Positions 1-64,000 of a stretch of 64,000 nt of DNA are shown piece by piece; the stretch's first letter is position 1, and every line of letters begins with the position of its first letter. The DNA is taken from assembly GCA_947496605.1 (NCBI GenBank), contig CANMDF010000004.1:186001-250000 (forward strand), in the 5' to 3' direction. This DNA comes from an uncultured Paracoccaceae bacterium. GTDB lineage: Bacteria; Pseudomonadota; Alphaproteobacteria; Rhodobacterales; Rhodobacteraceae. The translations under genes were made by a program, and so were the position numbers. The notes beneath the pieces were generated by a model. The model saw only the letters and a list, made by a program, of their open reading frames with translations. It was not told the origin of the DNA and ran no database searches.

Positions 1-3000
1 GGACAAGCCTGCGAGTTTGATTACTCGGGTGCCCAAGCCTGTAAAGCGCTGCGCGAGGAAGGCTATCGGGTCATCCTCGTCAACTCGAACCCAGCCACCA
101 TCATGACCGATCCAGGAATGGCGGATGCGACTTATATTGAGCCGATCACCCCCGAAGTCGTCGCCAAAATCATCGAAAAAGAACGCCCCGATGCGTTGCT
201 GCCCACGATGGGCGGACAGACTGGCTTGAACACCTCGCTGGCGCTTGCCGATATGGGTGTCTTGGAAAAATTCAATGTTGAGATGATCGGCGCGAAACGC
301 GAAGCAATTGAAATGGCGGAGGATCGCAAACTCTTCCGCGAAGCGATGGACCGTCTTGGCATCGAAAACCCCAAAGCGACCATCGTGACAGCCCCCTACA
401 CCGAAGACACGCAATCGCGCCCTTGGCCGCGTATCCAAGGTGCTGACCGAACCAAAATCCTCGACGATGGCGAACGCCTCGCACTCGAAGCGCTCGAAGA
501 TATCGGCCTGCCTGCTGTCATCCGCCCTGCCTTTACGATGGGCGGCACCGGCGGTGGCGTCGCCTACAACCGCGAAGAATACATCCACTTTTGCCGCACA
601 GGTATGGATGCATCACCCGTCGCGCAAATTCTTGTGGACGAGTCGCTATTGGGTTGGAAAGAATTCGAGATGGAGGTCGTGCGCGACCGCGCCGACAACG
701 CGATCATCGTCTGCGCCATTGAAAACGTAGACCCCATGGGCGTGCACACGGGCGACTCGATCACTGTCGCGCCGGCCCTGACCCTGACGGACAAAGAATA
801 CCAAGTTATGCGCACACACAGCATCAACGTGCTGCGCGAAATCGGGGTGGAAACAGGCGGGTCCAACGTCCAATGGGCCGTAAACCCCGACGACGGGCGC
901 ATGGTGGTGATCGAGATGAACCCACGCGTGTCGCGATCATCTGCGCTGGCTTCGAAAGCCACAGGTTTCCCGATTGCCAAGATCGCCGCAAAATTGGCGG
1001 TCGGTTATACATTGGACGAGTTGGACAATGACATCACCGGCGTCACACCTGCATCGTTTGAGCCCACAATCGACTACGTCGTTACCAAAATTCCACGCTT
1101 CGCCTTTGAAAAATTCGCAGGCTCTGAACCCTACCTGACAACGGCAATGAAATCCGTGGGTGAAGCAATGGCCATCGGGCGCACCTTCCATGAGTCCATG
1201 CAAAAAGCGTTGGCGTCTATGGAAACCGGCCTGACCGGCTTTGACGACATCGACATCCCCGGCGCACCCGACGCCGCCGCGATCACCAAAGCGCTCGCCA
1301 AACAAACACCTGACCGCATCCGTGTCATCGCCCAAGCCATGCGGCACGGGTTGTCGAACGACGATATCTTTGCGGTCACCAAATTCGACCCATGGTTCCT
1401 CGCTCGGATCCGCGAGATCATCGAAGAAGAAGCCAAAATTATCAAAAACGGCCTGCCCGTGACCGAAGACGGGTTACGCGCGATCAAAATGCTCGGTTTC
1501 ACCGACGCGCGCCTGGCGACACTCACCGGCCGCCACGAAGACCAAGTGCGCCGCGCCCGCCACAACCTTGGCGTGACAGCTGTTTTCAAACGGATCGACA
1601 CCTGCGGCGCCGAGTTCGAGGCGCAGACGCCCTATATGTACTCCACATACGAAACGGCCGTGATGGGCGACGCAGAATGCGAAGCGCGGCCTTCCAACCG
1701 CAAAAAGGTCGTCATCCTCGGCGGCGGCCCGAACCGCATCGGGCAAGGGATCGAGTTTGATTACTGCTGCTGCCACGCTTGCTACGCCCTGACCGATCAG
1801 GGGTATGAGACGATCATGATCAACTGTAACCCCGAAACGGTCAGCACGGATTACGACACCTCCGACCGCCTCTATTTTGAGCCGCTCACCTTCGAACACG
1901 TCATGGAAATCCTGCGGGTCGAACAAGACAACGGCACCCTGCACGGCGTCATCGTGCAATTCGGCGGTCAGACCCCTTTGAAACTGGCCAATGCGCTGAG
2001 CGACGCAGGCATCCCGATCCTCGGCACCACGCCAGACAGCATCGACCTCGCCGAAGACCGCGAGCGTTTCCAGCAGCTTGTGCAAAAACTGGACCTCAAA
2101 CAGCCACACAACGGCATCGCCTCCACCGACGAAGAAGCGCTCAACATCGCCGAAGGGATCGGCTTCCCACTGGTGATCCGTCCCTCCTTCGTTCTGGGCG
2201 GCCGCGCCATGGAAATCGTGCGCGATATGGACCAGTTGCGCCGTTATATTTCAGACGCGGTGGTCGTGTCGGGCGACAGCCCCGTCCTGCTCGACAGCTA
2301 CCTGTCTGGTGCGGTCGAAGTCGATGTTGACTGCCTCTCTGACGGCACAAACACCCATGTCGCAGGCATCATGCAGCATATCGAAGAGGCGGGCGTGCAC
2401 TCTGGCGACAGCGCCTGTTCCCTCCCGCCCTATTCGCTGTCCGAAGCGATGATCGCGGAAATCCGCAGCCAGACAGAAAAACTGGCCAAGGCGCTCAACG
2501 TCGTGGGCCTGATGAACATCCAGTTCGCGGTCAAAGACGAAACCGTCTACCTGATCGAAGTGAACCCCCGCGCATCGCGCACCGTGCCATTTGTGGCCAA
2601 AGCCACGGATTCAGCCATCGCATCCATCGCCGCACGGCTGATGGCGGGCGAACCACTGTCAAACTTCCCCCTGCGCGAGGCATACCCGGCCAACGACAAC
2701 CCGATGGACGTGCTGCCCATGGGCGATGCCTTTACTTTGGCCGACCCAAACACCCCGTGGTTCAGCGTGAAAGAGGCCGTCTTGCCCTTCGCCCGCTTCC
2801 CCGGCGTCGATACGATCCTTGGGCCCGAAATGCGGTCCACGGGTGAGGTCATGGGCTGGGACCGGTCCTTCCCCCGCGCGTTCCTTAAGGCGCAAATGGG
2901 CGCAGGCACCGAACTGCCCGAGGCCGGCACCGTCTTTATCTCAATCAAAGACGCCGACAAAACCGACGCCATGCTGGAAGCCGCGCAAATGCTGCTGAAA

Positions 3001-3312
3001 CTGGGGTTCACTATCACAGCGACAAGGGGCACCTCCGCTTGGCTGAGTGAAAACCGAATTGATTGCGAAGTGGTAAACAAAGTCTACGAAGGCGGGCTGA
3101 CCATCACCGACAGGCTGAAAGACGGGCACATCGCACTGGTCTTCAACACCACCGAGGGCAGCCAAGCCGTTGAGGACAGCCGCGACATCCGCGCCGTCGC
3201 CCTCTACGACAAAATCCCCTACTTCACGACGGCAGCTGCGTCACATGCAGCGGTGCTGGCAATGCAAGCGCGGGTTGAAGGTGATGTTGGGGTGAGGTCG
3301 TTGCAGGGGTGA
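1..3312 (+). CDS. carB: Carbamoyl-phosphate synthase large subunit (5' partial)
   Basis: Makes carbamoyl phosphate from bicarbonate, ATP and glutamine-derived ammonia for arginine and pyrimidine synthesis. The frame is open from base 1 and begins at the [10 protein letters not shown] segment, so only about 20 N-terminal residues lie outside the window; the internal ATG at 103 is not the true start. Two homologous ATP-grasp halves are visible: the first to about nt 1650, the second opening with [15 protein letters not shown] near nt 1720. The MGS-like allosteric domain starts near nt 2920 and contains TATRGT. The short insertion between residues about 145 and 165 (AYTEDT-like/RPWPRI) resembles other alphaproteobacterial CarB proteins as far as I recall. 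A strong hairpin follows the stop. Function is certain from the family. Confidence 0.98.
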
Positions 3313-3319
3313 CAAGTGA

Positions 3320-3344
3320 AAAGGGTCCGCACTGCGGACCCTTT
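3320..3344 (+). terminator. Hairpin terminator after carB
   Basis: An 11-bp perfect inverted repeat, AAAGGGTCCGC / GCGGACCCTTT, with a 3-nt loop sits 8 nt after the carB stop. The trailing T run is short (it is followed by CGCT), so termination may be partly structural. Confidence 0.75.
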
Positions 3345-3457
3345 CGCTAAGCCGTCGAGTGTCCGTCACGAGCAAGCGCGCTGCCGACATTTACCCCGAC
3401 GTTTCGCTGATGAATATGGTAGTTATCCACTAGCTTGTCAACATATTGAGTAGTTAA

Positions 3458-4243
3458 ATGCCTTTGAATTATGTTTCCTCCGCAAGGATAAGTCCGTACA
3501 AGAAGCACTGTAAGACCGACGCTGAAGCCATTGAACTACATAATGAATGTATGCTAATTGGCTCCGCACTCTTGTCTGTTATTTCAATGATCGAGATTGC
3601 TCTCCGAAACAGAGTGCATACACAAATTGCGAAGGATTTTGGCCGCCAAGACTGGCTTACAATTAATCCTTCACCCGTGCCCCTGGGGAGCAGCGAAACA
3701 AGCGCTATAAGCCAGGCCGTTAGGCAAGCACAGCAAGACAAGTATTCGAAGCTATCCAATAGTGATAAACTAAAGCTTAATGCAGTGGCCTATCCTCACG
3801 GTGTCCCACCGAATATCACTCACAAACGGCTTTCGAAGAAACGGCAAGAGAAAATAAGCGTTACCGAAGGTGAGGTCGTTGCACATACCACACTTTTTTT
3901 TTGGAAGCGTTTCTTTGCGCCCGAGTATGAACCAACTCTCTGGGATAGATCAGTTAAACGAACATTTCCAAACAAGACACTAGGACGGTCAGATGTCTCA
4001 GCACAAATAGAGATCATCTACCGAGCAAGAAATCGACTCGCTCATCATGAGCCAATGTATGGATTGCGATTGCGACAAGCAGTAAGCGCAGTCGACTTTG
4101 TTCGCCTAAACTTTGATAGCAAGTTTCCAGATCAAAACGGCCCACTCTGCATCTTCACACAATTCCAACACGACAATCTCATGGCTAAGCTCCACCATTT
4201 CGAGTCCCGATGGAAAGAGATCACTGGTTCAGAATCCAATTAA
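3458..4243 (+). CDS. Abi-like HEPN-domain protein (putative abortive infection)
   Basis: 261 aa, resembling the Abi_2/AbiD-F family, whose members are associated with abortive infection against phage. Visible family marks are the early helix ISMIEIALRNRVH (about residues 40-55) and the C-terminal RARNRLAHHEP (about residues 190-200), which supplies the R-x4-6-H motif of HEPN ribonucleases. By eye the gene is AT-richer than its neighbours, uses less typical codons (ATA, AGA, TTA) and has a weak ribosome binding site, which fits horizontal acquisition. It is a single gene between carB and a BrnA-like gene facing it, with no obvious partner. The family call is fairly secure; the antiphage role is inferred from the family. 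Confidence 0.75.
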   Translation: MPLNYVSSARISPYKKHCKTDAEAIELHNECMLIGSALLSVISMIEIALRNRVHTQIAKDFGRQDWLTINPSPVPLGSSETSAISQAVRQAQQDKYSKLSNSDKLKLNAVAYPHGVPPNITHKRLSKKRQEKISVTEGEVVAHTTLFFWKRFFAPEYEPTLWDRSVKRTFPNKTLGRSDVSAQIEIIYRARNRLAHHEPMYGLRLRQAVSAVDFVRLNFDSKFPDQNGPLCIFTQFQHDNLMAKLHHFESRWKEITGSESN

Positions 4244-4271
4244 AATGTATTGGCTCAAGTAGCCTACCCCC

Positions 4272-4709
4272 TCACTCCTCCGCCTCATACCGCGCCAGCC
4301 GTTCCTCTATGTCCGCCTCCCATCGCTGTATGTTCCCCCACTCGGGCCGCTCCTCCATCGTTTTGTCCAACCGCTCGGGGTTCAGCGCATAATCTGTCGT
4401 GTCCGGCCCTTCGACAATCCCTGCCAGCCGGTAGTGCATGAACGCCCGCAGCACACGATTAATCCGCGGCTGATACCCCGGCCCCATCGCCTTAAAAAAC
4501 TTTACCACATCCGCGTCCAACCGGATCGTCACTGGCACCCGCTTGGGATCGCGCCGGTCCTCGTTTTGCCAGATTTCATCCCATTCGCGGGGCAGGCAGC
4601 GCAGTTTCATCGCCACGGAATGCAGGTCGTATTCGATCATGCGCCGCGCATCGACGGCATAGCCCCAGTTGATCCGCTGGGTCTTGGTCATCTTTTTGGG
4701 GTCGGTCAT
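4272..4709 (-). CDS. BrnA-type ribbon-helix-helix antitoxin-like protein
   Basis: 145 aa. Residues about 74-112 carry the BrnA-family signature: RVPVTIRLDADVV, then GPGYQPRINRVLRAFM, which in BrnA forms the DNA-binding ribbon-helix-helix part. The N-terminal 70 residues are an extra basic region and the C-terminus is acidic. I chose the ATG at 4709 because GGAG lies 7 nt upstream; the 12-residue longer frame from 4745 lacks this. Known BrnA antitoxins neutralise and, with BrnT, autorepress; no BrnT-like gene is adjacent, so this looks like an orphan regulator or antitoxin. The divergent intergenic region has an array of phased GTAC sites that could be its operator. Confidence 0.72.
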   Translation of the reverse strand: MTDPKKMTKTQRINWGYAVDARRMIEYDLHSVAMKLRCLPREWDEIWQNEDRRDPKRVPVTIRLDADVVKFFKAMGPGYQPRINRVLRAFMHYRLAGIVEGPDTTDYALNPERLDKTMEERPEWGNIQRWEADIEERLARYEAEE

Positions 4710-4769
4710 CGGGGCTCTCCTTTTGCGGTCCAACCTGTCGTGCAAAGGTAAAGCGGGTGATGACGCAGC

Positions 4770-4812
4770 GTACGTACGGGTTCTGTACGCTGTATGTACG
4801 GGTTATGTACGC
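4770..4812. promoter_or_regulatory. Tandem GTAC array, candidate operator
   Basis: Palindromic GTAC tetramers begin at 4774, 4785, 4796 and 4807, exactly 11 bp apart, with a fifth abutting at 4770. At the larger scale two 17-bp direct repeats, GTACGGGTTCTGTACGC and GTACGGGTTATGTACGC, are offset by 22 bp and differ at one base. The array lies between the divergent BrnA-like gene and the FabH-like gene. Phased short half-sites are typical of ribbon-helix-helix regulators; assignment to the BrnA-like protein is inference. Confidence 0.6.
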
Positions 4813-4877
4813 CGCGTTCCGGTGGACATTCCCGCCCCCTTCCCCCTAGGGTAGCCGCACCAATTTGAGGGGCCAGC

Positions 4878-5996
4878 ATGCACAACGTCGCGATCACCGG
4901 AACCGGGGTTTTCACGCCCTCTCAGACCATCACCAACGACGAATTGGTCGCCGCATTCAACAGCTACGCTGACCTATGGAACGCCGAGAATGCAGCCGCG
5001 ATTGAAGCAGGCACCGTCGAGGCCAAGACCCATTCGTCCAGCGATTTCATCCTTGCTGCCTCCGGGATTGAGCGCCGCTATGTCCTTGATAAAGAAGGCG
5101 TTCTTGACCCCGCCCGCATGTTCCCCAAGTTCACGCCGCGCGCCGACGACCAACCCGGTTTCATGGCTGAAATCGGCGTCGATGCCGCGCAAAAAGCACT
5201 TGCCGCTGCTGGTGTTGATGCGGGCGATGTCGATCTGGTGATTTGTGCCGCCTCGAATATGGAACGCGCCTACCCTGCAATTGCCGTGGAAATTCAACAG
5301 CTTCTGGGCGCAGGTGGTTTCGCTTTTGATATGAACGTCGCCTGTTCCAGCGCCACCTTTGGTATTCAGACAGCGGCCGACATGATCCGCTCCGGCTCAA
5401 TCCGCCGCGCATTGGTGATCAACCCCGAGATTTGTTCCGCCCATCTGGAATGGCGCGATCGCGACTGTCATTTTATCTTTGGCGATGTCGCGACCGCGAC
5501 CTTGCTCGAGCGTGACGAAGACCTCGACAAACCATATTTTAAGGTTCTTTCCACGCGCTGCGCGACCCAGTTCAGCAATAATATCCGTAACAATAACGGC
5601 TACTTACGCCGTACACAGGACCACATGGAAGACCGCCGCGACATGCAGTTCATGCAAAACGGGCGCAAGGTTTTCAAAGAGGTCCTTCCGCTGGTCAGCA
5701 AGCATATCGCGAACCATATGGCCGAAGAAAACGTAGCTGCCGCTGACTTGCGCCGCCTCTGGCTGCACCAAGCCAACAAAACGATGAACGACTATATTGG
5801 CAAAAAAGTCCTAGGCCGCACCCCCGAAGCAGGTGAACAACCCAACATCTTGCAAGACTACGCCAACACTTCATCCGCTGGCTCAATCATTGCTTTTTCC
5901 AAGCATTCCAATGACATGTCACCGGGGGACAAAGGGTTGATTTGTTCATTCGGAGCAGGCTATTCCGTGGGTTCTGTCATCGTTGAACGCGCTTAA
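4878..5996 (+). CDS. Beta-ketoacyl-ACP synthase III (FabH-like)
   Basis: 372-aa thiolase-fold enzyme of the KAS III type, which condenses an acyl-CoA or acyl-ACP primer with malonyl-ACP. The Cys-His-Asn triad is present: Cys in NVACSSATFG (about residue 155), His in WLHQANK (about residue 297) and Asn in DYANTSSAGS (about residue 330). It is about 50 residues longer than ordinary FabH (about 320 aa), the extra length lying partly in the N-terminal region (residues 30-100). The gene is monocistronic, apart from the tiny lipoprotein gene 15 nt downstream. It may be a second KAS III for special primers rather than the housekeeping FabH, which normally sits with plsX; neither is visible here. Confidence 0.85.
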   Translation: MHNVAITGTGVFTPSQTITNDELVAAFNSYADLWNAENAAAIEAGTVEAKTHSSSDFILAASGIERRYVLDKEGVLDPARMFPKFTPRADDQPGFMAEIGVDAAQKALAAAGVDAGDVDLVICAASNMERAYPAIAVEIQQLLGAGGFAFDMNVACSSATFGIQTAADMIRSGSIRRALVINPEICSAHLEWRDRDCHFIFGDVATATLLERDEDLDKPYFKVLSTRCATQFSNNIRNNNGYLRRTQDHMEDRRDMQFMQNGRKVFKEVLPLVSKHIANHMAEENVAAADLRRLWLHQANKTMNDYIGKKVLGRTPEAGEQPNILQDYANTSSAGSIIAFSKHSNDMSPGDKGLICSFGAGYSVGSVIVERA

Positions 5997-6011
5997 TACG
6001 AAAGAACACTT

Positions 6012-6086
6012 ATGAAAATCATCGTCATCACTGGACTATTGCTAACACTCGCTGCTTGCGGCGTACCATTCGTCCCCTTGGTCTAG
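6012..6086 (+). CDS. 24-residue predicted lipoprotein
   Basis: A very short ORF of 24 codons: MKIIVITG start, hydrophobic core, lipobox LAAC followed by G, then a mature peptide of only 9 residues ending VPFVPLV. The whole product is essentially a type II signal peptide plus a nine-residue tail, so if lipidated it would be an inner- or outer-membrane anchored nonapeptide. It lies 15 nt after the FabH-like gene on the same strand and its stop overlaps the stop of convergent arsH in a CTAG. The intact lipobox in such a short frame is the support; there is only a weak upstream AAAGAA as ribosome binding site. Confidence 0.6.
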
Positions 6087-6796
6087 TCACTGACGCGTTT
6101 GTGCACCTCAGCAAGTGTCTCAACCCGTTCTGAATAGCGGTTCGTCAGCATTGCACTGCGGCCCCGTGTCATGATCGTAAAGCGCGCCAACTCTTCCATC
6201 ACATCCACAATCCGGTTGTAGAGGGACGACGGTTTCATCCGTCCGCCCTCAAACTCTTTCCATGCCATCGGAACTGATGACTGGTTGGGGATCGTGATCA
6301 GGCGCATCCAACGCCCAAGAATACGTAACTGATTGACAGTATTGAAAGATTGCGATCCACCGCTGACCTGCATCAGCGCCAGCGTCTTGCCTTGTGTGGG
6401 CCGCATCCCGCCAATGGGCGACAATGGCAACCAGTCAATTTGCGTCTTCATGATACCCGTCATCGCACCGTGGCGCTCAGGGCTGGACCAGACCATGCCT
6501 TCGGACCAAAGCGCTAGTTCGCGCAACTCAGCGACTTTAGGATGATCGGCATCCGCATCATCAGGCAGCGGCAAACCGGAGGGATCAAAGAACTTCGTCT
6601 CACATCCAAGTGCCCGCAAAACACGTGCACCTTCTTCCGCACAAAGGCGCGAATAACTCGTTTCGCGCAATGAACCATAGAGCAAAAGGATACGTGGCGG
6701 ATGCTGCGGCGCGGCTGGCCCCGCCAAAGCAGCAATATCCAAAGGTTCAAGCGCACCCGACACCAGATTTGGCATATCGGACGTATCTATGCCCAT
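6083..6796 (-). CDS. arsH: ArsH-type NADPH-dependent FMN reductase
   Basis: 237-aa flavodoxin-fold protein. ArsH proteins bind FMN and reduce or oxidise arsenicals, quinones or metals; several oxidise trivalent organoarsenicals. The FMN phosphate loop is [12 protein letters not shown] (about residues 38-50) and the family segment [15 protein letters not shown] (about residues 102-117) and [21 protein letters not shown] (about 128-148, partially quoted) are intact. It starts by a TGATG coupling with the upstream HTH gene. No arsR, arsC or acr3 is adjacent, so an arsenic role is not supported by context beyond family identity. Confidence 0.9.
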
Positions 6797-7245
6797 CAGG
6801 CCGATTCTTCGAGGTGCAGCTTCATATCAATCAGCACTTGCTGAAGAGACGTTGTCTCGCGCAGCAAGCGCTTGGCTTCGTTAATTGTGATGACGCCGTC
6901 GGCAATGGATTGATTGTATTCGGCCATCAGCATTGCAAAACGTTGGCTCAGCTTGATCACATCAGTGTTGATCTCACCTTCGCTGTTTGCGCGTTCGGTA
7001 TCATGTGACATTGTCACGCCCCGCAGCTCGGCAAGTGCCGATGTGACATGCGGATAAGACGCCGCCGCCTCAAGCTGCGCGACTGCATCAACCGGCATAA
7101 AGCGATCCGTATGCTCATCGCTGTCAGAATAGTAGCGACCAAGAGTGGCCTTCGATTTACCTGTAAGTTCACATGCAGCTTCAATGCCAACATCTTTAAC
7201 CAATGCTTCGGTGTGTTTCTTCAGGTAACTTCCATGTCCCGCCAT
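6796..7245 (-). CDS. Putative helix-turn-helix protein, phage CII-like
   Basis: 149 aa. Residues about 15-40 ([19 protein letters not shown]) read as a helix-turn-helix, followed by [12 protein letters not shown], a pattern I associate with phage CII-type regulators; the C-terminal half is helical and acidic. I chose the ATG at 7245, which has GGAG 7 nt upstream; longer frames run back over a promoter-like sequence and into tdk. The TGA stop shares one base with the arsH ATG, so the two are translationally coupled. The identification is tentative; it occupies the place an arsR gene would normally take beside arsH. Confidence 0.5.
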
Positions 7246-7306
7246 ACGTGTGCTCCACTCTGATGCTGCTGCCCCAACGGCAGGGGAAATTCTCTTCAGG
7301 TTTCCC

Positions 7307-7334
7307 ATTTTATGCAAATGCACTGTATGGCAAA
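7307..7334 (-). promoter_or_regulatory. Candidate sigma70 promoter for HTH-arsH
   Basis: On the minus strand TTTGCC (7334-7329), a 16-nt spacer and TAAAAT (7312-7307) resemble -35/-10 elements. Transcription would start near 7300, upstream of the ATG at 7245 but downstream of the alternative in-frame ATG at 7308, which supports the shorter HTH protein. Confidence 0.4.
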
Positions 7335-7513
7335 AATAATCTAGTCTCGTGTTTCTGAGATGACGTAACGAGTGTTCGTGCTGAGTGGTACGAAGAGTTA
7401 AGGATCGCGATCCGCTCACACGTATGGGACGCAGCCCCGATAGCTGCCAAGTTGCACGATTGTGTGACGCATGGTCTTGCCTTTCAGGTGAAGCCAAAGT
7501 TAAGCATTTCGAC

Positions 7514-8113
7514 ATGGCAAAACTCTATTTCAACTACTCGACCATGAACGCAGGCAAATCGACCGTGCTCTTGCAGGCGTCGCACAATTACATCGAACGG
7601 GGCATGCAAACCTATCTAATGATTGCCAGGTTTGATGACCGGGCGGGCGTAGGACGGATTGGTAGCCGCATCGGCATTGGAGCAGATGCTGATACATTTG
7701 GCTCGGATGACGATTTGTTTGAAATGATCTCGGCCCGCCTCAGCGATGGCCCATGTGCGTGTGTGTTCTTAGACGAAGCGCATTTCATGACGCCTGAACA
7801 TGTGTGGCAACTAGCACGCGTCGTGGATGACCTGAACGTACCGGTCATGACATATGGCTTGCGGGTCGATTTCCGGGGCCGTCTCTTTCCTGCATCGGCG
7901 TCACTGCTCGCTCTCGCCGATGAAATGCGCGAAGTCCGCACGATCTGTCACTGCGGGAAAAAGGCGACAATGGTTGTGCGCAAAGATGAGGCCGGGAATG
8001 TGCTGGCTGCAGGCGACCAAATCGTTGTCGGTGGAAATGAACGCTATGTATCACTCTGCCGCCGTCACTGGCGCGAAGAAATGGGCGCCTACGCCGACCC
8101 CAATCTCGACTAA
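7514..8113 (+). CDS. tdk: Thymidine kinase
   Basis: 199-aa type II thymidine kinase that phosphorylates thymidine to dTMP in the salvage pathway. The P-loop is MNAGKST near the N-terminus, the catalytic acid lies in FLDEAHFM (about residue 88), and a structural zinc site is formed by ICHCGKK and CRRH near the C-terminus. The ATG at 7514 gives the canonical MAKLYFNYSTMNAGKS start; the longer open frame to 7385 would overlap the regulatory region of the divergent gene. Confidence 0.95.
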   Translation: MAKLYFNYSTMNAGKSTVLLQASHNYIERGMQTYLMIARFDDRAGVGRIGSRIGIGADADTFGSDDDLFEMISARLSDGPCACVFLDEAHFMTPEHVWQLARVVDDLNVPVMTYGLRVDFRGRLFPASASLLALADEMREVRTICHCGKKATMVVRKDEAGNVLAAGDQIVVGGNERYVSLCRRHWREEMGAYADPNLD

Positions 8114-8119
8114 CACTTA

Positions 8120-8153
8120 TCATCTTGCCTTAAAAACTCCCGCCGGAGGCTCC
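8120..8153. repeat. Interspersed 34-nt terminator-like repeat, copy 1
   Basis: Plus strand reads TCATCTTGCC, then an A-rich block, then CTCCCGCCGGAGGCTCC. Two further copies in the same orientation are at 18066-18099 and 37967-38000. Read on the minus strand it forms CTCC-GGCG-GGAG followed by a T run; here flanking bases extend it to CCCGC/GCGGG, so this copy is well placed to terminate priA, which ends at 8160. Confidence 0.7.
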
Positions 8154-8159
8154 TGCGGG

Positions 8160-10352
8160 TCAATAAAAGCTCTGCGGATCAATATCGATCGCCATGCGCA
8201 GATTTGTGGGCAAGCGAAACTGCCCCGCCCACTTCGCCAAAGCCTGCTGCAAAGGCGCTGATTTTTCGGCCTTCACCAACAACCGTACCCGGTGCTTACC
8301 GCGCACCCGCGCAATAGGCGCAGGTGCCGGTCCAAAGACCTGCGCCCCGATTGCACGCAAAGGCCCATCCATGCGTGCCATCTCGGACCCAAGATCAAAC
8401 ACCTCTTGCACATTCGGACTGCTGAGGATGATCCCCGCCATACGGCCATATGGTGGCACACCTGCGGCCTTACGTTCTTCCGCTTCCGCCTTCCAAAAGC
8501 TCTCTTCATCCCCCGCCAAAATCGCACGGATCACCGCGTGTTCTGGCTGATAGGTCTGCAAGAGCGCCTCACCGGGCGTTTCGGCCCGGCCCGCGCGTCC
8601 GGCAACTTGGCGCATCAGCTGAAAGGTCCGCTCAGCGGCACGCAGGTCCGATCCTTGCAAACCAAGATCGGCATCGATCACACCGACCAGTGTCAGCAAA
8701 GGAAAGTTATGCCCTTTTGCGACCAATTGTGTGCCGATAATAATATCCGTCCCACCCTGCGCGATCTCTTCAATATGCGCCTTCATCGCACGCGCAGACC
8801 CATAAAGATCAGACGACAAAACTGCGATCCGCGCGTCGGGGAACAGCTCGGCCACCTCTTCGCCCATCCGCTCGACACCGGGACCAACAGCGCTTAACCG
8901 GTCCTCTGCCTCGCAACTGGGGCAAACCGTCGGCATCGGTTTCGTTTCACCGCATTGGTGGCACATTAGACGTTTGAGGAAACGGTGTTCCACCATCCGC
9001 GCGTCGCAGTGTTCACAGCCAATCTGATGCCCACAAGCACGGCACAGCGTGATCGGCGCATACCCCCGGCGATTGAGGAAAATCAGCGATTGCTCACCCT
9101 TTTCCAACCGCTGCTGGATCGCGCCACGTAAGGTGGGTGAAACCCACTGCCCCCCGGGAAGATCCTCAACCCGCATATCGATGGCATCCATCTTGGGCAT
9201 CACCGCAGCGCCAAACCGCGATGTCAGCTCGAGCCGTTGATACTTGCCCGCCTCAACATTCGCCCAACTTTCAAGCGAAGGCGTGGCCGACGCCAAGACA
9301 ACTTGCGCCCCATTGATTGCGGCACGCAGCACTGCCATGTCGCGGGCGTTGTAAAGGACACCGTCCTCTTGCTTGTAAGACGTGTCATGTTCTTCATCGA
9401 CAACAATCAGGCCAAGGTTCTGATAGGGTAAAAACAGCGCCGATCGCGCACCCACCACCAATTGTGCATCACCCTGCCCGACCATGCGCCAACACCGGCG
9501 GCGCTCGGTCATGGTGACGCCTGAATGCCATTCAGCGGGTTTCATGCCAAACCGCGCCTCAACCCGGTTGATGAATTCACCAGACAGCGCGATCTCGGGC
9601 AACAGCACCAAAGCCTGCCGTCCCATGCGCAAGCACTCAGCGACGGCTTCGAGGTAAACCTCAGTCTTGCCCGACCCTGTCACCCCCTTCAGCAGGGTCG
9701 TCCCATAGCCATCGCTCCGCAACGCGGCCCGCAACGCCTCTGCCCCAATCGCCTGATCTGCGCTCAATTCCTTACCGCCATAGTCAGGATCAAGCTGCGG
9801 ATAGGGCGTGTCGCGGGGTGCTTCTTCCTCTGACACCGCCCCCAACTTTACAAGGCCCTTCACAACGGACGTGCCCACATCTGCCATCTCGGCCAATTCG
9901 CGCAACGTAAATGACAACCCGCCATAGTCGCGCAACACGCCAAGCACCTTTTCACGCGCACCTGTCATCCGGTCAGGCACAGTATCCCCAAGGCGGTAGA
10001 CCTTTCGCATCGACGGGGCATCGCCCAACCCCGGCGCGCGGGTGCCAAGGCGCAACATCGCGGGCATCGGGGTCAGGGTGTATTCGGCGGCACGGATTAG
10101 AAAGCTGCGCATCTCTTCGCGCATGGGGGCGACGTCCAGCACCCGGATGACAGACCGGATCTTGGCCAAATCATAGTCGCCCTTACCCTTCCCCCAAACA
10201 ACGCCCAGCACCTTACGCGGGCCAAGTGGCACCTCAACAAAGGCCCCCAGATGGCAACCGCCCTCAGGCGCTTTGTAATCCAACAGCCGATCCAGCGGTT
10301 GGGTTGTCAAAACCCCCACCAAATCACCTTCATGGAAATAGCTGTCTGTCAT
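8160..10352 (-). CDS. priA: Primosomal protein N', replication restart helicase
   Basis: 730-aa 3'-5' DNA helicase that recognises stalled forks and reloads the replisome. Walker A GVTGSGKTEVY lies near residue 220, the DEEHD box near 319, and an eight-cysteine zinc domain (CRACG, CEHC, CHQCG, CPSC) between about 435 and 480. The frame stays open upstream to 11021, but homology begins at the ATG at 10352 (MTDSYFHEGD), preceded by AAAGGGCGG; the extension would cross the divergent transaldolase gene. It ends next to repeat copy 1, a probable terminator. Confidence 0.96.
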   Translation of the reverse strand: MTDSYFHEGDLVGVLTTQPLDRLLDYKAPEGGCHLGAFVEVPLGPRKVLGVVWGKGKGDYDLAKIRSVIRVLDVAPMREEMRSFLIRAAEYTLTPMPAMLRLGTRAPGLGDAPSMRKVYRLGDTVPDRMTGAREKVLGVLRDYGGLSFTLRELAEMADVGTSVVKGLVKLGAVSEEEAPRDTPYPQLDPDYGGKELSADQAIGAEALRAALRSDGYGTTLLKGVTGSGKTEVYLEAVAECLRMGRQALVLLPEIALSGEFINRVEARFGMKPAEWHSGVTMTERRRCWRMVGQGDAQLVVGARSALFLPYQNLGLIVVDEEHDTSYKQEDGVLYNARDMAVLRAAINGAQVVLASATPSLESWANVEAGKYQRLELTSRFGAAVMPKMDAIDMRVEDLPGGQWVSPTLRGAIQQRLEKGEQSLIFLNRRGYAPITLCRACGHQIGCEHCDARMVEHRFLKRLMCHQCGETKPMPTVCPSCEAEDRLSAVGPGVERMGEEVAELFPDARIAVLSSDLYGSARAMKAHIEEIAQGGTDIIIGTQLVAKGHNFPLLTLVGVIDADLGLQGSDLRAAERTFQLMRQVAGRAGRAETPGEALLQTYQPEHAVIRAILAGDEESFWKAEAEERKAAGVPPYGRMAGIILSSPNVQEVFDLGSEMARMDGPLRAIGAQVFGPAPAPIARVRGKHRVRLLVKAEKSAPLQQALAKWAGQFRLPTNLRMAIDIDPQSFY

Positions 10353-10436
10353 TGCCGCCCTTTGAGGGTTTCCGCCCGTTCCCCAATCAGGTAAACGCTG
10401 GGACAACAAACACCAACCCATGCCCGGAGTGAAAAG

Positions 10437-11090
10437 ATGAAGTTTTTCGTAGATACAGCCGAGATCGACCAGATCAAAGAACTCAATGACCTTGGGATGG
10501 TCGATGGGGTCACAACAAACCCTTCTCTGATCGCCAAATCTGGGCGCGATATTCTGGAAGTCACGAAAGAGATATGCTCCATCGTGTCCGGCCCTGTTTC
10601 TGCTGAGGTGGTGGCGTTGGACGCTGAAACCATGCTGGCCGAAGGCCGCAAGCTGGCCAAGATCGCCGACAACATTGCTGTTAAGGTGCCGCTGACATGG
10701 GCGGGCTTGCAGACCTGTAAGACACTGACAGACGACGGCATCATGGTGAACGTCACACTGTGCTTCTCTGCCAACCAAGCACTGCTGGCCGCCAAAGCCG
10801 GTGCGACATTCATCAGCCCTTTCATCGGACGTCTGGATGATCTGAACCTTGATGGGCTTGAGCTGATCGAAGACATCCGCACGATCTATGACAACTACGG
10901 GTTCGGCACGAACATCCTTGCCGCGTCCATCCGCACCGCCAACCACATGAGCGATTGCGCCAAGATCGGCGCAGACGTCTGCACAGCACCGCCGAATGTA
11001 ATCAAAGCGATGGCGAACCATGTGCTGACAGACAAGGGCTTGGCTGCGTTTATGGCGGATGCTGAGAAGGCAGGTATTAAGATCGTTTAA
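10437..11090 (+). CDS. tal: Transaldolase, small (TalC/MipB) type
   Basis: 217-aa class I aldolase of the Fsa/TalC family. The Schiff-base lysine is in AVKVPLT (about residue 83) and VTTNPSL is the N-terminal strand motif. Members are often named fructose-6-phosphate aldolase, but the residues that separate the two activities favour transaldolase here: Glu in VSAEVVAL where FsaA has Gln, and Phe in SPFIGR where FsaA has Tyr. It therefore most likely transfers dihydroxyacetone units in the non-oxidative pentose phosphate pathway. GGAG precedes the ATG by 7 nt and a strong terminator follows. Confidence 0.9.
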
Positions 11091-11097
11091 GCTTTTG

Positions 11098-11132
11098 GGG
11101 TGCTTCGTTTTTTGTAACGGAGCACCCTTTTT
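11098..11132 (+). terminator. Rho-independent terminator after tal
   Basis: GGGTGCTTCG and CGGAGCACCC form a 10-bp stem with one G-U pair, followed directly by TTTTT. Confidence 0.9.
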
Positions 11133-11153
11133 CTATTTGGCATATCCTAAAAC

Positions 11154-11288
11154 GTGATCGCGCACTTCAAACAAGTGGTAAAGGACGGCGATCTGCGGCT
11201 GCATCCGATTGTGACAAAGCTGGTGGATGCGGAGACGTTGGAGAAGATGGGTGCATCCCGTGTGTCACCTGAAGAGCACGAGGAGTAG
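11154..11288 (+). pseudogene. C-terminal remnant, probably of a toxin gene
   Basis: An open stretch of 45 codons from a possible GTG at 11154 to the TAG at 11288, preceded in frame by a stop at 11148. It encodes IAHFKQVVKDGDLRLH..., a well-behaved globular C-terminus ending SPEEHEE, but has no ribosome binding site or plausible domain start. Its last codons (GAG GAG) supply the ribosome binding site of the Imm11-type gene 4 nt downstream, the usual toxin-then-immunity arrangement. I read it as the 3' stump of a lost polymorphic-toxin gene; a genuine 44-aa peptide cannot be excluded. Confidence 0.45.
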
Positions 11289-11292
11289 TAAT

Positions 11293-12000
11293 ATGCCTGT
11301 AGACCCAAATGCTGATGCTTATTATGTGAACATGGACATCCTGAGCAGCCCAGAGTTCGAATTTGAGAACTATGAGGGCCGTATGCCATATTATAGATTC
11401 GGCCGCAGTGCAAAGTTTTCGGATGCAAAATACGCGCCTAAATCTGCGATCCAGATGGATAGACGCAAGACATACAATGACATTATGGCTGTTAGTGGTG
11501 CCTTCGTTCTAAGCGATCGTTTTCGCGCAATCATCGAGGATGCCGAACCGGGGGTGCATGATTTCTTTCCAATCGAAATGAAGAAGAAAGATGGTTCCCC
11601 GCTGGGAAAAGACTATTTTCTGGTCGGTATCAATCAGTATTGCATTTGCATTTGCATTTTGCCGCAATTGTCGGCCTGTAGCAAAGTAAAAAGAACAAGC
11701 TTTAGTAACCAACCCTATCAAACCTGTTCCGAGCGTCACCTTGTCTTGAGCCGTCCTGCAATTGGAGAAAGGCAGGTGTTTATCACATCGGTTATCGCGG
11801 GAGGGCATTTGATCGTCAGTCAGGCCGTTGGTCGGCGGTTGATTGAGGAAAAAATCAAGCGCCTCGACATCTATTCGGTGACCTTGAGTGATGAGGTTTG
11901 GGATTTTGATACCCACGCCCCAGAGGCGGCTGAATGGTACCGTGAGAATCCGGAAGAATGGGAAAATCAACAGGCTCGGAATGTTCCACAGCCCTTATAA
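11293..12000 (+). CDS. Imm11-type (DUF1629) immunity protein
   Basis: 235 aa. The segment AVSGAFVLSDRFRAIIEDAEPGVHDFFPIEM (quoted in part: residues about 65-95, key residues SxxF, EPGVHDFFP) matches what I know of the Imm11/MXAN_0049 immunity family, and the N-terminus (ADAYYVNMD) also fits. Such proteins neutralise the C-terminal domain of polymorphic toxins. Start ATG at 11293 follows GAGGAG by 7 nt; the longer frame from 11227 lacks this. The gene is AT-richer than its neighbours and follows a probable toxin remnant. A triple TGCATT run at about 11640-11660 encodes CICICI inside the fold. Confidence 0.65.
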   Translation: MPVDPNADAYYVNMDILSSPEFEFENYEGRMPYYRFGRSAKFSDAKYAPKSAIQMDRRKTYNDIMAVSGAFVLSDRFRAIIEDAEPGVHDFFPIEMKKKDGSPLGKDYFLVGINQYCICICILPQLSACSKVKRTSFSNQPYQTCSERHLVLSRPAIGERQVFITSVIAGGHLIVSQAVGRRLIEEKIKRLDIYSVTLSDEVWDFDTHAPEAAEWYRENPEEWENQQARNVPQPL

Positions 12001-12023
12001 CTGAGCTTTTTCAACAAGCTTAG
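12001..12023 (+). terminator. Short hairpin after the immunity gene
   Basis: CTGAGCTT and AAGCTTAG pair across a 7-nt loop (one G-U pair) immediately after the stop. No T run follows, so it may be a 3' stabiliser instead. The rest of 12024-12156 shows no gene. Confidence 0.35.
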
Positions 12024-12156
12024 GATGGGTGCTCGCACCAATTACCACCCCCCTGCGCCAAATCTGCCACGCCTGACGCCCCCTCCCAAAAAAGCATGAG
12101 ACACGCCCCCTAACCCTCTGCTAGCTTGCAAAAAAACGAAAAAGCAGAGCAGGCAA

Positions 12157-12852
12157 ATGAACCAAACAGTTATGGCCGATGAGCTTCGTGAGAAGATCAT
12201 CGCGAACCCCGATGTCCTTTTGGAAGATGCAGATGTCATGCGCGCCCTTGTGGGTGCGGATGTGGATCAAACGACGGGCAATATCGTCGATCTTCGTTCC
12301 GTCGCTATGGACCGTCTTGAGGCGCGTTTTGACCGCCTTGAGGACACCCACCGCAATGTCATCGCCGCCGCCTATGACAATCTGGCGGGCACCAACCAAA
12401 TTCACCGCGCGATCCTGCGGATGCTGGATGCCAGCACGTTTGAGCGCTTTCTAACCGATCTATCGGGCGAAGTCGCCGATATCCTGCGCGTCGATGCCGT
12501 ACGTCTGGTGCTGGAAAGCAACCTACAAGATTCGCACAAGGCCGCAGGCGAAGCCGTGGCGATCATGCCTGAAGGCTTTGTTGAGGGCTACATCACCCTT
12601 GGCCGCAACATGCCTGCCCGCCAGATCACCCTGCGCGAGATGCAAAAGGTGGGTGGCAGTCTCTATGGTGCTCGCGCCGAATACATCAAATCCGAGGCCT
12701 GCCTGAAGGTTGATCTTGGCCCAGACCGCCTGCCTGCCATGTTGGTGATGGGCAGCGAAGACCCCCATCAGTTCACTGCGCAACAAGGCACAGACCTGCT
12801 CACATTCTTTGTTGGCGTGTTTGAGCGGGTCGTGCGCCGCTGGTTGGCGTAA
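12157..12852 (+). CDS. DUF484 family protein
   Basis: 231 aa, DUF484, a GAF-like family of unknown function usually encoded just before xerC in proteobacteria. Visible features: N-terminal helix LREKIIANPDVLLED, the family phrase IVDLRSVAMDRL and a C-terminal GAF-like half with GSEDPHQF. The stop is 1 nt before the xerC ATG, giving an operon of two and suggesting a role connected with chromosome-dimer resolution or its control; this is context only. The start ATG at 12157 follows AGCAGGC. Confidence 0.88.
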   Translation: MNQTVMADELREKIIANPDVLLEDADVMRALVGADVDQTTGNIVDLRSVAMDRLEARFDRLEDTHRNVIAAAYDNLAGTNQIHRAILRMLDASTFERFLTDLSGEVADILRVDAVRLVLESNLQDSHKAAGEAVAIMPEGFVEGYITLGRNMPARQITLREMQKVGGSLYGARAEYIKSEACLKVDLGPDRLPAMLVMGSEDPHQFTAQQGTDLLTFFVGVFERVVRRWLA

Positions 12853-12853
12853 A

Positions 12854-13768
12854 ATGATTGCCCCTGCCCTGTCAGACGCTTTGGGCGCTTGGCTGGCAGG
12901 CCAACGCGCCCTAGCTGGTGCGGCTGAGAACACGCTGAAAGCCTACCAGACCGACGTGTTGGGCTTTCTGGCTTTCATGACCCAATACAATGGTGACAGT
13001 CAGGGCCTCGGCCCGATTGCCCGTGTGACCGTGCGCGATATGCGCGCATGGATGGCGCATGAACGTGGGCGCGGTGTTGGGGCGCGATCTTTGGCCCGGT
13101 CGCTGTCTGCCGTGAAATCATTCTATCGCTGGCTATCCGAGCGCGAAGGGTTTGAGCCCACTGCCGTTTTGTCCACCCGCTCACCCAAATTCCAGCGCAA
13201 ACTGCCCCGCCCGCTTGAGGTGGATGCCGCATCCGCGATGATCGAGACGGTCGAATTGCAAGCGCGTGAGCCTTGGGTGGCTGCCCGCGATATGGCGGTC
13301 GTTACCCTGCTTTATGGCTGTGGCCTGCGGATATCCGAGGCCTTGGGTCTGACGGGCGCTGATACACCATTGCCCAGCGTTCTGCGGATCGTTGGTAAGG
13401 GCGGCAAGGAACGCATCGTCCCGGTCATTGATGCAGCACTTGATGCAGTCGATGCCTATCTGGACCTGTGCCCTTATGCGGTCGAGCCCGATCAGCCGAT
13501 CTTTCGTGCTATCCGAGGGGGTGTGTTGTCCCCTCGTGCCATCCAGAAGGTGATGGAACAGGCCCGCTTGCAACTGGGCCTGCCAGCGACAGCAACACCC
13601 CACGCGATGCGCCATTCCTTTGCGACGCACCTGTTGGCCGCAGGCGGTGATCTGCGCGCAATCCAAGAGCTTTTGGGTCATGCCTCACTGTCCACCACCC
13701 AAGCCTATACAGCTGTGGACGCTGCCCATCTGATGTCGGTCTACGAAAAGGCCCACCCCAAAGCCTGA
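12854..13768 (+). CDS. xerC: Tyrosine recombinase XerC
   Basis: 304-aa site-specific recombinase that with XerD resolves chromosome dimers at dif. N-terminal SAM-like core-binding domain (ENTLKAYQTDV, LARSLSAVKSFYRWL), then the catalytic domain with Arg in GCGLRISEAL, Lys in GKGGKERIVP, HxxR in HAMRHSFATHLL, LLGHASLSTTQAYTAV providing the His and the nucleophilic Tyr. The ATG at 12854 is 1 nt after the DUF484 stop; the upstream frame to 12809 overlaps DUF484 and is not needed. Confidence 0.95.
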   Translation: MIAPALSDALGAWLAGQRALAGAAENTLKAYQTDVLGFLAFMTQYNGDSQGLGPIARVTVRDMRAWMAHERGRGVGARSLARSLSAVKSFYRWLSEREGFEPTAVLSTRSPKFQRKLPRPLEVDAASAMIETVELQAREPWVAARDMAVVTLLYGCGLRISEALGLTGADTPLPSVLRIVGKGGKERIVPVIDAALDAVDAYLDLCPYAVEPDQPIFRAIRGGVLSPRAIQKVMEQARLQLGLPATATPHAMRHSFATHLLAAGGDLRAIQELLGHASLSTTQAYTAVDAAHLMSVYEKAHPKA

Positions 13769-13810
13769 CAATCGGTTGCCCCTTGGCCGTTTTTCGCGCA
13801 TGAGGGTGGC

Positions 13811-14509
13811 ATGACACTTCGCGCCAAAGCCCTTCTTGTTCACCTGCTTACTGCCACAGGCGCCGTTTTCGCGATGCTCGCGATGCTTGCGGCCGTCGAT
13901 GAGAAATGGAGCTTGATGTTCCTTTGGCTTGTCGTGGCGTTCTTTGTTGATGGCATCGATGGGCCGCTGGCCCGTAAATACGACGTGAAAACGAATGCAC
14001 CTGCGTTTGACGGCGTGTTGCTTGATCTGATCATCGACTATCTGACCTATGTCTTTGTACCTGCGTATGCCTTATTTAAATCAGGGTTGTTGCCCGGTTG
14101 GACGGGGTGGTTTGCGATCATCATTATCACCTTCACGTCCGCGATGTATTTCGCCGATACACGCATGAAAACAAAAGACAATTCATTTTCCGGCTTCCCA
14201 GGATGCTGGAATATGTTGGTGCTTGTGATCTTTGCATTGCAGCCAAATTTTTGGGTGTCACTGATCCTTGTGGCCAGTCTTGCGATCACCATGTTTGTGC
14301 CGCTGAAATTCGTCCATCCAGTGCGCACAGAACGGTGGCGATTGGTCACATTGCCGATGGCACTGGGTTGGGTGTTCTTTGCAGGCTGGGCCGCTTGGGT
14401 GGACTTTTATCCCAACAGTTGGGCGCATTGGGGTTTAGTCCTGACGTCTGTTTATCTGCTGTTTGCAGGTGTCGCGCAGCAGATCATCCCCGATCGAAAC
14501 GCAACCTAG
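13811..14509 (+). CDS. pcs: Phosphatidylcholine synthase
   Basis: 232-aa integral membrane CDP-alcohol phosphotransferase that joins choline to CDP-diacylglycerol in one step, a route typical of alphaproteobacteria. The modified CDP-alcohol motif reads DGIDGPLAR, then LDLIIDYLTYVFVPAYA (residues about 47-90), and about seven hydrophobic spans are visible. Monocistronic; the TAG stop overlaps the ogt stop in a CTAG. Choline would have to be imported; no choline transporter is in the window. Confidence 0.93.
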   Translation: MTLRAKALLVHLLTATGAVFAMLAMLAAVDEKWSLMFLWLVVAFFVDGIDGPLARKYDVKTNAPAFDGVLLDLIIDYLTYVFVPAYALFKSGLLPGWTGWFAIIIITFTSAMYFADTRMKTKDNSFSGFPGCWNMLVLVIFALQPNFWVSLILVASLAITMFVPLKFVHPVRTERWRLVTLPMALGWVFFAGWAAWVDFYPNSWAHWGLVLTSVYLLFAGVAQQIIPDRNAT

Positions 14510-14955
14510 ATCAAAAGCCCAGCTGCCTCTTCAAGACGCAGCAAGGTGACTTTGGCCTCAACCCCACCCATGCCGGAATAACCGCCCAATCCATCCGCTG
14601 CCAAAACGCGGTGACAGGGAATAAGGATCGCGATTGGGTTTGCACCACAGGCCTGCCCAATCGCTTGAGCCGACACACCCAACTCTTTTGCCAAATCGCC
14701 GTAGGTTCGTGTTTCGCCATATGGAATAGCGCAGAGGGCCGCATAGAATTTTTGTTGAAAAACGGTTCCGCGCGGCGCGACGGGTGTTTGAAAATGCTGT
14801 AAGTCGCCCACAAAGTAAGCGGCCATTTCATCGCACAACTGCCGATGCAACGGCCCATCGGTCAGATTGCCACCTGCACCCCAAAACAGGTCTGTAACAG
14901 CCTCATCGGTGGCATGCACACTTAATGGCCCAACAGGTGAGGACTGGCAAATCAT
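14506..14955 (-). CDS. ogt: Methylated-DNA--protein-cysteine methyltransferase
   Basis: 149-aa suicide repair protein that removes alkyl groups from O6-alkylguanine. The acceptor cysteine is in IPCHRV (about residue 114) and the winged-helix part GETRTYGDLAKELG precedes it. Short N-terminal domain, no Ada regulatory domain. It is just upstream (minus strand) of nothing co-transcribed with certainty; ileS begins far away and ends 27 nt upstream at 14983, so the two may share a transcript. Confidence 0.92.
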   Translation of the reverse strand: MICQSSPVGPLSVHATDEAVTDLFWGAGGNLTDGPLHRQLCDEMAAYFVGDLQHFQTPVAPRGTVFQQKFYAALCAIPYGETRTYGDLAKELGVSAQAIGQACGANPIAILIPCHRVLAADGLGGYSGMGGVEAKVTLLRLEEAAGLLI

Positions 14956-14982
14956 CTATGATCCCTGCCAGTCCGCATTCTC

Positions 14983-17880
14983 TTAGCTCAGCGCGTCATT
15001 ACAACGACCGCAAACACCCGCGTGGGCGTGGGTGCCAACATCTGGCAAGATTTTCCAGCAGCGTTGGCACTTCTCGCCTTCGGCCTTTGCAAAGACCACC
15101 GCAACATCAGAAATATCATCCAAACAGAACGCGCCCTCAGGGGCTGCATCAGTTGAGACAACAATGCCAGAGGTAATGCAGAGATCGTCAAAGCTGACCG
15201 TTTCCAACAGCTTCGCAGTTTCCGCGCTGACGTAGACAGTCGGGGCCGCCTCTAGCGATGCACCAATAACCTTGGCTGTCCGCTCGACCTCCAAGGCACC
15301 CGTCACAACACGCCGGACCTTACGGACTTCTGTCCACTTTGCAGCCAACGCCTCATCACGCCAATCGCCGGGCGTTTCAGCAAAGTCCTCAAGGTGGATG
15401 GAACTGTCATCTGCGCCGAACCGTTCCAGCCAGACCTCTTCCATCGTAAAGGTCAGCATTGGTGCCAGCCATTTGGTCAGGCGGTGGAACAGAATATCAA
15501 GCACAGTCCGTGCCGCACGGCGGCGGGTCGTGTCACCATCGCAGTAAAGCGCATCTTTGCGGATATCGAAGTAGAAGGCCGAGAGCTCGACAGTCGCGAA
15601 GGTAAAGACCGCTTGGAACACACCTTGGAAATCGTATTTGGCATAGCCGGCCCGCACCTGTTCATCCAGTTCGGCCAAACGGTGCAGCACCCAACGCTCA
15701 AGCTCGGGCATCTCGCTTGGATCAATCCGGTCGGCTTCGCTAAAGTCTGACAGTGACCCCAGCATAAACCGCACCGTATTGCGCAAACGGCGATAGCTGT
15801 CGGCGACACCTTTCAGGATTTCATCACCAATGCGCAGGTCAGCCGTATAGTCCGACTGTGCCACCCAAAGGCGCAGAATGTCTGCGCCATACTGCTTGAC
15901 CACCTGTTCAGGCGCGATGGTATTGCCGATGGATTTGGACATCTTCATGCCCTTTTGATCCAGCGTAAACCCATGTGTCAGCACTCCGCGATAAGGCGCA
16001 TGCCCTTTGGTGCCGCAGGCCTGCAACATCGACGAATGGAACCACCCGCGGTGCTGGTCGGTCCCTTCCAGGTACAGATCAGCCATCCCGTCCTCGGACC
16101 CGTCTTCGCGGTCGCGCAGTACGAATGCATGGGTCGATCCACTGTCAAACCAGACGTCCAGAATATCGAAAACCTGATCATAATCGTCGTGGTTCACGTC
16201 ATTGCCCAAGAACCGCTCTTTCGCGCCCTCTTGATACCACGCATCAGCACCTTCGGCCTCGAATGCTTGAAGTACACGGGCGTTCACGGCCTCATTGCGC
16301 AGCAGGTAGTCAGGGTCCGTGTAGGCCGTGTCCTTCTTCACGAAACAGGTCAGCGGCACACCCCAGGCACGCTGGCGCGACAATACCCAATCAGGGCGGG
16401 CTTCAATCATCGAATGCAGGCGGTTGCGGCCCGTTTGTGGAGTCCAAGTGACCAGTTCATCAATCGAACGCAATGCACGTTCGCGGATCGTTGTGCCATA
16501 AGTGTCTTGCCCATCGCCAACGGCTTTGTCGATAGCGGCAAACCATTGCGGACGGTTCAGGCGGATGACAGGTGCCTTTGACCGCCAGCTATGTGCATCG
16601 GAAATCGTGATCCGCTTGCGGCCCAAAAGACCACCAACCTCGACAAGCTTTTCGATCACAACCTTATTGGCGCCACCGGGTTTACCGTTGGGCTTCAGGA
16701 TGCTTTCGCCGGCAAAAAACGGCAGATCAGCGCGGTAAGAACTGTCGTCAAGAATGTTATAGGTCATCGGCAAGCCATGCTTGACCCCGATGGCATAGTC
16801 GTCATCACCATGGCTCGGCGCCGTGTGCACGAAGCCCGTACCGGCATCATCAGTCACGTGATCACCGGGCAGCAATGGTACGTCGAAATCCCATTCAGCC
16901 TCAGCCCCTTCAGCCCCACGCAGCGGGTGAGCACAGCTGAGCTGCGCTAATTCATCAGGCGTCACATCACGCAGGCGGCGGTACATGTCGCCATCCAAAC
17001 GGGCGGCACCAAAGGTGTCGTCGGCCAAATTATCCGCCATCACAAGACGTTCGCCAATCGTCGCCCAGCATTCCTCAGGACGGCCAATAACTTCATACAA
17101 GCCATAACTGATAGATGGTCCAAAACAGATCGCGCGGTTTTGTGGGATCGTCCAAGGGGTTGTTGTCCAGATCATCACCTTGGCGCGCTCAAACCCTTCG
17201 GGGCCTTTCACACAAGGAAACTTAACCCAGATCGCGTCGGTCTGGCGGTCGTGATATTCAACTTCGGCCTCAGCCAAAGCCGTCTTTTCAACAGGCGACC
17301 ACATCACCGGTTTAGAGCCTTGATAAAGCGTGCCGTTCATCAAGAATTTCTGGAATTCTTCGGCAATCACGCGCTCTGCGTGGAAATTCATTGTCAGGTA
17401 AGGATCAGCCCAATTGCCGGTGATCCCCAAACGCTTGAATTCCTCACGCTGGATATCAACCCAACCTTCGGCAAACTTGCGGCATTCCTGACGGAAATCA
17501 ACGACGCTCACATCATCCTTGTCGCGGCCTTTGGCGCGATATTTTTCTTCGATTTTCCATTCGATCGGCAAACCGTGACAATCCCAACCGGGCACATAAC
17601 GGGCGTCGCGGCCCATCATCTGCTGGCTGCGGACAACCATGTCCTTGAGGATCTTGTTCAGCGCGTGACCGATATGCAGATGGCCGTTCGCATAGGGCGG
17701 ACCGTCATGCAGGGTAAACGGTTTGCGCCCTTCGGCCTTTTCGCGCAGGCGGTCATAGACGCCAATCTGCGCCCAACGCTCTAGCCATTCAGGTTCGCGT
17801 TTTGGCAATCCGGCACGCATCGGGAAATCAGTGCGTGGTAGGTTCAGGGTTTGTTTATAGTCGGTTGTTTCGGCGCACAT
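14983..17880 (-). CDS. ileS: Isoleucine--tRNA ligase
   Basis: 965-aa class I synthetase charging tRNA-Ile, with an editing (CP1) domain. HIGH motif [15 protein letters not shown] near residue 70, KMSKSIGN near residue 647, [10 protein letters not shown] near residue 105, and a C-terminal zinc finger CQRCW...CGRC. AAAGGA lies 8-9 nt upstream of the ATG at 17880. The 300-nt region upstream holds repeat copy 2 and the promoter region shared with the divergent FAD monooxygenase; no T-box leader is seen. Confidence 0.98.
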
Positions 17881-18065
17881 GGATGGCGTCCTTTAAGCAA
17901 TTATCGGGAAATTCGCGAAAGGTCGGTGCGCACACGCGGACACCTTTTCCCGGCAGGTTTGAGATGTTTCAAACCGCCGGGCAAATAATGCTTATGATCA
18001 TCTGCCGCAACATGACGGTGCTTATAGGCGTAGCCCGGCAAAGGGTAAAGCCACCTCTTGCCTCA

Positions 18066-18099
18066 TCATCTTGCCAAAAAAACTCCTGCCGGAGGCTCC
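18066..18099. repeat. Interspersed terminator-like repeat, copy 2
   Basis: Same 34-nt element as at 8120 and 37967: TCATCTTGCC, an A7 block, then CTCCTGCCGGAGGCTCC. Unlike the other two it lies in a divergent intergenic region (17881-18180) upstream of ileS. On the minus strand CTCC-GGCA-GGAG is followed by seven Ts, so it could act as an early terminator or attenuator for RNA reading towards ileS. No gene is visible in the remainder of the gap. Confidence 0.65.
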
Positions 18100-18180
18100 G
18101 ACAACTGTGGCACGGGCATCACGTTCGAACGGGCAAAAAGGCGCATTGCAGTCCTGTCGTCAGGGCCTCAAAAGAGGGCC

Positions 18181-19362
18181 ATGAGAAAGCAGCTTGAAAT
18201 AGCAATTGTAGGCGCGGGCATTGGTGGGCTGACGGCTGCGATCCTATTCGCTGATCGCGGCCACAAGACCGTAATCTTTGATCAGTTTGACAGGCCTCAA
18301 CCTGTCGGATCCGGCCTTGTTATCCAGCCTATTGGACAGGCCGTCCTTGATGCAGTTGGTGCAGGTGATGCAGCCCGCAACCGGGGCAACCAAATTCAAC
18401 GGATGCTGGGACATGAGGCTGATCACGGCCGCAAAGTCCTGAACGTACGGTATGATAAGACGCACGGCGGGAATTTTGGCCTCGGCATTCATCGTGCCAG
18501 TTTGTTTCAGGCACTTTTTGATCAAGTCAAAACACGTGACATCGCACTTCATACCAAGAGCACGGTCACACATGCGAGGTCCGGGAAAATCACGCTGGAC
18601 AGTGGCGAAACCCAAGGACCCTTTGATCTGATCGTTGATAGTGCAGGTGCGCATTCGCCACTTTCCCCCTTAACAGACCGCCCCCTGCCTTACGGCGCGA
18701 TCTGGGGAACGGTCGACTGGCCGGAAACCAATCTGCCGATGTCCCAATTAAGCCAATGCTATCGCCGTGCCGACCGAATGATCGGGGTCTTGCCGATCGG
18801 TACCTTGCCAGGGGACGCGACGCCAAAGGCTGCGATCTTCTGGTCGATGCCGCGCGAAAAGCACGCCCAATGGCGGGAAGACGGACTTGAGGCTTGGAAG
18901 GCCGAAGCCATCACTCTTTGGCCGGCGTTTGCGCCATTTGCAGCCCAGGTGACAACACCAGATCAAATGACAATGGCGCGCTATGCGCATGGCACGATGC
19001 GCAGGCCGTGGTCGTCAGGACTTGTCCATATTGGCGATGCCGCTCACCGTGCCAGCCCGCAGCTGGGTCAGGGCGCTAATATGGCATTGCTTGATGCACT
19101 GGCCTTGGCCCGAGCGCTTGATGTCGCAAAGGGTGACGCCGCCCTTGCGCTTTATGCCAAGGCCCGGCGTTGGCATGTGATGACCTATCAAGCGATGAGT
19201 GCCGCATTCACCCCACAATACCAATCGGACAGCCAGTGGTTGCCAGTGTTACGTGACCGGATGCTCTATCCTTTGTCACAAGTACCACCCGGACCAAGCA
19301 TACTGACATCCATTGTCTGCGGAACAATGCTGCCGCCACTGCGCGGATTGGGCAAAGTCTAG
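18181..19362 (+). CDS. FAD-dependent monooxygenase (PHBH-like)
   Basis: 393-aa class A flavoprotein monooxygenase (FAD_binding_3 type, relatives include salicylate hydroxylase and UbiH). GAGIGGLTAAILFADRG is the N-terminal GxGxxG FAD motif, and GDAAHRASPQLGQGAN (about residue 285) the second FAD/ribityl motif. The ATG at 18181 is preceded by AGAGGG; longer frames to 18058 cross the repeat. It stands alone and its stop overlaps that of the extensin-like gene in CTAG. The substrate is unknown; the dedicated ubiquinone-synthesis homologue would normally carry stronger UbiH motifs. Confidence 0.85.
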   Translation: MRKQLEIAIVGAGIGGLTAAILFADRGHKTVIFDQFDRPQPVGSGLVIQPIGQAVLDAVGAGDAARNRGNQIQRMLGHEADHGRKVLNVRYDKTHGGNFGLGIHRASLFQALFDQVKTRDIALHTKSTVTHARSGKITLDSGETQGPFDLIVDSAGAHSPLSPLTDRPLPYGAIWGTVDWPETNLPMSQLSQCYRRADRMIGVLPIGTLPGDATPKAAIFWSMPREKHAQWREDGLEAWKAEAITLWPAFAPFAAQVTTPDQMTMARYAHGTMRRPWSSGLVHIGDAAHRASPQLGQGANMALLDALALARALDVAKGDAALALYAKARRWHVMTYQAMSAAFTPQYQSDSQWLPVLRDRMLYPLSQVPPGPSILTSIVCGTMLPPLRGLGKV

Positions 19363-20252
19363 CGGCAGAATGATCCGCTGCGGTATCGTGCCGTATCAAA
19401 GTGAAAATGGTCGCGGTGAAACCGGTTTGCCTCAGGTCCCAGAACAGTTCCGAACGGCCCACACGCCGCCCGCCACATCTGGCGCAATTGCGCACCATCG
19501 TCAGCCGAGTTCCAATCCGTCAAGAGTGTCATTTCAGTGCCATCACGCAAGCGGATGCCAGCGATGTCGATCGCGCGCCCAAAGGAATGCTCTGACAAAC
19601 GTGCACCGGGTTGGTTATTGCGGGTCCGGCAGGCATAATGAGACACCACGCGCAAAGATGATGCGCCACCACCCTCACTGCCGACCGCCGGTTGCACGCC
19701 ACGTTCTACCCATGTCTTCAGCGCACGCGCTGTCCGGCAGTCAATCGTTGCTTGCGGGCTGAGCGTCACGCCGGCCACAGACCGCAACTTCACGGCGCCT
19801 TCAATACCACATGCCCCTGCGCCATTTACACGACCAATAGTCGTTCCTTGAATTGATGGATCACCGCAGACCTGACCGCGCAAACGCGCGATGCGTCTCG
19901 CCTCCGCGGCAACTTCGATCGACGCAGGTCTAGGCACGGGGCGCAGCGAACGCGCAATAGCACTGGGACTAAGCGAAATGAGATTACGCTCGGTCTGCAA
20001 TTGCGGGCGGGTTTGTGCGCCAAAGCCCAGATCAGAGCGTTCGAATGGACGCAAGATCGGCCGTACGTCTGTCTCTGCAAGCGCCGCGGTTGTTGAGCCT
20101 GGCGCGATTGGTCGCACTGTCGATCCATCAGGTGCAAGCACGGGCGCCACGATTTGGCGCGGCTCATCTGGCCGTGCCACAGGTCGTATCATATCTTGCG
20201 CCCAGAGCGGCCCCGCCAAAACGCAAGCGACAAGACACGCCGCCCAGCGCAT
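19359..20252 (-). CDS. Extensin-like C-terminal domain protein, secreted
   Basis: 297 aa with a type I signal peptide ([20 protein letters not shown]), a Pro/Arg-rich linker to about residue 95 and an Extensin-like_C domain. Conserved cysteines and metal-type histidines are visible: CGDPSIQG, GACGIEG, SEHSFGRAIDI, and HRDHFHFD at the end. The SEHxxGxAxD plus HxDHxHxD pattern resembles D-Ala-D-Ala metallopeptidases (MEROPS M15), so a periplasmic peptidoglycan role is plausible. A GTG 3 nt upstream (20255) is an alternative start; either is coupled to the tyrC TGA by overlap. Confidence 0.82.
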   Translation of the reverse strand: MRWAACLVACVLAGPLWAQDMIRPVARPDEPRQIVAPVLAPDGSTVRPIAPGSTTAALAETDVRPILRPFERSDLGFGAQTRPQLQTERNLISLSPSAIARSLRPVPRPASIEVAAEARRIARLRGQVCGDPSIQGTTIGRVNGAGACGIEGAVKLRSVAGVTLSPQATIDCRTARALKTWVERGVQPAVGSEGGGASSLRVVSHYACRTRNNQPGARLSEHSFGRAIDIAGIRLRDGTEMTLLTDWNSADDGAQLRQMWRAACGPFGTVLGPEANRFHRDHFHFDTARYRSGSFCR

Positions 20253-21178
20253 CACTCTTTTGGCGCCTTTACGCGACCAAAATCAGGCGCATCTGTATCT
20301 TGCCCTGCTTCAATAATCCCGCGACGGATAGACCGTGTGCGTGTAAAATAGTCATGCAAGTGATCACCGTCGCCTTGGCGGATTGCCCGTTGCAGCGCAA
20401 ACAGCTCTTCCGTGAAACGACCCAGAATCTCAAGCGTGGCGTCTTTGTTGTTGAGAAAAACATCGCGCCACATCACCGGATCAGAGGCCGCGATACGGGT
20501 AAAATCGCGAAAGCCAGTTGCAGAGTATTTGATCACTTCGCTATCCGTGACGCGCCGCAGGTCATCAGCCACGCCCACCATCGTATAGGCAATCAAATGC
20601 GGTGCGTGGCTTGTGACAGCGAGCACAAGATCGTGGTGGTCGGCATCCATGGTTTCAGTCAAAGCGCCCATGCCGGCCCACAAATCGATCAGTCGTGCGA
20701 CAGCAGCAGGATCGCTCCCTTCAACCGGGACAATGGCAGTGTATCGGTTGTCAAAAAGCTCGGCAAAGCCAGACCTCGGCCCTGAATGTTCGGTCCCGGC
20801 CAATGGATGCGCGGGGATGAAATGCACACCGTCAGGAATGTGCGGGCCCACTACGTCAATGACCGTGCGCTTGACGGAGCCGACGTCGCTGACAGTTGCC
20901 CCGGGTTTTAGAAAAGGGCTTATCTCTTGCGCTACACTTTCCATGGCACCCACTGGCACGCATAAAACGATGAGGTCAGCATCTTTCACAGTTTCGGAGA
21001 CGCTGTCATACACCTGATCGCACAGCGCAATCTCGCGTGCGATGTCACGGGTTTCAGCCGAGCGGGCATAGCCCACGATTTCTCCGGCCAACCCGGCCCG
21101 TCGCATCGCATGGCACATGGATGAGGCGATCAGGCCAAGTCCAATCAGGGCCACGCGGTCATAGATTTGCGCCATCAT
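20252..21178 (-). CDS. tyrC: Prephenate/arogenate dehydrogenase
   Basis: 308-aa NAD(P)-dependent dehydrogenase of tyrosine synthesis, converting prephenate or arogenate. Rossmann motif [12 protein letters not shown] at the N-terminus, VSDVGSVK (about residue 95) and the substrate-binding [14 protein letters not shown] (about residues 113-126). It overlaps hisC upstream by ATGA and the extensin-like gene downstream by TGATG, forming hisC-tyrC-extensin. Cyclohexadienyl specificity is inferred from HisC linkage in other alphaproteobacteria. Confidence 0.93.
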
Positions 21179-22260
21179 GCCGCCCCTTTAAACTGCGCGA
21201 CTGCATGCGCCACCCGGCGGCATGCGCTTTCGTCGCCAACGGTAATCCGCAAGCAATGCGGCAAGCCGTACCCAGCGACCCGACGGACGATGATGCCTTC
21301 ACCACGCAGGTGGTCGTCGCAGGCATTCGCTTCGGCCTCATCTGTGAAACGCGCGAGGATGAAATTGGCAGTCGAGGTATCCGACGGCACCCCCTGTTCG
21401 GCCAGCGCATTGGCTAACCAGTCGCGCCATTTTGCGTTCTCAACCCGGCATTTTTCTGTGTGGTCTGTATCCCGTACCGCTGCCTCGGCCGCGGCCAAAG
21501 CGGCAGCTGACAGGTTGAACGGCCCTCTGATCCGGTTCAGCACATCAATCACCGCTTGCGGGCCGTAGCCCCAGCCAACGCGCATGCCACCAAGTCCATA
21601 AATCTTGGAAAATGTCCGCGACATAAAGACGTTGTTGCGGGCCTCAACCAATGACTTGCCCGCGTCAAACCCATCAACGAATTCGGCATAAGCGCCATCC
21701 AGCACGAGCATCGCTTGGGCAGGCAGACCTTCGGCAAGGCGTGCCACTTCGGCGCTACCGATCATGGTGCCTGTCGGGTTCGCAGGGTTGGCGATGAAGA
21801 CGAGTTTTGTCTTTTTCGTACACGCGGCAAGGATCGCATCGACATCCACCACGCGCTCATTCTCGGGGACCACGACAGGGCTCGCACCGCAAGCGTACGC
21901 ATAAATCGGATACATCGAAAAACCGTGTTCGGTGAAAACAACTTCGTCGCCGGGTCCTGCGTAGGCCTCTGCCAGTAATTTCAGCACGTCACCTGAACCC
22001 ACGCCGCAGAAGACGCGGGCGACATCAACATCCCACACCTCGGCAATCGCGGCGCGGAGGCTGGCGTGATCCGTTGCAGGATAACGGTGCAAATCATGCG
22101 TGGCTCGCACCACCGCCTCTTTGGCGGCGTCGCTTGGACCAAGCGGGTTTTCGTTCGATGACAGTTTCAGCACATTGCTGACGCCGTCCAAATGGGACGC
22201 GCCACCTTGGTAGAGTGCGATATCCAAAATGCCCGGTTGAGGTTGAATGCCGTCAGCCAT
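21175..22260 (-). CDS. hisC: Histidinol-phosphate aminotransferase
   Basis: 361-aa fold-type I PLP enzyme. The PLP lysine is in [18 protein letters not shown] (about residue 215), with NPANPTG near 155 and the N-terminal [11 protein letters not shown]. It probably serves both histidine synthesis and, given the coupled tyrC, transamination of aromatic precursors. First gene of the hisC-tyrC-extensin unit, whose promoter should lie in 22261-22410, a divergent gap with no gene of its own. Confidence 0.95.
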
Positions 22261-22410
22261 AAAGTCCGTCCCCGCTTCGTTTCGCCCGTTCTATCGCCCT
22301 GTTTGGTGCAAGACCAGTGCCAAGGTGGGTTGAGACGATTTGTCTGAATACAGCGCATTTTTGGCAATCCCACGAAAGCCTGCCAACACGTCGTTCACTA
22401 GGGTCTTGTC

Positions 22411-23040
22411 ATGACCACACAAAACCAACTCATCCAGTCTTACGATGTCGCAGCAAGCCAATGGCGTAACAAGATCGAAGGGCTTGGCTATGCCGCTGCT
22501 TATCGCTGGATGATCGAGGCTTGTGGCATCCAAACGAAGGCAGCTGATGTCATCGATATTGGCTGTGGCACAGGTGACTTTAGCCGCGCATTGATCGAAG
22601 TCGCAGGTCCACCCAAGCGCCTGACGCTGCTAGATCCGGCCGTGCAGATGTTGCGAACGGCGACCCGTTCCCTGATCCATGTGGCACCGGGCCTCAAACC
22701 AATTGTGGGAGGACTGGAGGACCAACCTGGGCATCCACACGATGTTGTCCTTTGTGCCCATGTGATTGAACATTTCGCGGACCCGATGCAGGCGCTTGCG
22801 TTGCTACGGTCCCACCTCGCACCCGGCGGAAAAATGCTATTGATCGTCAGCAAGCCACATTGGTGCAACTGGATCATCTGGGCACGTTGGCGTCATAAGA
22901 TGATCAAGCCTTCGCGCATGCATAATATGCTCATCCAAACGGGGCTTGCCTGCGCATGGGACGCGCCGTTCCCCGCTGGGCCACCAAGCCGATCAAGCCA
23001 CGCCTATCTTGTCTCTCATCAACGAAAGAAGCCCCAATGA
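22411..23040 (+). CDS. Class I SAM-dependent methyltransferase
   Basis: 209 aa. Motif I VIDIGCGTGDF (about residues 46-56), an acidic LLDPAVQML after strand 2, and ADPMQALALLRSHLAPGG as motif III. The methyl acceptor is not evident. It overlaps the ABM-domain gene by ATGA and a third gene, an AraC regulator, follows 9 nt later, so the three may act in one small response pathway. Confidence 0.8.
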   Translation: MTTQNQLIQSYDVAASQWRNKIEGLGYAAAYRWMIEACGIQTKAADVIDIGCGTGDFSRALIEVAGPPKRLTLLDPAVQMLRTATRSLIHVAPGLKPIVGGLEDQPGHPHDVVLCAHVIEHFADPMQALALLRSHLAPGGKMLLIVSKPHWCNWIIWARWRHKMIKPSRMHNMLIQTGLACAWDAPFPAGPPSRSSHAYLVSHQRKKPQ

Positions 23041-23330
23041 TCTATGTCGAAGTCAACTTCAAAGTCGCACCCCAAGACCGCACCGCAGCTGTCGATTGCC
23101 TAACCAAAGACGTGCCCGTGATGCAGGCACTGCCGGGAAACCGCGGCTGCAGGGTATTGATTGATCCGGCGGCGGATGACGCAGTGACTTTGCTACACCA
23201 ATGGGACGATATGGACAGCTTTGATGCCTATCGGTCCGGTCCGCTTTTTGCACAAGTGGGCGGTGTCCTGCGTCCGATGATGACCGGTGCACCCAGCACG
23301 GCGGTTTATGATGCTGTGACCATCGGTTAA
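23037..23330 (+). CDS. ABM-domain (antibiotic biosynthesis monooxygenase-like) protein
   Basis: 97-aa ferredoxin-like alpha/beta barrel protein: MIYVEVNFKVAPQDR at the start, GCRVLIDPAADDAVTLLHQW in the middle and FDAYRSGPLFAQV at the end. Family members include small cofactor-free quinol monooxygenases and heme-degrading enzymes. Its ATG overlaps the methyltransferase TGA (ATGA), which fixes the start; the longer frame from 22956 runs inside that gene. Confidence 0.78.
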   Translation: MIYVEVNFKVAPQDRTAAVDCLTKDVPVMQALPGNRGCRVLIDPAADDAVTLLHQWDDMDSFDAYRSGPLFAQVGGVLRPMMTGAPSTAVYDAVTIG

Positions 23331-23339
23331 GTTGCAGTC

Positions 23340-24089
23340 ATGTCTTCCCTGCCCGCATATTGCGTCTATCGCGACTTTCCGCCTGAGGAAGATAAGACAG
23401 TGCAGTTTGATCGGCACTACTTGCTCTATGCCGCGAAAGGAACAATGCGTCTGCAAGCTGAAGGGCGGTCATGGACCGTGCCGCCTGCCCGCGCCGCATT
23501 CATCGCAGCCGGCGCACCAATTACACTTTCTATTGCGACGACCATCACCTGTTGTTCTGCACTCTTTGCTCCGAGCGTCTATGCAGCGCCCAAGGCCCCG
23601 TTGCGGGTTTTGGATATGTCGCCGTTGGCCCGTGAACTGGTCTTGGCCTGTCGGGACTATGCGCCAGAACTGCAGGCGCTACCGCCAGAGGGCAAGCAGC
23701 TTTTTGATACGCTTTATATGCTGGCAACAAAGGCGGCAGACGCACCCAACGACATGTGGATGCCAGTGGCCCAGTCCGCATCGGTTTCAGCCGCACTGGA
23801 CCTTACGGAAAGACGCTTGGCCGAGCCCTTGGGATTCGCCGCGATTGCAGCCGAGGTTGGCATGACCGAACGCACCCTCGCACGCCGATTTCAAGACGAG
23901 CTTGGGATGCCTTGGCGCGATTGTTTGCGGCGCATGCGTATCATTCGCGCGGTCGAGGCGTTGGCCGATCCACAGCGCCAGATCACCCAGATAGCGATGG
24001 ATGTCGGCTATAGCTCGTCCAGTGCATTCAACAGTGCGTTTCTGGACTTCACTGGCCAGACCCCAACCGCATTCCGCAACCCAGAATGA
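23340..24089 (+). CDS. AraC family transcriptional regulator
   Basis: 249 aa: an N-terminal cupin-like sensory part (CVYRDFPPEEDK, then LLYAAKGTMRLQ) and a C-terminal double HTH (LGFAAIAAEVGMTERTLARRF and ITQIAMDVGYSSSSAFNSAF). The final FTGQTPTAFR is the family ending. It is in the same run as the methyltransferase and ABM genes, 9 nt after the latter, and may regulate them. The 24090-24141 gap holds a bidirectional terminator. Confidence 0.88.
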   Translation: MSSLPAYCVYRDFPPEEDKTVQFDRHYLLYAAKGTMRLQAEGRSWTVPPARAAFIAAGAPITLSIATTITCCSALFAPSVYAAPKAPLRVLDMSPLARELVLACRDYAPELQALPPEGKQLFDTLYMLATKAADAPNDMWMPVAQSASVSAALDLTERRLAEPLGFAAIAAEVGMTERTLARRFQDELGMPWRDCLRRMRIIRAVEALADPQRQITQIAMDVGYSSSSAFNSAFLDFTGQTPTAFRNPE

Positions 24090-24118
24090 AAAAAGCCGCC
24101 CCATTGCAGAGCGGCTTT
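24088..24118 (-). terminator. Terminator between AraC gene and rpsD
   Basis: AAAGCCGC and GCGGCTTT pair across an 11-nt loop. On the minus strand the stem is followed by a run of six Ts, so it is a strong terminator for rpsD; on the plus strand it has a shorter T tail and may also serve the AraC gene. Confidence 0.85.
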
Positions 24119-24141
24119 CCTAATGCGGTAACTGGCGAAGA

Positions 24142-24762
24142 TTAGTTCTTCGCGTAGAATTCCACGACGAGGTTTGGTTCCATGGTTACTGGATAAGGCA
24201 CATCACCCAGACCAGGTGTCCGTGTGAACGTTGCTGTCATCTTATTGTGGTCGACTTCCATGTAGTCAGGCACATCGCGCTCTGGCAGCTGGGATGCGAC
24301 CAAGACCAGCTCAAGCTGCTTGGACTTCTGACGGACTTCGATCACGTCGCCTTCTTTCACGCGGTAAGATGGGATGTTTACCTTCTTGCCGTTCACTGTG
24401 ACGTGGCCGTGGTTTACGAACTGGCGTGCAGCAAAAACGGTTGGAACGAACTTTGCGCGGTACACAACTGCGTCCAAGCGACGCTCAAGCAGACCGATCA
24501 GGTTTTCACCTGTATCGCCTTTTACACGCTCGGCTTCGCCATAGATGCGGCGGAACTGCTTCTCGGTCAGGTCGCCGTAGTAACCCTTTAGCTTTTGCTT
24601 TGCGCGCAGCTGCGTACCGAAATCGGACAGTTTACCTTTACGGCGCTGACCGTGCTGGCCGGGGCCATATTCACGACGGTTTACTGGGGACTTTGGGCGA
24701 CCCCAGATGTTTTCGCCCATCCGGCGGTCAATTTTGTACTTGGCAGCGGTACGTTTAGTCAT
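24142..24762 (-). CDS. rpsD: 30S ribosomal protein S4
   Basis: 206-aa small-subunit protein that nucleates 16S rRNA assembly. N-terminal [21 protein letters not shown] and the S4 RNA-binding domain [34 protein letters not shown] (residues about 95-130, quoted in part) are typical. GGAG lies just upstream of the ATG. Monocistronic here, away from the alpha operon, as is common in alphaproteobacteria. The roughly 190-nt gap upstream to the next start holds its promoter but no visible gene. Confidence 0.98.
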
Positions 24763-25018
24763 ACGCTGATCTCCTTCTTTTATATTGCGAAGGGCGTTGT
24801 CCTTTTCGCGGATTTTGCCGCGATGACAGGGTTCCGCTTGCGCGGTCCACCAACACCAATGAAAGGCGGCTTATAGACGGGATTCTGGGGGTGTCAACGC
24901 AGAAGGCATTGACGTCGTTATTGGGTCAGTTCATCGACTTATTCATGTACTAGTTGTGCCCCAATATCGACAAACCCATACAATATGCAGTAACGCGGGG
25001 CAGCAGAGAGGATCAAGT

Positions 25019-25453
25019 TTGCCTGTTAGTCTCGTTCTCGCGTTCATCAGTTTGGCTGCATTGTGGCTATTGGTTCATCAAATCGTAAAGCGCCGCTTTA
25101 CCATTTTGAGATCCAATTTGTCTGACACTTATCGGTCCGCATTTGCTGCTCCGACACAGGAAGGTGATGCCCCCCAACTGATGGCACTTTGTGTTGACCT
25201 GATGCGCAAAGAACATTGCGTCGTTCCTTTTGACGATCTGTCCCCGCAAGAGGTAAGGATGGTGTTGCACGCGCATGCAATAGATGCCGCACCTTCATGG
25301 ATGTCGCGCTACGCCGCCATTTGGCTGTCACGGCCGAACAAGACCCTGATTTCGCAGTTGCGCCAGATCAAATCATCGCGCCCCGTACGGCCCAAACAAC
25401 ATTTCGGTGCCGTAAAGCGTCAACAGCAATTGCGTTCCCCTGTCGAAAGCTAG
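25019..25453 (+). CDS. Hypothetical protein with one N-terminal membrane segment
   Basis: About 144 aa. I prefer the TTG at 25019, preceded by GAGAGGA with 6-nt spacing; a GTG at 24956 would add 21 polar residues without a ribosome binding site. The product begins with a membrane segment (SLVLAFISLAALWLLVHQI), followed by a basic stretch (KRRFTILRSN) and a soluble domain with three conserved-looking helices, ending in a basic tail (KSSRPVRPKQ). I do not recognise the family. It lies 12 nt before the YdcZ pair. Confidence 0.6.
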   Translation: MPVSLVLAFISLAALWLLVHQIVKRRFTILRSNLSDTYRSAFAAPTQEGDAPQLMALCVDLMRKEHCVVPFDDLSPQEVRMVLHAHAIDAAPSWMSRYAAIWLSRPNKTLISQLRQIKSSRPVRPKQHFGAVKRQQQLRSPVES

Positions 25454-25465
25454 ACACCTGCGGCT

Positions 25466-25933
25466 ATGTCGCAATCATCCCGCACCATTCAACTAGGCTA
25501 TTTCGCTGCCGCATTTGGCGCAGGCGGGTTGTTATCGCTGATGGTGCTGTTCAATGGCACACTTGCGGCCTATGGCTCGCTCTTCTTTGCATCTTGGGTG
25601 CCACACCTGACAGGTACATTCGCGGCCTTGTTGTTTCTTGTCATCCTCAGACCCAAGCGTGCACAGATCGCCCGCCCACCACTATGGGTCTATTTGGGTG
25701 GCGTGTCAGGGGCGATCACAGTCATGCTGACTTCGGCAACCTTGAACAGCGCTTTGGCGTTGTCGGGCACGATTGCCTTAGGCCTCGCCGGGCAAATGGT
25801 CTTTAGTTTGTTCGCCGATATGCGCGGTCTTTTTGGACTACCACAGCGTACGCCCGTTCCACGTGATTACATCGCTTTGGGTTTGATCGTCGCAGGCAGT
25901 CTGATCCTGATCTTTTTTGGAAGCGGGTCATGA
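25466..25933 (+). CDS. DMT family YdcZ (DUF606) membrane protein, first subunit
   Basis: 155 aa with about five membrane segments and the YdcZ/DUF606 layout: NGTLAAYGSLFFASWVPHLTG early, PLWVYLGGVSGAITVMLTSATLN in the middle and a terminal VAGSLILIFFGSG. YdcZ-type proteins are half-sized drug/metabolite transporters often encoded as unlike pairs. The stop overlaps the start of the second YdcZ gene by ATGA, so the two probably form a heterodimer. Confidence 0.82.
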   Translation: MSQSSRTIQLGYFAAAFGAGGLLSLMVLFNGTLAAYGSLFFASWVPHLTGTFAALLFLVILRPKRAQIARPPLWVYLGGVSGAITVMLTSATLNSALALSGTIALGLAGQMVFSLFADMRGLFGLPQRTPVPRDYIALGLIVAGSLILIFFGSGS

Positions 25934-26358
25934 TCTGGTTTGCCGCCCTCGCCATTTTTGCAGGTGTGCTTGTCTCACTCAGCCGACAGATCAATGGACG
26001 GTTGGCGCTTTCAACCTCTGCGATGGAGTCCTCATTCTGGAACCATATCGTGGGATTGGCTTTTATAACCGTGATTGCCCTGCTTGTAGGCGGGCTGTTC
26101 GCTGGTGAGCCAGCCTCAGCGCCTTGGTGGGCGTATTTGGGTGGCCCTGTTGGTGTCATATTCATCGCAGCGGGCAGCTGGCTGATCGCACGGATTGGGG
26201 CTGCGCAAACCGCACTATTGATCATCGCGGGGCAGATGATCTCGGGTGTGGTCCTTGATATTATCATGGGCGCGCCCGGCGAGTTGTGGGCGCGCGCCAT
26301 TGGTGTTGGTTTAATTCTTGCGGGTATGTGGGTCGCGCAAGGGGGCAAGCGCGGTTAG
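25930..26358 (+). CDS. DMT family YdcZ (DUF606) membrane protein, second subunit
   Basis: 142 aa, five membrane segments, same fold as its neighbour: VSLSRQINGRLALSTSAMESSFWNHIVG, then PWWAYLGGPVGVIFIAAGSWL, ending ILAGMWVAQ. Paired with the preceding gene through an ATGA overlap. The stop TAG overlaps the stop of the convergent SDR gene by 4 nt (TTAG). The substrate of the pair is unknown; the facing catabolic operon has no transporter of its own, but it is on the other strand. Confidence 0.82.
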   Translation: MIWFAALAIFAGVLVSLSRQINGRLALSTSAMESSFWNHIVGLAFITVIALLVGGLFAGEPASAPWWAYLGGPVGVIFIAAGSWLIARIGAAQTALLIIAGQMISGVVLDIIMGAPGELWARAIGVGLILAGMWVAQGGKRG

Positions 26359-27056
26359 ACCGAAGCGGTCAATCCACCATCAACCCGCAGATTCTGCCCA
26401 TTCACATAAGTCGACGCGTCTGAGGCCAAAAAGGCAATGACATTCGACAGTTCCTCAACCTTGGCATAACGGCCCGCTGGGATGCGTGCGACGCGATCTT
26501 CCTTTTCAGGCAGACTGTCGATGAACCCCGGCAGCACGTTATTCATCCGCAAACCCGCACTGGCGAACTTGTTCGTCCATAGCTTGGTGTAGCCGGCCAA
26601 TGACGCGCGGAAAATAGCAGAGGTTGGGAAATCTGGGTCAGGTTCAAATGCTGCAAACGTCGAGATATTAACGATAGAACCAGCACCTTGCTCTATCATG
26701 ATCGGCTGAACCAACCGCACCATGCGCACAACGTTCAGCATGTAATAATCCATGCCCAGATGCCATTCATCATCGCTGATCTCATCTACAGGGCCCTTCG
26801 GGCCGTGACCGGTACAGTTGATCACGGCATCGACACGACCAAAGCGGTCCATGGCGGCGGCCACAAATGCCTCGAGGTCTGCGACCACAAGGTTTGATCC
26901 GGTAAAGCCAAGACCGCCCAGTTCAAGACCCAATGCTTCACCTTTGCCAGATGATGACATCACTGCCACATCCCAGCCTTCAGCGGCCATTTTACGTGCA
27001 GCGTCTGCTCCGATACCAGAGCCACCACCGACGATCAGTGCGACTTGTTTGCTCAT
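26355..27056 (-). CDS. SDR-fold protein lacking the YxxxK catalytic pair
   Basis: 233 aa, short-chain dehydrogenase fold. NAD(P) motif VGGGSGIG, the NAG-equivalent VINCTGHG and a catalytic-strand Ser in IVNISTFAAF are present. In the active-site helix the usual Tyr-x-x-x-Lys should align with SAIFR, placing Ser and Arg at the two positions, so classical hydride transfer is doubtful. The closing NGQNLRVDGGLT is normal for the family. It is the last gene of the hyuA-type operon, coupled by ATGA. It may be a degenerate or alternative-chemistry SDR; function unassigned. Confidence 0.8.
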   Translation of the reverse strand: MSKQVALIVGGGSGIGADAARKMAAEGWDVAVMSSSGKGEALGLELGGLGFTGSNLVVADLEAFVAAAMDRFGRVDAVINCTGHGPKGPVDEISDDEWHLGMDYYMLNVVRMVRLVQPIMIEQGAGSIVNISTFAAFEPDPDFPTSAIFRASLAGYTKLWTNKFASAGLRMNNVLPGFIDSLPEKEDRVARIPAGRYAKVEELSNVIAFLASDASTYVNGQNLRVDGGLTASV

Positions 27057-27889
27057 GTTTCTTTCCTATCATCTACAACGCCCAAAGCAGCCACGCCAGA
27101 ATTGCCCAAAGGCACGGTGGCGAAAGGACCGCCGATACACAGATTGGCAAGGTCTTTGTTGTCCAGTGGCGGTGTGTCGGCGAACACATCTTTCGCGAAC
27201 TGTTCGGCGTTGTCTTTCGGCCGATACCCCAAATGCCCTGCCTTAGAGTTATCGACGACCGCCCGATCATTGTTGGAAATGCCGTAGACAATGCTGAACC
27301 CGACAACAGGGCTATCAACCGACCGTTCCACCAAATGGATCAGGTCATCGTACGACAACCAGGTGCCGATACTGCGGGCATTGGTGGCCTGCGCACACGA
27401 GAATATCCGCATGCACACGCTCTCAATCCCGCGCTTGTCCCAATAAAGGCTCGCAAGATCTTCGCTAAAACACTTGGCCAGACCATAATATGTATCGGGG
27501 CGGTGTGGCGCATCTATCCCAATCGTATCCGTCTTTTTGTGCATGCCGACAGCATGAACAGAGCTGGCATAGACCACACGTTTCACGCCGCAGCGATAGG
27601 CCGCTTCCCACACATTGTAGGCCCCAATAATGTTTGCTTGCAGGATATCATCCCATGCGGCTTCGTCGCCAATGGCACCGAAATGAACAACCATATCAGC
27701 GCCTTTCAGCACCTCAAGCATTGCATCAAGGCTAGACAGGTCTGCTTTCACATATGTTTCGCCGGGATAAAGTGTGCCGATGTCATCAGCCAGATCGGTC
27801 GTGACCAGTTCATCGCACATCTTGGTCAGCGGTTCGCGCAGGTAAGAACCAAGACGGCCTGCGGCCCCTGTCAGAACAAGTTTTTTCAT
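27053..27889 (-). CDS. NAD-dependent epimerase/dehydratase, uronate dehydrogenase-like
   Basis: 278-aa extended SDR. GAAGRLG at the N-terminus binds NAD, ASSVHAVGMHK and YYGLAK supply Ser and the Tyr-x-x-x-Lys pair. The pattern YYGLAKCFSEDL with RIFSC is like uronate dehydrogenase, which oxidises uronates to aldarolactones, but a sugar role in this operon is inference. Coupled both sides by ATGA: to the HpcH aldolase upstream and the degenerate SDR downstream. Confidence 0.82.
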   Translation of the reverse strand: MKKLVLTGAAGRLGSYLREPLTKMCDELVTTDLADDIGTLYPGETYVKADLSSLDAMLEVLKGADMVVHFGAIGDEAAWDDILQANIIGAYNVWEAAYRCGVKRVVYASSVHAVGMHKKTDTIGIDAPHRPDTYYGLAKCFSEDLASLYWDKRGIESVCMRIFSCAQATNARSIGTWLSYDDLIHLVERSVDSPVVGFSIVYGISNNDRAVVDNSKAGHLGYRPKDNAEQFAKDVFADTPPLDNKDLANLCIGGPFATVPLGNSGVAALGVVDDRKET

Positions 27890-28671
27890 GTGTTTCCCTT
27901 TCCAGTGGCCGCGCGCATTTGCGCAAGCAGAGCATCCGCCCCTTTGGCCAGTAAATTCGTATCAGTGCCACAGGCCACGAATGTGAAACCTTCGGCCAGC
28001 AATTTTTGGGCAAACGCAGGGTCAGTCACCAATGTGCCAACCGGGATGCCAGCATCCATCAGCTTGCGAGCCGCCCCAAGGATCAAGTCCCAGACGTCAT
28101 CTGACATATGCTTGCCCAACAGCCCCATATCGGCGGCGATATCGGCAGGCCCAAAGAAGACCCCATCGACACCATCGACCTGTCCAATCTCTAGCGCTTG
28201 CGCGACAGCCGCGCGGGTTTCGACCTGCACGATGACGGCTGTCTGATCGTCTGCCCTGGCGTAATAATCGGTGATTCGGCCAAAGTTATTGGCCCGCATA
28301 GAGCCCGCAACGCCCCGTATTCCGTTCGGAGGATAGCGGCAGGCCGCAACAGCCTGTTCGGCCTCTTGAACCGACTGCACCATCGGGAACAGCAGACCGG
28401 GCGCACCGACATCCAACAGGCGTTTGACCATCACCGTATCATTCCACGGCGGGCGCACGATGGCCGTTGACCCATGCGGTGCGATGGCCTGCAACTGACC
28501 CAGCACAGTGCCCATGTCGCTGGGGGCATGTTCCATATCGACCAGCAGCCAATCGTAACCGGCGCTTGCGACCACTTCGGCCGCGTAATTGTTGGACATA
28601 CTGACCCAAAGGCCGATTTGCTGACGGCCCTCGCGAATTGCTGTCAGGAATGCGTTTGGCTGCATCTTCAT
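27886..28671 (-). CDS. HpcH/HpaI family aldolase
   Basis: 261-aa class II (metal-dependent) TIM-barrel aldolase; relatives cleave 4-hydroxy-2-oxo acids such as 2-dehydro-3-deoxyglucarate to pyruvate plus an aldehyde. Family marks: LLVDMEHAPSD (acid and base), IVRPPWND, VQVETRAAV (metal Glu) and FFGPADIAADMG (metal Asp). Sits mid-operon between an FAD oxidoreductase and an NAD dehydrogenase, joined by ATGA overlaps. The true substrate is unknown. Confidence 0.88.
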   Translation of the reverse strand: MKMQPNAFLTAIREGRQQIGLWVSMSNNYAAEVVASAGYDWLLVDMEHAPSDMGTVLGQLQAIAPHGSTAIVRPPWNDTVMVKRLLDVGAPGLLFPMVQSVQEAEQAVAACRYPPNGIRGVAGSMRANNFGRITDYYARADDQTAVIVQVETRAAVAQALEIGQVDGVDGVFFGPADIAADMGLLGKHMSDDVWDLILGAARKLMDAGIPVGTLVTDPAFAQKLLAEGFTFVACGTDTNLLAKGADALLAQMRAATGKGNT

Positions 28672-29873
28672 ATCACGGCCTTCTCGACAAATTTCTCACC
28701 CTTCTCGATCCGATCGAAATTGAACGGGCTGAGATCAAGTGCGCGGTATTCGCCATAAGCAATAAGCTCGGCGGTCGCTCTTCCCATTGCGGGCGACTGC
28801 TGGAAACCATGACCTGAGAAGCCGTTCACAAAGATGAAGTTCTCAACCTGTGTATGGGGCCCCAAAATCGCGTTCTGATCGAAGGTGTTATAGGCATAGT
28901 GGCCTGCCCAAGAGTTGCGCAGCTTGATCGCCTCAAACTGCGGCACACGCGTCGCAAGGATCGGCCAGACCTTATTTTCCCAAATACTGTGATCTTGGAC
29001 GAAGTCATCATAGTCCACCGCGGGGTCTTCATCAGGTGGACAGCCAGCAAGGTAATATGTGCCGTCGGTGCGCATGTGCACGCCAGATGGGTCAATTGTC
29101 AGCGGCAGGTCACGATCGAGCGGCTTCTCTGCCTCAAAGATAAATGTATAACGCTTGCGCGGCTCGACTGGAATTTCGATCCCGGCCATGCGCGATGTCA
29201 GAACAGCACGCGGGCCGGAGGCGTTGACGACAGTGCCACAACTGATGACCTCACCGGATTTCAGGACGACGCTTTCAACCTTGGTGCCCGCCGCATTGCG
29301 GTTCATCGCGACAACTTCATTTGTCAGGTACTCTACCCCGCGTTCGCGGGCGGACCGTTTCCACCAATCAAAGAGCGTATTGCCGTCAAAATACCCTTCA
29401 TCGACCAAATTGTGGTTCGCCGCGACGATGTCATCAAGATTATAGAACGGATAATCGCGGGCAATCTGATCTGGCAACATGTGTTTTGTGCCGGCGCCAC
29501 AGGCGACCTGCAATTGCTGACTTTCGCGCAAAGTCTCGGCGAAGTCCGCATTATCGGCCAGATACATATAGCCATAGCTTTGGATCGGAATATTGGGCAC
29601 ACGTTCGTCACCGCCCATGTAGTCGCGGAAGTTTTTTACAAAATCCGCGGCAAACTGCGATACGCGCACATTCACTTCACGACTGAACTGCTGACGCATG
29701 CATGAATTGGTGTGCGATGTAGAAGTGAACTCATAAGTAGGGTCGCGTTCCACCACGAGGATAGAACCGTCAAAGCCCGGATTATCGGTTAAGAACCAAG
29801 CGACAGAAGAACCAAACATTGCCCCCCCGACAATCACCACATCATAGCTGGTCTTGGCTGGTGCTTGGGTCAT
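28668..29873 (-). CDS. FAD-dependent oxidoreductase, D-amino-acid oxidase (DAO) family
   Basis: 401 aa. Rossmann motif DVVIVGGAMFGSSVAWFL at residues about 10-27, ERDPTYEFTSTSHTNSCMRQQFS with the DAO-family switch, GYFDGNTLFDWWKR and a C-terminal GFSGHGFQQSPAMGRA that closes the FAD site. Family reactions oxidise amine or N-methyl groups of amino acids (sarcosine, dimethylglycine, D-amino acids). Coupled to hyuB upstream and the aldolase downstream by ATGA, which suggests it acts on the amino acid made by the hydantoinase-type enzymes. Confidence 0.85.
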   Translation of the reverse strand: MTQAPAKTSYDVVIVGGAMFGSSVAWFLTDNPGFDGSILVVERDPTYEFTSTSHTNSCMRQQFSREVNVRVSQFAADFVKNFRDYMGGDERVPNIPIQSYGYMYLADNADFAETLRESQQLQVACGAGTKHMLPDQIARDYPFYNLDDIVAANHNLVDEGYFDGNTLFDWWKRSARERGVEYLTNEVVAMNRNAAGTKVESVVLKSGEVISCGTVVNASGPRAVLTSRMAGIEIPVEPRKRYTFIFEAEKPLDRDLPLTIDPSGVHMRTDGTYYLAGCPPDEDPAVDYDDFVQDHSIWENKVWPILATRVPQFEAIKLRNSWAGHYAYNTFDQNAILGPHTQVENFIFVNGFSGHGFQQSPAMGRATAELIAYGEYRALDLSPFNFDRIEKGEKFVEKAVI

Positions 29874-31555
29874 GCAGTCTCTCCCTTTGCGACGGCGGCT
29901 AGAACGGCATCAACGGCCTCCAGGCTCATCCCATAATCGTCTCGCGCAGCTTCGGCCGAAATATAGCCACGCGCAAGATCGCGTTTCACCATTTCAGGAT
30001 CGCGCAGCGACGCATCGCCGTAACCTGCCCCACCAGGGAAGGCGAGCATGACGCGCCGCCCTTCGGCTACATGTTGTTTGCCTTTGCCCTGCATCGCACT
30101 GCCATCATCGCGGGCGATCGTCGTGGGGGCGCCATCTTGGCCGCCTTGCCGACCGCGCGCAGGATGATCAACGCGGTCAAACATGGCTGAAAAATCAAAT
30201 TCATGGTCTTTGGTGGCACCAACTTCCATGAATTGGCCTAAACCACCACGATGCTCGCCTGCGCCGCCACTGTCAGGGCGCAGTTCTTTGCGCCAAATGA
30301 TGACAGGGCCGGTGTGTTCCGTGGCTTCAATCGGCATGGTCATTACACCCGACGGGAAAGCCGTCGCATTCAATCCGTCAACCGTTGGCCGCGCACCCGC
30401 ACCGCCAGAATTGAATGTCAGCACTTCGGAACGCCGCCCCGCTTTGCCCTGAACAGGGCGCAACGACACTTGGAAGTTACACAAGCACCCTGCCCCTTCC
30501 GCGGGCACGGTTGCAGGTAGGATTTTATCCAATGCATCATAGACCGTATCAGGGATCATATGCCCGATCACATGGCGCAGGGCGACCGGCGCCGGGTGCA
30601 CCGCGTTGACAATGCTATTGACCGGTGCTGAGACTTCAAACGGAGCCAAAGAGGCGGCGTTATTAGGGATTTCAGGTGCAACAGCACATTTGAGCGCATA
30701 GCAGGCGTAGGCTTTGGTGTAGACCAGCGGCACGTTAATGCCTTTTTTATCAAGGCCCGATGTCCCGGTGAAATCGCAATGCATGCGGTCTTTTTCGATC
30801 GTCAGATTCACTTTGAGGTCAATCGGCGTTGCAAAACCGTCAATGCGCATCTCGCCCGTTGCCGTTTCGCGGGGCAATGCCGCGATCCTCTCTAACGTGG
30901 CGCGGCGCGAGTTTTCGAGGATGAAGTCGCCGATACCTTCAAGGTCGGTCAGACTAAACTCATCCATCATCTCAACCAAGCGCCGGTGCCCGATCTCGTT
31001 ACAGGTGGCGAGCGCATACATATCGCCGACCAGTTGATCCGGCTCGCGGACATTGCCTCGCACGATACGGATCAGCGTTTCATCCACGGTGCCGCGATCC
31101 GCAAATTTCATGATCGGTATATAGAGACCCTCTTCGTAGACATTGGCAGCATCTGCCCCAAACCCACGTCCACCGATGTCAACGACATGCGCGGTGCAAG
31201 CGAAAAAGCCGACATGATGGCCTTTGTGAAATGACGGGCTGACGACTGTGATGTCGTGCAAGTGCCCCGTGCCTTCCCAAGGATCGTTTGTAATGTAGAC
31301 GTCACCTTCGTTGATGTTTTCGCGCCCGATGCGGCGAATGAAATGGGCCACCGCGTCAGCCATCGCATTAACGTGGCCGGGTGTGCCGGTGACAGCTTGG
31401 GCTAGCATCAGACCTTCGGCATTGTAGACACCTGCAGACAGGTCACCCGCTTCACGAACGGACGTCGAAAATGCAGTCCGGACCAGCGCCTGTGCTTGTT
31501 CTTCCACAACCGAGATCATCCGGTTCCACATGACTTGATTGGCAACGTTGCTCAT
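29870..31555 (-). CDS. hyuB: Hydantoinase B/oxoprolinase family subunit
   Basis: 561 aa. NRMISVVEEQAQALVRTAFSTSVREAGDLSAG near the N-terminus (quoted in part) and NDPWEGTGHLHDITVVSP (about 80-100) are the HyuB signatures, with GVMTMPIEATEHTGPV and RPDSGGAGEHRGGLGQ later. The subunit works with HyuA in ATP-dependent opening of hydantoins or 5-oxoproline, or in related carboxylases. Joined to hyuA by ATGA. Confidence 0.92.
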   Translation of the reverse strand: MSNVANQVMWNRMISVVEEQAQALVRTAFSTSVREAGDLSAGVYNAEGLMLAQAVTGTPGHVNAMADAVAHFIRRIGRENINEGDVYITNDPWEGTGHLHDITVVSPSFHKGHHVGFFACTAHVVDIGGRGFGADAANVYEEGLYIPIMKFADRGTVDETLIRIVRGNVREPDQLVGDMYALATCNEIGHRRLVEMMDEFSLTDLEGIGDFILENSRRATLERIAALPRETATGEMRIDGFATPIDLKVNLTIEKDRMHCDFTGTSGLDKKGINVPLVYTKAYACYALKCAVAPEIPNNAASLAPFEVSAPVNSIVNAVHPAPVALRHVIGHMIPDTVYDALDKILPATVPAEGAGCLCNFQVSLRPVQGKAGRRSEVLTFNSGGAGARPTVDGLNATAFPSGVMTMPIEATEHTGPVIIWRKELRPDSGGAGEHRGGLGQFMEVGATKDHEFDFSAMFDRVDHPARGRQGGQDGAPTTIARDDGSAMQGKGKQHVAEGRRVMLAFPGGAGYGDASLRDPEMVKRDLARGYISAEAARDDYGMSLEAVDAVLAAVAKGETA

Positions 31556-33633
31556 GTCCGTTTCTCCGTGATGTCTATGGTACCATCGGGCCGCGCGATG
31601 GCGGTGCGGCTGTTGGGAACAACGATGGTGGTTTCGTCTTCGGTGATCAAAGCCGGTCCAGTGACCGTGTCGCCGGGTTTGAGTGTGTCACGCAGCACGA
31701 CAGCGGCATCGCTGGCAAATCCTGCGACCGGATCGAATAAAGCACGCGTCGATGCAACCGCTCCGGGGTGTCCTGTCGGCGTCTTACCCAAAGCGTCGGC
31801 CTTAGCGGCCTCTGTGGTTGCGTTCACGGCCCAGACTGTGATCTCGATATCCATACCTGCGACCGTGCGACCAAAGAGCGTTGTATAATCAGCCTCAAAG
31901 AGCGCCTGGAATGTTGCCGCATCGGGGTTGGCCGCTTGTGCGGCGGTCAAAGAAATGGGGATTTCCCAACCTTGTCCGGTGTAGCGCATATAAACCTTAT
32001 ACTCGGCCTTAATCGGCGCAGTCGCATCGCATGTGCGGACAAAGCCAGTGGCTTCGATTTCCATCTCGCTGAGCAGGCTTTTCACAGTGTCAGGCGCAAA
32101 ATCGGACAGCTTCATGTAAACACTACGGGTCGCTTCAAAGCTGAACGGTGCACGCAAGAACCCAATGGCCGAGCCAACACCTGCGCCTGTGGGCACCAAC
32201 AAACGATCAACGCCCAGTTTTTCGCAAAGCCGCCCGGCATGCAGCGGGGCCGCACCACCAAAGGCAATCATTGTGTAGTCGGTAAGGTCTTCGCCATTCT
32301 CAACCGCATGAACGCGGGCCGCGTTTGCCATATTTTCGTCGACAACTTCAGCAAGGCCAAAGGCGGCGGTTTGCGCATCCATGTCGAGTGGTTCCCCCAA
32401 GGTCGCCAGCGCCTTAGCTGATGCATCGCTGTGCAGTTTGATTGATCCTCCAGCGAAGTTATCGGGATCAAGCTTGCCCAGCGTCAGGTCGGCATCGGTC
32501 ACTGCCGGACGTTCGCCACCACGCCCATAACAGGCGGGCCCGGGTTCTGACCCAGCGCTTTCAGGACCCACCCGGATTTGGCGCATCGCATCTACATGGG
32601 CAAGGCTGCCACCGCCTGCACCGATTTCGACCATGTCAATGACCGGGATCGAAATGGGCATGCCCGAGCCCTTTTTGAAACGGTAGGTGCGTGCAACCTC
32701 AAAGACACGTGCGGTCTTGGGTGTTTGGTTCTTGATCAGGCAAATCTTGGCAGTTGTGCCGCCCATATCGAAGGACAGGACTTTATCAAGACCGTAACGC
32801 GCGGCAATATTGGCTGCGAAAACTGCCCCACCTGCTGGCCCAGATTCGACAAGACGCACGGGGAAATCCGCGGCGCTCTCAAGGCTGATTATGCCGCCAC
32901 CCGAGTGCATGAGGAAAATAGGGCAATCCACCCCTTCATCAGACAGTCGTCCTTTCAATCGTCCTAGGTAGGATTTCATCAAAGGCTTGATGTAGGCGTT
33001 CGCAACGGTGGTGTTAAACCTCTCATACTCGCGCATCTGTGGTGACACTTCGGACGAAAGCGAGATCATTACACCGGGCAGTTTTTCCGCAAATACATCA
33101 CGGATCATTTGTTCATGACTATCGTTCAGATAGGCATGGATGAGACCAATCGCGATGCTTTCAAAGCCGTATGACATCATCTCATCGGCCAACGCCTCAA
33201 TGTCAGCGCGATCAAGCGCGATCAGGACATTCCCTTGGGCGCCCATGCGTTCATTGAGCGTGAAACGATGCTGGCGTGGCAAAAGTGGTTCGGGCAATTG
33301 CAGGTTTAGATCATACTGCTCAAACCGGCTCTCAGTACGCATCTCAATCACATCACGAAAGCCCATCGTCGTGATCAGCGCTGTCTTCGCGCCCCGCCGT
33401 TCAATCAAAGCATTGGTCGCCAGCGTCGTGCCGTGAATGATTTGTTCAACTTGCGAGGGGTTGATCCCCGCCTTCGCACAAACCTGATGCATCCCGTCAA
33501 TGATCGCGTTTTCGGGGGCTGCATACGTTGTAAGAACCTTCGTCGAATACTGGTCTGACCCAACCTCAAGCACCACGTCGGTGAACGTGCCGCCAATATC
33601 AACGCCCAAACGCATCTCGTTTTGCATTGTCAT
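31552..33633 (-). CDS. hyuA: Hydantoinase A/oxoprolinase family subunit
   Basis: 693-aa ASKHA-fold ATP-binding subunit. LGVDIGGTFTDVVLEV (residues about 9-24) and SFDMGGTTAKICLI (about 290) bind phosphate; HGTTLATNALIERRGAKTALI is the HyuA hallmark (residues 63-83, quoted in part). With HyuB it drives ATP-dependent ring hydrolysis of hydantoin, 5-oxoproline or, in relatives, carboxylation of ketones. First structural gene of the six-gene run hyuA-hyuB-FAD-aldolase-UDH-SDR, downstream of a LysR gene after a 76-nt AT-rich gap. Confidence 0.92.
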   Translation of the reverse strand: MTMQNEMRLGVDIGGTFTDVVLEVGSDQYSTKVLTTYAAPENAIIDGMHQVCAKAGINPSQVEQIIHGTTLATNALIERRGAKTALITTMGFRDVIEMRTESRFEQYDLNLQLPEPLLPRQHRFTLNERMGAQGNVLIALDRADIEALADEMMSYGFESIAIGLIHAYLNDSHEQMIRDVFAEKLPGVMISLSSEVSPQMREYERFNTTVANAYIKPLMKSYLGRLKGRLSDEGVDCPIFLMHSGGGIISLESAADFPVRLVESGPAGGAVFAANIAARYGLDKVLSFDMGGTTAKICLIKNQTPKTARVFEVARTYRFKKGSGMPISIPVIDMVEIGAGGGSLAHVDAMRQIRVGPESAGSEPGPACYGRGGERPAVTDADLTLGKLDPDNFAGGSIKLHSDASAKALATLGEPLDMDAQTAAFGLAEVVDENMANAARVHAVENGEDLTDYTMIAFGGAAPLHAGRLCEKLGVDRLLVPTGAGVGSAIGFLRAPFSFEATRSVYMKLSDFAPDTVKSLLSEMEIEATGFVRTCDATAPIKAEYKVYMRYTGQGWEIPISLTAAQAANPDAATFQALFEADYTTLFGRTVAGMDIEITVWAVNATTEAAKADALGKTPTGHPGAVASTRALFDPVAGFASDAAVVLRDTLKPGDTVTGPALITEDETTIVVPNSRTAIARPDGTIDITEKRT

Positions 33634-33701
33634 CCCCTGCTGATTTCAAAGCAAAGGCTAGCGCAGCAAAACAATCACTTCCAATAATTTACTTCGATAT
33701 A

Positions 33702-33711
33702 AATGATCATT
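33702..33711. promoter_or_regulatory. AT-rich palindrome upstream of hyuA
   Basis: AATGATCATT is a perfect 10-bp palindrome inside an AT-rich 33,670-33,712 block between the LysR stop and hyuA. It could be a LysR-type T-N11-A-like site or part of the promoter; no proof. Confidence 0.25.
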
Positions 33712-34597
33712 ATTTTTGATCTTGCGCAATTTGCACAGCGACGGCGGCTGCTTCGCTGACGACACGCGGGGCACGTTTGGCATCAAAGCGCGCGAAGAAG
33801 TGCAGCGGTTGGGGTACCCAGTCATAGTGCAGTTGCGTCAGTGTGCCTACAGCAAGGTCTTGTGCAACCATCGCGCTTGGCAGAGCCGCAATACCCATCC
33901 CATCAATCGTCATCGTCTGACAGGTCGCCAGATTTGTCGAAGGCACCAACCGCGGCGCAAGATCACGGCGTGTGCCGAAATGCGCAGCCACTTCCTCATA
34001 AAGTCGGGTATCGCGTGCATGGGTAAGGATTGGCTGAGATGCGAGCGTCTTGGCTGTTTGCACGACTGGCAAGCCAAGCCCGGGGGCCGCAACCCAAACC
34101 AAATCATAAGATCCAATCTCAATCTGGCCGGTCGCAAGACGTGTGAAAGGCTCATTCTGCAACGCCAGATCAAGGGTGCGTTCAGCAAGACCTTTTTCCA
34201 AATTGACCGAGAAATCAACCGTGAGCTCGACAGTCAAACGCGGGTAAATGTCCTTGAGTTGACGCAGATAGGCCCGCAGCCATGTGTGCACGATCATCTC
34301 AGTCACACCCAGACGCAGTGTCCCTTCGATCAGTGCTTTCTGATCAGCCGCCACAATAAGGGCATCTGTCGCGTCCAAGACACGACGCGCATGAGCCAAC
34401 AGGTCTTGGCCCTTGCCGGTCAACCGCACCGACCCCGCATCGCGCATCATCAAAGTCGTGCCCAGCGCCTGCTCTAACCCTGCGATACGCGCAGAGATAT
34501 TTGGCTGGGTGGTGTTCAACCGATCAGCGGCGCGTCTGAAACTTTCCAGGTCTGCGACCCAGACAAAAGCTTCGAGTTGTTTCAGGTTCAACCGCAT
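33710..34597 (-). CDS. LysR-type transcriptional regulator
   Basis: 295 aa. N-terminal HTH MRLNLKQLEAFVWVADLESFRRAADRLNTTQPNISARIAGLEQ (residues 1-43, quoted here only in part: LNTTQPNISARIAGLEQ) and a LysR substrate-binding domain. Encoded just upstream and in the same direction as the hyuA operon, so it probably regulates it and may be co-transcribed. The inducer is unknown; LysR proteins usually sense a pathway intermediate. Confidence 0.9.
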   Translation of the reverse strand: MRLNLKQLEAFVWVADLESFRRAADRLNTTQPNISARIAGLEQALGTTLMMRDAGSVRLTGKGQDLLAHARRVLDATDALIVAADQKALIEGTLRLGVTEMIVHTWLRAYLRQLKDIYPRLTVELTVDFSVNLEKGLAERTLDLALQNEPFTRLATGQIEIGSYDLVWVAAPGLGLPVVQTAKTLASQPILTHARDTRLYEEVAAHFGTRRDLAPRLVPSTNLATCQTMTIDGMGIAALPSAMVAQDLAVGTLTQLHYDWVPQPLHFFARFDAKRAPRVVSEAAAVAVQIAQDQK

Positions 34598-34648
34598 GCG
34601 GGTCTTTCGAAAAGGATCGTTCTGGCGAACTGTAGTTTGCTTGCAGCA

Positions 34649-37600
34649 CTAGTGAAAGTCCCGCGATTTCGGAATCACGCGCACATCGCGCGGGTGCCGT
34701 CCGCGCGGGTCATGGGGGATGGATTTTTTGACTTCGTCAGCGTGCGCCAAAGGGGGATCCATCTGATCATGTGACAGCCTTTCAAGCGCATCACTGCGGT
34801 CGGTCAGATGGTTGGCGACTACGTGGATCACGTCCTCGCTGCGCTGCACCACACCGCGCACATCAATGACACGGGCACGCATGATGACCTTGCGGTAAGC
34901 CTCCATTACTTTGGGCCAAACGACCAGATTGGCGACGCCTGTTTCATCCTCTAGCGTGATAAAACATACGCCCTTTGCACTGCCCGGACGTTGGCGGATC
35001 AAGACAATGCCCGCCAGCTTAATGGACTGCCCATTGCGCATACGATCCAGCATGCGGGTCGGGGTGTAGCCTTGCTTATCCATACTGCGCCGTAGAAATG
35101 ACATCGGGTGGGCTTTGAGCGACAACCGCGTGGTCTGATAATCTGCGACCACATGTTCGCAAACCGGCATTTGTGGCAGATCGAAACGGACCTCTGCGCC
35201 TTCATCCTTTTCTTGCGCAAAAAGCGGCAAATCAGGTGCATCCCTTAGCGCCCGTGCATCCCAAAGCGCCTGTCTGCGGTCCAACGTCATTGAGCGCACC
35301 GCATCCGCAGCGGCCAGTTTGCGCATCGTGCCTGCATCCAGCTTTGCGCGTTCCTTAAGGTCCTTGAGATCGGCAAATGGTGCAGCCCGCGCATCCATCA
35401 CGCGCTGCCCCATGTCCTGCCGCATTCCGTCAATTTGGCGCAGTCCCAAACGTACGGCAAACACACCGGGCGAAACAGGTTCCAGCGTGCTATCCCAATC
35501 GGAATAGTTCACATCCGCTGCACGCACGATAATGCCATGTTCACGGGCATCACGCACGATCTGTGCGGGCGCATAAAACCCCATCGGTTGGGAATTCAGT
35601 AAGGCGGCACAAAAAACATCTGGATAGTGACGCTTGATCCAACTTGAGACATAGACAAGATGCGCGAAACTCGCCGCATGGCTTTCGGGAAAGCCATAAT
35701 CACCAAAGCCCTTGATCTGGTTGAAACAACGGCTGGCAAATTCCGGATCATAGCCGCGCCGGATCATGCGGCCGACCATCTTTTCCTCTAACGTCCCAAT
35801 CGTGCCGCGCGACCGAAAGGTGGCCATGGCCTTGCGCAGCTGGTTGGCCTCATCAGGCGAAAACTCTGCCGCAACCATCGCGACCTTCATTGCCTGTTCT
35901 TGAAAAATTGGCACACCTTTGGTGCGCTTTAACACTTTCTTAAGTTCATCCGGGTCATAGTCAGGACCGGGAGAGGGGTACTCCTCAGGCTCTCTCCCGC
36001 TTCGCCTGCGCAGATATGGATGCACCATATCACCTTGGATCGGCCCGGGGCGCACGATGGCGACCTGAATGACCAGATCGTAGAACTCGCGCGGTTTCAG
36101 ACGTGGCAGCATATTCATCTGTGCACGACTTTCGACCTGAAACACCCCCAGACTATCGCCTTTGCACAGCATGTCATAGGTGGCCGCGTCCTCTTGCGGG
36201 ACCGATGCCAGCGTAAAGCGTTCCCCATAATGGGCATCAATCAAATCAAACGCCTTGCGAATGCAGGTCAGCATCCCCAGCGCCAGTACATCGACTTTCA
36301 GAATACGCAATTCATCGATGTCATCCTTATCCCATTCGATGAAACTGCGATCCGGCATTGCGCCATTCCCAATCGGCACAGTTTCCAGCAGGGGCTTTTC
36401 GGTCAGGATAAATCCACCCACATGCTGGCCCAGATGCCGCGGCATCCCGATCATCTGATCAGCCAGTTTGATCGTGCGCGCCATCAACGGATCGCGCAAA
36501 TCAATCCCTGCCTCTGCCGCCTCACGTGCACCCACCTCGCGGCCCCAAGACCCCCAGATCGTTTTGGCCAAAGCACTGGTGACATCCTCTGACAGACCCA
36601 TAACCTTGCCCACTTCGCGCACCGCCATGCGCGGGCGATAGTGGATCACTGTGGCGCAAAGGGCGGCCCGATCGCGCCCGTATTTATCATAGATGTGCTG
36701 GATCACCTCTTCGCGGCGCTCATGCTCAAAATCAACATCAATATCGGGGGGTTCTTTGCGCTCTTCGCTGATGAAACGTTCAAACAAAAGGTCATTTTTG
36801 TTTGGATCAACAGCCGTAATGCCCAACACATAACAGACCGCAGAATTGGCGGCCGACCCACGCCCTTGGCATAAAATAGGCGGGGTGCTGTCATAACGCG
36901 CAAAGTTCACAACCTGATGGATCGTCAAAAAATACTGCGGGATATCCAGTTTTTCGATCAACGCCAGTTCTTTGCCCAAGACGATCTTGATCTCATCAGG
37001 AACACCTTCTGGATAGCGATTGGCCGCCCCTTTCCATGTCAGCATTTCCAGATAGCTCTGCGGCGTGAAGCCCTTTGGTACAGTCTCTTGCGGATATTCA
37101 TAAGACAGCTCGGTGAGATTGAACTCGCATGCATCCGCAACTGCACGACTGGCCTTGATTGCATGGGGCCACTCGGCAAAAAGGCGGACCATCTGTGCAG
37201 GTGACTTCAAATGCCGTTCGGCGTTGGCATCCAGCAGAAAACCCGCCTTTTGGATGGTGGTCTTATGCAAAATACAGGTCATCACGTCCTGTAAAGGACG
37301 CCGCTCAGCTGCGTGATAATGCACATCATTGGTGGCAAGGATCGACATACCGTTGGCCTGTGCCAAGGTATTAAGCTGATTAATGCGCGCCCGATCATCG
37401 CCACGATAAAGATAGCTGGCCGCGATATGCCTTAGCGTCGGCAAAGCACGCTTAAGACGGCGCAAGCCCGCGCTGAAATGATCCACGTTCTCATCTGGTA
37501 CGGCAATCAATTGAACACCCGCACTGTACTTTGCCAAATCATCCAACGTGATGTCGCAAACCCCTTTGGCCTGCCATGCGCCATCCACATCATGCATCTT

Positions 37601-37954
37601 TCCCTTCGAGAGCAGCATGCAAAGCTGGCCATAGGCTGCCCGGTCCTTAGGGTAAGCAAGAAAGACTTCACCCGACACCAACTGCAACCGGCACCCGATC
37701 ACAGGACGCATATGTGCCTTGGTCGCTTCGGCATGCAGACGCACGACACCTGCCATCGTATTCAGATCCGCACAGCCCAGCGCATCATATCCCAGCGCCC
37801 AAGCGGTCGCGGCCAGATCAACCGCATCGGACGCACCACGCAAAAAGGAAAAACAGGTGGTCAGGCCCAGCTCTACAAAAGGCGCACGCGCATTGGGCGT
37901 AAAATCATCTTCCGCCAAGGTGCGCCGAGGATGCTGATGGTCATTCTCTGGCAC
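34649..37954 (-). CDS. dnaE2: Error-prone DNA polymerase DnaE2 (ImuC)
   Basis: 1101-aa C-family polymerase for mutagenic translesion synthesis. N-terminal PHP domain (VELGLTTCFSFLRGASDAV; TNDVHYHAAERR), polymerase acids in PPDIDVDFEHERREEV (about residue 405), HhH at FKLKDLKERAKLDAG-like segment and a C-terminal OB fold (IKLAGIVLIRQRPGSAKGVCFITLEDETG, partial). GTG start at 37954, GGGGAG 4 nt upstream. Operates with ImuA and ImuB upstream; the intercistronic gap to imuB carries repeat copy 3. LexA control is inferred from the box before imuA. Confidence 0.94.
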   Translation of the reverse strand: MPENDHQHPRRTLAEDDFTPNARAPFVELGLTTCFSFLRGASDAVDLAATAWALGYDALGCADLNTMAGVVRLHAEATKAHMRPVIGCRLQLVSGEVFLAYPKDRAAYGQLCMLLSKGKMHDVDGAWQAKGVCDITLDDLAKYSAGVQLIAVPDENVDHFSAGLRRLKRALPTLRHIAASYLYRGDDRARINQLNTLAQANGMSILATNDVHYHAAERRPLQDVMTCILHKTTIQKAGFLLDANAERHLKSPAQMVRLFAEWPHAIKASRAVADACEFNLTELSYEYPQETVPKGFTPQSYLEMLTWKGAANRYPEGVPDEIKIVLGKELALIEKLDIPQYFLTIHQVVNFARYDSTPPILCQGRGSAANSAVCYVLGITAVDPNKNDLLFERFISEERKEPPDIDVDFEHERREEVIQHIYDKYGRDRAALCATVIHYRPRMAVREVGKVMGLSEDVTSALAKTIWGSWGREVGAREAAEAGIDLRDPLMARTIKLADQMIGMPRHLGQHVGGFILTEKPLLETVPIGNGAMPDRSFIEWDKDDIDELRILKVDVLALGMLTCIRKAFDLIDAHYGERFTLASVPQEDAATYDMLCKGDSLGVFQVESRAQMNMLPRLKPREFYDLVIQVAIVRPGPIQGDMVHPYLRRRSGREPEEYPSPGPDYDPDELKKVLKRTKGVPIFQEQAMKVAMVAAEFSPDEANQLRKAMATFRSRGTIGTLEEKMVGRMIRRGYDPEFASRCFNQIKGFGDYGFPESHAASFAHLVYVSSWIKRHYPDVFCAALLNSQPMGFYAPAQIVRDAREHGIIVRAADVNYSDWDSTLEPVSPGVFAVRLGLRQIDGMRQDMGQRVMDARAAPFADLKDLKERAKLDAGTMRKLAAADAVRSMTLDRRQALWDARALRDAPDLPLFAQEKDEGAEVRFDLPQMPVCEHVVADYQTTRLSLKAHPMSFLRRSMDKQGYTPTRMLDRMRNGQSIKLAGIVLIRQRPGSAKGVCFITLEDETGVANLVVWPKVMEAYRKVIMRARVIDVRGVVQRSEDVIHVVANHLTDRSDALERLSHDQMDPPLAHADEVKKSIPHDPRGRHPRDVRVIPKSRDFH

Positions 37955-37966
37955 AAGGCTCCCCTT

Positions 37967-38000
37967 TCATCTTGGCCCAAAAACTCCCGCCGGAGGCACC
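37967..38000. repeat. Interspersed terminator-like repeat, copy 3
   Basis: TCATCTTGGCCC, an A-run, CTCCCGCCGGAGGCACC: same orientation and length as the copies at 8120 and 18066. Located in the 72-nt gap between imuB and dnaE2, where minus-strand RNA would form CTCC-GGCG-GGAG plus a T run, so it could attenuate dnaE2 expression relative to imuAB. Confidence 0.65.
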
Positions 38001-38026
38001 CCAAAGGCGCAACAAACGCCGCCCCA

Positions 38027-39559
38027 TCATGCGAAAAGCCCATGCACAAACCACCGTGGATTACCACCGCGGCCATCCTCATGCAGGCCTTCGCGATAAA
38101 GCCAAAGCCGCTGCCCGGTCTGATCCTCAACCTTAAAGTAATCCCGCAATCGCGTGCCGGGGCGGTCCTTCCACCACTCAGGTGCGATGCGTTCCGGTCC
38201 GGCATAGCGGGCGACCCGATGGGTCTGCCTGCGCCAGATAAACTGCGCGGGCGGGCCTTCGGGAACCGCATAAAGCACGCGCACTTCTTCGGGGTGGTCA
38301 AGCAAGCGCAACGGGCGCTCTTTGGTCATAACCGCCCCCTTATCAGGATGCGCTGCCAAGGCGGCGATCTGCGCTTCAGCCCGCTCGGGCACATGGCTTT
38401 GACGTAACACAGGGCGGGTCACGGCATGGGGGCCGAATTTGGCACTCAACCGATCAATCAATCGGGTCAGGTGCAGGTCATCATCTGATCCACCGTCGAG
38501 GCAGATCTGCTTGTCCTGCATTTCCTCAACAGCACCAGCCGCAAGGGTAATCAGATCAAACCCAAAGCCGGGGTTAATGCGTTCAACCTTATCGCGGAAT
38601 AAGCTGTGTAAATGCGCAGGATCACGGGTCGGGGCGGCGGTTGCCACATCCACATGGCTGACATCACCATCAGTTTTGTAAACGGTCAGATGTAAACGAC
38701 GACAGCCCTGCCCCGCCTGTTTTAACTGCTCACACAAATCCTCACAAAGGTCCGGCAAATACGGGGTCGGGTCAAAAATCGGCTCAGGCAGACGCGCCTG
38801 TACGCGGATCACCGGCTTGGCATCGACGCTGGACACAGGTTCCGCCTGCTTGCCCATCGCCTGATCCAACCGCATCAGCGGATTGGCCTGCAAGCCTGCC
38901 TTCACAAAGCGCCGGGTCAACGACAGACGGGGCACATCCATGACGGCACCAATGGTCTTTAACCCCAAGCGACGCAGTAAAAGCAGTGTCGAATTATCCA
39001 AGCGTAAGCCGGCGACAGGCAAAGGACCTAGCTTAAAATATGCCTCATCCGGACCACAGATTGCCCGTACTGGGCCAAACCGGGCCAAGGCCCAAGCGGC
39101 CCCCCAAGTCGGGGCTACCGCCAACCGTGCCGTCAGCCCCAGTAATGAAAGCTGTGTTTCCATCTCAATCAACATTGCGGCCTCACCGCCCCAAAGATGA
39201 TCTGCTCCCGTCGTATCCAAAATGATCCCATCATTGCCATCGCGCACCGTCCAAGGGCACCAGCGACGCGCCCAAAGAACCAACCGATCAAGGGCCGCAT
39301 GATCACCAGCGACATCGGCATAGGCGACCTGCAACTCAGGACAAATCGCACGCATATCCACCACGCGCGATCCTGGCAAAATACCCTCAATCCTGGCGGT
39401 GCGATTGGCGGCATGAATAACCGGCCCGTGCTGTCCTTCGCGGGCCAGCACAACAGGCACATCATCCGGCGGCGCGTCTCCCTGCCGCTCCCTCACGCGG
39501 GTCCAGCGTTCGATCGCCAGCTGCGTCAGTGAGATCGACACGATCCGCCGCCCGGTCAT
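38027..39559 (-). CDS. imuB: Inactive Y-family polymerase ImuB
   Basis: 510 aa, DinB-like fold that recruits DnaE2 and the beta clamp during mutagenesis. The N-terminal strand RRIVSISLTQ has no catalytic Asp, and the position of the DinB acids reads DTTGADHLWGG, so both polymerase acids appear replaced, as in known ImuB. The rest of the Y-family thumb is recognisable (LDQAMGKQAEPVSS, little-finger segment RRLHLTVYKTDG). ATG at 39559 is favoured because MTGRRIVSI is the usual family start; it lies inside imuA and overlaps it by 98 nt. Alternative longer frames have no homology. Confidence 0.9.
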   Translation of the reverse strand: MTGRRIVSISLTQLAIERWTRVRERQGDAPPDDVPVVLAREGQHGPVIHAANRTARIEGILPGSRVVDMRAICPELQVAYADVAGDHAALDRLVLWARRWCPWTVRDGNDGIILDTTGADHLWGGEAAMLIEMETQLSLLGLTARLAVAPTWGAAWALARFGPVRAICGPDEAYFKLGPLPVAGLRLDNSTLLLLRRLGLKTIGAVMDVPRLSLTRRFVKAGLQANPLMRLDQAMGKQAEPVSSVDAKPVIRVQARLPEPIFDPTPYLPDLCEDLCEQLKQAGQGCRRLHLTVYKTDGDVSHVDVATAAPTRDPAHLHSLFRDKVERINPGFGFDLITLAAGAVEEMQDKQICLDGGSDDDLHLTRLIDRLSAKFGPHAVTRPVLRQSHVPERAEAQIAALAAHPDKGAVMTKERPLRLLDHPEEVRVLYAVPEGPPAQFIWRRQTHRVARYAGPERIAPEWWKDRPGTRLRDYFKVEDQTGQRLWLYREGLHEDGRGGNPRWFVHGLFA

Positions 39560-40139
39560 AGGTCGCCATCCATTGACCCGGTTTGGCACGGCGCGACCGA
39601 AACAGATCGAGCGTCCAGCGCGGCGCACCAGGTGCCTGTGCATCGTGGGGATGCGGCGCAGACGGCAGGCTGGCAATCCGCCAACGATCGCGGGCGGCAC
39701 TTAGATCGGGACTGGCCGCACGGCGGATCAACCAACAGGGCACATCGGCGGCCTCGGCACGCATAGCCAACCGCTTGGTGGCAGTGAAATCTAGGCTGGG
39801 TGGGTCGCCCCAAATCTCGCCAATCACGGCGCCCAAGCTGCGGCAGCGCAACCCATCCTCCATCGCCCAGAGCACATCGGCGGCGCGGGACAGATCGACC
39901 ATGATTACAGGACGGTCCGTAGGCATGCCCGCCAGTGCCGGACGCCCCGCTTCTTTGCGCGACAACCGATCCTGCACCCATAAAATAGGGGCATTCGTGC
40001 ACGGCAAGCGTGACAGGGCAAACCCCACGGCACTGGCGTCCGTAGGATGACTGGGGAAAGCCTCCGACAAGGTATGGGGCACCATGGCAGGGCGTTTCCC
40101 CTGCCCGACCAAAGCTTTGTGCATACGAAGCGAACCCAT
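39462..40139 (-). CDS. imuA: ImuA, RecA-like SOS mutagenesis protein
   Basis: 225 aa, small RecA/SulA-like protein that works with ImuB and DnaE2. LPCTNAPILWVQDRLSRKEAGRPALAG and DLSRAADVLWAMEDGLRCRSLGAVIGEIWG (residues about 48-125, quoted in part) are the family core; Walker motifs are degenerate. First gene of the cassette, 26 nt after a GTTC-N7-GTTC LexA box. Its 3' end overlaps imuB by 98 nt in another frame. Confidence 0.88.
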   Translation of the reverse strand: MGSLRMHKALVGQGKRPAMVPHTLSEAFPSHPTDASAVGFALSRLPCTNAPILWVQDRLSRKEAGRPALAGMPTDRPVIMVDLSRAADVLWAMEDGLRCRSLGAVIGEIWGDPPSLDFTATKRLAMRAEAADVPCWLIRRAASPDLSAARDRWRIASLPSAPHPHDAQAPGAPRWTLDLFRSRRAKPGQWMATYDRAADRVDLTDAAGDRTLDPREGAAGRRAAG

Positions 40140-40165
40140 ACACCAGACACCGAATCCATTTTAAT

Positions 40166-40180
40166 GTTCACTTTTTGTTC
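40166..40180 (-). promoter_or_regulatory. LexA (SOS) box of imuA
   Basis: GTTC-ACTTTTT-GTTC, exactly the direct-repeat GTTC-N7-GTTC form known for LexA in Rhodobacter and other alphaproteobacteria. It is 27-41 nt upstream of the imuA ATG, the expected position. Confidence 0.85.
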
Positions 40181-40312
40181 TAATCCATATTTCTCATTTT
40201 CGCAATGTCACAGCGCAGGCTAATTACCAGCGCCGCACCTGCACCAAACAATGCGCACTTAAAGCAAAAAATCACTTGTTATCCTCAGATTGTTCCTGCT
40301 AGACGCGTCAGT

Positions 40313-40402
40313 GGAGACGTGGCCGAGTGGTCGAAGGCGCTCCCCTGCTAAGGGAGTAGGCGGGAAACTGTCTCGAGGGTTCGAATCCCTTCGTCTCCGC
40401 CA
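40313..40402 (+). tRNA. tRNA-Ser (GCU)
   Basis: 90 nt including encoded CCA. Acceptor GGAGACG/CGTCTCC, D arm TGGCCGAGTGG, anticodon stem CTCCCCT-GCT-AAGGGAG giving anticodon GCU, a long serine-type variable arm and T arm GAGGGTTCGAATCCCTT. Decodes AGC/AGU. Confidence 0.97.
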
Positions 40403-40447
40403 TATTTCTAACCTTCATGATCTCTATGGCCTCAAAGTCCACGCAGC

Positions 40448-41101
40448 CTACCCAACCGGGGCCTTTGCCTTTTCCAAATAGGCATCCATCGCAGATCTGT
40501 AATCTTCTAATTCTGCGGCGACCTCCGGGAATGATTTCAGGCGGGCATCGTAGTCGCGGACCTCTTGTGGCCAGTCAATCGGCAAGTCGATTGCTTTTTC
40601 AAACGCCTTTATCCACGCGAAAGTTACTGCGAACCCACAATCGCACATCCACAAGATCGATGGGTCGAGCGGATCTGACCTCAGGAACAACCCAACCGAT
40701 TGCAAATGCTTGGAAATTAATGCGCCACCTGCATCAACGGCAGCGCGGTCACGGGTATCATATGCCACCTGCGGATAAATCGCGCGGACCGAAGGTTCTA
40801 GTCGCGTGTCATGCAAGCGGCTTTTTTCGCGAGCCTTGGCACGCAATTTGACCGTATCAGGCAGCATGGGCGTGCCGGGAAATGCCTCTTCGATATATTC
40901 CGCAATTGCCTCTGAATCAGCCAAGGTCAGATCATTGTGGATCATCGCAGGCAGGTTGCCCGATGGGATCAGTGCTTTGTATTCAGTTGACCCATATCCT
41001 CCCGGAGGCGGTAGCTCTTGAAAAGGCACGTTTTTATGCCGCAAAAGAATGCGTAGCTTGGCGTTATAAACAGAAACCGGGACAGCGTAGATTGTCAGCA
41101 T
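40448..41101 (-). CDS. Glutathione S-transferase family protein
   Basis: 217 aa. N-terminal thioredoxin-fold domain with VPVSVYNAKLRILLRHK (Ser active-site type), PSGNLPAMIHNDLTLADSEAIAEYIEE as the glutathione site, and a helical C-terminal domain. I chose the ATG at 41101 because MLTIYAVPVS is the family start; a GTG at 41134 would extend into the terminator hairpin. Substrate unknown. Stand-alone gene downstream of tRNA-Ser on the other strand. Confidence 0.85.
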   Translation of the reverse strand: MLTIYAVPVSVYNAKLRILLRHKNVPFQELPPPGGYGSTEYKALIPSGNLPAMIHNDLTLADSEAIAEYIEEAFPGTPMLPDTVKLRAKAREKSRLHDTRLEPSVRAIYPQVAYDTRDRAAVDAGGALISKHLQSVGLFLRSDPLDPSILWMCDCGFAVTFAWIKAFEKAIDLPIDWPQEVRDYDARLKSFPEVAAELEDYRSAMDAYLEKAKAPVG

Positions 41102-41118
41102 CACAGCGGTACTTTCAT

Positions 41119-41150
41119 TAAAAAAGCCGACCACATTTCTGCGGACGGCT
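41119..41150 (-). terminator. Terminator of the amino-acid binding protein gene
   Basis: On the minus strand AGCCGTCC and GGTCGGCT pair (one mismatch) across a 10-nt loop and are followed by TTTTTT. It lies 21 nt downstream of the substrate-binding protein stop at 41172. Confidence 0.8.
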
Positions 41151-41171
41151 CGATCGTTTTAAAACAACGGC

Positions 41172-41951
41172 TTATTCAGCAAGCAGCTGCCATTTGACAC
41201 CAAGCTCTTCAAAGAAACCCTGCTCTTGCTTCAGCGTGATCCATGTATTCACGTAGTTGATCCAAACCTGATCGTCCTGCGGCAACAACATCGCGATAGG
41301 TGTTGGTGCGCGCGCTTCAGCCACAGGTACAATCATCAATTGCTCGTACTGGGCAACAAGTTGGTTCGCTTCGACATTCGATGTGATGTTGGCATCAGCA
41401 CGACCGGACAGGACCTCTTGGAAGTCACGTGCAGGGGCTTCGACAATACGGTGGACCGCATCTGGGAAGAACCGCTTTACCTGTGCCTCTTGTGTTGTGC
41501 CCAATGTGGCCGCTACGGACACCTCAGGATCATTCAGGTCGTCCCAAGACATAAAGCGACCCTCGTTTTCGCGCAGTGTCAAAGGTACAGTTGCGAGTGA
41601 GAAATAGCTGTTGGAGTAACCAGCCGCTTTCGCGCGTGCCGGTGAGACGGATGCTGACCCTGTGATATGGTACTGTCCTGCTGTCACGCCGCTGACCAGC
41701 GTTTTCCAGTCTGTTGGGACAAATTCAACTTCGACACCAAGATCGGTAGCAAGCGCTGTCATGACATCAATGTCGTAGCCCACGTAAGTGTTTGTTGCGA
41801 CATCGCGCATGGTCATCGGGTTCCAGTCACCCGTTGTGCCAACTTTCAACACGCCTTCGCTGAGGATTTCATTCAAGGCAGATTGTGCCGTCGCAGAGAC
41901 CGCACTTGCCGCCAGAATGACGGTGGTGGCGGCAATTTTAAAAAATTTCAT
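41172..41951 (-). CDS. Amino-acid ABC transporter substrate-binding protein
   Basis: 259-aa periplasmic SBP_bac_3 protein with signal peptide MKFFKIAATTVILAASAVSATA. LKVGTTGDWNPMTMRD and GYDIDVMTALATDLGVEVEFV are the ligand-pocket segments; VAATLGTTQEAQVKRFFPDA is the hinge. Related members include arogenate/prephenate dehydratase-like SBPs, but the signal peptide and divergent ABC genes argue for transport. ATG at 41951 follows GGGA by 7 nt. Divergent from the ATPase and permease genes across a 128-nt gap. Confidence 0.88.
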   Translation of the reverse strand: MKFFKIAATTVILAASAVSATAQSALNEILSEGVLKVGTTGDWNPMTMRDVATNTYVGYDIDVMTALATDLGVEVEFVPTDWKTLVSGVTAGQYHITGSASVSPARAKAAGYSNSYFSLATVPLTLRENEGRFMSWDDLNDPEVSVAATLGTTQEAQVKRFFPDAVHRIVEAPARDFQEVLSGRADANITSNVEANQLVAQYEQLMIVPVAEARAPTPIAMLLPQDDQVWINYVNTWITLKQEQGFFEELGVKWQLLAE

Positions 41952-42079
41952 CGGTTTTCCCTTTTGGTGTAGAGGTGCAGAAGTAGTTTGCCTGTCGCTG
42001 ATAGCAATGCAAAGAGTGAACATCAGGAATTTCGCGTCTTATCTGGTCACAACGACTTGATCCCGAAAAAGGAAGCTTC

Positions 42080-42829
42080 ATGAACGACCAATCCGCGCCC
42101 GTCATCACCATGCGCGATGTCTCAAAATACTTTGGTGACTTTCAGGCGCTGAAATCGGTCAACCTTGATGTGGCTTTGGGCGAACGCGTTGTTGTGTGCG
42201 GCCCGTCTGGGTCGGGCAAATCCACGTTGATCCGTTGTATCAATCGGCTTGAGGCCCATGAAAGCGGCGAAATTGTTGTCGAAGACACGGTTCTTACCGA
42301 TGATCCAGCCAGTCTTGATAAAATCCGCGGTGTCGTGGGTATGGTCTTTCAGCAGTTCAATCTGTTTCCGCATTTGACGGTTCTGGAAAACCTGACGCTG
42401 GGCCCCAAACGCGTGCTAGGCCTGACCGAAGCCGAGGCAAACGCCCGTGCGATGAAATACCTTGAGCGCGTCCGCATTCCTGATCAGGCCGAAAAATTTC
42501 CCCGTCAGCTGTCAGGTGGTCAACAACAACGCGTCGCCATCGCACGCTCGCTCTGTATGGAATCGCGTATTTTACTGTTTGATGAACCCACATCGGCGCT
42601 AGACCCTGAAATGATCGCTGAGGTCCTAGAGGTCATGACCGAATTAGCGTCGTCCGGCATGACCATGATCGTCGTCACCCATGAAATGGGCTTTGCCCGC
42701 AAGGTCGCTGACACAATGGTCTTTATGGACAAAGGCGAGATCGTCGAGGTCGGCCCCCCCGAGCAGGTCTTTACCGCGCCGAAATCCGAACGCTTTGCCA
42801 CTTTCCTAAATCAAATCCTGAACCACTGA
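42080..42829 (+). CDS. Amino-acid ABC transporter ATP-binding protein
   Basis: 249 aa GlnQ/HisP-type ATPase. Walker A GPSGSGKSTLIR, signature LSGGQQQRVAIARS, Walker B ILLFDEPTSALDPE. MTELASSGMTMIVVTHEMGFARKV is the H-loop. Forms an operon with the permease gene 10 nt downstream and, through overlaps, the MATE gene. Confidence 0.92.
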   Translation: MNDQSAPVITMRDVSKYFGDFQALKSVNLDVALGERVVVCGPSGSGKSTLIRCINRLEAHESGEIVVEDTVLTDDPASLDKIRGVVGMVFQQFNLFPHLTVLENLTLGPKRVLGLTEAEANARAMKYLERVRIPDQAEKFPRQLSGGQQQRVAIARSLCMESRILLFDEPTSALDPEMIAEVLEVMTELASSGMTMIVVTHEMGFARKVADTMVFMDKGEIVEVGPPEQVFTAPKSERFATFLNQILNH

Positions 42830-42839
42830 GGCGCTATCC

Positions 42840-43574
42840 ATGAAATTCATCGCGATACTGGCGGCCTTTATGCTGTTGTCTGGCTGTTCCGGAAACTGGG
42901 GTTGGTATGTGGTCGATCCGACGACGACCAAAGGCATGATCAACCTGAAATTCATGCTTTCGGGCATGTACTATACAATTCTGTTATCAGTGACTGCGAT
43001 CTCAATCTCGGTTGTCGTGGGACTGCTGGTCGCCCTGCCCGGCCTGTCGCAAAAGGTGGGCTGGCGGCGGTTCAACCGTGCTTATGTCGAAGTCGTACGT
43101 GCCGTCCCCGTGCTGGTGCTGATCTTGTGGGTCTACTACGGGCTGCCTGCCCTGTCAGGCATCACGCTTAGCGTGTTCTGGGCAGGCGTGTTTGCGCTCG
43201 CCCTGTCAGACAGCGCTTTTCAGGCCGAGATCTTCCGCGGTGGTATTCAATCAATCGCCAAAGGCCAGTATGAGGCAGCGCAATCAGTGTCGCTGAACTA
43301 CCGCGACACCATGCGCTTTGTGATCTTGCCGCAAGCAATCCGTCGCATCTTGCCCGCTTTGGGTAACCAGTTGGTCTATATGCTGAAAATGTCATCTTTG
43401 GTGTCTGTCATCGGCATGCAAGAATTGACCCGCAAGGCGAATGAATTGTCCGTGTCAGAGTATCGACCCTTGGAGATCTACACGGTTCTTGTGTTGGAAT
43501 ATCTGGTACTGATCCTCGTCGTCTCTGCCTTCGTCCGCCGCCTAGAGCGCCGCATGCAGGCAGCCGAGGCGTGA
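42840..43574 (+). CDS. Amino-acid ABC transporter permease, lipobox-like N-terminus
   Basis: 244 aa HisM/HisQ-type permease. EVVRAVPVLVLILWVYYGLP and the EAA loop GQYEAAQSVSLNYRDTMRFVILPQA are typical. Only one permease gene is present, so it may form a homodimer. The first membrane segment ends in LLSGCSGN, which reads as a lipobox; normal family members usually begin with a plain membrane segment. Its stop overlaps the MATE gene start by GTGA. Confidence 0.88.
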   Translation: MKFIAILAAFMLLSGCSGNWGWYVVDPTTTKGMINLKFMLSGMYYTILLSVTAISISVVVGLLVALPGLSQKVGWRRFNRAYVEVVRAVPVLVLILWVYYGLPALSGITLSVFWAGVFALALSDSAFQAEIFRGGIQSIAKGQYEAAQSVSLNYRDTMRFVILPQAIRRILPALGNQLVYMLKMSSLVSVIGMQELTRKANELSVSEYRPLEIYTVLVLEYLVLILVVSAFVRRLERRMQAAEA

Positions 43575-44962
43575 AGGCTCCGCGCGATCTGGACCTGACG
43601 CACGGGCCCCTTTTGGGGCACTTCCGTGCTCTGGCAATACCTGCAGCCTTTGGGATGCTGTTTTCGACACTTTACAATGTCGTCGATGTCTATTGGGCCG
43701 GCCGTCTATCGACCGAGGCACAGGCGGGCCTTGCCATCGGGTTTCAGGCCTTTTTCATCATGATGTCGATTGGATTTGGCCTTGGCGCAGCGATGTCAGC
43801 GCTGGTCAGCAATGCCAAGGGCAGTCACGACAGCGAACAGGCGCGACAGTTTGCCACCCAAGGGATCACATTCGGAATTATCGCGACCGCGATCTTAATG
43901 GTGCTTGGCTGGATCGGCGGGCCTTATCTGATTGCGATTGTATCTGAACCGGGCGGTTACCGCGATGCGGCAACGGGATACTTCAACTGGCTTGTGTTGT
44001 CCTTGCCCGGCTTCTTTCTGGCATACGGTGCCAACGGAATCTTGCAAGCACACGGCGACACGGTGACAATGCAGCGCGCTTTGGTCGCGGCGTTTTTTGT
44101 CAATGTTGGCCTCAACCCTTTGCTGATGTTTGGCGTTCCAGGTGCCTGGGGCGGGATGGGCTTTGACGGCATCGCCCTTTCCACAGTGATCAGCCAAACC
44201 GGTGTCATGTTGTGGGTTCTGCGCAGTGTTTTTGCGCTAGAGATCATGCGCGATGTGACACAGGCAGCCTTCGCACCTAATCTGCCCAAGTTTCGTCAGA
44301 TCATCGCACAGCTATTACCCGCCAGTACCGCAATGATGGTCATGTTCATCTCGGGCTTTGTGGTACAATACGCCCTGAAGGGCTTTGGCGAAGACGCCAT
44401 TGCGGCATATGGCGTGGCGTTACGGATTGAGCAGATTCTACTGCTGCCAGTCTTGGGCATGACAGGTGCCTTGTTGCCAATCATCGGACAGAACTTTGGT
44501 GCGGCGGACCATGCCCGTGTTAAGGACGCACTTTTCCTTTGCTGGAAAATCGGTTTCGCGATGTCCGTAGTTGCCATGCCAGTCTTATGGTTCGGCGGCC
44601 GCTACGCGATGGGGTTCTTCACTGACAATCCATCCGTGATCGATATTGGCGCCAGTTACTTGCGCGTCGATAGTTTTTTGTTCCCGATCTACATGATGCT
44701 TTTTGCGATCAATTCCTTCCTGCAAGGGCTGAAGCGCCCGATCTGGACACTTTGGATCAGCATCTACCGCCAAGGCATCGGGATCGCATTGTTCGTTTGG
44801 TTGTTTGTTGGGGTGCTTGGATTCGACGTTTGGGGCGTTTGGTTCGGCATTGCGACCGCCGTCAGCAGCGGCTGGATCGTAGCCCTGTTCGTGGCACGCA
44901 AAGTGGGCAAGGAAGAATTGAGCGGTGCCAACACCACACAGACGGCCGCCGCTGGAAATTGA
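43571..44962 (+). CDS. MATE family efflux transporter
   Basis: 463 aa, twelve membrane segments in two halves, MatE domains about 20-170 and 240-400. Starts at GTG inside the permease stop (GTGA overlap), so expression is coupled to the ABC transporter. Typical family segments: LALPAAFGMLFSTLYNVVDVYWAGR and GFGEDAIAAYGVALRIEQILLLPVLGM. Likely Na+- or H+-driven export of small organic molecules; the substrate is not inferable. The C-terminus is a short polar tail. Confidence 0.9.
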   Translation: MKAPRDLDLTHGPLLGHFRALAIPAAFGMLFSTLYNVVDVYWAGRLSTEAQAGLAIGFQAFFIMMSIGFGLGAAMSALVSNAKGSHDSEQARQFATQGITFGIIATAILMVLGWIGGPYLIAIVSEPGGYRDAATGYFNWLVLSLPGFFLAYGANGILQAHGDTVTMQRALVAAFFVNVGLNPLLMFGVPGAWGGMGFDGIALSTVISQTGVMLWVLRSVFALEIMRDVTQAAFAPNLPKFRQIIAQLLPASTAMMVMFISGFVVQYALKGFGEDAIAAYGVALRIEQILLLPVLGMTGALLPIIGQNFGAADHARVKDALFLCWKIGFAMSVVAMPVLWFGGRYAMGFFTDNPSVIDIGASYLRVDSFLFPIYMMLFAINSFLQGLKRPIWTLWISIYRQGIGIALFVWLFVGVLGFDVWGVWFGIATAVSSGWIVALFVARKVGKEELSGANTTQTAAAGN

Positions 44963-45043
44963 CACCAAAAAAACCGCGCGAACCTTTTGCAATTCGAGAC
45001 TATTTCTGCGCAAATTAGGTAACCCGCCAAGTCAGGAGTTCAC

Positions 45044-47908
45044 GTGTCTCTATTCTTTATCGTCGCCTTGCCCTTTTTTGGTGCGTTACTCCCGGGACTA
45101 ATGAACGCTGCAGGACGGTCTGCGACAGCGGGCGTGACCTTTACTGTGACCTTGGCGGCCTTCATCGGGTTACTGACGAACCTGCCCGCCATTCTCGCGG
45201 GCGAGGTCGTCATGGCTCGCATCGATTGGATGCCAACGCTTGGTTTGAACTTTACGTTGATGCTGGATGGTTTGGGCTTTTTCTTTGCACTTTTGATCCT
45301 TGGTATCGGCCTTTTGATCATCGCCTACGCCCGCCAATACCTCAGTCGCGACGACCATATGGGCGAGTTTTTTACGTATCTGCTGCTATTCCAAGGCGCG
45401 ATGGTGGGTATCGTTCTGAGCGATAACATTCTGCTTTTGCTTATTTTCTGGGAACTGACGTCACTGTCATCCTTCCTACTCATCGGTTACTGGAAACACC
45501 TGCCCGAAGGGCGACAAGGTGCGCGCATGGCCCTGACCGTAACGGGTATGGGCGGGCTTGCGATGATTGGTGGCATGCTAATCTTGGGCCAGATTGTGGG
45601 CAGCTATGACCTAAGCGTTATTTTGCAGAACCGTGAATTGATCCAAGCTGATCCACTTTATGTCCCTGCCCTGATCCTGATCCTTTTGGGCTGCTTTACA
45701 AAGTCTGCTCAGTTCCCGTTCCATTTCTGGCTGCCACACGCGATGGCGGCCCCTACGCCAGTATCGGCATACCTGCACTCGGCCACGATGGTGAAAGCGG
45801 GTATCTTTTTGATGGCACGGATGTGGCCGGTCTTGTCCGGCACGACCGAATGGTTCGTGATTGTAACAACGGCCGGTTTGGTGACGATGGTCTTGGGGGC
45901 TGTGATTGCGCTGTTCAAACATGACCTCAAAGCGCTGCTGGCGTTCTCAACCGTCAGCCACCTAGGCCTGATCACCATGCTTTTGGGCACAGGCACGGCC
46001 TTTGGCGCAATGGCTGCGGTGTTTCACATCCTCAACCACGCAACATTCAAAGCCGCCTTGTTCATGTCCGCAGGCATCATCGACCACGAAGCCCATACCC
46101 GCGATATTCGCCGCCTGGGAGGTTTGCGCACCTTGATGCCGATTACATTCATGATCGTATCATTGGCCGCCCTCTCAATGGCGGGTATTCCACTACTGAA
46201 CGGCTTTCTGTCGAAAGAGATGATGCTGGAAGAGGCAAATCACACCGTCCTTTTCAACAACCCTTGGTTTGTGCCTGTTCTGGCAACGATTGGATCGTTG
46301 TTCTCTGCAGCCTATTGCTTCCGCCTGATCGGACATGTGTTCTTTGGACCTGTGCGCGATGACTATCCTGCCAAACCCCATGACCCGGGTGCAGGGCTTT
46401 GGTTGCCACCTGCTTTGCTGATCATCCCAGTCGTGGTCATCGGTGTCGCTCCTTTCTTAGCCGAGCCTTTTGTGCGCCTAGTGACCTCTGCCGTTCTAGG
46501 CAATGCAGCCGAGATGCCATCTGCCCATTTGAAAATCTGGCATGGTCTTGTGCCTGCGCTTTATATGTCGATCATCGCGGTCTTGGGTGGCTTGGTCATG
46601 CTTGCGATCTTCAAGCCAGCACTGCGCTTGTGGGAAGGCACGCCGCGCCCAGAAGCCAAGGTCATATTTGAGGCCATCGTTGAAGGTGCTGTAAAGCTGG
46701 CAAAGGTCCTGATCCTACCGCTGCACAACGGCGCGTTTACACGTTACGCCGCCATCGGGACCATCACGATTGTTGGCGCAGGCTACTACGCATGGACGAC
46801 AGGCACGGTCGGTTTGCCAACCTATACGGTACAAAAAGCCGATCCGGTTCTGATTTCGGGTTGGGGTATGCTGGTTGCCGCGACGATTGGCATGGTCTTC
46901 TTGCACCGCAACCGCTTCTTATCGCTGATCCTGATGGGGATTGTCGGCTTGATGGTATCGATTGGCTTTGTGTTCCTCAGCGCACCTGATCTTGCCATGA
47001 CACAGTTCACCGTCGAAGTTGTCACGATCATCTTGCTGCTACTAGCGCTGAATTTCCTGCCGAACGCCACGCCGATCGAAAGCTCAGTTTTACGCCGGAT
47101 GCGTGACGCAGGTGTTGCGATTGCAGGTGGTTTGGCCAGTTTCGCCATCGCCTACCACTACATGCTGCGCGATCCGGTCAGCGCTTCAATTTCTGAATTC
47201 CATCTCGCCAATTCGTACAAAGGCGGTGGCGGTACGAATGTGGTGAACGTCATTCTGGTCGATTTCCGTGGCTTTGACACGTTCGGCGAAATCATCGTGC
47301 TGAGTATTGCAGCGCTGTTGATCTATGCCCTGACCGAAACTCTGTTGCGCGGCCCTGTCGGGGCACGTCTGTTGAACCGCAAGCCTGATCAACCGCAGGC
47401 GGGTGGTGTACACCCGATGATGATGGTCGTTCTGACCCGTGGCATCATGCCGGTTGTGATGATGGTTGGTTTCTACATCTTCCTCAGCGGACACAACGAA
47501 CCCGGTGGTGGTTTTATTGCGGGCTTGATCGTCTCAATTGGTGTGGTGATGCAATACATGGCCAGCGGCTTTGCTTGGACGTCGGCCCGTTTGAAATACC
47601 CTTATCATGGGGTCATTGGCGCAGGTGTTCTTGTGGCAGGCTTTACCGGGATCGGGTCTTGGTTTGTCGACAAACCGTTCCTGACCTCTGACTTTACCTA
47701 CGTGCGTATTCCGCCCTTTGAAAAATTTGAGTTGGCCACAGCCGCACTCTTTGATCTGGGCGTTTTCTTATCAGTTGTCGGTGCGGTCATGCTGTCGCTT
47801 GAGAGCTTCTCGCGCCTTGCAAGACGTGCTGAAACACCCGAAAGCCTGCATCCCATGGACATTGACCCATCGCGAGATGACCCCAAACCTGTTGTGGAGG
47901 GCGCGTAG
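45044..47908 (+). CDS. mnhA: Mrp Na+/H+ antiporter subunit A fused to B
   Basis: 954 aa, larger than MnhA alone (about 800), because the C-terminal 150 residues are an MnhB domain (TRGIMPVVMMVGFYIFLSGHNEPGGGFIAG). N-terminal NADH dehydrogenase 5-like segments (LLIIFWELTSLSSFLLIGYWKH, FPFHFWLPHAMAAPTPVSAYLHSATMVKAG, quoted in part) carry the proton-path residues. Start GTG after AGGAG. Exchanges Na+ (possibly K+ or Ca2+) for H+ at the inner membrane. First gene of mnhA-C-D-E-F-G. Confidence 0.95.
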   Translation: MSLFFIVALPFFGALLPGLMNAAGRSATAGVTFTVTLAAFIGLLTNLPAILAGEVVMARIDWMPTLGLNFTLMLDGLGFFFALLILGIGLLIIAYARQYLSRDDHMGEFFTYLLLFQGAMVGIVLSDNILLLLIFWELTSLSSFLLIGYWKHLPEGRQGARMALTVTGMGGLAMIGGMLILGQIVGSYDLSVILQNRELIQADPLYVPALILILLGCFTKSAQFPFHFWLPHAMAAPTPVSAYLHSATMVKAGIFLMARMWPVLSGTTEWFVIVTTAGLVTMVLGAVIALFKHDLKALLAFSTVSHLGLITMLLGTGTAFGAMAAVFHILNHATFKAALFMSAGIIDHEAHTRDIRRLGGLRTLMPITFMIVSLAALSMAGIPLLNGFLSKEMMLEEANHTVLFNNPWFVPVLATIGSLFSAAYCFRLIGHVFFGPVRDDYPAKPHDPGAGLWLPPALLIIPVVVIGVAPFLAEPFVRLVTSAVLGNAAEMPSAHLKIWHGLVPALYMSIIAVLGGLVMLAIFKPALRLWEGTPRPEAKVIFEAIVEGAVKLAKVLILPLHNGAFTRYAAIGTITIVGAGYYAWTTGTVGLPTYTVQKADPVLISGWGMLVAATIGMVFLHRNRFLSLILMGIVGLMVSIGFVFLSAPDLAMTQFTVEVVTIILLLLALNFLPNATPIESSVLRRMRDAGVAIAGGLASFAIAYHYMLRDPVSASISEFHLANSYKGGGGTNVVNVILVDFRGFDTFGEIIVLSIAALLIYALTETLLRGPVGARLLNRKPDQPQAGGVHPMMMVVLTRGIMPVVMMVGFYIFLSGHNEPGGGFIAGLIVSIGVVMQYMASGFAWTSARLKYPYHGVIGAGVLVAGFTGIGSWFVDKPFLTSDFTYVRIPPFEKFELATAALFDLGVFLSVVGAVMLSLESFSRLARRAETPESLHPMDIDPSRDDPKPVVEGA

Positions 47909-47909
47909 C

Positions 47910-48266
47910 ATGGAGCTTTTACTCGCCTCTGCCATTGGCATCATGACTGCCGCAGGCATCTATCTGGTGCTGCGGTTGCGGACATTCCCGGTGATCTTGG
48001 GCATCTCATTGCTGACCTATGCCGTGAATGTCTTTTTGTTCACATCAGGCCGAGTCGCCATTGGTGCACCGCCCGTGCTGCGCGACAACGTGACAACATA
48101 CACTGATCCATTGCCACAAGCGTTGGTCCTAACCGCGATTGTGATTTCATTTGGTATGACTGCCGTCGTGGTCATGATCGGCCTCGGAGCTTTCCTTGGG
48201 TCCAACGATGACCATGTAGATGATCAACCTGAGACATCGGACGATCTGTCGGAGGGCCAATCATGA
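47910..48266 (+). CDS. mnhC: Mrp antiporter subunit C
   Basis: 118 aa, three membrane segments, NuoK-like: ELLLASAIGIMTAAGIYLVLRLR and TDPLPQALVLTAIVISFGMTAVVV. The ATG follows the mnhA stop by 1 nt and GGAGG by 9; a longer frame from 47718 runs inside mnhA. Its stop overlaps mnhD by ATGA. Confidence 0.93.
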   Translation: MELLLASAIGIMTAAGIYLVLRLRTFPVILGISLLTYAVNVFLFTSGRVAIGAPPVLRDNVTTYTDPLPQALVLTAIVISFGMTAVVVMIGLGAFLGSNDDHVDDQPETSDDLSEGQS

Positions 48267-49804
48267 CCCATTGGCTGATTGCACCCGTTGTTTTGCCCGC
48301 AATGTTGGCACCGTTCATCGTATTGGCCGCCCGTTATCACATTGGCATCCAGCGCGTCTTTTCGATTGTTGGCGTTCTGATGCTGATCGCGATCTCAGGT
48401 GGTCTTGCTTGGACGGCCTCTGACGGCACTATTATGTTGTACCAGTTGGGTGATTGGGCGGCACCTTTCGGGATCGTTCTTGTCGGAGATCAACTATCGA
48501 CCTTGATGATCTTACTGACCTCGGTCTTGGCCCTGTTCGTTTTGGTCTATGCCATCAGTTCGGGATGGGATGATCGCGGACGGCATTTCCATGCGCTTTT
48601 CCAGTTTCAATTAATGGGCATCCTAGGCGCATTCCTGACCGGAGACCTTTTCAACCTTTTCGTGTTCTTCGAAGTACTGCTGATCGCGTCCTATGGTTTG
48701 ATGATCCACGCAGGCGGTACAAAGCGGCTGCGGGCGGGCGTACAATACGTGTTGTTCAACCTCATCGGCTCCACCCTGTTTTTATTCGCGCTGGGATCAA
48801 TCTATGCAGAAACGGGGACGCTGAATATGGCGGATTTGGCCAACAGGGTCGCATTGATCAGCCCAGAGGAAACCGTCGGAATTCGTGTGGCCGCTGTCCT
48901 GCTCTTGCTGGTCTTCGCAATCAAAGCCGCATTGGTGCCTTTGCACTTTTGGCTGCCGTCCAGCTACGCCGAAGCGCCTGCCCCAGTCGCTGCCCTATTC
49001 GCAATCATGACCAAGGTCGGCGCCTATGCGATTATCCGGGTCTACACGATGATCTTTCCGCCTGATCTGGACGTCACTGCGGGCTTGCATGACACATGGC
49101 TCTTACCCGCAGCGCTATTGTCACTCGCCATTGGCATGATCGGTGTGCTTGCGGCCAAACAGCTGGATCGGCTTGTCGCCTTTTCGATCATCGGATCAAT
49201 GGGCATGGTTATGGTTTCCATCGCACTCTTCACGCCCGAAGGGATCGCGGCCGCACTTTACTACATCATTCATTCGACGTTGGCTGGTGCAGCGCTGTTC
49301 CTTATTGCCGACTTGGCCAGATCGGGCCGCGCTAATCTGGCACTGACCCCGCAACCGCCAATCGCAGGGGCCACACTCACCGCTGGCCTGTTCTTTGCAG
49401 GCGCTATTGCCATGGCGGGTCTGCCGCCATTGTCTGGCTTCTTAGGGAAACTTCTGGTCTTGGATGCAGCCTTTGACACCACGCGGATGGTCTGGATCTG
49501 GGTCATCGTTCTTGGATCAAGTCTGATCAGCGTTGTTGGATTTGCCCGCGCTGGCAGTGTGGTCTTTTGGAAGGCAAGAAGCGTGACGCCCGACGACGAT
49601 GCACCAATGGCAGAACCACCCGCGACGATGGCTTATGTGGCCGTTGGAGGCTTGATTGCACTGCTCGCGCTTCACACCATTCTGGCAGGTCACATGCACA
49701 GCTACACCACGTCCATTGCGGCGCAATTATTTGCCCCTGAGCCCTATATCTCGACGGTGCTTGAAACACCCGGCAAACTGAGCGAACCAGGGGAGGATCA
49801 CTAA
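48263..49804 (+). CDS. mnhD: Mrp antiporter subunit D
   Basis: 513 aa, fourteen membrane segments, NuoN/M-like proton pathway. FVFFEVLLIASYGLMIHAGG, ALVPLHFWLPSSYAEAPAPVAALF and the charged lysines between helices fit. It pairs with MnhA as the second antiporter-like module. Overlaps mnhC by ATGA; mnhE begins after 1 nt. Confidence 0.94.
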   Translation: MTHWLIAPVVLPAMLAPFIVLAARYHIGIQRVFSIVGVLMLIAISGGLAWTASDGTIMLYQLGDWAAPFGIVLVGDQLSTLMILLTSVLALFVLVYAISSGWDDRGRHFHALFQFQLMGILGAFLTGDLFNLFVFFEVLLIASYGLMIHAGGTKRLRAGVQYVLFNLIGSTLFLFALGSIYAETGTLNMADLANRVALISPEETVGIRVAAVLLLLVFAIKAALVPLHFWLPSSYAEAPAPVAALFAIMTKVGAYAIIRVYTMIFPPDLDVTAGLHDTWLLPAALLSLAIGMIGVLAAKQLDRLVAFSIIGSMGMVMVSIALFTPEGIAAALYYIIHSTLAGAALFLIADLARSGRANLALTPQPPIAGATLTAGLFFAGAIAMAGLPPLSGFLGKLLVLDAAFDTTRMVWIWVIVLGSSLISVVGFARAGSVVFWKARSVTPDDDAPMAEPPATMAYVAVGGLIALLALHTILAGHMHSYTTSIAAQLFAPEPYISTVLETPGKLSEPGEDH

Positions 49805-49805
49805 C

Positions 49806-50306
49806 ATGACACGTGCCTTTCAATGGCTCATACCCCACCCGTTACTGACGCTGATCCTGACGATTGTCTGGATGTTGCTGCAAAACGAACTTTCCGCAGG
49901 GATGCTTGTCTTTGGTTTCATCCTTGGGATCATCATCCCTTGGAGCACGTCTATCTGGTGGCCCGACACGCCCAAAGGATTCCGGTTGGGCAAGATGATC
50001 CGCTACAGTTTCATTGTGATCTGGGATATTATTGTGGCCAACATCGAGGTGGCGTGGATTGTCCTGACAGTGCCATCATCAAAACTAAAACCCGCTTGGA
50101 TCGTCGTGCCTTTGGAACTGCGTGAACCTGAAGCCATCACGATGCTGGCGGGTACGATCACTCTGACGCCCGGCACAGTGTCTGCCGACCTTTCCGACAA
50201 GGGCCACAGCCTGCTGGTCCATGTCCTGCACACCGATGACCCTGACGCTGTGCGCGATGATATCAAAACCCGCTACGAGGCCCGCTTGTTGGAGATCTTC
50301 ACATGA
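49806..50306 (+). CDS. mnhE: Mrp antiporter subunit E
   Basis: 166 aa. Two N-terminal membrane segments (LTLILTIVWMLLQNELSAGMLVFGFILGI, partial) followed by a cytoplasmic domain; the TLTPGTVSADLSDKGHSLLVHVL sequence is the family mark. Overlaps mnhF by ATGA. Confidence 0.93.
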   Translation: MTRAFQWLIPHPLLTLILTIVWMLLQNELSAGMLVFGFILGIIIPWSTSIWWPDTPKGFRLGKMIRYSFIVIWDIIVANIEVAWIVLTVPSSKLKPAWIVVPLELREPEAITMLAGTITLTPGTVSADLSDKGHSLLVHVLHTDDPDAVRDDIKTRYEARLLEIFT

Positions 50307-50590
50307 TACTTGCGACCCAATTCCTCAATATCGCGATGATCATCACCTTTTTGGCGCTGGCAATCGGGCAGATCATGTCGATGGTGCGTTTGGTCTTGGG
50401 GCCAACATCTGGCGACCGGATTTTGGCGCTGGATACAATGGTGATCAACGCGTTGGGCCTTGTGATCGTTCTGGGCATCTATCAAGGCGTGCAAGTCTAC
50501 TTTGAGGTCGCCTTGCTGATTGCGATGCTTGGATTTGTCTCAACCGTGGCAATGGCACGGTTTATTTTGCGGGGAGACATCATCGAATGA
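50303..50590 (+). CDS. mnhF: Mrp antiporter subunit F
   Basis: 95 aa, three membrane segments: IAMIITFLALAIGQIMSMVRLVLGPTSGDRILALDTMV and VALLIAMLGFVSTVAMARFIL (each quoted in part). Small structural subunit. ATGA overlaps on both sides. Confidence 0.92.
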   Translation: MILATQFLNIAMIITFLALAIGQIMSMVRLVLGPTSGDRILALDTMVINALGLVIVLGIYQGVQVYFEVALLIAMLGFVSTVAMARFILRGDIIE

Positions 50591-50949
50591 CCTTGTTGAT
50601 TATTGGCACATATTTTGTTGGCATCACCCTTTTGATCGGATCTGGGTTTATCCTTGTTGGTGTGATTGGCCTGTTAAAGTTCAATGATCCGATGACGCGG
50701 CTACATGCCCCAACCAAAGTGGGCACAGTCGGGATTGGCATGCTGTTGATAGCATCCATTGTGCATTCATTTGATCTGGGTGAACCCTCGACACATGAGT
50801 TACTGATCATGGCATTTCTTTTTGTGACGGCACCTATTTCGGCAAATTTCATCGCCAAGGTGAACATTCACAGACGTGCCTGTGATACGCCACCTGCCCC
50901 GCCGCGCGATGACACTTGGTCAACTTTGAACGTCGAAGAAGAGACTTAG
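50587..50949 (+). CDS. mnhG: Mrp antiporter subunit G
   Basis: 120 aa, three membrane segments, GFILVGVIGLLKFNDPMTRLHAPTKVGTVGIG is the family core (partial). Last gene of the Mrp operon; its TAG stop overlaps the stop of the convergent cutC by TTAG. Confidence 0.92.
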   Translation: MTLLIIGTYFVGITLLIGSGFILVGVIGLLKFNDPMTRLHAPTKVGTVGIGMLLIASIVHSFDLGEPSTHELLIMAFLFVTAPISANFIAKVNIHRRACDTPPAPPRDDTWSTLNVEEET

Positions 50950-51680
50950 ATCGCGTCCAGCGCGTGCCGCATCTGTGCAATTTCTTGCCGGTCGGTGCTG
51001 CGTTCAGACTGTCCAAATCCCAAGTCAGAAATCGCACCCGTAACCGGTGACTTCATTGTACACGACGCATGAACCGATCGCACTCTGGTGTCTTTAACAA
51101 GCTGGTAGACGTTGCTGCTGTTCACGCCTGACCCTACCATAATATCGATGCGCCGGTTGGCGCGCTCCTGAAGTGCACTTATCACGGCTTTGCCTTCAGT
51201 CGCCGTCTTTGCGCCACCTGACGTCAAGATACGCGAAAACCCGAGGTCAATCGCCACGTCCAATGCTACGAATGGATCGGTCACAACATCGATCGCGCGA
51301 TGCAATGTCAATTCCAATCCATCCGATGCGCGACAGATAGCTATCAACGCATCACGATCCAATGCGCCGGATTTTGTGGCCCCCACAACAATGCCCTTAA
51401 GGCCGATTGATCGCACCACCGCGATATCGTTCAGGATCGTGCCCAGATCACCTTGATCATATTCAAAATCACCTGTTCTAGGTCGGATCAGGACATGTGT
51501 CCCTAACCCGCACGCCTTGGCCAATTGCATCAATCCAGCACTTGGTGTCAAACCGCCAAATTCCAGTCCTGCACAAAGCTCAATACGGTCAACAAGTCCT
51601 GCGCATGCATCAAAGCCGGCGGCGTTGTCGATACACACTTCTAAGGCGATGTGGTCAGATCGCTGCATCAATCGCGCCAT
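50946..51680 (-). CDS. cutC: CutC family TIM-barrel protein
   Basis: 244 aa, CutC/PF03932. LEVCIDNAAGFDACAGLVDRIELCAGLEFGGLTPSAG (partial) is the family start and SGGAKTATEG plus GSGVNSSNV near the C-terminus the barrel loops. An ATG at 51668 is an alternative start. CutC was named for copper homeostasis but its biochemistry is uncertain. Here it is the last gene of the amino-sugar operon, overlapping nagA, which suggests a role in handling sugar-related molecules; that is inference. Confidence 0.88.
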   Translation of the reverse strand: MARLMQRSDHIALEVCIDNAAGFDACAGLVDRIELCAGLEFGGLTPSAGLMQLAKACGLGTHVLIRPRTGDFEYDQGDLGTILNDIAVVRSIGLKGIVVGATKSGALDRDALIAICRASDGLELTLHRAIDVVTDPFVALDVAIDLGFSRILTSGGAKTATEGKAVISALQERANRRIDIMVGSGVNSSNVYQLVKDTRVRSVHASCTMKSPVTGAISDLGFGQSERSTDRQEIAQMRHALDAI

Positions 51681-52794
51681 GACGGATCAGCGTATCCGCA
51701 AGGGTGCCGCTCACATCAAGCTCCGCGTCCAAGATCAAAAGATCGGCGGCAGAGCGGCCCAGCATTCCAGCAAGATTGGGTTGGTTTAAAAGCACCGCAG
51801 GGTTTGTAATCGCCATACGCAGCGCATTAACCAGCATCACATCGATATCATGGACCAATCGCTTCACACCCGCCGCTTGGGTAATATGTGCGCCAGCAAG
51901 GCCGCCCTCAGAATTGATCAATCGCCCGTCCTGCAAGCGCACTGGCTTGCCGTAGAGGTCAAACTGGTCGGGCCCACCGATTGTCGCCATCGCATCAGAG
52001 ACAAGAAAAGGAAGCGAGCGATGCGCACAAGCCCGCAGGGCTAGCCGCACCATACGGTCATCAACGTGATGTCCATCACAAATGATGCCAAATGGAATGC
52101 CTGCATCAAGGATACCGCCAACGGCACCGGGTGCCCTGCTTGTCATCGGCGACATTGCATTGAACAAATGTGTGCCGCAGCTGGCACCTGCCGCAATTGC
52201 CGCCTCAATCTGTTCCACCGGTGCATCCGTATGACCTAGCGACACAACCGCACCTGCACGGGAAAGAGCTGCGATTTGGTCAAGCGTCACTGCTTCTGGG
52301 GCCAGTGTAATCATGACACTGATCCCTGCCTCGCGCAGATTTGCGACGATGTTCATCGTCTGTGCATCCATGCCGCGCACATCAGTGGCACTGTGCGTCC
52401 CGCGACGGGCAACTGCGATATGCGGCCCTTCTATATGCAAGCCAAGAATGCCGTCATGATCGTTTACTTTTACTACTGCATCAGCGGCACGTGCCAAGAC
52501 ATCTGGGTGATCTGTGATAACTGTAGGCAAGATACCGACCGTCCCAAACCGGCGATGTGCTGCTGCGATCGCAAGCATTCCTTCAGCGGTTGGCGATGAA
52601 TTCAACTGCACACCACCCCCGCCATTGACCTGAAGATCAATGAACCCGGGCGTCAAGCATCCGGCAACTTGGACCGCATTCTGCGGCGCATTGGACAACT
52701 CAACAATTTGCCCTTGCTCAACACGGACGGCCAGATCAGTCAGGATTTCTTGGCCGTCAAAGACAAGGTCAGGTTTGATCCAATGCGCGTTCAT
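51655..52794 (-). CDS. nagA: N-acetylglucosamine-6-phosphate deacetylase
   Basis: 379 aa amidohydrolase removing acetate from GlcNAc-6-P (or GalNAc-6-P). Metal and active-site residues: Glu in GLHIEGPHI, His in VSLGHTDAP, His in CGTHLFNAMSP and Asp in LVSDAMAT. PGFIDLQVNGGGG is the N-terminal barrel. Coupled to the KbaZ-like gene by ATGA and to cutC by a 14- or 26-nt overlap. Confidence 0.93.
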   Translation of the reverse strand: MNAHWIKPDLVFDGQEILTDLAVRVEQGQIVELSNAPQNAVQVAGCLTPGFIDLQVNGGGGVQLNSSPTAEGMLAIAAAHRRFGTVGILPTVITDHPDVLARAADAVVKVNDHDGILGLHIEGPHIAVARRGTHSATDVRGMDAQTMNIVANLREAGISVMITLAPEAVTLDQIAALSRAGAVVSLGHTDAPVEQIEAAIAAGASCGTHLFNAMSPMTSRAPGAVGGILDAGIPFGIICDGHHVDDRMVRLALRACAHRSLPFLVSDAMATIGGPDQFDLYGKPVRLQDGRLINSEGGLAGAHITQAAGVKRLVHDIDVMLVNALRMAITNPAVLLNQPNLAGMLGRSAADLLILDAELDVSGTLADTLIRHGAIDAAI

Positions 52795-54017
52795 AGGTCA
52801 TCCCCAAAGAAATACGGTGCGAGTGCGACTTCTATCTGCGCATCAATAAGACGCGCAACCTGAGGGCCTTGTAGAACCTCTGCACGATCAAGAACAGACA
52901 TTGGAAACACATTGCGCAAAGCAGTGTCCGGGATTGTTGCACTAAAGTCAGCGATCAGTGCCTGAACCGCGGTTTGCGCAGCTGTTGTTGGCCAATAATA
53001 ACGGATGCGATCTGCAAGACTAAAGTGCCGCAAATGCGCGCGTTTCGCAGTGTCGCCTTTGTAGTGGCTTTGCCAATGGATTGGGTCGTCCGTCATCACG
53101 GCCTCCATCGCAGATTGCAGGCTACCGGCAGGAGTGCGCAACTGATCCAATGCATAAAGCGCTTCACGGTATGCGAATGTCAACGCGGGTCCCACTTTTT
53201 GAAACGCAAAGCCAAGTTCCGCAAGGCGCGGAAAGACAGCCGATGCTTGATAATCAGTCGAGTGAGCTTCAAGGCAAACACCCGACCGATCCTTCAGTGC
53301 GGCCAGAAAACCGGGATCGCGATCAAGTGGCAGGTGATGCACATCTGACGGTCCAAATTCGACACCAGGCTGCACGACCAGCCCACCGATTTGGGGCGCG
53401 AGATCACCGAAAGTTACATCATGCGCATCTAAAGTGGCGCGGGCATCATGCGCATCTGTAGGCGGTATGTCACCATCATCTGGACGGGCACCACCGGGTG
53501 GCGGCACCTCGGTCCCGACGACAAACAACAGATCATCATGAACCTGAGCACATACACGTGCCAATCTCGCTGATCGCTCAGCCGTTTGAGCATCACTCAG
53601 CTGTGCGGGCTCACCCTGACACCCTTCTGAGCAATCAAGATGGATTTTGCCAAATCCGGCGGCCACGTAGTCACGCACAAGCGTTTCTGCCTTGTCCAAG
53701 GCTTCTTGAGCTGACTTTCCGCGCCAAACCTGCGTGCCAAGATGATCACCGCCAAAGATGATACTGCTGCGATCAGTGCCCACTTCATCCGCTAGATCAT
53801 GGACGTACTTCACAAAATCTGCGGCCCGCATGCCGGTGTAGCCGCCATCTTGGTTGACTTGGTTCGACGTCGCCTCAATCACAATATGCCGCCCCACGCG
53901 CCGCGCCATGCGCATTGAGGCACGCAACACGTCAGGATGCGCCGAGCACACGGATGGGATCGCAACCGCCTCACCCGCGCGGTTGCGGGAAATGATATCA
54001 CGCAGGACGTCAGACAT
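52791..54017 (-). CDS. GatZ/KbaZ family protein (tagatose-bisphosphate aldolase accessory)
   Basis: 408 aa. The start MSDVLRDIISRNRAGEAVAIPSVCSAHPDVLRA (partial) and segments IEATSNQVNQDGGYTGM and GGDHLGTQVW are the GatZ/KbaZ hallmarks. In enterobacteria this protein supports the catalytic KbaY/GatY aldolase; AgaZ versions in galactosamine gene clusters have been suggested to act as tagatose-6-phosphate kinases. No KbaY/GatY is in the window. ATG at 54017 overlaps the ROK gene end by 8 nt; the longer frame to 54071 runs into it. Confidence 0.85.
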   Translation of the reverse strand: MSDVLRDIISRNRAGEAVAIPSVCSAHPDVLRASMRMARRVGRHIVIEATSNQVNQDGGYTGMRAADFVKYVHDLADEVGTDRSSIIFGGDHLGTQVWRGKSAQEALDKAETLVRDYVAAGFGKIHLDCSEGCQGEPAQLSDAQTAERSARLARVCAQVHDDLLFVVGTEVPPPGGARPDDGDIPPTDAHDARATLDAHDVTFGDLAPQIGGLVVQPGVEFGPSDVHHLPLDRDPGFLAALKDRSGVCLEAHSTDYQASAVFPRLAELGFAFQKVGPALTFAYREALYALDQLRTPAGSLQSAMEAVMTDDPIHWQSHYKGDTAKRAHLRHFSLADRIRYYWPTTAAQTAVQALIADFSATIPDTALRNVFPMSVLDRAEVLQGPQVARLIDAQIEVALAPYFFGDDL

Positions 54018-54915
54018 TCTGCATGTCCTGCCAAGCGGCATAGGCGGCCCCTCTTGCGCCACTCGCATCACCGCCTTGCGCCAGTACGATGGGCGCTGGG
54101 TTGAACCCTGCGATTTGGGTCTGACCTGCGGCCACGGTCAGGTCTTCAATAACACCCGGAATAGCACTCAGCCCGCCACCCAAAACGATGACGTCGGGAT
54201 CAACTGTTAGGGTCAGGCTATGGATCATCTCGGCCGTGAAAGCGCACCAAATAGACCAGACCTGCGCCATGTCTGCGTCGCGGCGTGCGGCGATGTCTTT
54301 GGTGGTGATGTCTGCACCTGTCACGAACTTGGCCAACCTCTCTAGCCCCGGACCCGCAATGTACGTTTCAATACAGCCCATCCGACCACATCCGCATTGA
54401 TAAAGCGGCAGTCCATGCGCCGCAACGATATGGGCCGGTGCCGAGGAATGACCAAATTCACCACCTGTCGCCGTCGGCCCTGGGAGCAGAGCTTGATCAA
54501 CGGCAATCCCGCCGCCGACACCAGTGCCGATGATCAATGCCATGACCGTGCGTTTGTCTTTCCCGGCCCCAAAAACCGCTTCTGAGAGCGCAAGAGCACG
54601 ACAATCGTTGACATAGGTAACGTCACGCCCTGCCCTTTTTGCGATATCCGCTGGAAAGGGATGGCCAGACGCGGCGAGGTTGGCGGTAAAGGCATGACCC
54701 GTTTCAGGATGCACCAAACCGGCCGCACCAATGCCCACGGCCGAAATCGGTCCGGCTTTGCCAGCAGCCCAATCAATTTGATCACCCACTGCGGCAACGA
54801 TAGATGGATAGTCCTTGGGCGTCGCCACACGATGCCGGGCGACTTCTACCCAGTTCTGATCAAAGACCTGCACTTCAATTTTAGTGCCTCCAATATCAAT
54901 CCCTGCCGTCGTCAT
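54010..54915 (-). CDS. ROK family sugar kinase (probably N-acetylhexosamine kinase)
   Basis: 301 aa. N-terminal ATP site GIDIGGTKIEVQVF, GTGVGGGIAVD, and the ROK zinc site QCGCGRMGCIETYIAG. In this operon it is best read as the kinase for imported GlcNAc or GalNAc. It has no DNA-binding domain, so it is an enzyme and not a NagC-type regulator. Coupled to the SIS gene by ATGA. Confidence 0.88.
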   Translation of the reverse strand: MTTAGIDIGGTKIEVQVFDQNWVEVARHRVATPKDYPSIVAAVGDQIDWAAGKAGPISAVGIGAAGLVHPETGHAFTANLAASGHPFPADIAKRAGRDVTYVNDCRALALSEAVFGAGKDKRTVMALIIGTGVGGGIAVDQALLPGPTATGGEFGHSSAPAHIVAAHGLPLYQCGCGRMGCIETYIAGPGLERLAKFVTGADITTKDIAARRDADMAQVWSIWCAFTAEMIHSLTLTVDPDVIVLGGGLSAIPGVIEDLTVAAGQTQIAGFNPAPIVLAQGGDASGARGAAYAAWQDMQNV

Positions 54916-55964
54916 GTGGCCACCGGATAAAGGGTAACGCCTGACACAACCCGGCTAAGCGTATCTTGTCCGGCGAAAGGATCATCCACATTCAAACCAA
55001 GCTCATCCGACCAAATGACAGATCGGCATTGCGCGGCAGCAACGCATAACGGAGCCATCCATGCCCCATTGAAGGGCTGCGTGATGTCGATGTCGCCGCC
55101 CGGACCGATCGTCTCAATAGATGCTTTGGGGAACTGCATCGCCAGCTCTGCGGCTAGGTCGTGATCATATTGCGCTGCTGGGAACATAGGGCTGCTAAAT
55201 AATGTGATCGCAGTATCGTCGGTGACAAAGGATTTGGGCCCATGCCGAAAGCCCAATGTACTATCCCAAAGCGCTGGAATTCTCCCTGCAGACAATTCCG
55301 TCACTTTCAACGCGGCCTCACGCGCGGCAAATGCCAAGGGCCCCGTGCCAACATAAACAGATCGCCCGGGCCTTGGTTGCGCGACAAACAACGGCAAAAG
55401 CACCTCTAGCTGGTCCGCCAAGTGCGATAGCCGTGCAGGTACATCACAAGGCTGATCAAAGACGGCCAAGGCCGTCAGCAACATGGTCGAAAAACTTGAG
55501 GTCATGGCAAAGCCTGCGTCATGGGTGGCCTCTGGCAAGACGATGATCTTGGTTGGTGCAATTGACTGGCGTGCCGCAAGTGCGCTGTCTTGGTTGCATG
55601 TGATATTCAAGCGAGGGGCGGACGGTGCCAATGCATCCAAGGCATCGAGCGTCCCAATCGTTTCACTGCTATTGCCAGACCGACCAAAGCTGACCACGAG
55701 CGGGCGCACATTTTTCAGATAATGTGTAGGGCGCGCAACCAGATCAGTTGTGGGCACAGACCGCGTCCCTTTCACCTCAGCCGCGATGATGTCGCCGATA
55801 TAGGCACTTGTACCAGCACCGCAAAACCAGACCTCATCAAAATCTTGCTGTGCGATCCAATCGCGCAAGCCATCAACATCTAACTGCTTACTCCAATCGC
55901 GCCAAATCGCTGGCTGGCGGTGAATTTCACGCCAAGTCGCCCAATGAGATAGGTCTTTCGTCAT
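54912..55964 (-). CDS. SIS-domain protein, AgaS-like
   Basis: 350 aa with two SIS halves: VWFCGAGTSAYIGDIIA and SFGRSGNSSETIGTLDAL in the first, GFRHGPKSFVTDDTAI in the second. AgaS-type proteins deaminate/isomerise galactosamine-6-phosphate, related ones act on GlcN-6-P. The RHGP segment with lysine is like the AgaS group. Next to a second SIS gene, ATGA coupled on both sides. Confidence 0.82.
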   Translation of the reverse strand: MTKDLSHWATWREIHRQPAIWRDWSKQLDVDGLRDWIAQQDFDEVWFCGAGTSAYIGDIIAAEVKGTRSVPTTDLVARPTHYLKNVRPLVVSFGRSGNSSETIGTLDALDALAPSAPRLNITCNQDSALAARQSIAPTKIIVLPEATHDAGFAMTSSFSTMLLTALAVFDQPCDVPARLSHLADQLEVLLPLFVAQPRPGRSVYVGTGPLAFAAREAALKVTELSAGRIPALWDSTLGFRHGPKSFVTDDTAITLFSSPMFPAAQYDHDLAAELAMQFPKASIETIGPGGDIDITQPFNGAWMAPLCVAAAQCRSVIWSDELGLNVDDPFAGQDTLSRVVSGVTLYPVAT

Positions 55965-56965
55965 GTCGTCTTCGTCACTTTCGCCAGAGTTTGCGGCGCA
56001 TCGGGATCAAAGCCCAGCGCAAGGGCTGTATCTAGGATAAGTGGATAGAGTGCGGCAAGCATAAGGGCAGCCGCCGCAGCGCCCGTTTTCAGATCAACGC
56101 CAAAATCTGCAGGGCGCAACCGGTGAACGTCACAGCCTTCGCCGTCAAATCTGGCCTGCGCTTGATCTAAGCTGTCTTGAATATTGTCCGCACCCGTATC
56201 CAGCATCAGTACCATCAGCGGCTTCGTTGCCAATTGCAGTGGGCCGTGAAGCACCTCTGAGCTGGAATAGGCTTCTGCCGGGATCGCGCAACATTCCTTT
56301 AGCTTCAGGGCCACTTCGATTGCGGCACCATAGCCGGTATCGCGGCCAACCACATAGACGTGACGTCCGCGCAGGAGACCGGATTTGATGTTTGACGCCG
56401 CATCGAACGCAAGCGAAACAGACGTCAGCGCGTTTGCATCTGCTTGCGCATGTTTGCCGTACGCTAAACTGAGTTTTGACAAAAGAGCCGCCCCCGCCCC
56501 GATGGCACCGGTCACTGTCTTGGTCGCAGGCACTGCTTTTTCGGGGCCGGCACCAATCGGGATAGTCACATGGCTTGCAGCCTCAACCGGACTGTCGGGT
56601 TGATTGGTAATTGCCGCGACGGTTGCACCCGCCCCTATCGCGCCTTTCGCAGACCAGACCAAATCGTCGCTTGCACCTGATTGACTGATGACAAGGACCG
56701 CGGCCTCTTTCAAATCAACATGACCACCCAGTGAGAAAACGGATGGGGGCAACGACGTGCAGGGCATACCCAATGTGCGCATCAATTCATAAGACAGAAT
56801 GTTCGCTGCAGCATCCGACGACCCACGCGCGATTGTGTAAACCGCTTTCGCGGCATGCAATGCGTCGACCGGAACGTCTTGTTTGCTGGCACTGACAAAA
56901 GCCGCGATGGCATCTGCGGCCTCTGCCGCCATCCAGCGCCCCGGTTTGGCGATTTCAACGGTCAT
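55961..56965 (-). CDS. SIS-domain protein, GlmS isomerase-like (NagB-II type)
   Basis: 334 aa with two SIS folds: IARGSSDAAANILSYELM, VISQSGASDDLVWSA, and SSSEVLHGPLQLA. It looks like the isomerase half of GlmS without the glutaminase domain, the usual shape of NagB-II glucosamine-6-phosphate deaminases. It would convert GlcN-6-P to fructose-6-P plus ammonia. Two SIS enzymes in one operon suggests separate gluco and galacto branches. ATGA coupling to both neighbours. Confidence 0.82.
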   Translation of the reverse strand: MTVEIAKPGRWMAAEAADAIAAFVSASKQDVPVDALHAAKAVYTIARGSSDAAANILSYELMRTLGMPCTSLPPSVFSLGGHVDLKEAAVLVISQSGASDDLVWSAKGAIGAGATVAAITNQPDSPVEAASHVTIPIGAGPEKAVPATKTVTGAIGAGAALLSKLSLAYGKHAQADANALTSVSLAFDAASNIKSGLLRGRHVYVVGRDTGYGAAIEVALKLKECCAIPAEAYSSSEVLHGPLQLATKPLMVLMLDTGADNIQDSLDQAQARFDGEGCDVHRLRPADFGVDLKTGAAAAALMLAALYPLILDTALALGFDPDAPQTLAKVTKTT

Positions 56966-58098
56966 TGGCGCAATCCATAGCTATCAAACTCTGCCCAGGT
57001 TTCGCGTAGATCAACAATGGTGCCTCCGATCCGCGCCTCATCCATGGCCATCGCAGCAAGCCCTGCTTCCAGCGCGTCAACGACACCGACTGGCAGTGTC
57101 TTGGTCTCGCCTTTTAAAAACGACGCAATCTCGGCAACCATCATATGGTCTGCGCCATAATGTGCTGACGCACGTGCCGCATCCATTTTGGTATAGTCGT
57201 GATCAGCGGCCAACGTACCATCACGCAGCGTGACTTTCAGATTGCCGCGCACGAAATCACCCTCGGCCATGCCCAGCGCACCCATGACGCAGAACCTACG
57301 GTGTTCATCTGGAACATTCAGGTTGGTGTGAAACGCAAGGCTGGCCCCGCTTTCATACTGCACAATCGCCGTCTGGTGGTCGATGATGTCGCCATCTGAC
57401 AGAAAAGGATCATCCACGCTTTCCCAAACCGAAGCCTTACGGTGCATAATCTCGTTTTCGGTATTTGATGTGGGGGAATGCGGCGCCACAAAGGATTTAC
57501 GACCGCCGAAACTGGCCACCTGCAGAGGGCGCGATCCAGTGACCATGTTATAGATATCAATATCGTGGCAGCATTTCTCTAACATGAACCCGCCAGACCA
57601 TTTCACCATCCGCCGCCAGTCGCGCATAAAGAATGCCCCATGATATGGCGCAATATGTTCGTTCGCTTCCAGCGATACGATAGGTCCCAGTTTTGACATG
57701 ACGGACCGCAAATCAATCATGTGCTGCGAATACCGCAAGACGAGGCCAACCATAACTTGATCAGTGCCGTGTTCGGCTAGCAAAGCCGCCAATGCCATCG
57801 TGTCGGCTTTCGTGGTCACAACTGGCTTTTCGGTGAAGATCCGTACACCTGCGGCAAGGCCCATCTTGATGTGTTCCAAATGGAACGCATTGGGCGAGCC
57901 CACAAAAAACAAATCCGGCTTTGCTTCGGTCAGCATTGTCGGCACATCTTCAAACCGCGGGACGTCATCGCCGATCATATGCAGAAAGGTCGGCTGCGGG
58001 TCGAAGTACCCGACAAATTCAATCTCTGGCATCGCCTCTTTGAGGATCGACAGCACATGCCCTGCACGCAATCCTATTCCAGCAGTGACAACCCTCAT
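56962..58098 (-). CDS. Gfo/Idh/MocA family oxidoreductase
   Basis: 378 aa. N-terminal Rossmann fold (VVTAGIGLRAGHVLSI), the EKP motif RIFTEKPVVTTK near residue 95 and the catalytic-His segment MLEKCCHDIDIYNM near residue 175. Family enzymes are NAD(P)-dependent sugar dehydrogenases or, in GH109, redox-assisted glycosidases for alpha-N-acetylgalactosaminides. It is between the importer and the SIS genes, coupled by ATGA, so it should act on an incoming amino sugar, but the reaction is not determined. Confidence 0.85.
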   Translation of the reverse strand: MRVVTAGIGLRAGHVLSILKEAMPEIEFVGYFDPQPTFLHMIGDDVPRFEDVPTMLTEAKPDLFFVGSPNAFHLEHIKMGLAAGVRIFTEKPVVTTKADTMALAALLAEHGTDQVMVGLVLRYSQHMIDLRSVMSKLGPIVSLEANEHIAPYHGAFFMRDWRRMVKWSGGFMLEKCCHDIDIYNMVTGSRPLQVASFGGRKSFVAPHSPTSNTENEIMHRKASVWESVDDPFLSDGDIIDHQTAIVQYESGASLAFHTNLNVPDEHRRFCVMGALGMAEGDFVRGNLKVTLRDGTLAADHDYTKMDAARASAHYGADHMMVAEIASFLKGETKTLPVGVVDALEAGLAAMAMDEARIGGTIVDLRETWAEFDSYGLRQ

Positions 58099-59195
58099 GC
58101 CACCAGCGCCGGTGCAGATTTGCGCCGCAGGACTTGGCCAGATGCGTCAAACACATGGCAATCTTCGGGCGCCATCGTCAGCGTGACCGCGGCGCCCTCT
58201 TTGACATTCACATCACCCGGCAAAGAAGCGCAGAACCGGGTTTGTCCGGCCAGCTTGCCGTAAGCGATCGAGACACCACCCAATCGCTCAAGGACAGAGA
58301 TATCAACGCTGATACCGTCCTCTCCAAGTGTCACGTTTTCAGGGCGAATGCCGACCTCAAGTTTATCACCCTTTTGCACACCTAAGGTGTCAACCGGGAT
58401 AACCATCTGATGCCCCCCATCCAAAGTGACTTTGAGGCCGGTGCCATCAACATCGCTGACAGTCGCGGGGATCAGGTTCATATTCGGCTGTCCGATAAAG
58501 GACGCCACAAATTTCGTCTGCGGATGGTGGTAAAGCTCCATTGGGGTACCGAACTGTTCGACGCGGCCTGCATTCAGCACCACGATGCGATCCGCCATTG
58601 TCATGGCCTCAACTTGGTCGTGGGTGACATAAACCATCGTGGCCTCAAGGCTGCGGTGCAACTGGCCAAGCTCAACCCGCATGTCCCCGCGCAACGCCGC
58701 GTCGAGGTTTGAGAGCGGTTCGTCGAAAAGGAAGACCTTAGGATTGCGCACAATCGAACGGCCAATCGCCACGCGTTGCCGTTGACCGCCAGACAATTGC
58801 CCGGGTTTCAGCTGCAATTTATCCGTCAGTTGCAGGATTTCGGCTGCCCGTTGCACGCGCGCGTCCATATCTGTTTTTTCGAGCTTTTGAACACGCAGTG
58901 GAAAAGCAATGTTTTCGTAAACGCTGAGGTGTGGGTAAAGCGCATAAGACTGGAACACCATCGAGATGCCACGTTCCACCGGATGGGCATCGCTGACATC
59001 TTGGCCACCAATCACGATCTGACCAGAGGTGGCTTCTTCAAGCCCCGCGATGATCCGCAGCAACGTAGATTTGCCGCAACCGGATGGGCCGACGAACACC
59101 ACAAATTCTTTGTCGTTGATCGCAAGGCTGATGTCATGCAGCACCTTCGCTGTGCCAAAAGACTTGTTGATGGAATGAAGATCGAGGGTTGCCAT
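58095..59195 (-). CDS. Carbohydrate ABC transporter ATP-binding protein
   Basis: 366 aa, UgpC/MsmX-type ATPase with C-terminal TOBE/OB domain. Walker A VGPSGCGKSTLLR, signature LSGGQRQRVAIGRS, Walker B KVFLFDEPLSNLD. Start ATG at 59195 gives MATLDLHSINKSFG; the longer frame to 59246 covers the stem-loop region and has no homology. No clear ribosome binding site is seen before it. Serves the MalF/MalG-type permeases upstream. Confidence 0.92.
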   Translation of the reverse strand: MATLDLHSINKSFGTAKVLHDISLAINDKEFVVFVGPSGCGKSTLLRIIAGLEEATSGQIVIGGQDVSDAHPVERGISMVFQSYALYPHLSVYENIAFPLRVQKLEKTDMDARVQRAAEILQLTDKLQLKPGQLSGGQRQRVAIGRSIVRNPKVFLFDEPLSNLDAALRGDMRVELGQLHRSLEATMVYVTHDQVEAMTMADRIVVLNAGRVEQFGTPMELYHHPQTKFVASFIGQPNMNLIPATVSDVDGTGLKVTLDGGHQMVIPVDTLGVQKGDKLEVGIRPENVTLGEDGISVDISVLERLGGVSIAYGKLAGQTRFCASLPGDVNVKEGAAVTLTMAPEDCHVFDASGQVLRRKSAPALVA

Positions 59196-59232
59196 AAGGA
59201 TCAATCCAGTTGGAAATTCTGATGGAGAGGAA

Positions 59233-59260
59233 CTGGGCGACAGCATATGCCGCCGCCCAG
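59233..59260 (-). other. Intercistronic stem-loop downstream of the SBP gene
   Basis: CTGGGCG and CGCCCAG form a 7-bp perfect stem with a 14-nt loop, located 16 nt past the SBP stop and before the ATPase start. No T run follows. By analogy with the malE-malF gap it could protect the SBP mRNA and set its higher expression. Confidence 0.55.
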
Positions 59261-59275
59261 TGCTGAGTGGTGGTC

Positions 59276-60487
59276 TTAGAGCGCGTCGTCGAGCTCTTCA
59301 CCGGCAATTGTCACAAGGTTATCAACGGTGTCATCCTCAAGCAGGATGCCCTGAACCATATTTGTGAACACGGATTGCAGCGACTTAAAATCTTCGACCA
59401 GCGGCTCTGGGCCACCTGTTGAGATCGTTGCTGTAAAGTTCGGCCAGATACCGCTTTCGTAGTACAGGTCGGTCTTGCCCATCGCGGCATAGTCCAAGAT
59501 CGGTGTCAGACCCCAGCTGCTATCAAGGTCATACTGGCTGTCGCCTGATGTGATCCGCTGTGCCAGATCATGCGCCAGCTCTTCGTGGCCTGACCCCTTG
59601 AACACAACAATTGAGTCTGTGATCAAGATCGTGCCGCTTTCACCGGAAGGGCCTGCTGGCACAGGTGCAACAATCTGATTGATGTCTTCATTGTGCTGGC
59701 CGTAACCCCAGGGGCCTTGGACATACATGGCGATCTGACCGTCGTTGAACAGGTCTTTTAGCTGGTCACGTTCCCAAGCCGTTGGACCTTCTTGGGCGAC
59801 GCTGGCCAGTTTACCATAAAACTCCAGCGTTTCGCGGGTCTGCTGACTATCAAGCATGTTTTCACCCGTCGCCGGATCAATCACCACGCCACCGTTGGAA
59901 TATAGATAGTTCAGGAACTGGTGCATGGTGTTGTCAAAGTCTTTGCCGGCAAGGCCGACACCGGCGCTGTCTGTATTATCAACCACGCCTTGCGCCATTG
60001 CATACATCTCATCCCATGTTTTTGGTGCGACGCATTCTTGCCCAGAGGCTTCAACGATGTCGCAGTTGATATAAAGCGCCTTGGTGGAAAACGCGTGTGG
60101 ATAGCCCCACTGTGCGCCTTCGATGGTAACTGTGTTCAAGACACCTTCTTGATACATCACATCGCCTGAGATTTGCGCAGGAACGATCAGGTCATTATTG
60201 GCCAGTTGGCGCAATGTCCGTGACCCCATATAGGCGATTGATGGCGGATCACCGGCGGCAGCCAATGTCAGTGACTTGTCCTGACACGTGCCCCAAGGCA
60301 CCGCCTCAAGGTTCACAGTGACGCCATCGTTGTCGGCAACAAATTGATCGACAACAGCTTGGTCTGCTTCGCGGACTTCGCCACCGCACATAATGAAATG
60401 TAGTTCTTGCGCGTGACCGTCCGCCACAGCCATCCCTGCCCCGGTGGACAGCAGCGCCGCCCCGAGTGTGAGTTTCATCATCTTCAT
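59276..60487 (-). CDS. Carbohydrate ABC transporter substrate-binding protein
   Basis: 403 aa, SBP_bac_1 type with signal peptide (KLTLGAALLSTGAGMAVADG). ELHFIMCGGEVREADQAV, LTLAAAGDPPSIAYMGSRTL and the QGPWGYGQHN segment are family features. Start ATG at 60487 follows GGGAG by 7 nt. Periplasmic receptor for an amino sugar or chito-oligosaccharide by context; specificity is inferred. Confidence 0.9.
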   Translation of the reverse strand: MKMMKLTLGAALLSTGAGMAVADGHAQELHFIMCGGEVREADQAVVDQFVADNDGVTVNLEAVPWGTCQDKSLTLAAAGDPPSIAYMGSRTLRQLANNDLIVPAQISGDVMYQEGVLNTVTIEGAQWGYPHAFSTKALYINCDIVEASGQECVAPKTWDEMYAMAQGVVDNTDSAGVGLAGKDFDNTMHQFLNYLYSNGGVVIDPATGENMLDSQQTRETLEFYGKLASVAQEGPTAWERDQLKDLFNDGQIAMYVQGPWGYGQHNEDINQIVAPVPAGPSGESGTILITDSIVVFKGSGHEELAHDLAQRITSGDSQYDLDSSWGLTPILDYAAMGKTDLYYESGIWPNFTATISTGGPEPLVEDFKSLQSVFTNMVQGILLEDDTVDNLVTIAGEELDDAL

Positions 60488-60515
60488 TTCGTTTCTCCCT
60501 TAGTTGGTCGTTTGA

Positions 60516-61358
60516 TTATTCTTTCACCGCGCCTGCGGTCAGACCCGCAACGAGGTATTTTTGCAGGAACAAGAAGATGACCATGACCGGCAGCACGCCG
60601 ACCAAAGCAGCGGCCATCATCTGGTTCCAGGTGACGTCCTGATAGCCGATGAATTCAAACAATCCGGCTGGCAGGGGTTGCAGCTCACGTTTCTGATTGA
60701 ACGTGATCGCAAATAGAAACTGTTGGGCATAAGCACCGATAAAGACCGCAACACCCACAACGATCAGGCCGGGTGTGGCAAGCGGCAGAACCACGCGGCG
60801 CAGCGTATACATGCGGCTGGCGCCATCAACGTAAGCCGCTTCTTCCAACTCGCGCGGGATCTTTTCAAGGTATGAGCGCAGCAGCCAAATGCCCGTTGGG
60901 ATCAAGAACGCCACGCCGGGCACGATCATGGCCCAGTAAGTGTTCAGCAGGCCCATCGTGCGCAGGACACGGTAAAGCGGGATCAAGAGGACAGCACCGG
61001 TGAACATATTCACGCCCAAAAAGACACCTAGCGTGAGGTTCTTGAACGGAAAATCCAATCGCGCATAGGCATATGCTGCAGGGATAACAAAGATCATCGT
61101 CAGCCCCGTAACCATCGACGCGATGAAGATCGAGTTCATGATGTAGCGGCCCAACAGCGGCACAGTCACCCACATGTCCGAATAGGCCTGAAAGCTGAAA
61201 TCATCAGACCAAAATTGATACGGGCTGCGGAAGAGGTGTTCGAGCGGGCGCAAAGACGCCATGAACATTTCAAAGAACGGCAACAAAATGAAAATCAGGA
61301 AAACCATGATCGCGGCATAAATGCCGAACATTTGCAGCTTTGTGTAGCGATCCATCAT
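60516..61358 (-). CDS. Carbohydrate ABC transporter permease, MalG type
   Basis: 280 aa, six membrane segments with the EAA loop EAAYVDGASRMYTLRRVVLPLATPG near residue 190. Overlaps the other permease gene by ATGA. Confidence 0.92.
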   Translation of the reverse strand: MMDRYTKLQMFGIYAAIMVFLIFILLPFFEMFMASLRPLEHLFRSPYQFWSDDFSFQAYSDMWVTVPLLGRYIMNSIFIASMVTGLTMIFVIPAAYAYARLDFPFKNLTLGVFLGVNMFTGAVLLIPLYRVLRTMGLLNTYWAMIVPGVAFLIPTGIWLLRSYLEKIPRELEEAAYVDGASRMYTLRRVVLPLATPGLIVVGVAVFIGAYAQQFLFAITFNQKRELQPLPAGLFEFIGYQDVTWNQMMAAALVGVLPVMVIFLFLQKYLVAGLTAGAVKE

Positions 61359-62293
61359 TTCTTGCCGCTCCCGTAGTATTTGTTCACCTTGTTGAGGAAG
61401 AAAAGATAGATCAGGCTGAATGCGCCCAGCAGCACCACGATGACGACAGCACGGGCAGACCCTTCGCCAAATTTAAAGTTGCTGATGGCGGTCTTATACG
61501 TGTCGACGATCAAGGTTGTCGTTGCACCGCGCGGCCCACCTTCGGTCAGGATCCAGATGATCTCAAAGCTGTTAAAGGTGAAAATTGCGGATAGCAGCGA
61601 CATAGAAACGATCACTGGCATGATCTGCGGGATCGTGATCCGGCGAAAGCGGTACCAACGACTGGCACCGTCAACATAAGCGGCTTCATAAAGATCCCGC
61701 GGGACGCCCTGCATTGCTGCAAGAAAGAACAGTGTCACCATCGGCGTGCCAACCCAGACATCAGTGACAACAGCAGAATAGAAGGCGGATTGCTTGTAGG
61801 CCAGAAATTCAAACGGGCCATCAGTAATGCCAAGCGACATCATCGTGCCAGACAATATCCCGAAATAACCGTTGTAAAGCCAAAGCCAGCCAATACAGCC
61901 AATTGCAATCGGGATCACCCATGGTGGCATAACCAAGACACGGAATAGCCCACGACCCGGTACGGCCGCATTGAGTAAAGTCGCACCGATCAGCCCCAGA
62001 ATGAGTTTGAGAGCGACCGAAAGAAACATCCAATAGAAGGTGCGCACAATCGTGTCGTGAAACTTACGGCTCTCGAGAAGGTCTTCATAGTTGGCAAGGC
62101 CGACGTATTCTTCCCCGCCTAACCCCGCCTCCATGAAAGACAGCCGGACAGTTTCTGCCAAAGGCCATGCCACGATAACGGCAATAAAAAGCATGGCTGG
62201 GCCTATCAGCAGCCAACCAAAGACGGCCTCTGACAAAACGCGCTTGCGTGGTGCTTCTGTTTTGAAACTGGCAGCTTCGACCACGTTTACCAT
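61355..62293 (-). CDS. Carbohydrate ABC transporter permease, MalF type
   Basis: 312 aa, six membrane segments; EAA loop EAAYVDGASRWYRFRRITIPQIMP. First gene of the amino-sugar operon. The ATG at 62293 follows GGGG; a TTG at 62308 would add five residues. The operon promoter should lie in the 62294-62496 divergent gap, which carries the GntR half-site cluster. Confidence 0.9.
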   Translation of the reverse strand: MVNVVEAASFKTEAPRKRVLSEAVFGWLLIGPAMLFIAVIVAWPLAETVRLSFMEAGLGGEEYVGLANYEDLLESRKFHDTIVRTFYWMFLSVALKLILGLIGATLLNAAVPGRGLFRVLVMPPWVIPIAIGCIGWLWLYNGYFGILSGTMMSLGITDGPFEFLAYKQSAFYSAVVTDVWVGTPMVTLFFLAAMQGVPRDLYEAAYVDGASRWYRFRRITIPQIMPVIVSMSLLSAIFTFNSFEIIWILTEGGPRGATTTLIVDTYKTAISNFKFGEGSARAVVIVVLLGAFSLIYLFFLNKVNKYYGSGKK

Positions 62294-62363
62294 TTCATTC
62301 CCCGCCAATGCGGTCTCGAATCAACCGCGTTAGGCAAAGGTTACCGCAGATTCCCATTTTTGC

Positions 62364-62481
62364 TACCATTTTAATACCAAAATATTTTTCTTGCTATTTT
62401 CTTATATTTTGCAAAGATTTGTTGATGACATACTGGGTAAACTGGTATGAATTTTTAAAATTGGTATTACTTTTTGTACCA
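62364..62481. promoter_or_regulatory. TGGTA/TACCA half-site cluster, candidate GntR operator
   Basis: TACCA at 62364 and 62375, TGGTA at 62452 and 62462, and TACCA at 62477, in an AT-rich divergent region. Pairs are 10-11 bp apart, and 62462 with 62477 form an inverted repeat. DasR/NagR-type GntR regulators bind TGGTxTAGACCA-like sites, so this fits the adjacent GntR gene. Confidence 0.55.
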
Positions 62482-62496
62482 GAGCGGAGTCGACAA

Positions 62497-63252
62497 TTGA
62501 CCGACCTTATGACCGAACTTGATACGGACAGATGGTACAAGAATGGCCGTGGACCCCGTTATCAACAGCTGTCTCGTTATATCGCGGGCCTGATCAACAG
62601 TGGTGATTTGACAACGGATGATCAGTTGCCGTCTGAACGCGAACTTGCAGATGTCTCTGGGGTTAGCCGGGTCACAGTGCGCAAGGCGATTGGCGAATTG
62701 GCCTTGGCTGGCCTGATCGAACAAAAACAGGGTGCCGGCTCATTTGTACGTGGACCAGGTGAGCGGTTTGAGCAGTCTTTGTCGTCTTTGGTTTCATTCA
62801 CTGAAAACCTGCAAGCGCGGGGGATCAAGTCATCCAGCGAAACACTTCTCAAAGGATTGTTCCGTCCAACCCCGACAGAAACAACGGTGCTTGGGCTTAG
62901 TCGCGTGCAGCAGGTCGCACGGGTTCACCGGTTACGCAGTGGCGATGGCGTGCCGATGGCACTTGAACACTCTTCTCTCCCTGATGACATCCTACCAAGG
63001 CCAGAAAAGCTCGAAGTCTCGCTCTATGATTTGCTCCGCAAGCGCGACAGCGCGCCAACCCGCGCCATCCAGCGTGTCTCTGCCGTTAATGCGACAGGTC
63101 CAGTTGCCGAGTTGCTCAAGATGGCCGAAGGCACTGCAGTCTTACAGATTGAGCGGACAGGCTATCTGGCATCCGGTCGCCCGATTGAGTTTACGAGCGG
63201 CGTTTATCGCTCTGACATCTATGATTTCGTCTCTGAACTGAGGCTTGATTGA
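62497..63252 (+). CDS. GntR family regulator with UTRA domain
   Basis: 251 aa. wHTH at about 25-75 (PSERELADVSGVSRVTVRKAIGELALAGLIEQ, partial) and a C-terminal UTRA ligand domain (VQQVARVHRLRSGDGVPMALEHSSLP, partial). I use the TTG at 62497, 7 nt after GGAG; the ATG at 62509 is the alternative. HutC/DasR/NagQ-type regulators sense amino-sugar phosphates. Divergent from the importer operon and 1 nt upstream of the GH20 gene, so probably a local repressor. Confidence 0.88.
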   Translation: MTDLMTELDTDRWYKNGRGPRYQQLSRYIAGLINSGDLTTDDQLPSERELADVSGVSRVTVRKAIGELALAGLIEQKQGAGSFVRGPGERFEQSLSSLVSFTENLQARGIKSSSETLLKGLFRPTPTETTVLGLSRVQQVARVHRLRSGDGVPMALEHSSLPDDILPRPEKLEVSLYDLLRKRDSAPTRAIQRVSAVNATGPVAELLKMAEGTAVLQIERTGYLASGRPIEFTSGVYRSDIYDFVSELRLD

Positions 63253-63253
63253 T

Positions 63254-64000
63254 ATGCAATATGATTGCCGCATCGATGGCGAATTGCTGATCTGCAAATT
63301 GATCGCTGATCGCGACCTGCGTGCACCAATCTTTTGCTTCTCAGGCATGGCGCCACTGGCCCCCGTCAGCGGTGGGACATTGCAGCGTTCCGTCGGTAGC
63401 TACACCGAAGTCGCTTTGCCAGATTTGGCCAAGGGGACCATGCATGAAGTCCAAATCAAGTATCAAGAAGGGTTTAAACCTGCCAACAGAGCATGGATGC
63501 CACTTGGCCCATATCTGTTAGTTGACGGCGAGATCATGACTTTGCCCCCGACGCCATCGGGCCGTGTTCAAGCACCAAAGAAAAAGCGCGGTCCAATCGA
63601 CAGCCTGCCAGTCGTTCCGCAACCTGCGCATTGGCATCCGAGGTCTGACGTCATTACGGTTGATGGCTTTGCCTTCCAAGACGATGCCCTGCAGGCGGTA
63701 GAAGCACTTGCCAACAGGCAAGGCAAAATCTTTGCGGGGTCTTTTCCGGTGACCCTAAAGGTCGCTGAAATGCCCCAAGATGCATACACGTTGGAAATAA
63801 CCGAAAATGGCATAACCTTGACCGCAAATTCATATGGTGGTCGGTTCTACGCCGGTGTCACCTTGCTATCACTCCTGCAACAGGGCCCACTTCCTTGCGG
63901 CAAGATCAGCGATAAGCCGCGGTTCGGATGGCGCGGTCAGCACCTTGATACAGCACGGCATTTCTATCAGCCGGATACGATCTTTGCATTGCTGGACCTG
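63254..64000 (+). CDS. Beta-N-acetylhexosaminidase, GH20 (3' partial)
   Basis: 249 codons to the window edge, open frame. The N-terminal 120 residues are a GH20b-like domain and the segment KPRFGWRGQHLDTARHFY near residue 233 is the start of the GH20 catalytic barrel (the catalytic Asp-Glu pair lies beyond the window). It removes terminal GlcNAc or GalNAc from glycans. The ATG is 1 nt after the GntR stop. No signal peptide is visible at the N-terminus, so it probably works in the cytoplasm on imported oligosaccharides. Confidence 0.88.
   Translation, partial: MQYDCRIDGELLICKLIADRDLRAPIFCFSGMAPLAPVSGGTLQRSVGSYTEVALPDLAKGTMHEVQIKYQEGFKPANRAWMPLGPYLLVDGEIMTLPPTPSGRVQAPKKKRGPIDSLPVVPQPAHWHPRSDVITVDGFAFQDDALQAVEALANRQGKIFAGSFPVTLKVAEMPQDAYTLEITENGITLTANSYGGRFYAGVTLLSLLQQGPLPCGKISDKPRFGWRGQHLDTARHFYQPDTIFALLDL

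Follow-up and report, generated by a model that had tools for sequence, protein, structure and literature searches.

KOPS are strand-biased chromosomal motifs made of short words (8 bp). Architecture IMparting Sequences are described in similar terms, as strand-biased words of 8 bp along the chromosome (PMC5993296). Among ribbon-helix-helix (RHH) proteins, MatP is described as having an RHH domain and, N-terminal to it, a further helical part; it acts in chromosome organisation through more than 20 dispersed sites (PMC12756933). CdbA of Myxococcus xanthus is reported as a nucleoid-associated RHH protein with 569 ChIP peaks and a modest effect on transcription (PMC7156744), and SegB of the Sulfolobales as an RHH protein for segregation, which has sites both at its own operon and at some 45 scattered positions (PMC12284271). 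For plasmid R1, the RHH protein ParR is described to bind 11-bp direct repeats in parC, at least two of which are needed (PMC9426499).

Here, we report on a ladder of GTAC cores phased at 11 bp beside an RHH gene in the window, i.e. the whole stretch of 64,000 nucleotides from an uncultured Paracoccaceae bacterium that was analysed. The explanation that we favour, and regard as fairly probable, is a strand-polar, chromosome-wide site system of the RHH protein that would serve chromosome organisation or segregation, with autoregulation at the protein's own promoter in addition. Such a system would resemble MatP-matS of the E. coli Ter macrodomain in its RHH domain with an N-terminal part and its dispersed chromosomal sites, whereas matS is described as lying in the Ter region (PMC12756933) and the present arrays have at least three units, an 11-bp phase, strand polarity and a genus-variable word. 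With CdbA it shares genome-wide sites, here recognised by sequence, and direct repeats about one helical turn apart; however, CdbA is characterised by moderate specificity and two repeats per site (PMC7156744), compared to an exact core repeated at least three times and strand polarity in our case. Sites at the own gene together with scattered sites are also reported for SegB, but its description includes a SegA partner and a 13-bp palindrome that is conserved across genera and mostly intragenic (PMC12284271), while here the word differs between genera. The 11-bp repeats are shared with ParR-parC, which is presented as one plasmid centromere (PMC9426499) and not as many chromosomal arrays. In contrast to the short strand-biased words mentioned above, the arrays are long, phased and accompanied by a putatively cognate RHH protein. 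The BrnA antitoxin family has the Pfam domain PF14384 in common with this protein, which differs by the absence of a BrnT partner, a longer N-terminal region and the ladder sites. ZapT was considered as a further relative and rejected, since it is described as a MerR-family protein (PMC7188993). In the open-licence papers that were searched, no description of the ladder or its RHH protein was recognised.

The ladder is located in a gap of 168 bp (4710-4877) between the RHH gene and a fabH-like gene. The features are:

4272-4709, minus strand: gene of the RHH protein, with the PF14384 domain and an N-terminal extension of ~45 residues that is conserved across the subfamily
4518-4538, minus strand: codons of the predicted strand VPVTIRL, marked out by covariation; P59, T61 and R63 (alignment columns 52, 54 and 56) are its predicted outward, base-contacting residues
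4747-4752, minus strand: TTTACC element between ladder and RHH start, found by eye
4770-4812, minus strand: 11-bp-phased ladder, indicated by repeats, shuffles, orthologous ladders and other ladders of the host genome
4807-4810, 4796-4799, 4785-4788 and 4774-4777, in minus-strand order: the phased GTAC cores, with the unit word GTACA[T/G]
4770-4773, minus strand: extra GTAC that comes after the four phased cores, at the GTACGTAC end
4878-5996, plus strand: fabH-like gene, the divergent neighbour, encoding a beta-ketoacyl-ACP synthase III (NF005703, E 2.5e-179)

All five GTAC palindromes (starts at 4770, 4774, 4785, 4796 and 4807) lie in this gap. Three copies of the spaced pair GTAC-N7-GTAC exist in the 64-kb window, all of them in the gap, with an expectation of 0.17 and none of 100 shuffles giving three or more. 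Within 4710-4877, the observed 11-bp self-match was matched by none of 2000 dinucleotide-preserving shuffles, likewise the 22-bp self-match, and five GTAC were attained by 8 of the 2000. An earlier note on this DNA had described five palindromes, four of them phased at 11 bp, which is confirmed by the shuffles as lying far beyond chance. It had also placed them in two 17-bp direct repeats 22 bp apart; the offset of 22 bp holds, but the repeats (4770-4790 and 4792-4812) measure 21 nt each at 90% identity. The neighbours are as it had named them, a BrnA-like RHH protein and a ketoacyl synthase, according to profile matches; the match to PF14384 (BrnA_antitoxin, E 3e-16) covers residues 55-103 of the 157-residue ORF. 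We placed the RHH start at an ATG, with its first base at 4709 on the minus strand, behind AAAGGAG, while the mechanically called ORF begins at a TTG at 4745. The core is palindromic, and the minus-strand direction of the ladder, which is that of the RHH gene, is our reading. A scan of 4600-5000 for promoters and terminators found none, including no sigma-70-type promoter. The TTTACC element may be a promoter element; in many genera and relatives, GTTAACC or TTTACC is found again in the interval from the ladder to the RHH start.

A close orthologue of the RHH gene is present in 15 of the 60 genomes searched, including the host (L001-L015). Upstream of these genes, GTAC or GTGC cores spaced by 11 bp are visible in most cases, with a degenerate array in L011, and more distant RHH genes at other loci of the same genus have ladders with the same step and other words (GTGCAC, GTCGG, GCATAAG). 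The search upstream of orthologues, which had been suggested as a check, thus returned the 11-bp step, though with a varying word. For a broader survey, a discovery set of 139 loci, a chosen part of the matches, was divided into 110 long-form and 29 short genes according to domain-model coverage, an imperfect separation in which the short class includes L011, although it is closely orthologous to the window gene, together with six loci of unconfirmed brnTA identity (L017, L078, L080, L081, L095, L115), and the long class includes three brnTA loci (L128, L130, L132). When periods from 5 to 40 were tested, 11 gave the best self-match in 79 of the 110 long-form upstream regions, compared to 2 of the 29 short-class upstream regions and 7 of 107 downstream controls. 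In a second, hold-out set of 139 distinct long-form genes, the best period was 11 in 93 and 22 in 20 more; other periods were best in 25/110 discovery and 26/139 hold-out genes. Within the Rhodobacteraceae, most members of this RHH subfamily have an 11-bp ladder upstream of the gene, with a word that varies (GTRCAC, ATGCAC, GTMTGG, GTCGG and others).

The variation of the word made it possible to ask which protein reads the ladder. The 11-bp units of different genes were compared at every circular shift, which made a register unnecessary, and each protein column was judged by how well it explains unit distance once the overall protein distance is removed; only genes with a ladder score of at least 16 entered these tests (32/110 discovery and 36/139 hold-out genes scored lower and were left out). 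Among the 78 discovery genes, column 52 ranked first of 92, column 81 second, column 56 third and column 54 sixth. The unfiltered hold-out set (103 genes) placed columns 52, 56 and 54 at ranks 1, 2 and 4 of 91, and a filter at 80% identity (n=61) at ranks 1, 2 and 3 of 91. Removing, in addition, the hold-out genes with more than 80% identity to the discovery set (n=50 remaining) gave ranks 1, 2 and 4 of 90, with r values of 0.603, 0.337 and 0.125 that were reached in 0, 0 and 49 of 1000 permutations, respectively. On the predicted RHH strand these columns fall at every second residue, namely P59, T61 and R63 of the window protein. In CopG, Arc and MetJ, alternating residues of the RHH strand contact bases, and the outward assignment of P59, T61 and R63 is presumed after these proteins. 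In a word table, whose register we seeded with ten words and whose word classes were picked after viewing, so that its Fisher values are no independent evidence and the register-free tests alone count, the strand triple R-T-R goes with GTRCAC in 56/64 genes, K-T-R with GTMTGG or GTCGG-type words in 24/28, R-T-A/S with ATGCAC in 12/16, K-T-Y with GTCGGT in 11/14, Q-T-R with GT[AC]GTGA in 6/7, R-T-L with ATATGA in 5/5, and the P- or S-T-R triple of the window type with GTACAT or GTACAG in 5/7. Exceptions include two P-T-R genes with ATAAG (L030, L173) and R-T-R genes with GTATGAC (L058, L326).

The adjacent RHH protein therefore very probably binds the ladder, and the covariation supports that the unit is read through the strand residues 59, 61 and 63. 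The earlier suggestion of an RHH neighbour that binds phased sites gains support in this way, as orthologue ladders recur and their word covaries with strand residues. RHH dimers would sit in a row on the ladder, one per 11-bp unit and on about one face of the DNA, with residues 59, 61 and 63 reading each unit. An AlphaFold monomer of the protein (mean pLDDT 76.2) formed no strand; Foldseek with this strandless model, a poor query, returned nothing significant (best E 1.5), and the family profile had no match among PDB sequences at E up to 1.

Three-copy ladders are not confined to the promoter of a target gene. In the host genome, in which a single RHH match was detected, GTAC-N7-GTAC-N7-GTAC occurs at 12 separate places including that of the window (16 overlapping hits per strand), with no hit for the reversed control. 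Among 44 genomes that were selected by RHH type, the GTGCAC-type genomes G031, G024 and G013 being tested with four other words only, three-copy patterns of GTACR were found in 10/10 genomes with the matching type and 1/34 others, of ATGCAC in 4/4 and 0/40, of GTMTGG in 7/7 and 2/37 (one hit each), and of GTCGGY in 10/11 and 0/33; reversed patterns gave 0-2 hits per genome and strand. Nine same-genus genomes without an RHH match had one hit in total across the four words (G001). The number of overlapping hits reaches 131 in G126 and 195 in G341, where one exact pattern alone occupies at least 57 distinct places; sparse matching genomes are G016 and G018 with two and three forward hits, G106 with two in all and G022 with none. 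Judged by sequence, there are thus many dispersed, putatively cognate sites per genome. One host ladder (L380) lies after an alpha/beta-hydrolase-like gene, at the spot where G031 and G024 have their RHH gene.

The orientation of the ladders agrees with the sign of the local GC skew, taken over 3-8 kb, in 68 of 71 cases from three genera, namely 20/20 sites in G204 (which has 70 overlapping hits), 28/30 in G341 (30 of 57 listed sites) and 20/21 in G291, partial samples in which sites sharing a contig are not independent (all 21 G291 sites lie on one). Agreement with the coding majority is found in 5/20, 17/30 and 13/21 of these sites, respectively. The G291 unit is C-rich and located on the G-rich strand, hence its skew agreement is not explained by unit composition. 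In the host genome with its palindromic core, three of the 12 sites cannot be oriented, and seven of the other nine agree with the skew, two of them barely (0.004, 0.011). Furthermore, gaps between sites were more even than uniform placement in G234, G204 and G341 (CV 0.63, 0.60 and 0.53; null fractions 0.0014, 0.0064 and 0.0000) and not clearly so in G291 (CV 0.79; null fraction 0.097), in a test on partial lists that used the listed sites for G204 and G341 and left out contig C4 of G291 and contigs C21, C22, C24 and C40 of G341. No runs of one strand were seen in G234, where 16 of 36 neighbours are alike with 18 expected.

Because the word matches the RHH type of the genome, the orientation agrees with GC skew in three genera and the spacing is over-even in three of four genomes, we regard the ladder in the window as probably one member of a dispersed, strand-polar array set along the chromosome. 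The main job of this set would be chromosome organisation or segregation, with the arrays as directional marks and the protein as a nucleoid-associated or centromere-like one, in the manner of MatP, CdbA or SegB. No ParA or ParM partner was noticed among the four window proteins scanned. The array at its own promoter would let the RHH protein limit its own synthesis, and such autoregulation is likely. A bystander effect on the divergent fabH-like gene is conceivable.

The main rival, which we consider rather unlikely, is a global transcription regulator, whose regulon would be controlled through the ladders as operators and would include the RHH gene itself as an autoregulated member. It holds this rank because several host sites stand just before genes, i.e. 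SRAP, lpdA, a methionine-synthase-like gene and a gene of the prfA cluster, several of the 12 being within ~70 bp upstream of gene starts, and the ladder in the RHH gene's own upstream region fits it as well. Moreover, two places are occupied in both the host and G204, each genome having its own word; one lies upstream of lpdA (L375/L392), the other close to the 3' end of an agmatinase gene (L372/L387). However, no functional theme was seen by eye among the 12 host sites, and crude gene calls for 30 sites of G341, the genome in which contexts were counted, put 12 between convergent, 15 between tandem and 3 between divergent genes. The orientation follows GC skew and not the genes, and the over-even spacing in three of four genomes also speaks against operators. 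In addition, a ladder lies inside valS (valine--tRNA ligase) in G204 and G291, hence in two genera. Both ladders occupy one aligned position of a variable stretch; one genus has GTATGG there and the other ATGCAC, and the frame is open in both. Of the shared places only this exact position was weighed, because gene sharing between the site sets had no null and several chance overlaps were roughly estimated.

The earlier note had read the ladder as a local operator that controls the BrnA-like gene together with the divergent fabH-like gene, which now appears improbable. The position in the divergent 168-bp gap agrees with it, as does the fact that each of the 18 close orthologues from the genus (L001-L015, L170-L172) has fabH in its locus, with a divergent arrangement seen by eye for L001-L015. 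Yet fabH (E up to 1e-60) occurs in 35 of 36 same-genus genomes, and among 30 such fabH loci an 11-bp score of at least 16 was reached in 13/15 with the RHH gene but in 1/15 without. This lone exception (L169, genome G009) has three GTGCAC units, and since G009 carries an R-T-R protein elsewhere (L018), it is consistent with a site retained in the absence of a neighbouring RHH gene. Many ladder-bearing RHH genes, also of other subfamilies, have no fabH in the locus. With RHH-less fabH usually free of ladders and host ladders at 12 places, control of fabH is unsupported and the proposal was demoted; an operator would be at best one role of a chromosome-wide site.

A family of dispersed repeats or mobile elements (REP- or MITE-like) in which the word is present by coincidence would account for the many similar arrays per genome, e.g. 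in G341, and for their frequent place in intergenic gaps. We take this to be very improbable, as there is little consensus beyond the array and array end in G204, G341 and G291, the same valS position holds a genus-specific word in an open frame, and the words track residues of one protein. An autoregulated BrnT/BrnA toxin-antitoxin pair, suggested by the PF14384 domain, is hardly credible and was rejected, since a BrnT-like ORF (one typed example was confirmed as PF04365) is absent from 246 of 249 long-form loci including that of the window (L001), the three with BrnT (L128, L130, L132) look like ordinary brnTA misfiled by the split rule, and the short class has BrnT in 14/28 loci yet period 11 as the best in just 2/29.

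Returning to the chromosome-wide site system, its most far-reaching version is that Rhodobacteraceae mark their chromosomes with strand-polar, 11-bp-phased arrays for a single RHH protein, and that changes in the strand residues are followed by a rewriting of the entire set, one site after another and with a fixed intragenic position included; we see the chances for and against it as balanced. If true, a chromosome-wide protein-DNA code would drift from genus to genus, with polarity and part of the site positions retained. If the favoured explanation is right, an abundant marine bacterial family would have a chromosome-organising system based on a protein labelled only as an antitoxin. The pairs of strand triples and words would then also offer a natural recognition code for RHH proteins, and an exchange of two residues would be enough to test specificity. 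A genome-wide site set that follows the change of its protein would also allow the rewriting of a whole binding-site set to be studied.

Several minor observations were made at the arrays and in the neighbourhood of the locus. By eye, the last unit of an array often deviates (L382-L401, L432-L461 and, for the host, L371-L381), with GTACGTAC or GTACATAC, with ATGCATACG or ATGCATATG, or with GTATGGC followed by an inverted GCCA, which resembles an inverted half-site at the terminus. Past the RHH gene's 3' end, an ORF of 261 aa (3458-4243, plus strand) has a weak match to Abi_2 (E 5.9e-4) below the cut-off of that family. On the other side, the fabH-like gene adjoins a gene for an ArsH-type arsenical resistance protein (6083-6796, minus strand; TIGR02690, E 8.4e-111). 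The only one of the 36 same-genus genomes without a fabH match (G035, L017) has fragments of the RHH gene, one match containing an internal TAG, and by eye these fragments sit directly after an ArsH-like coding sequence.
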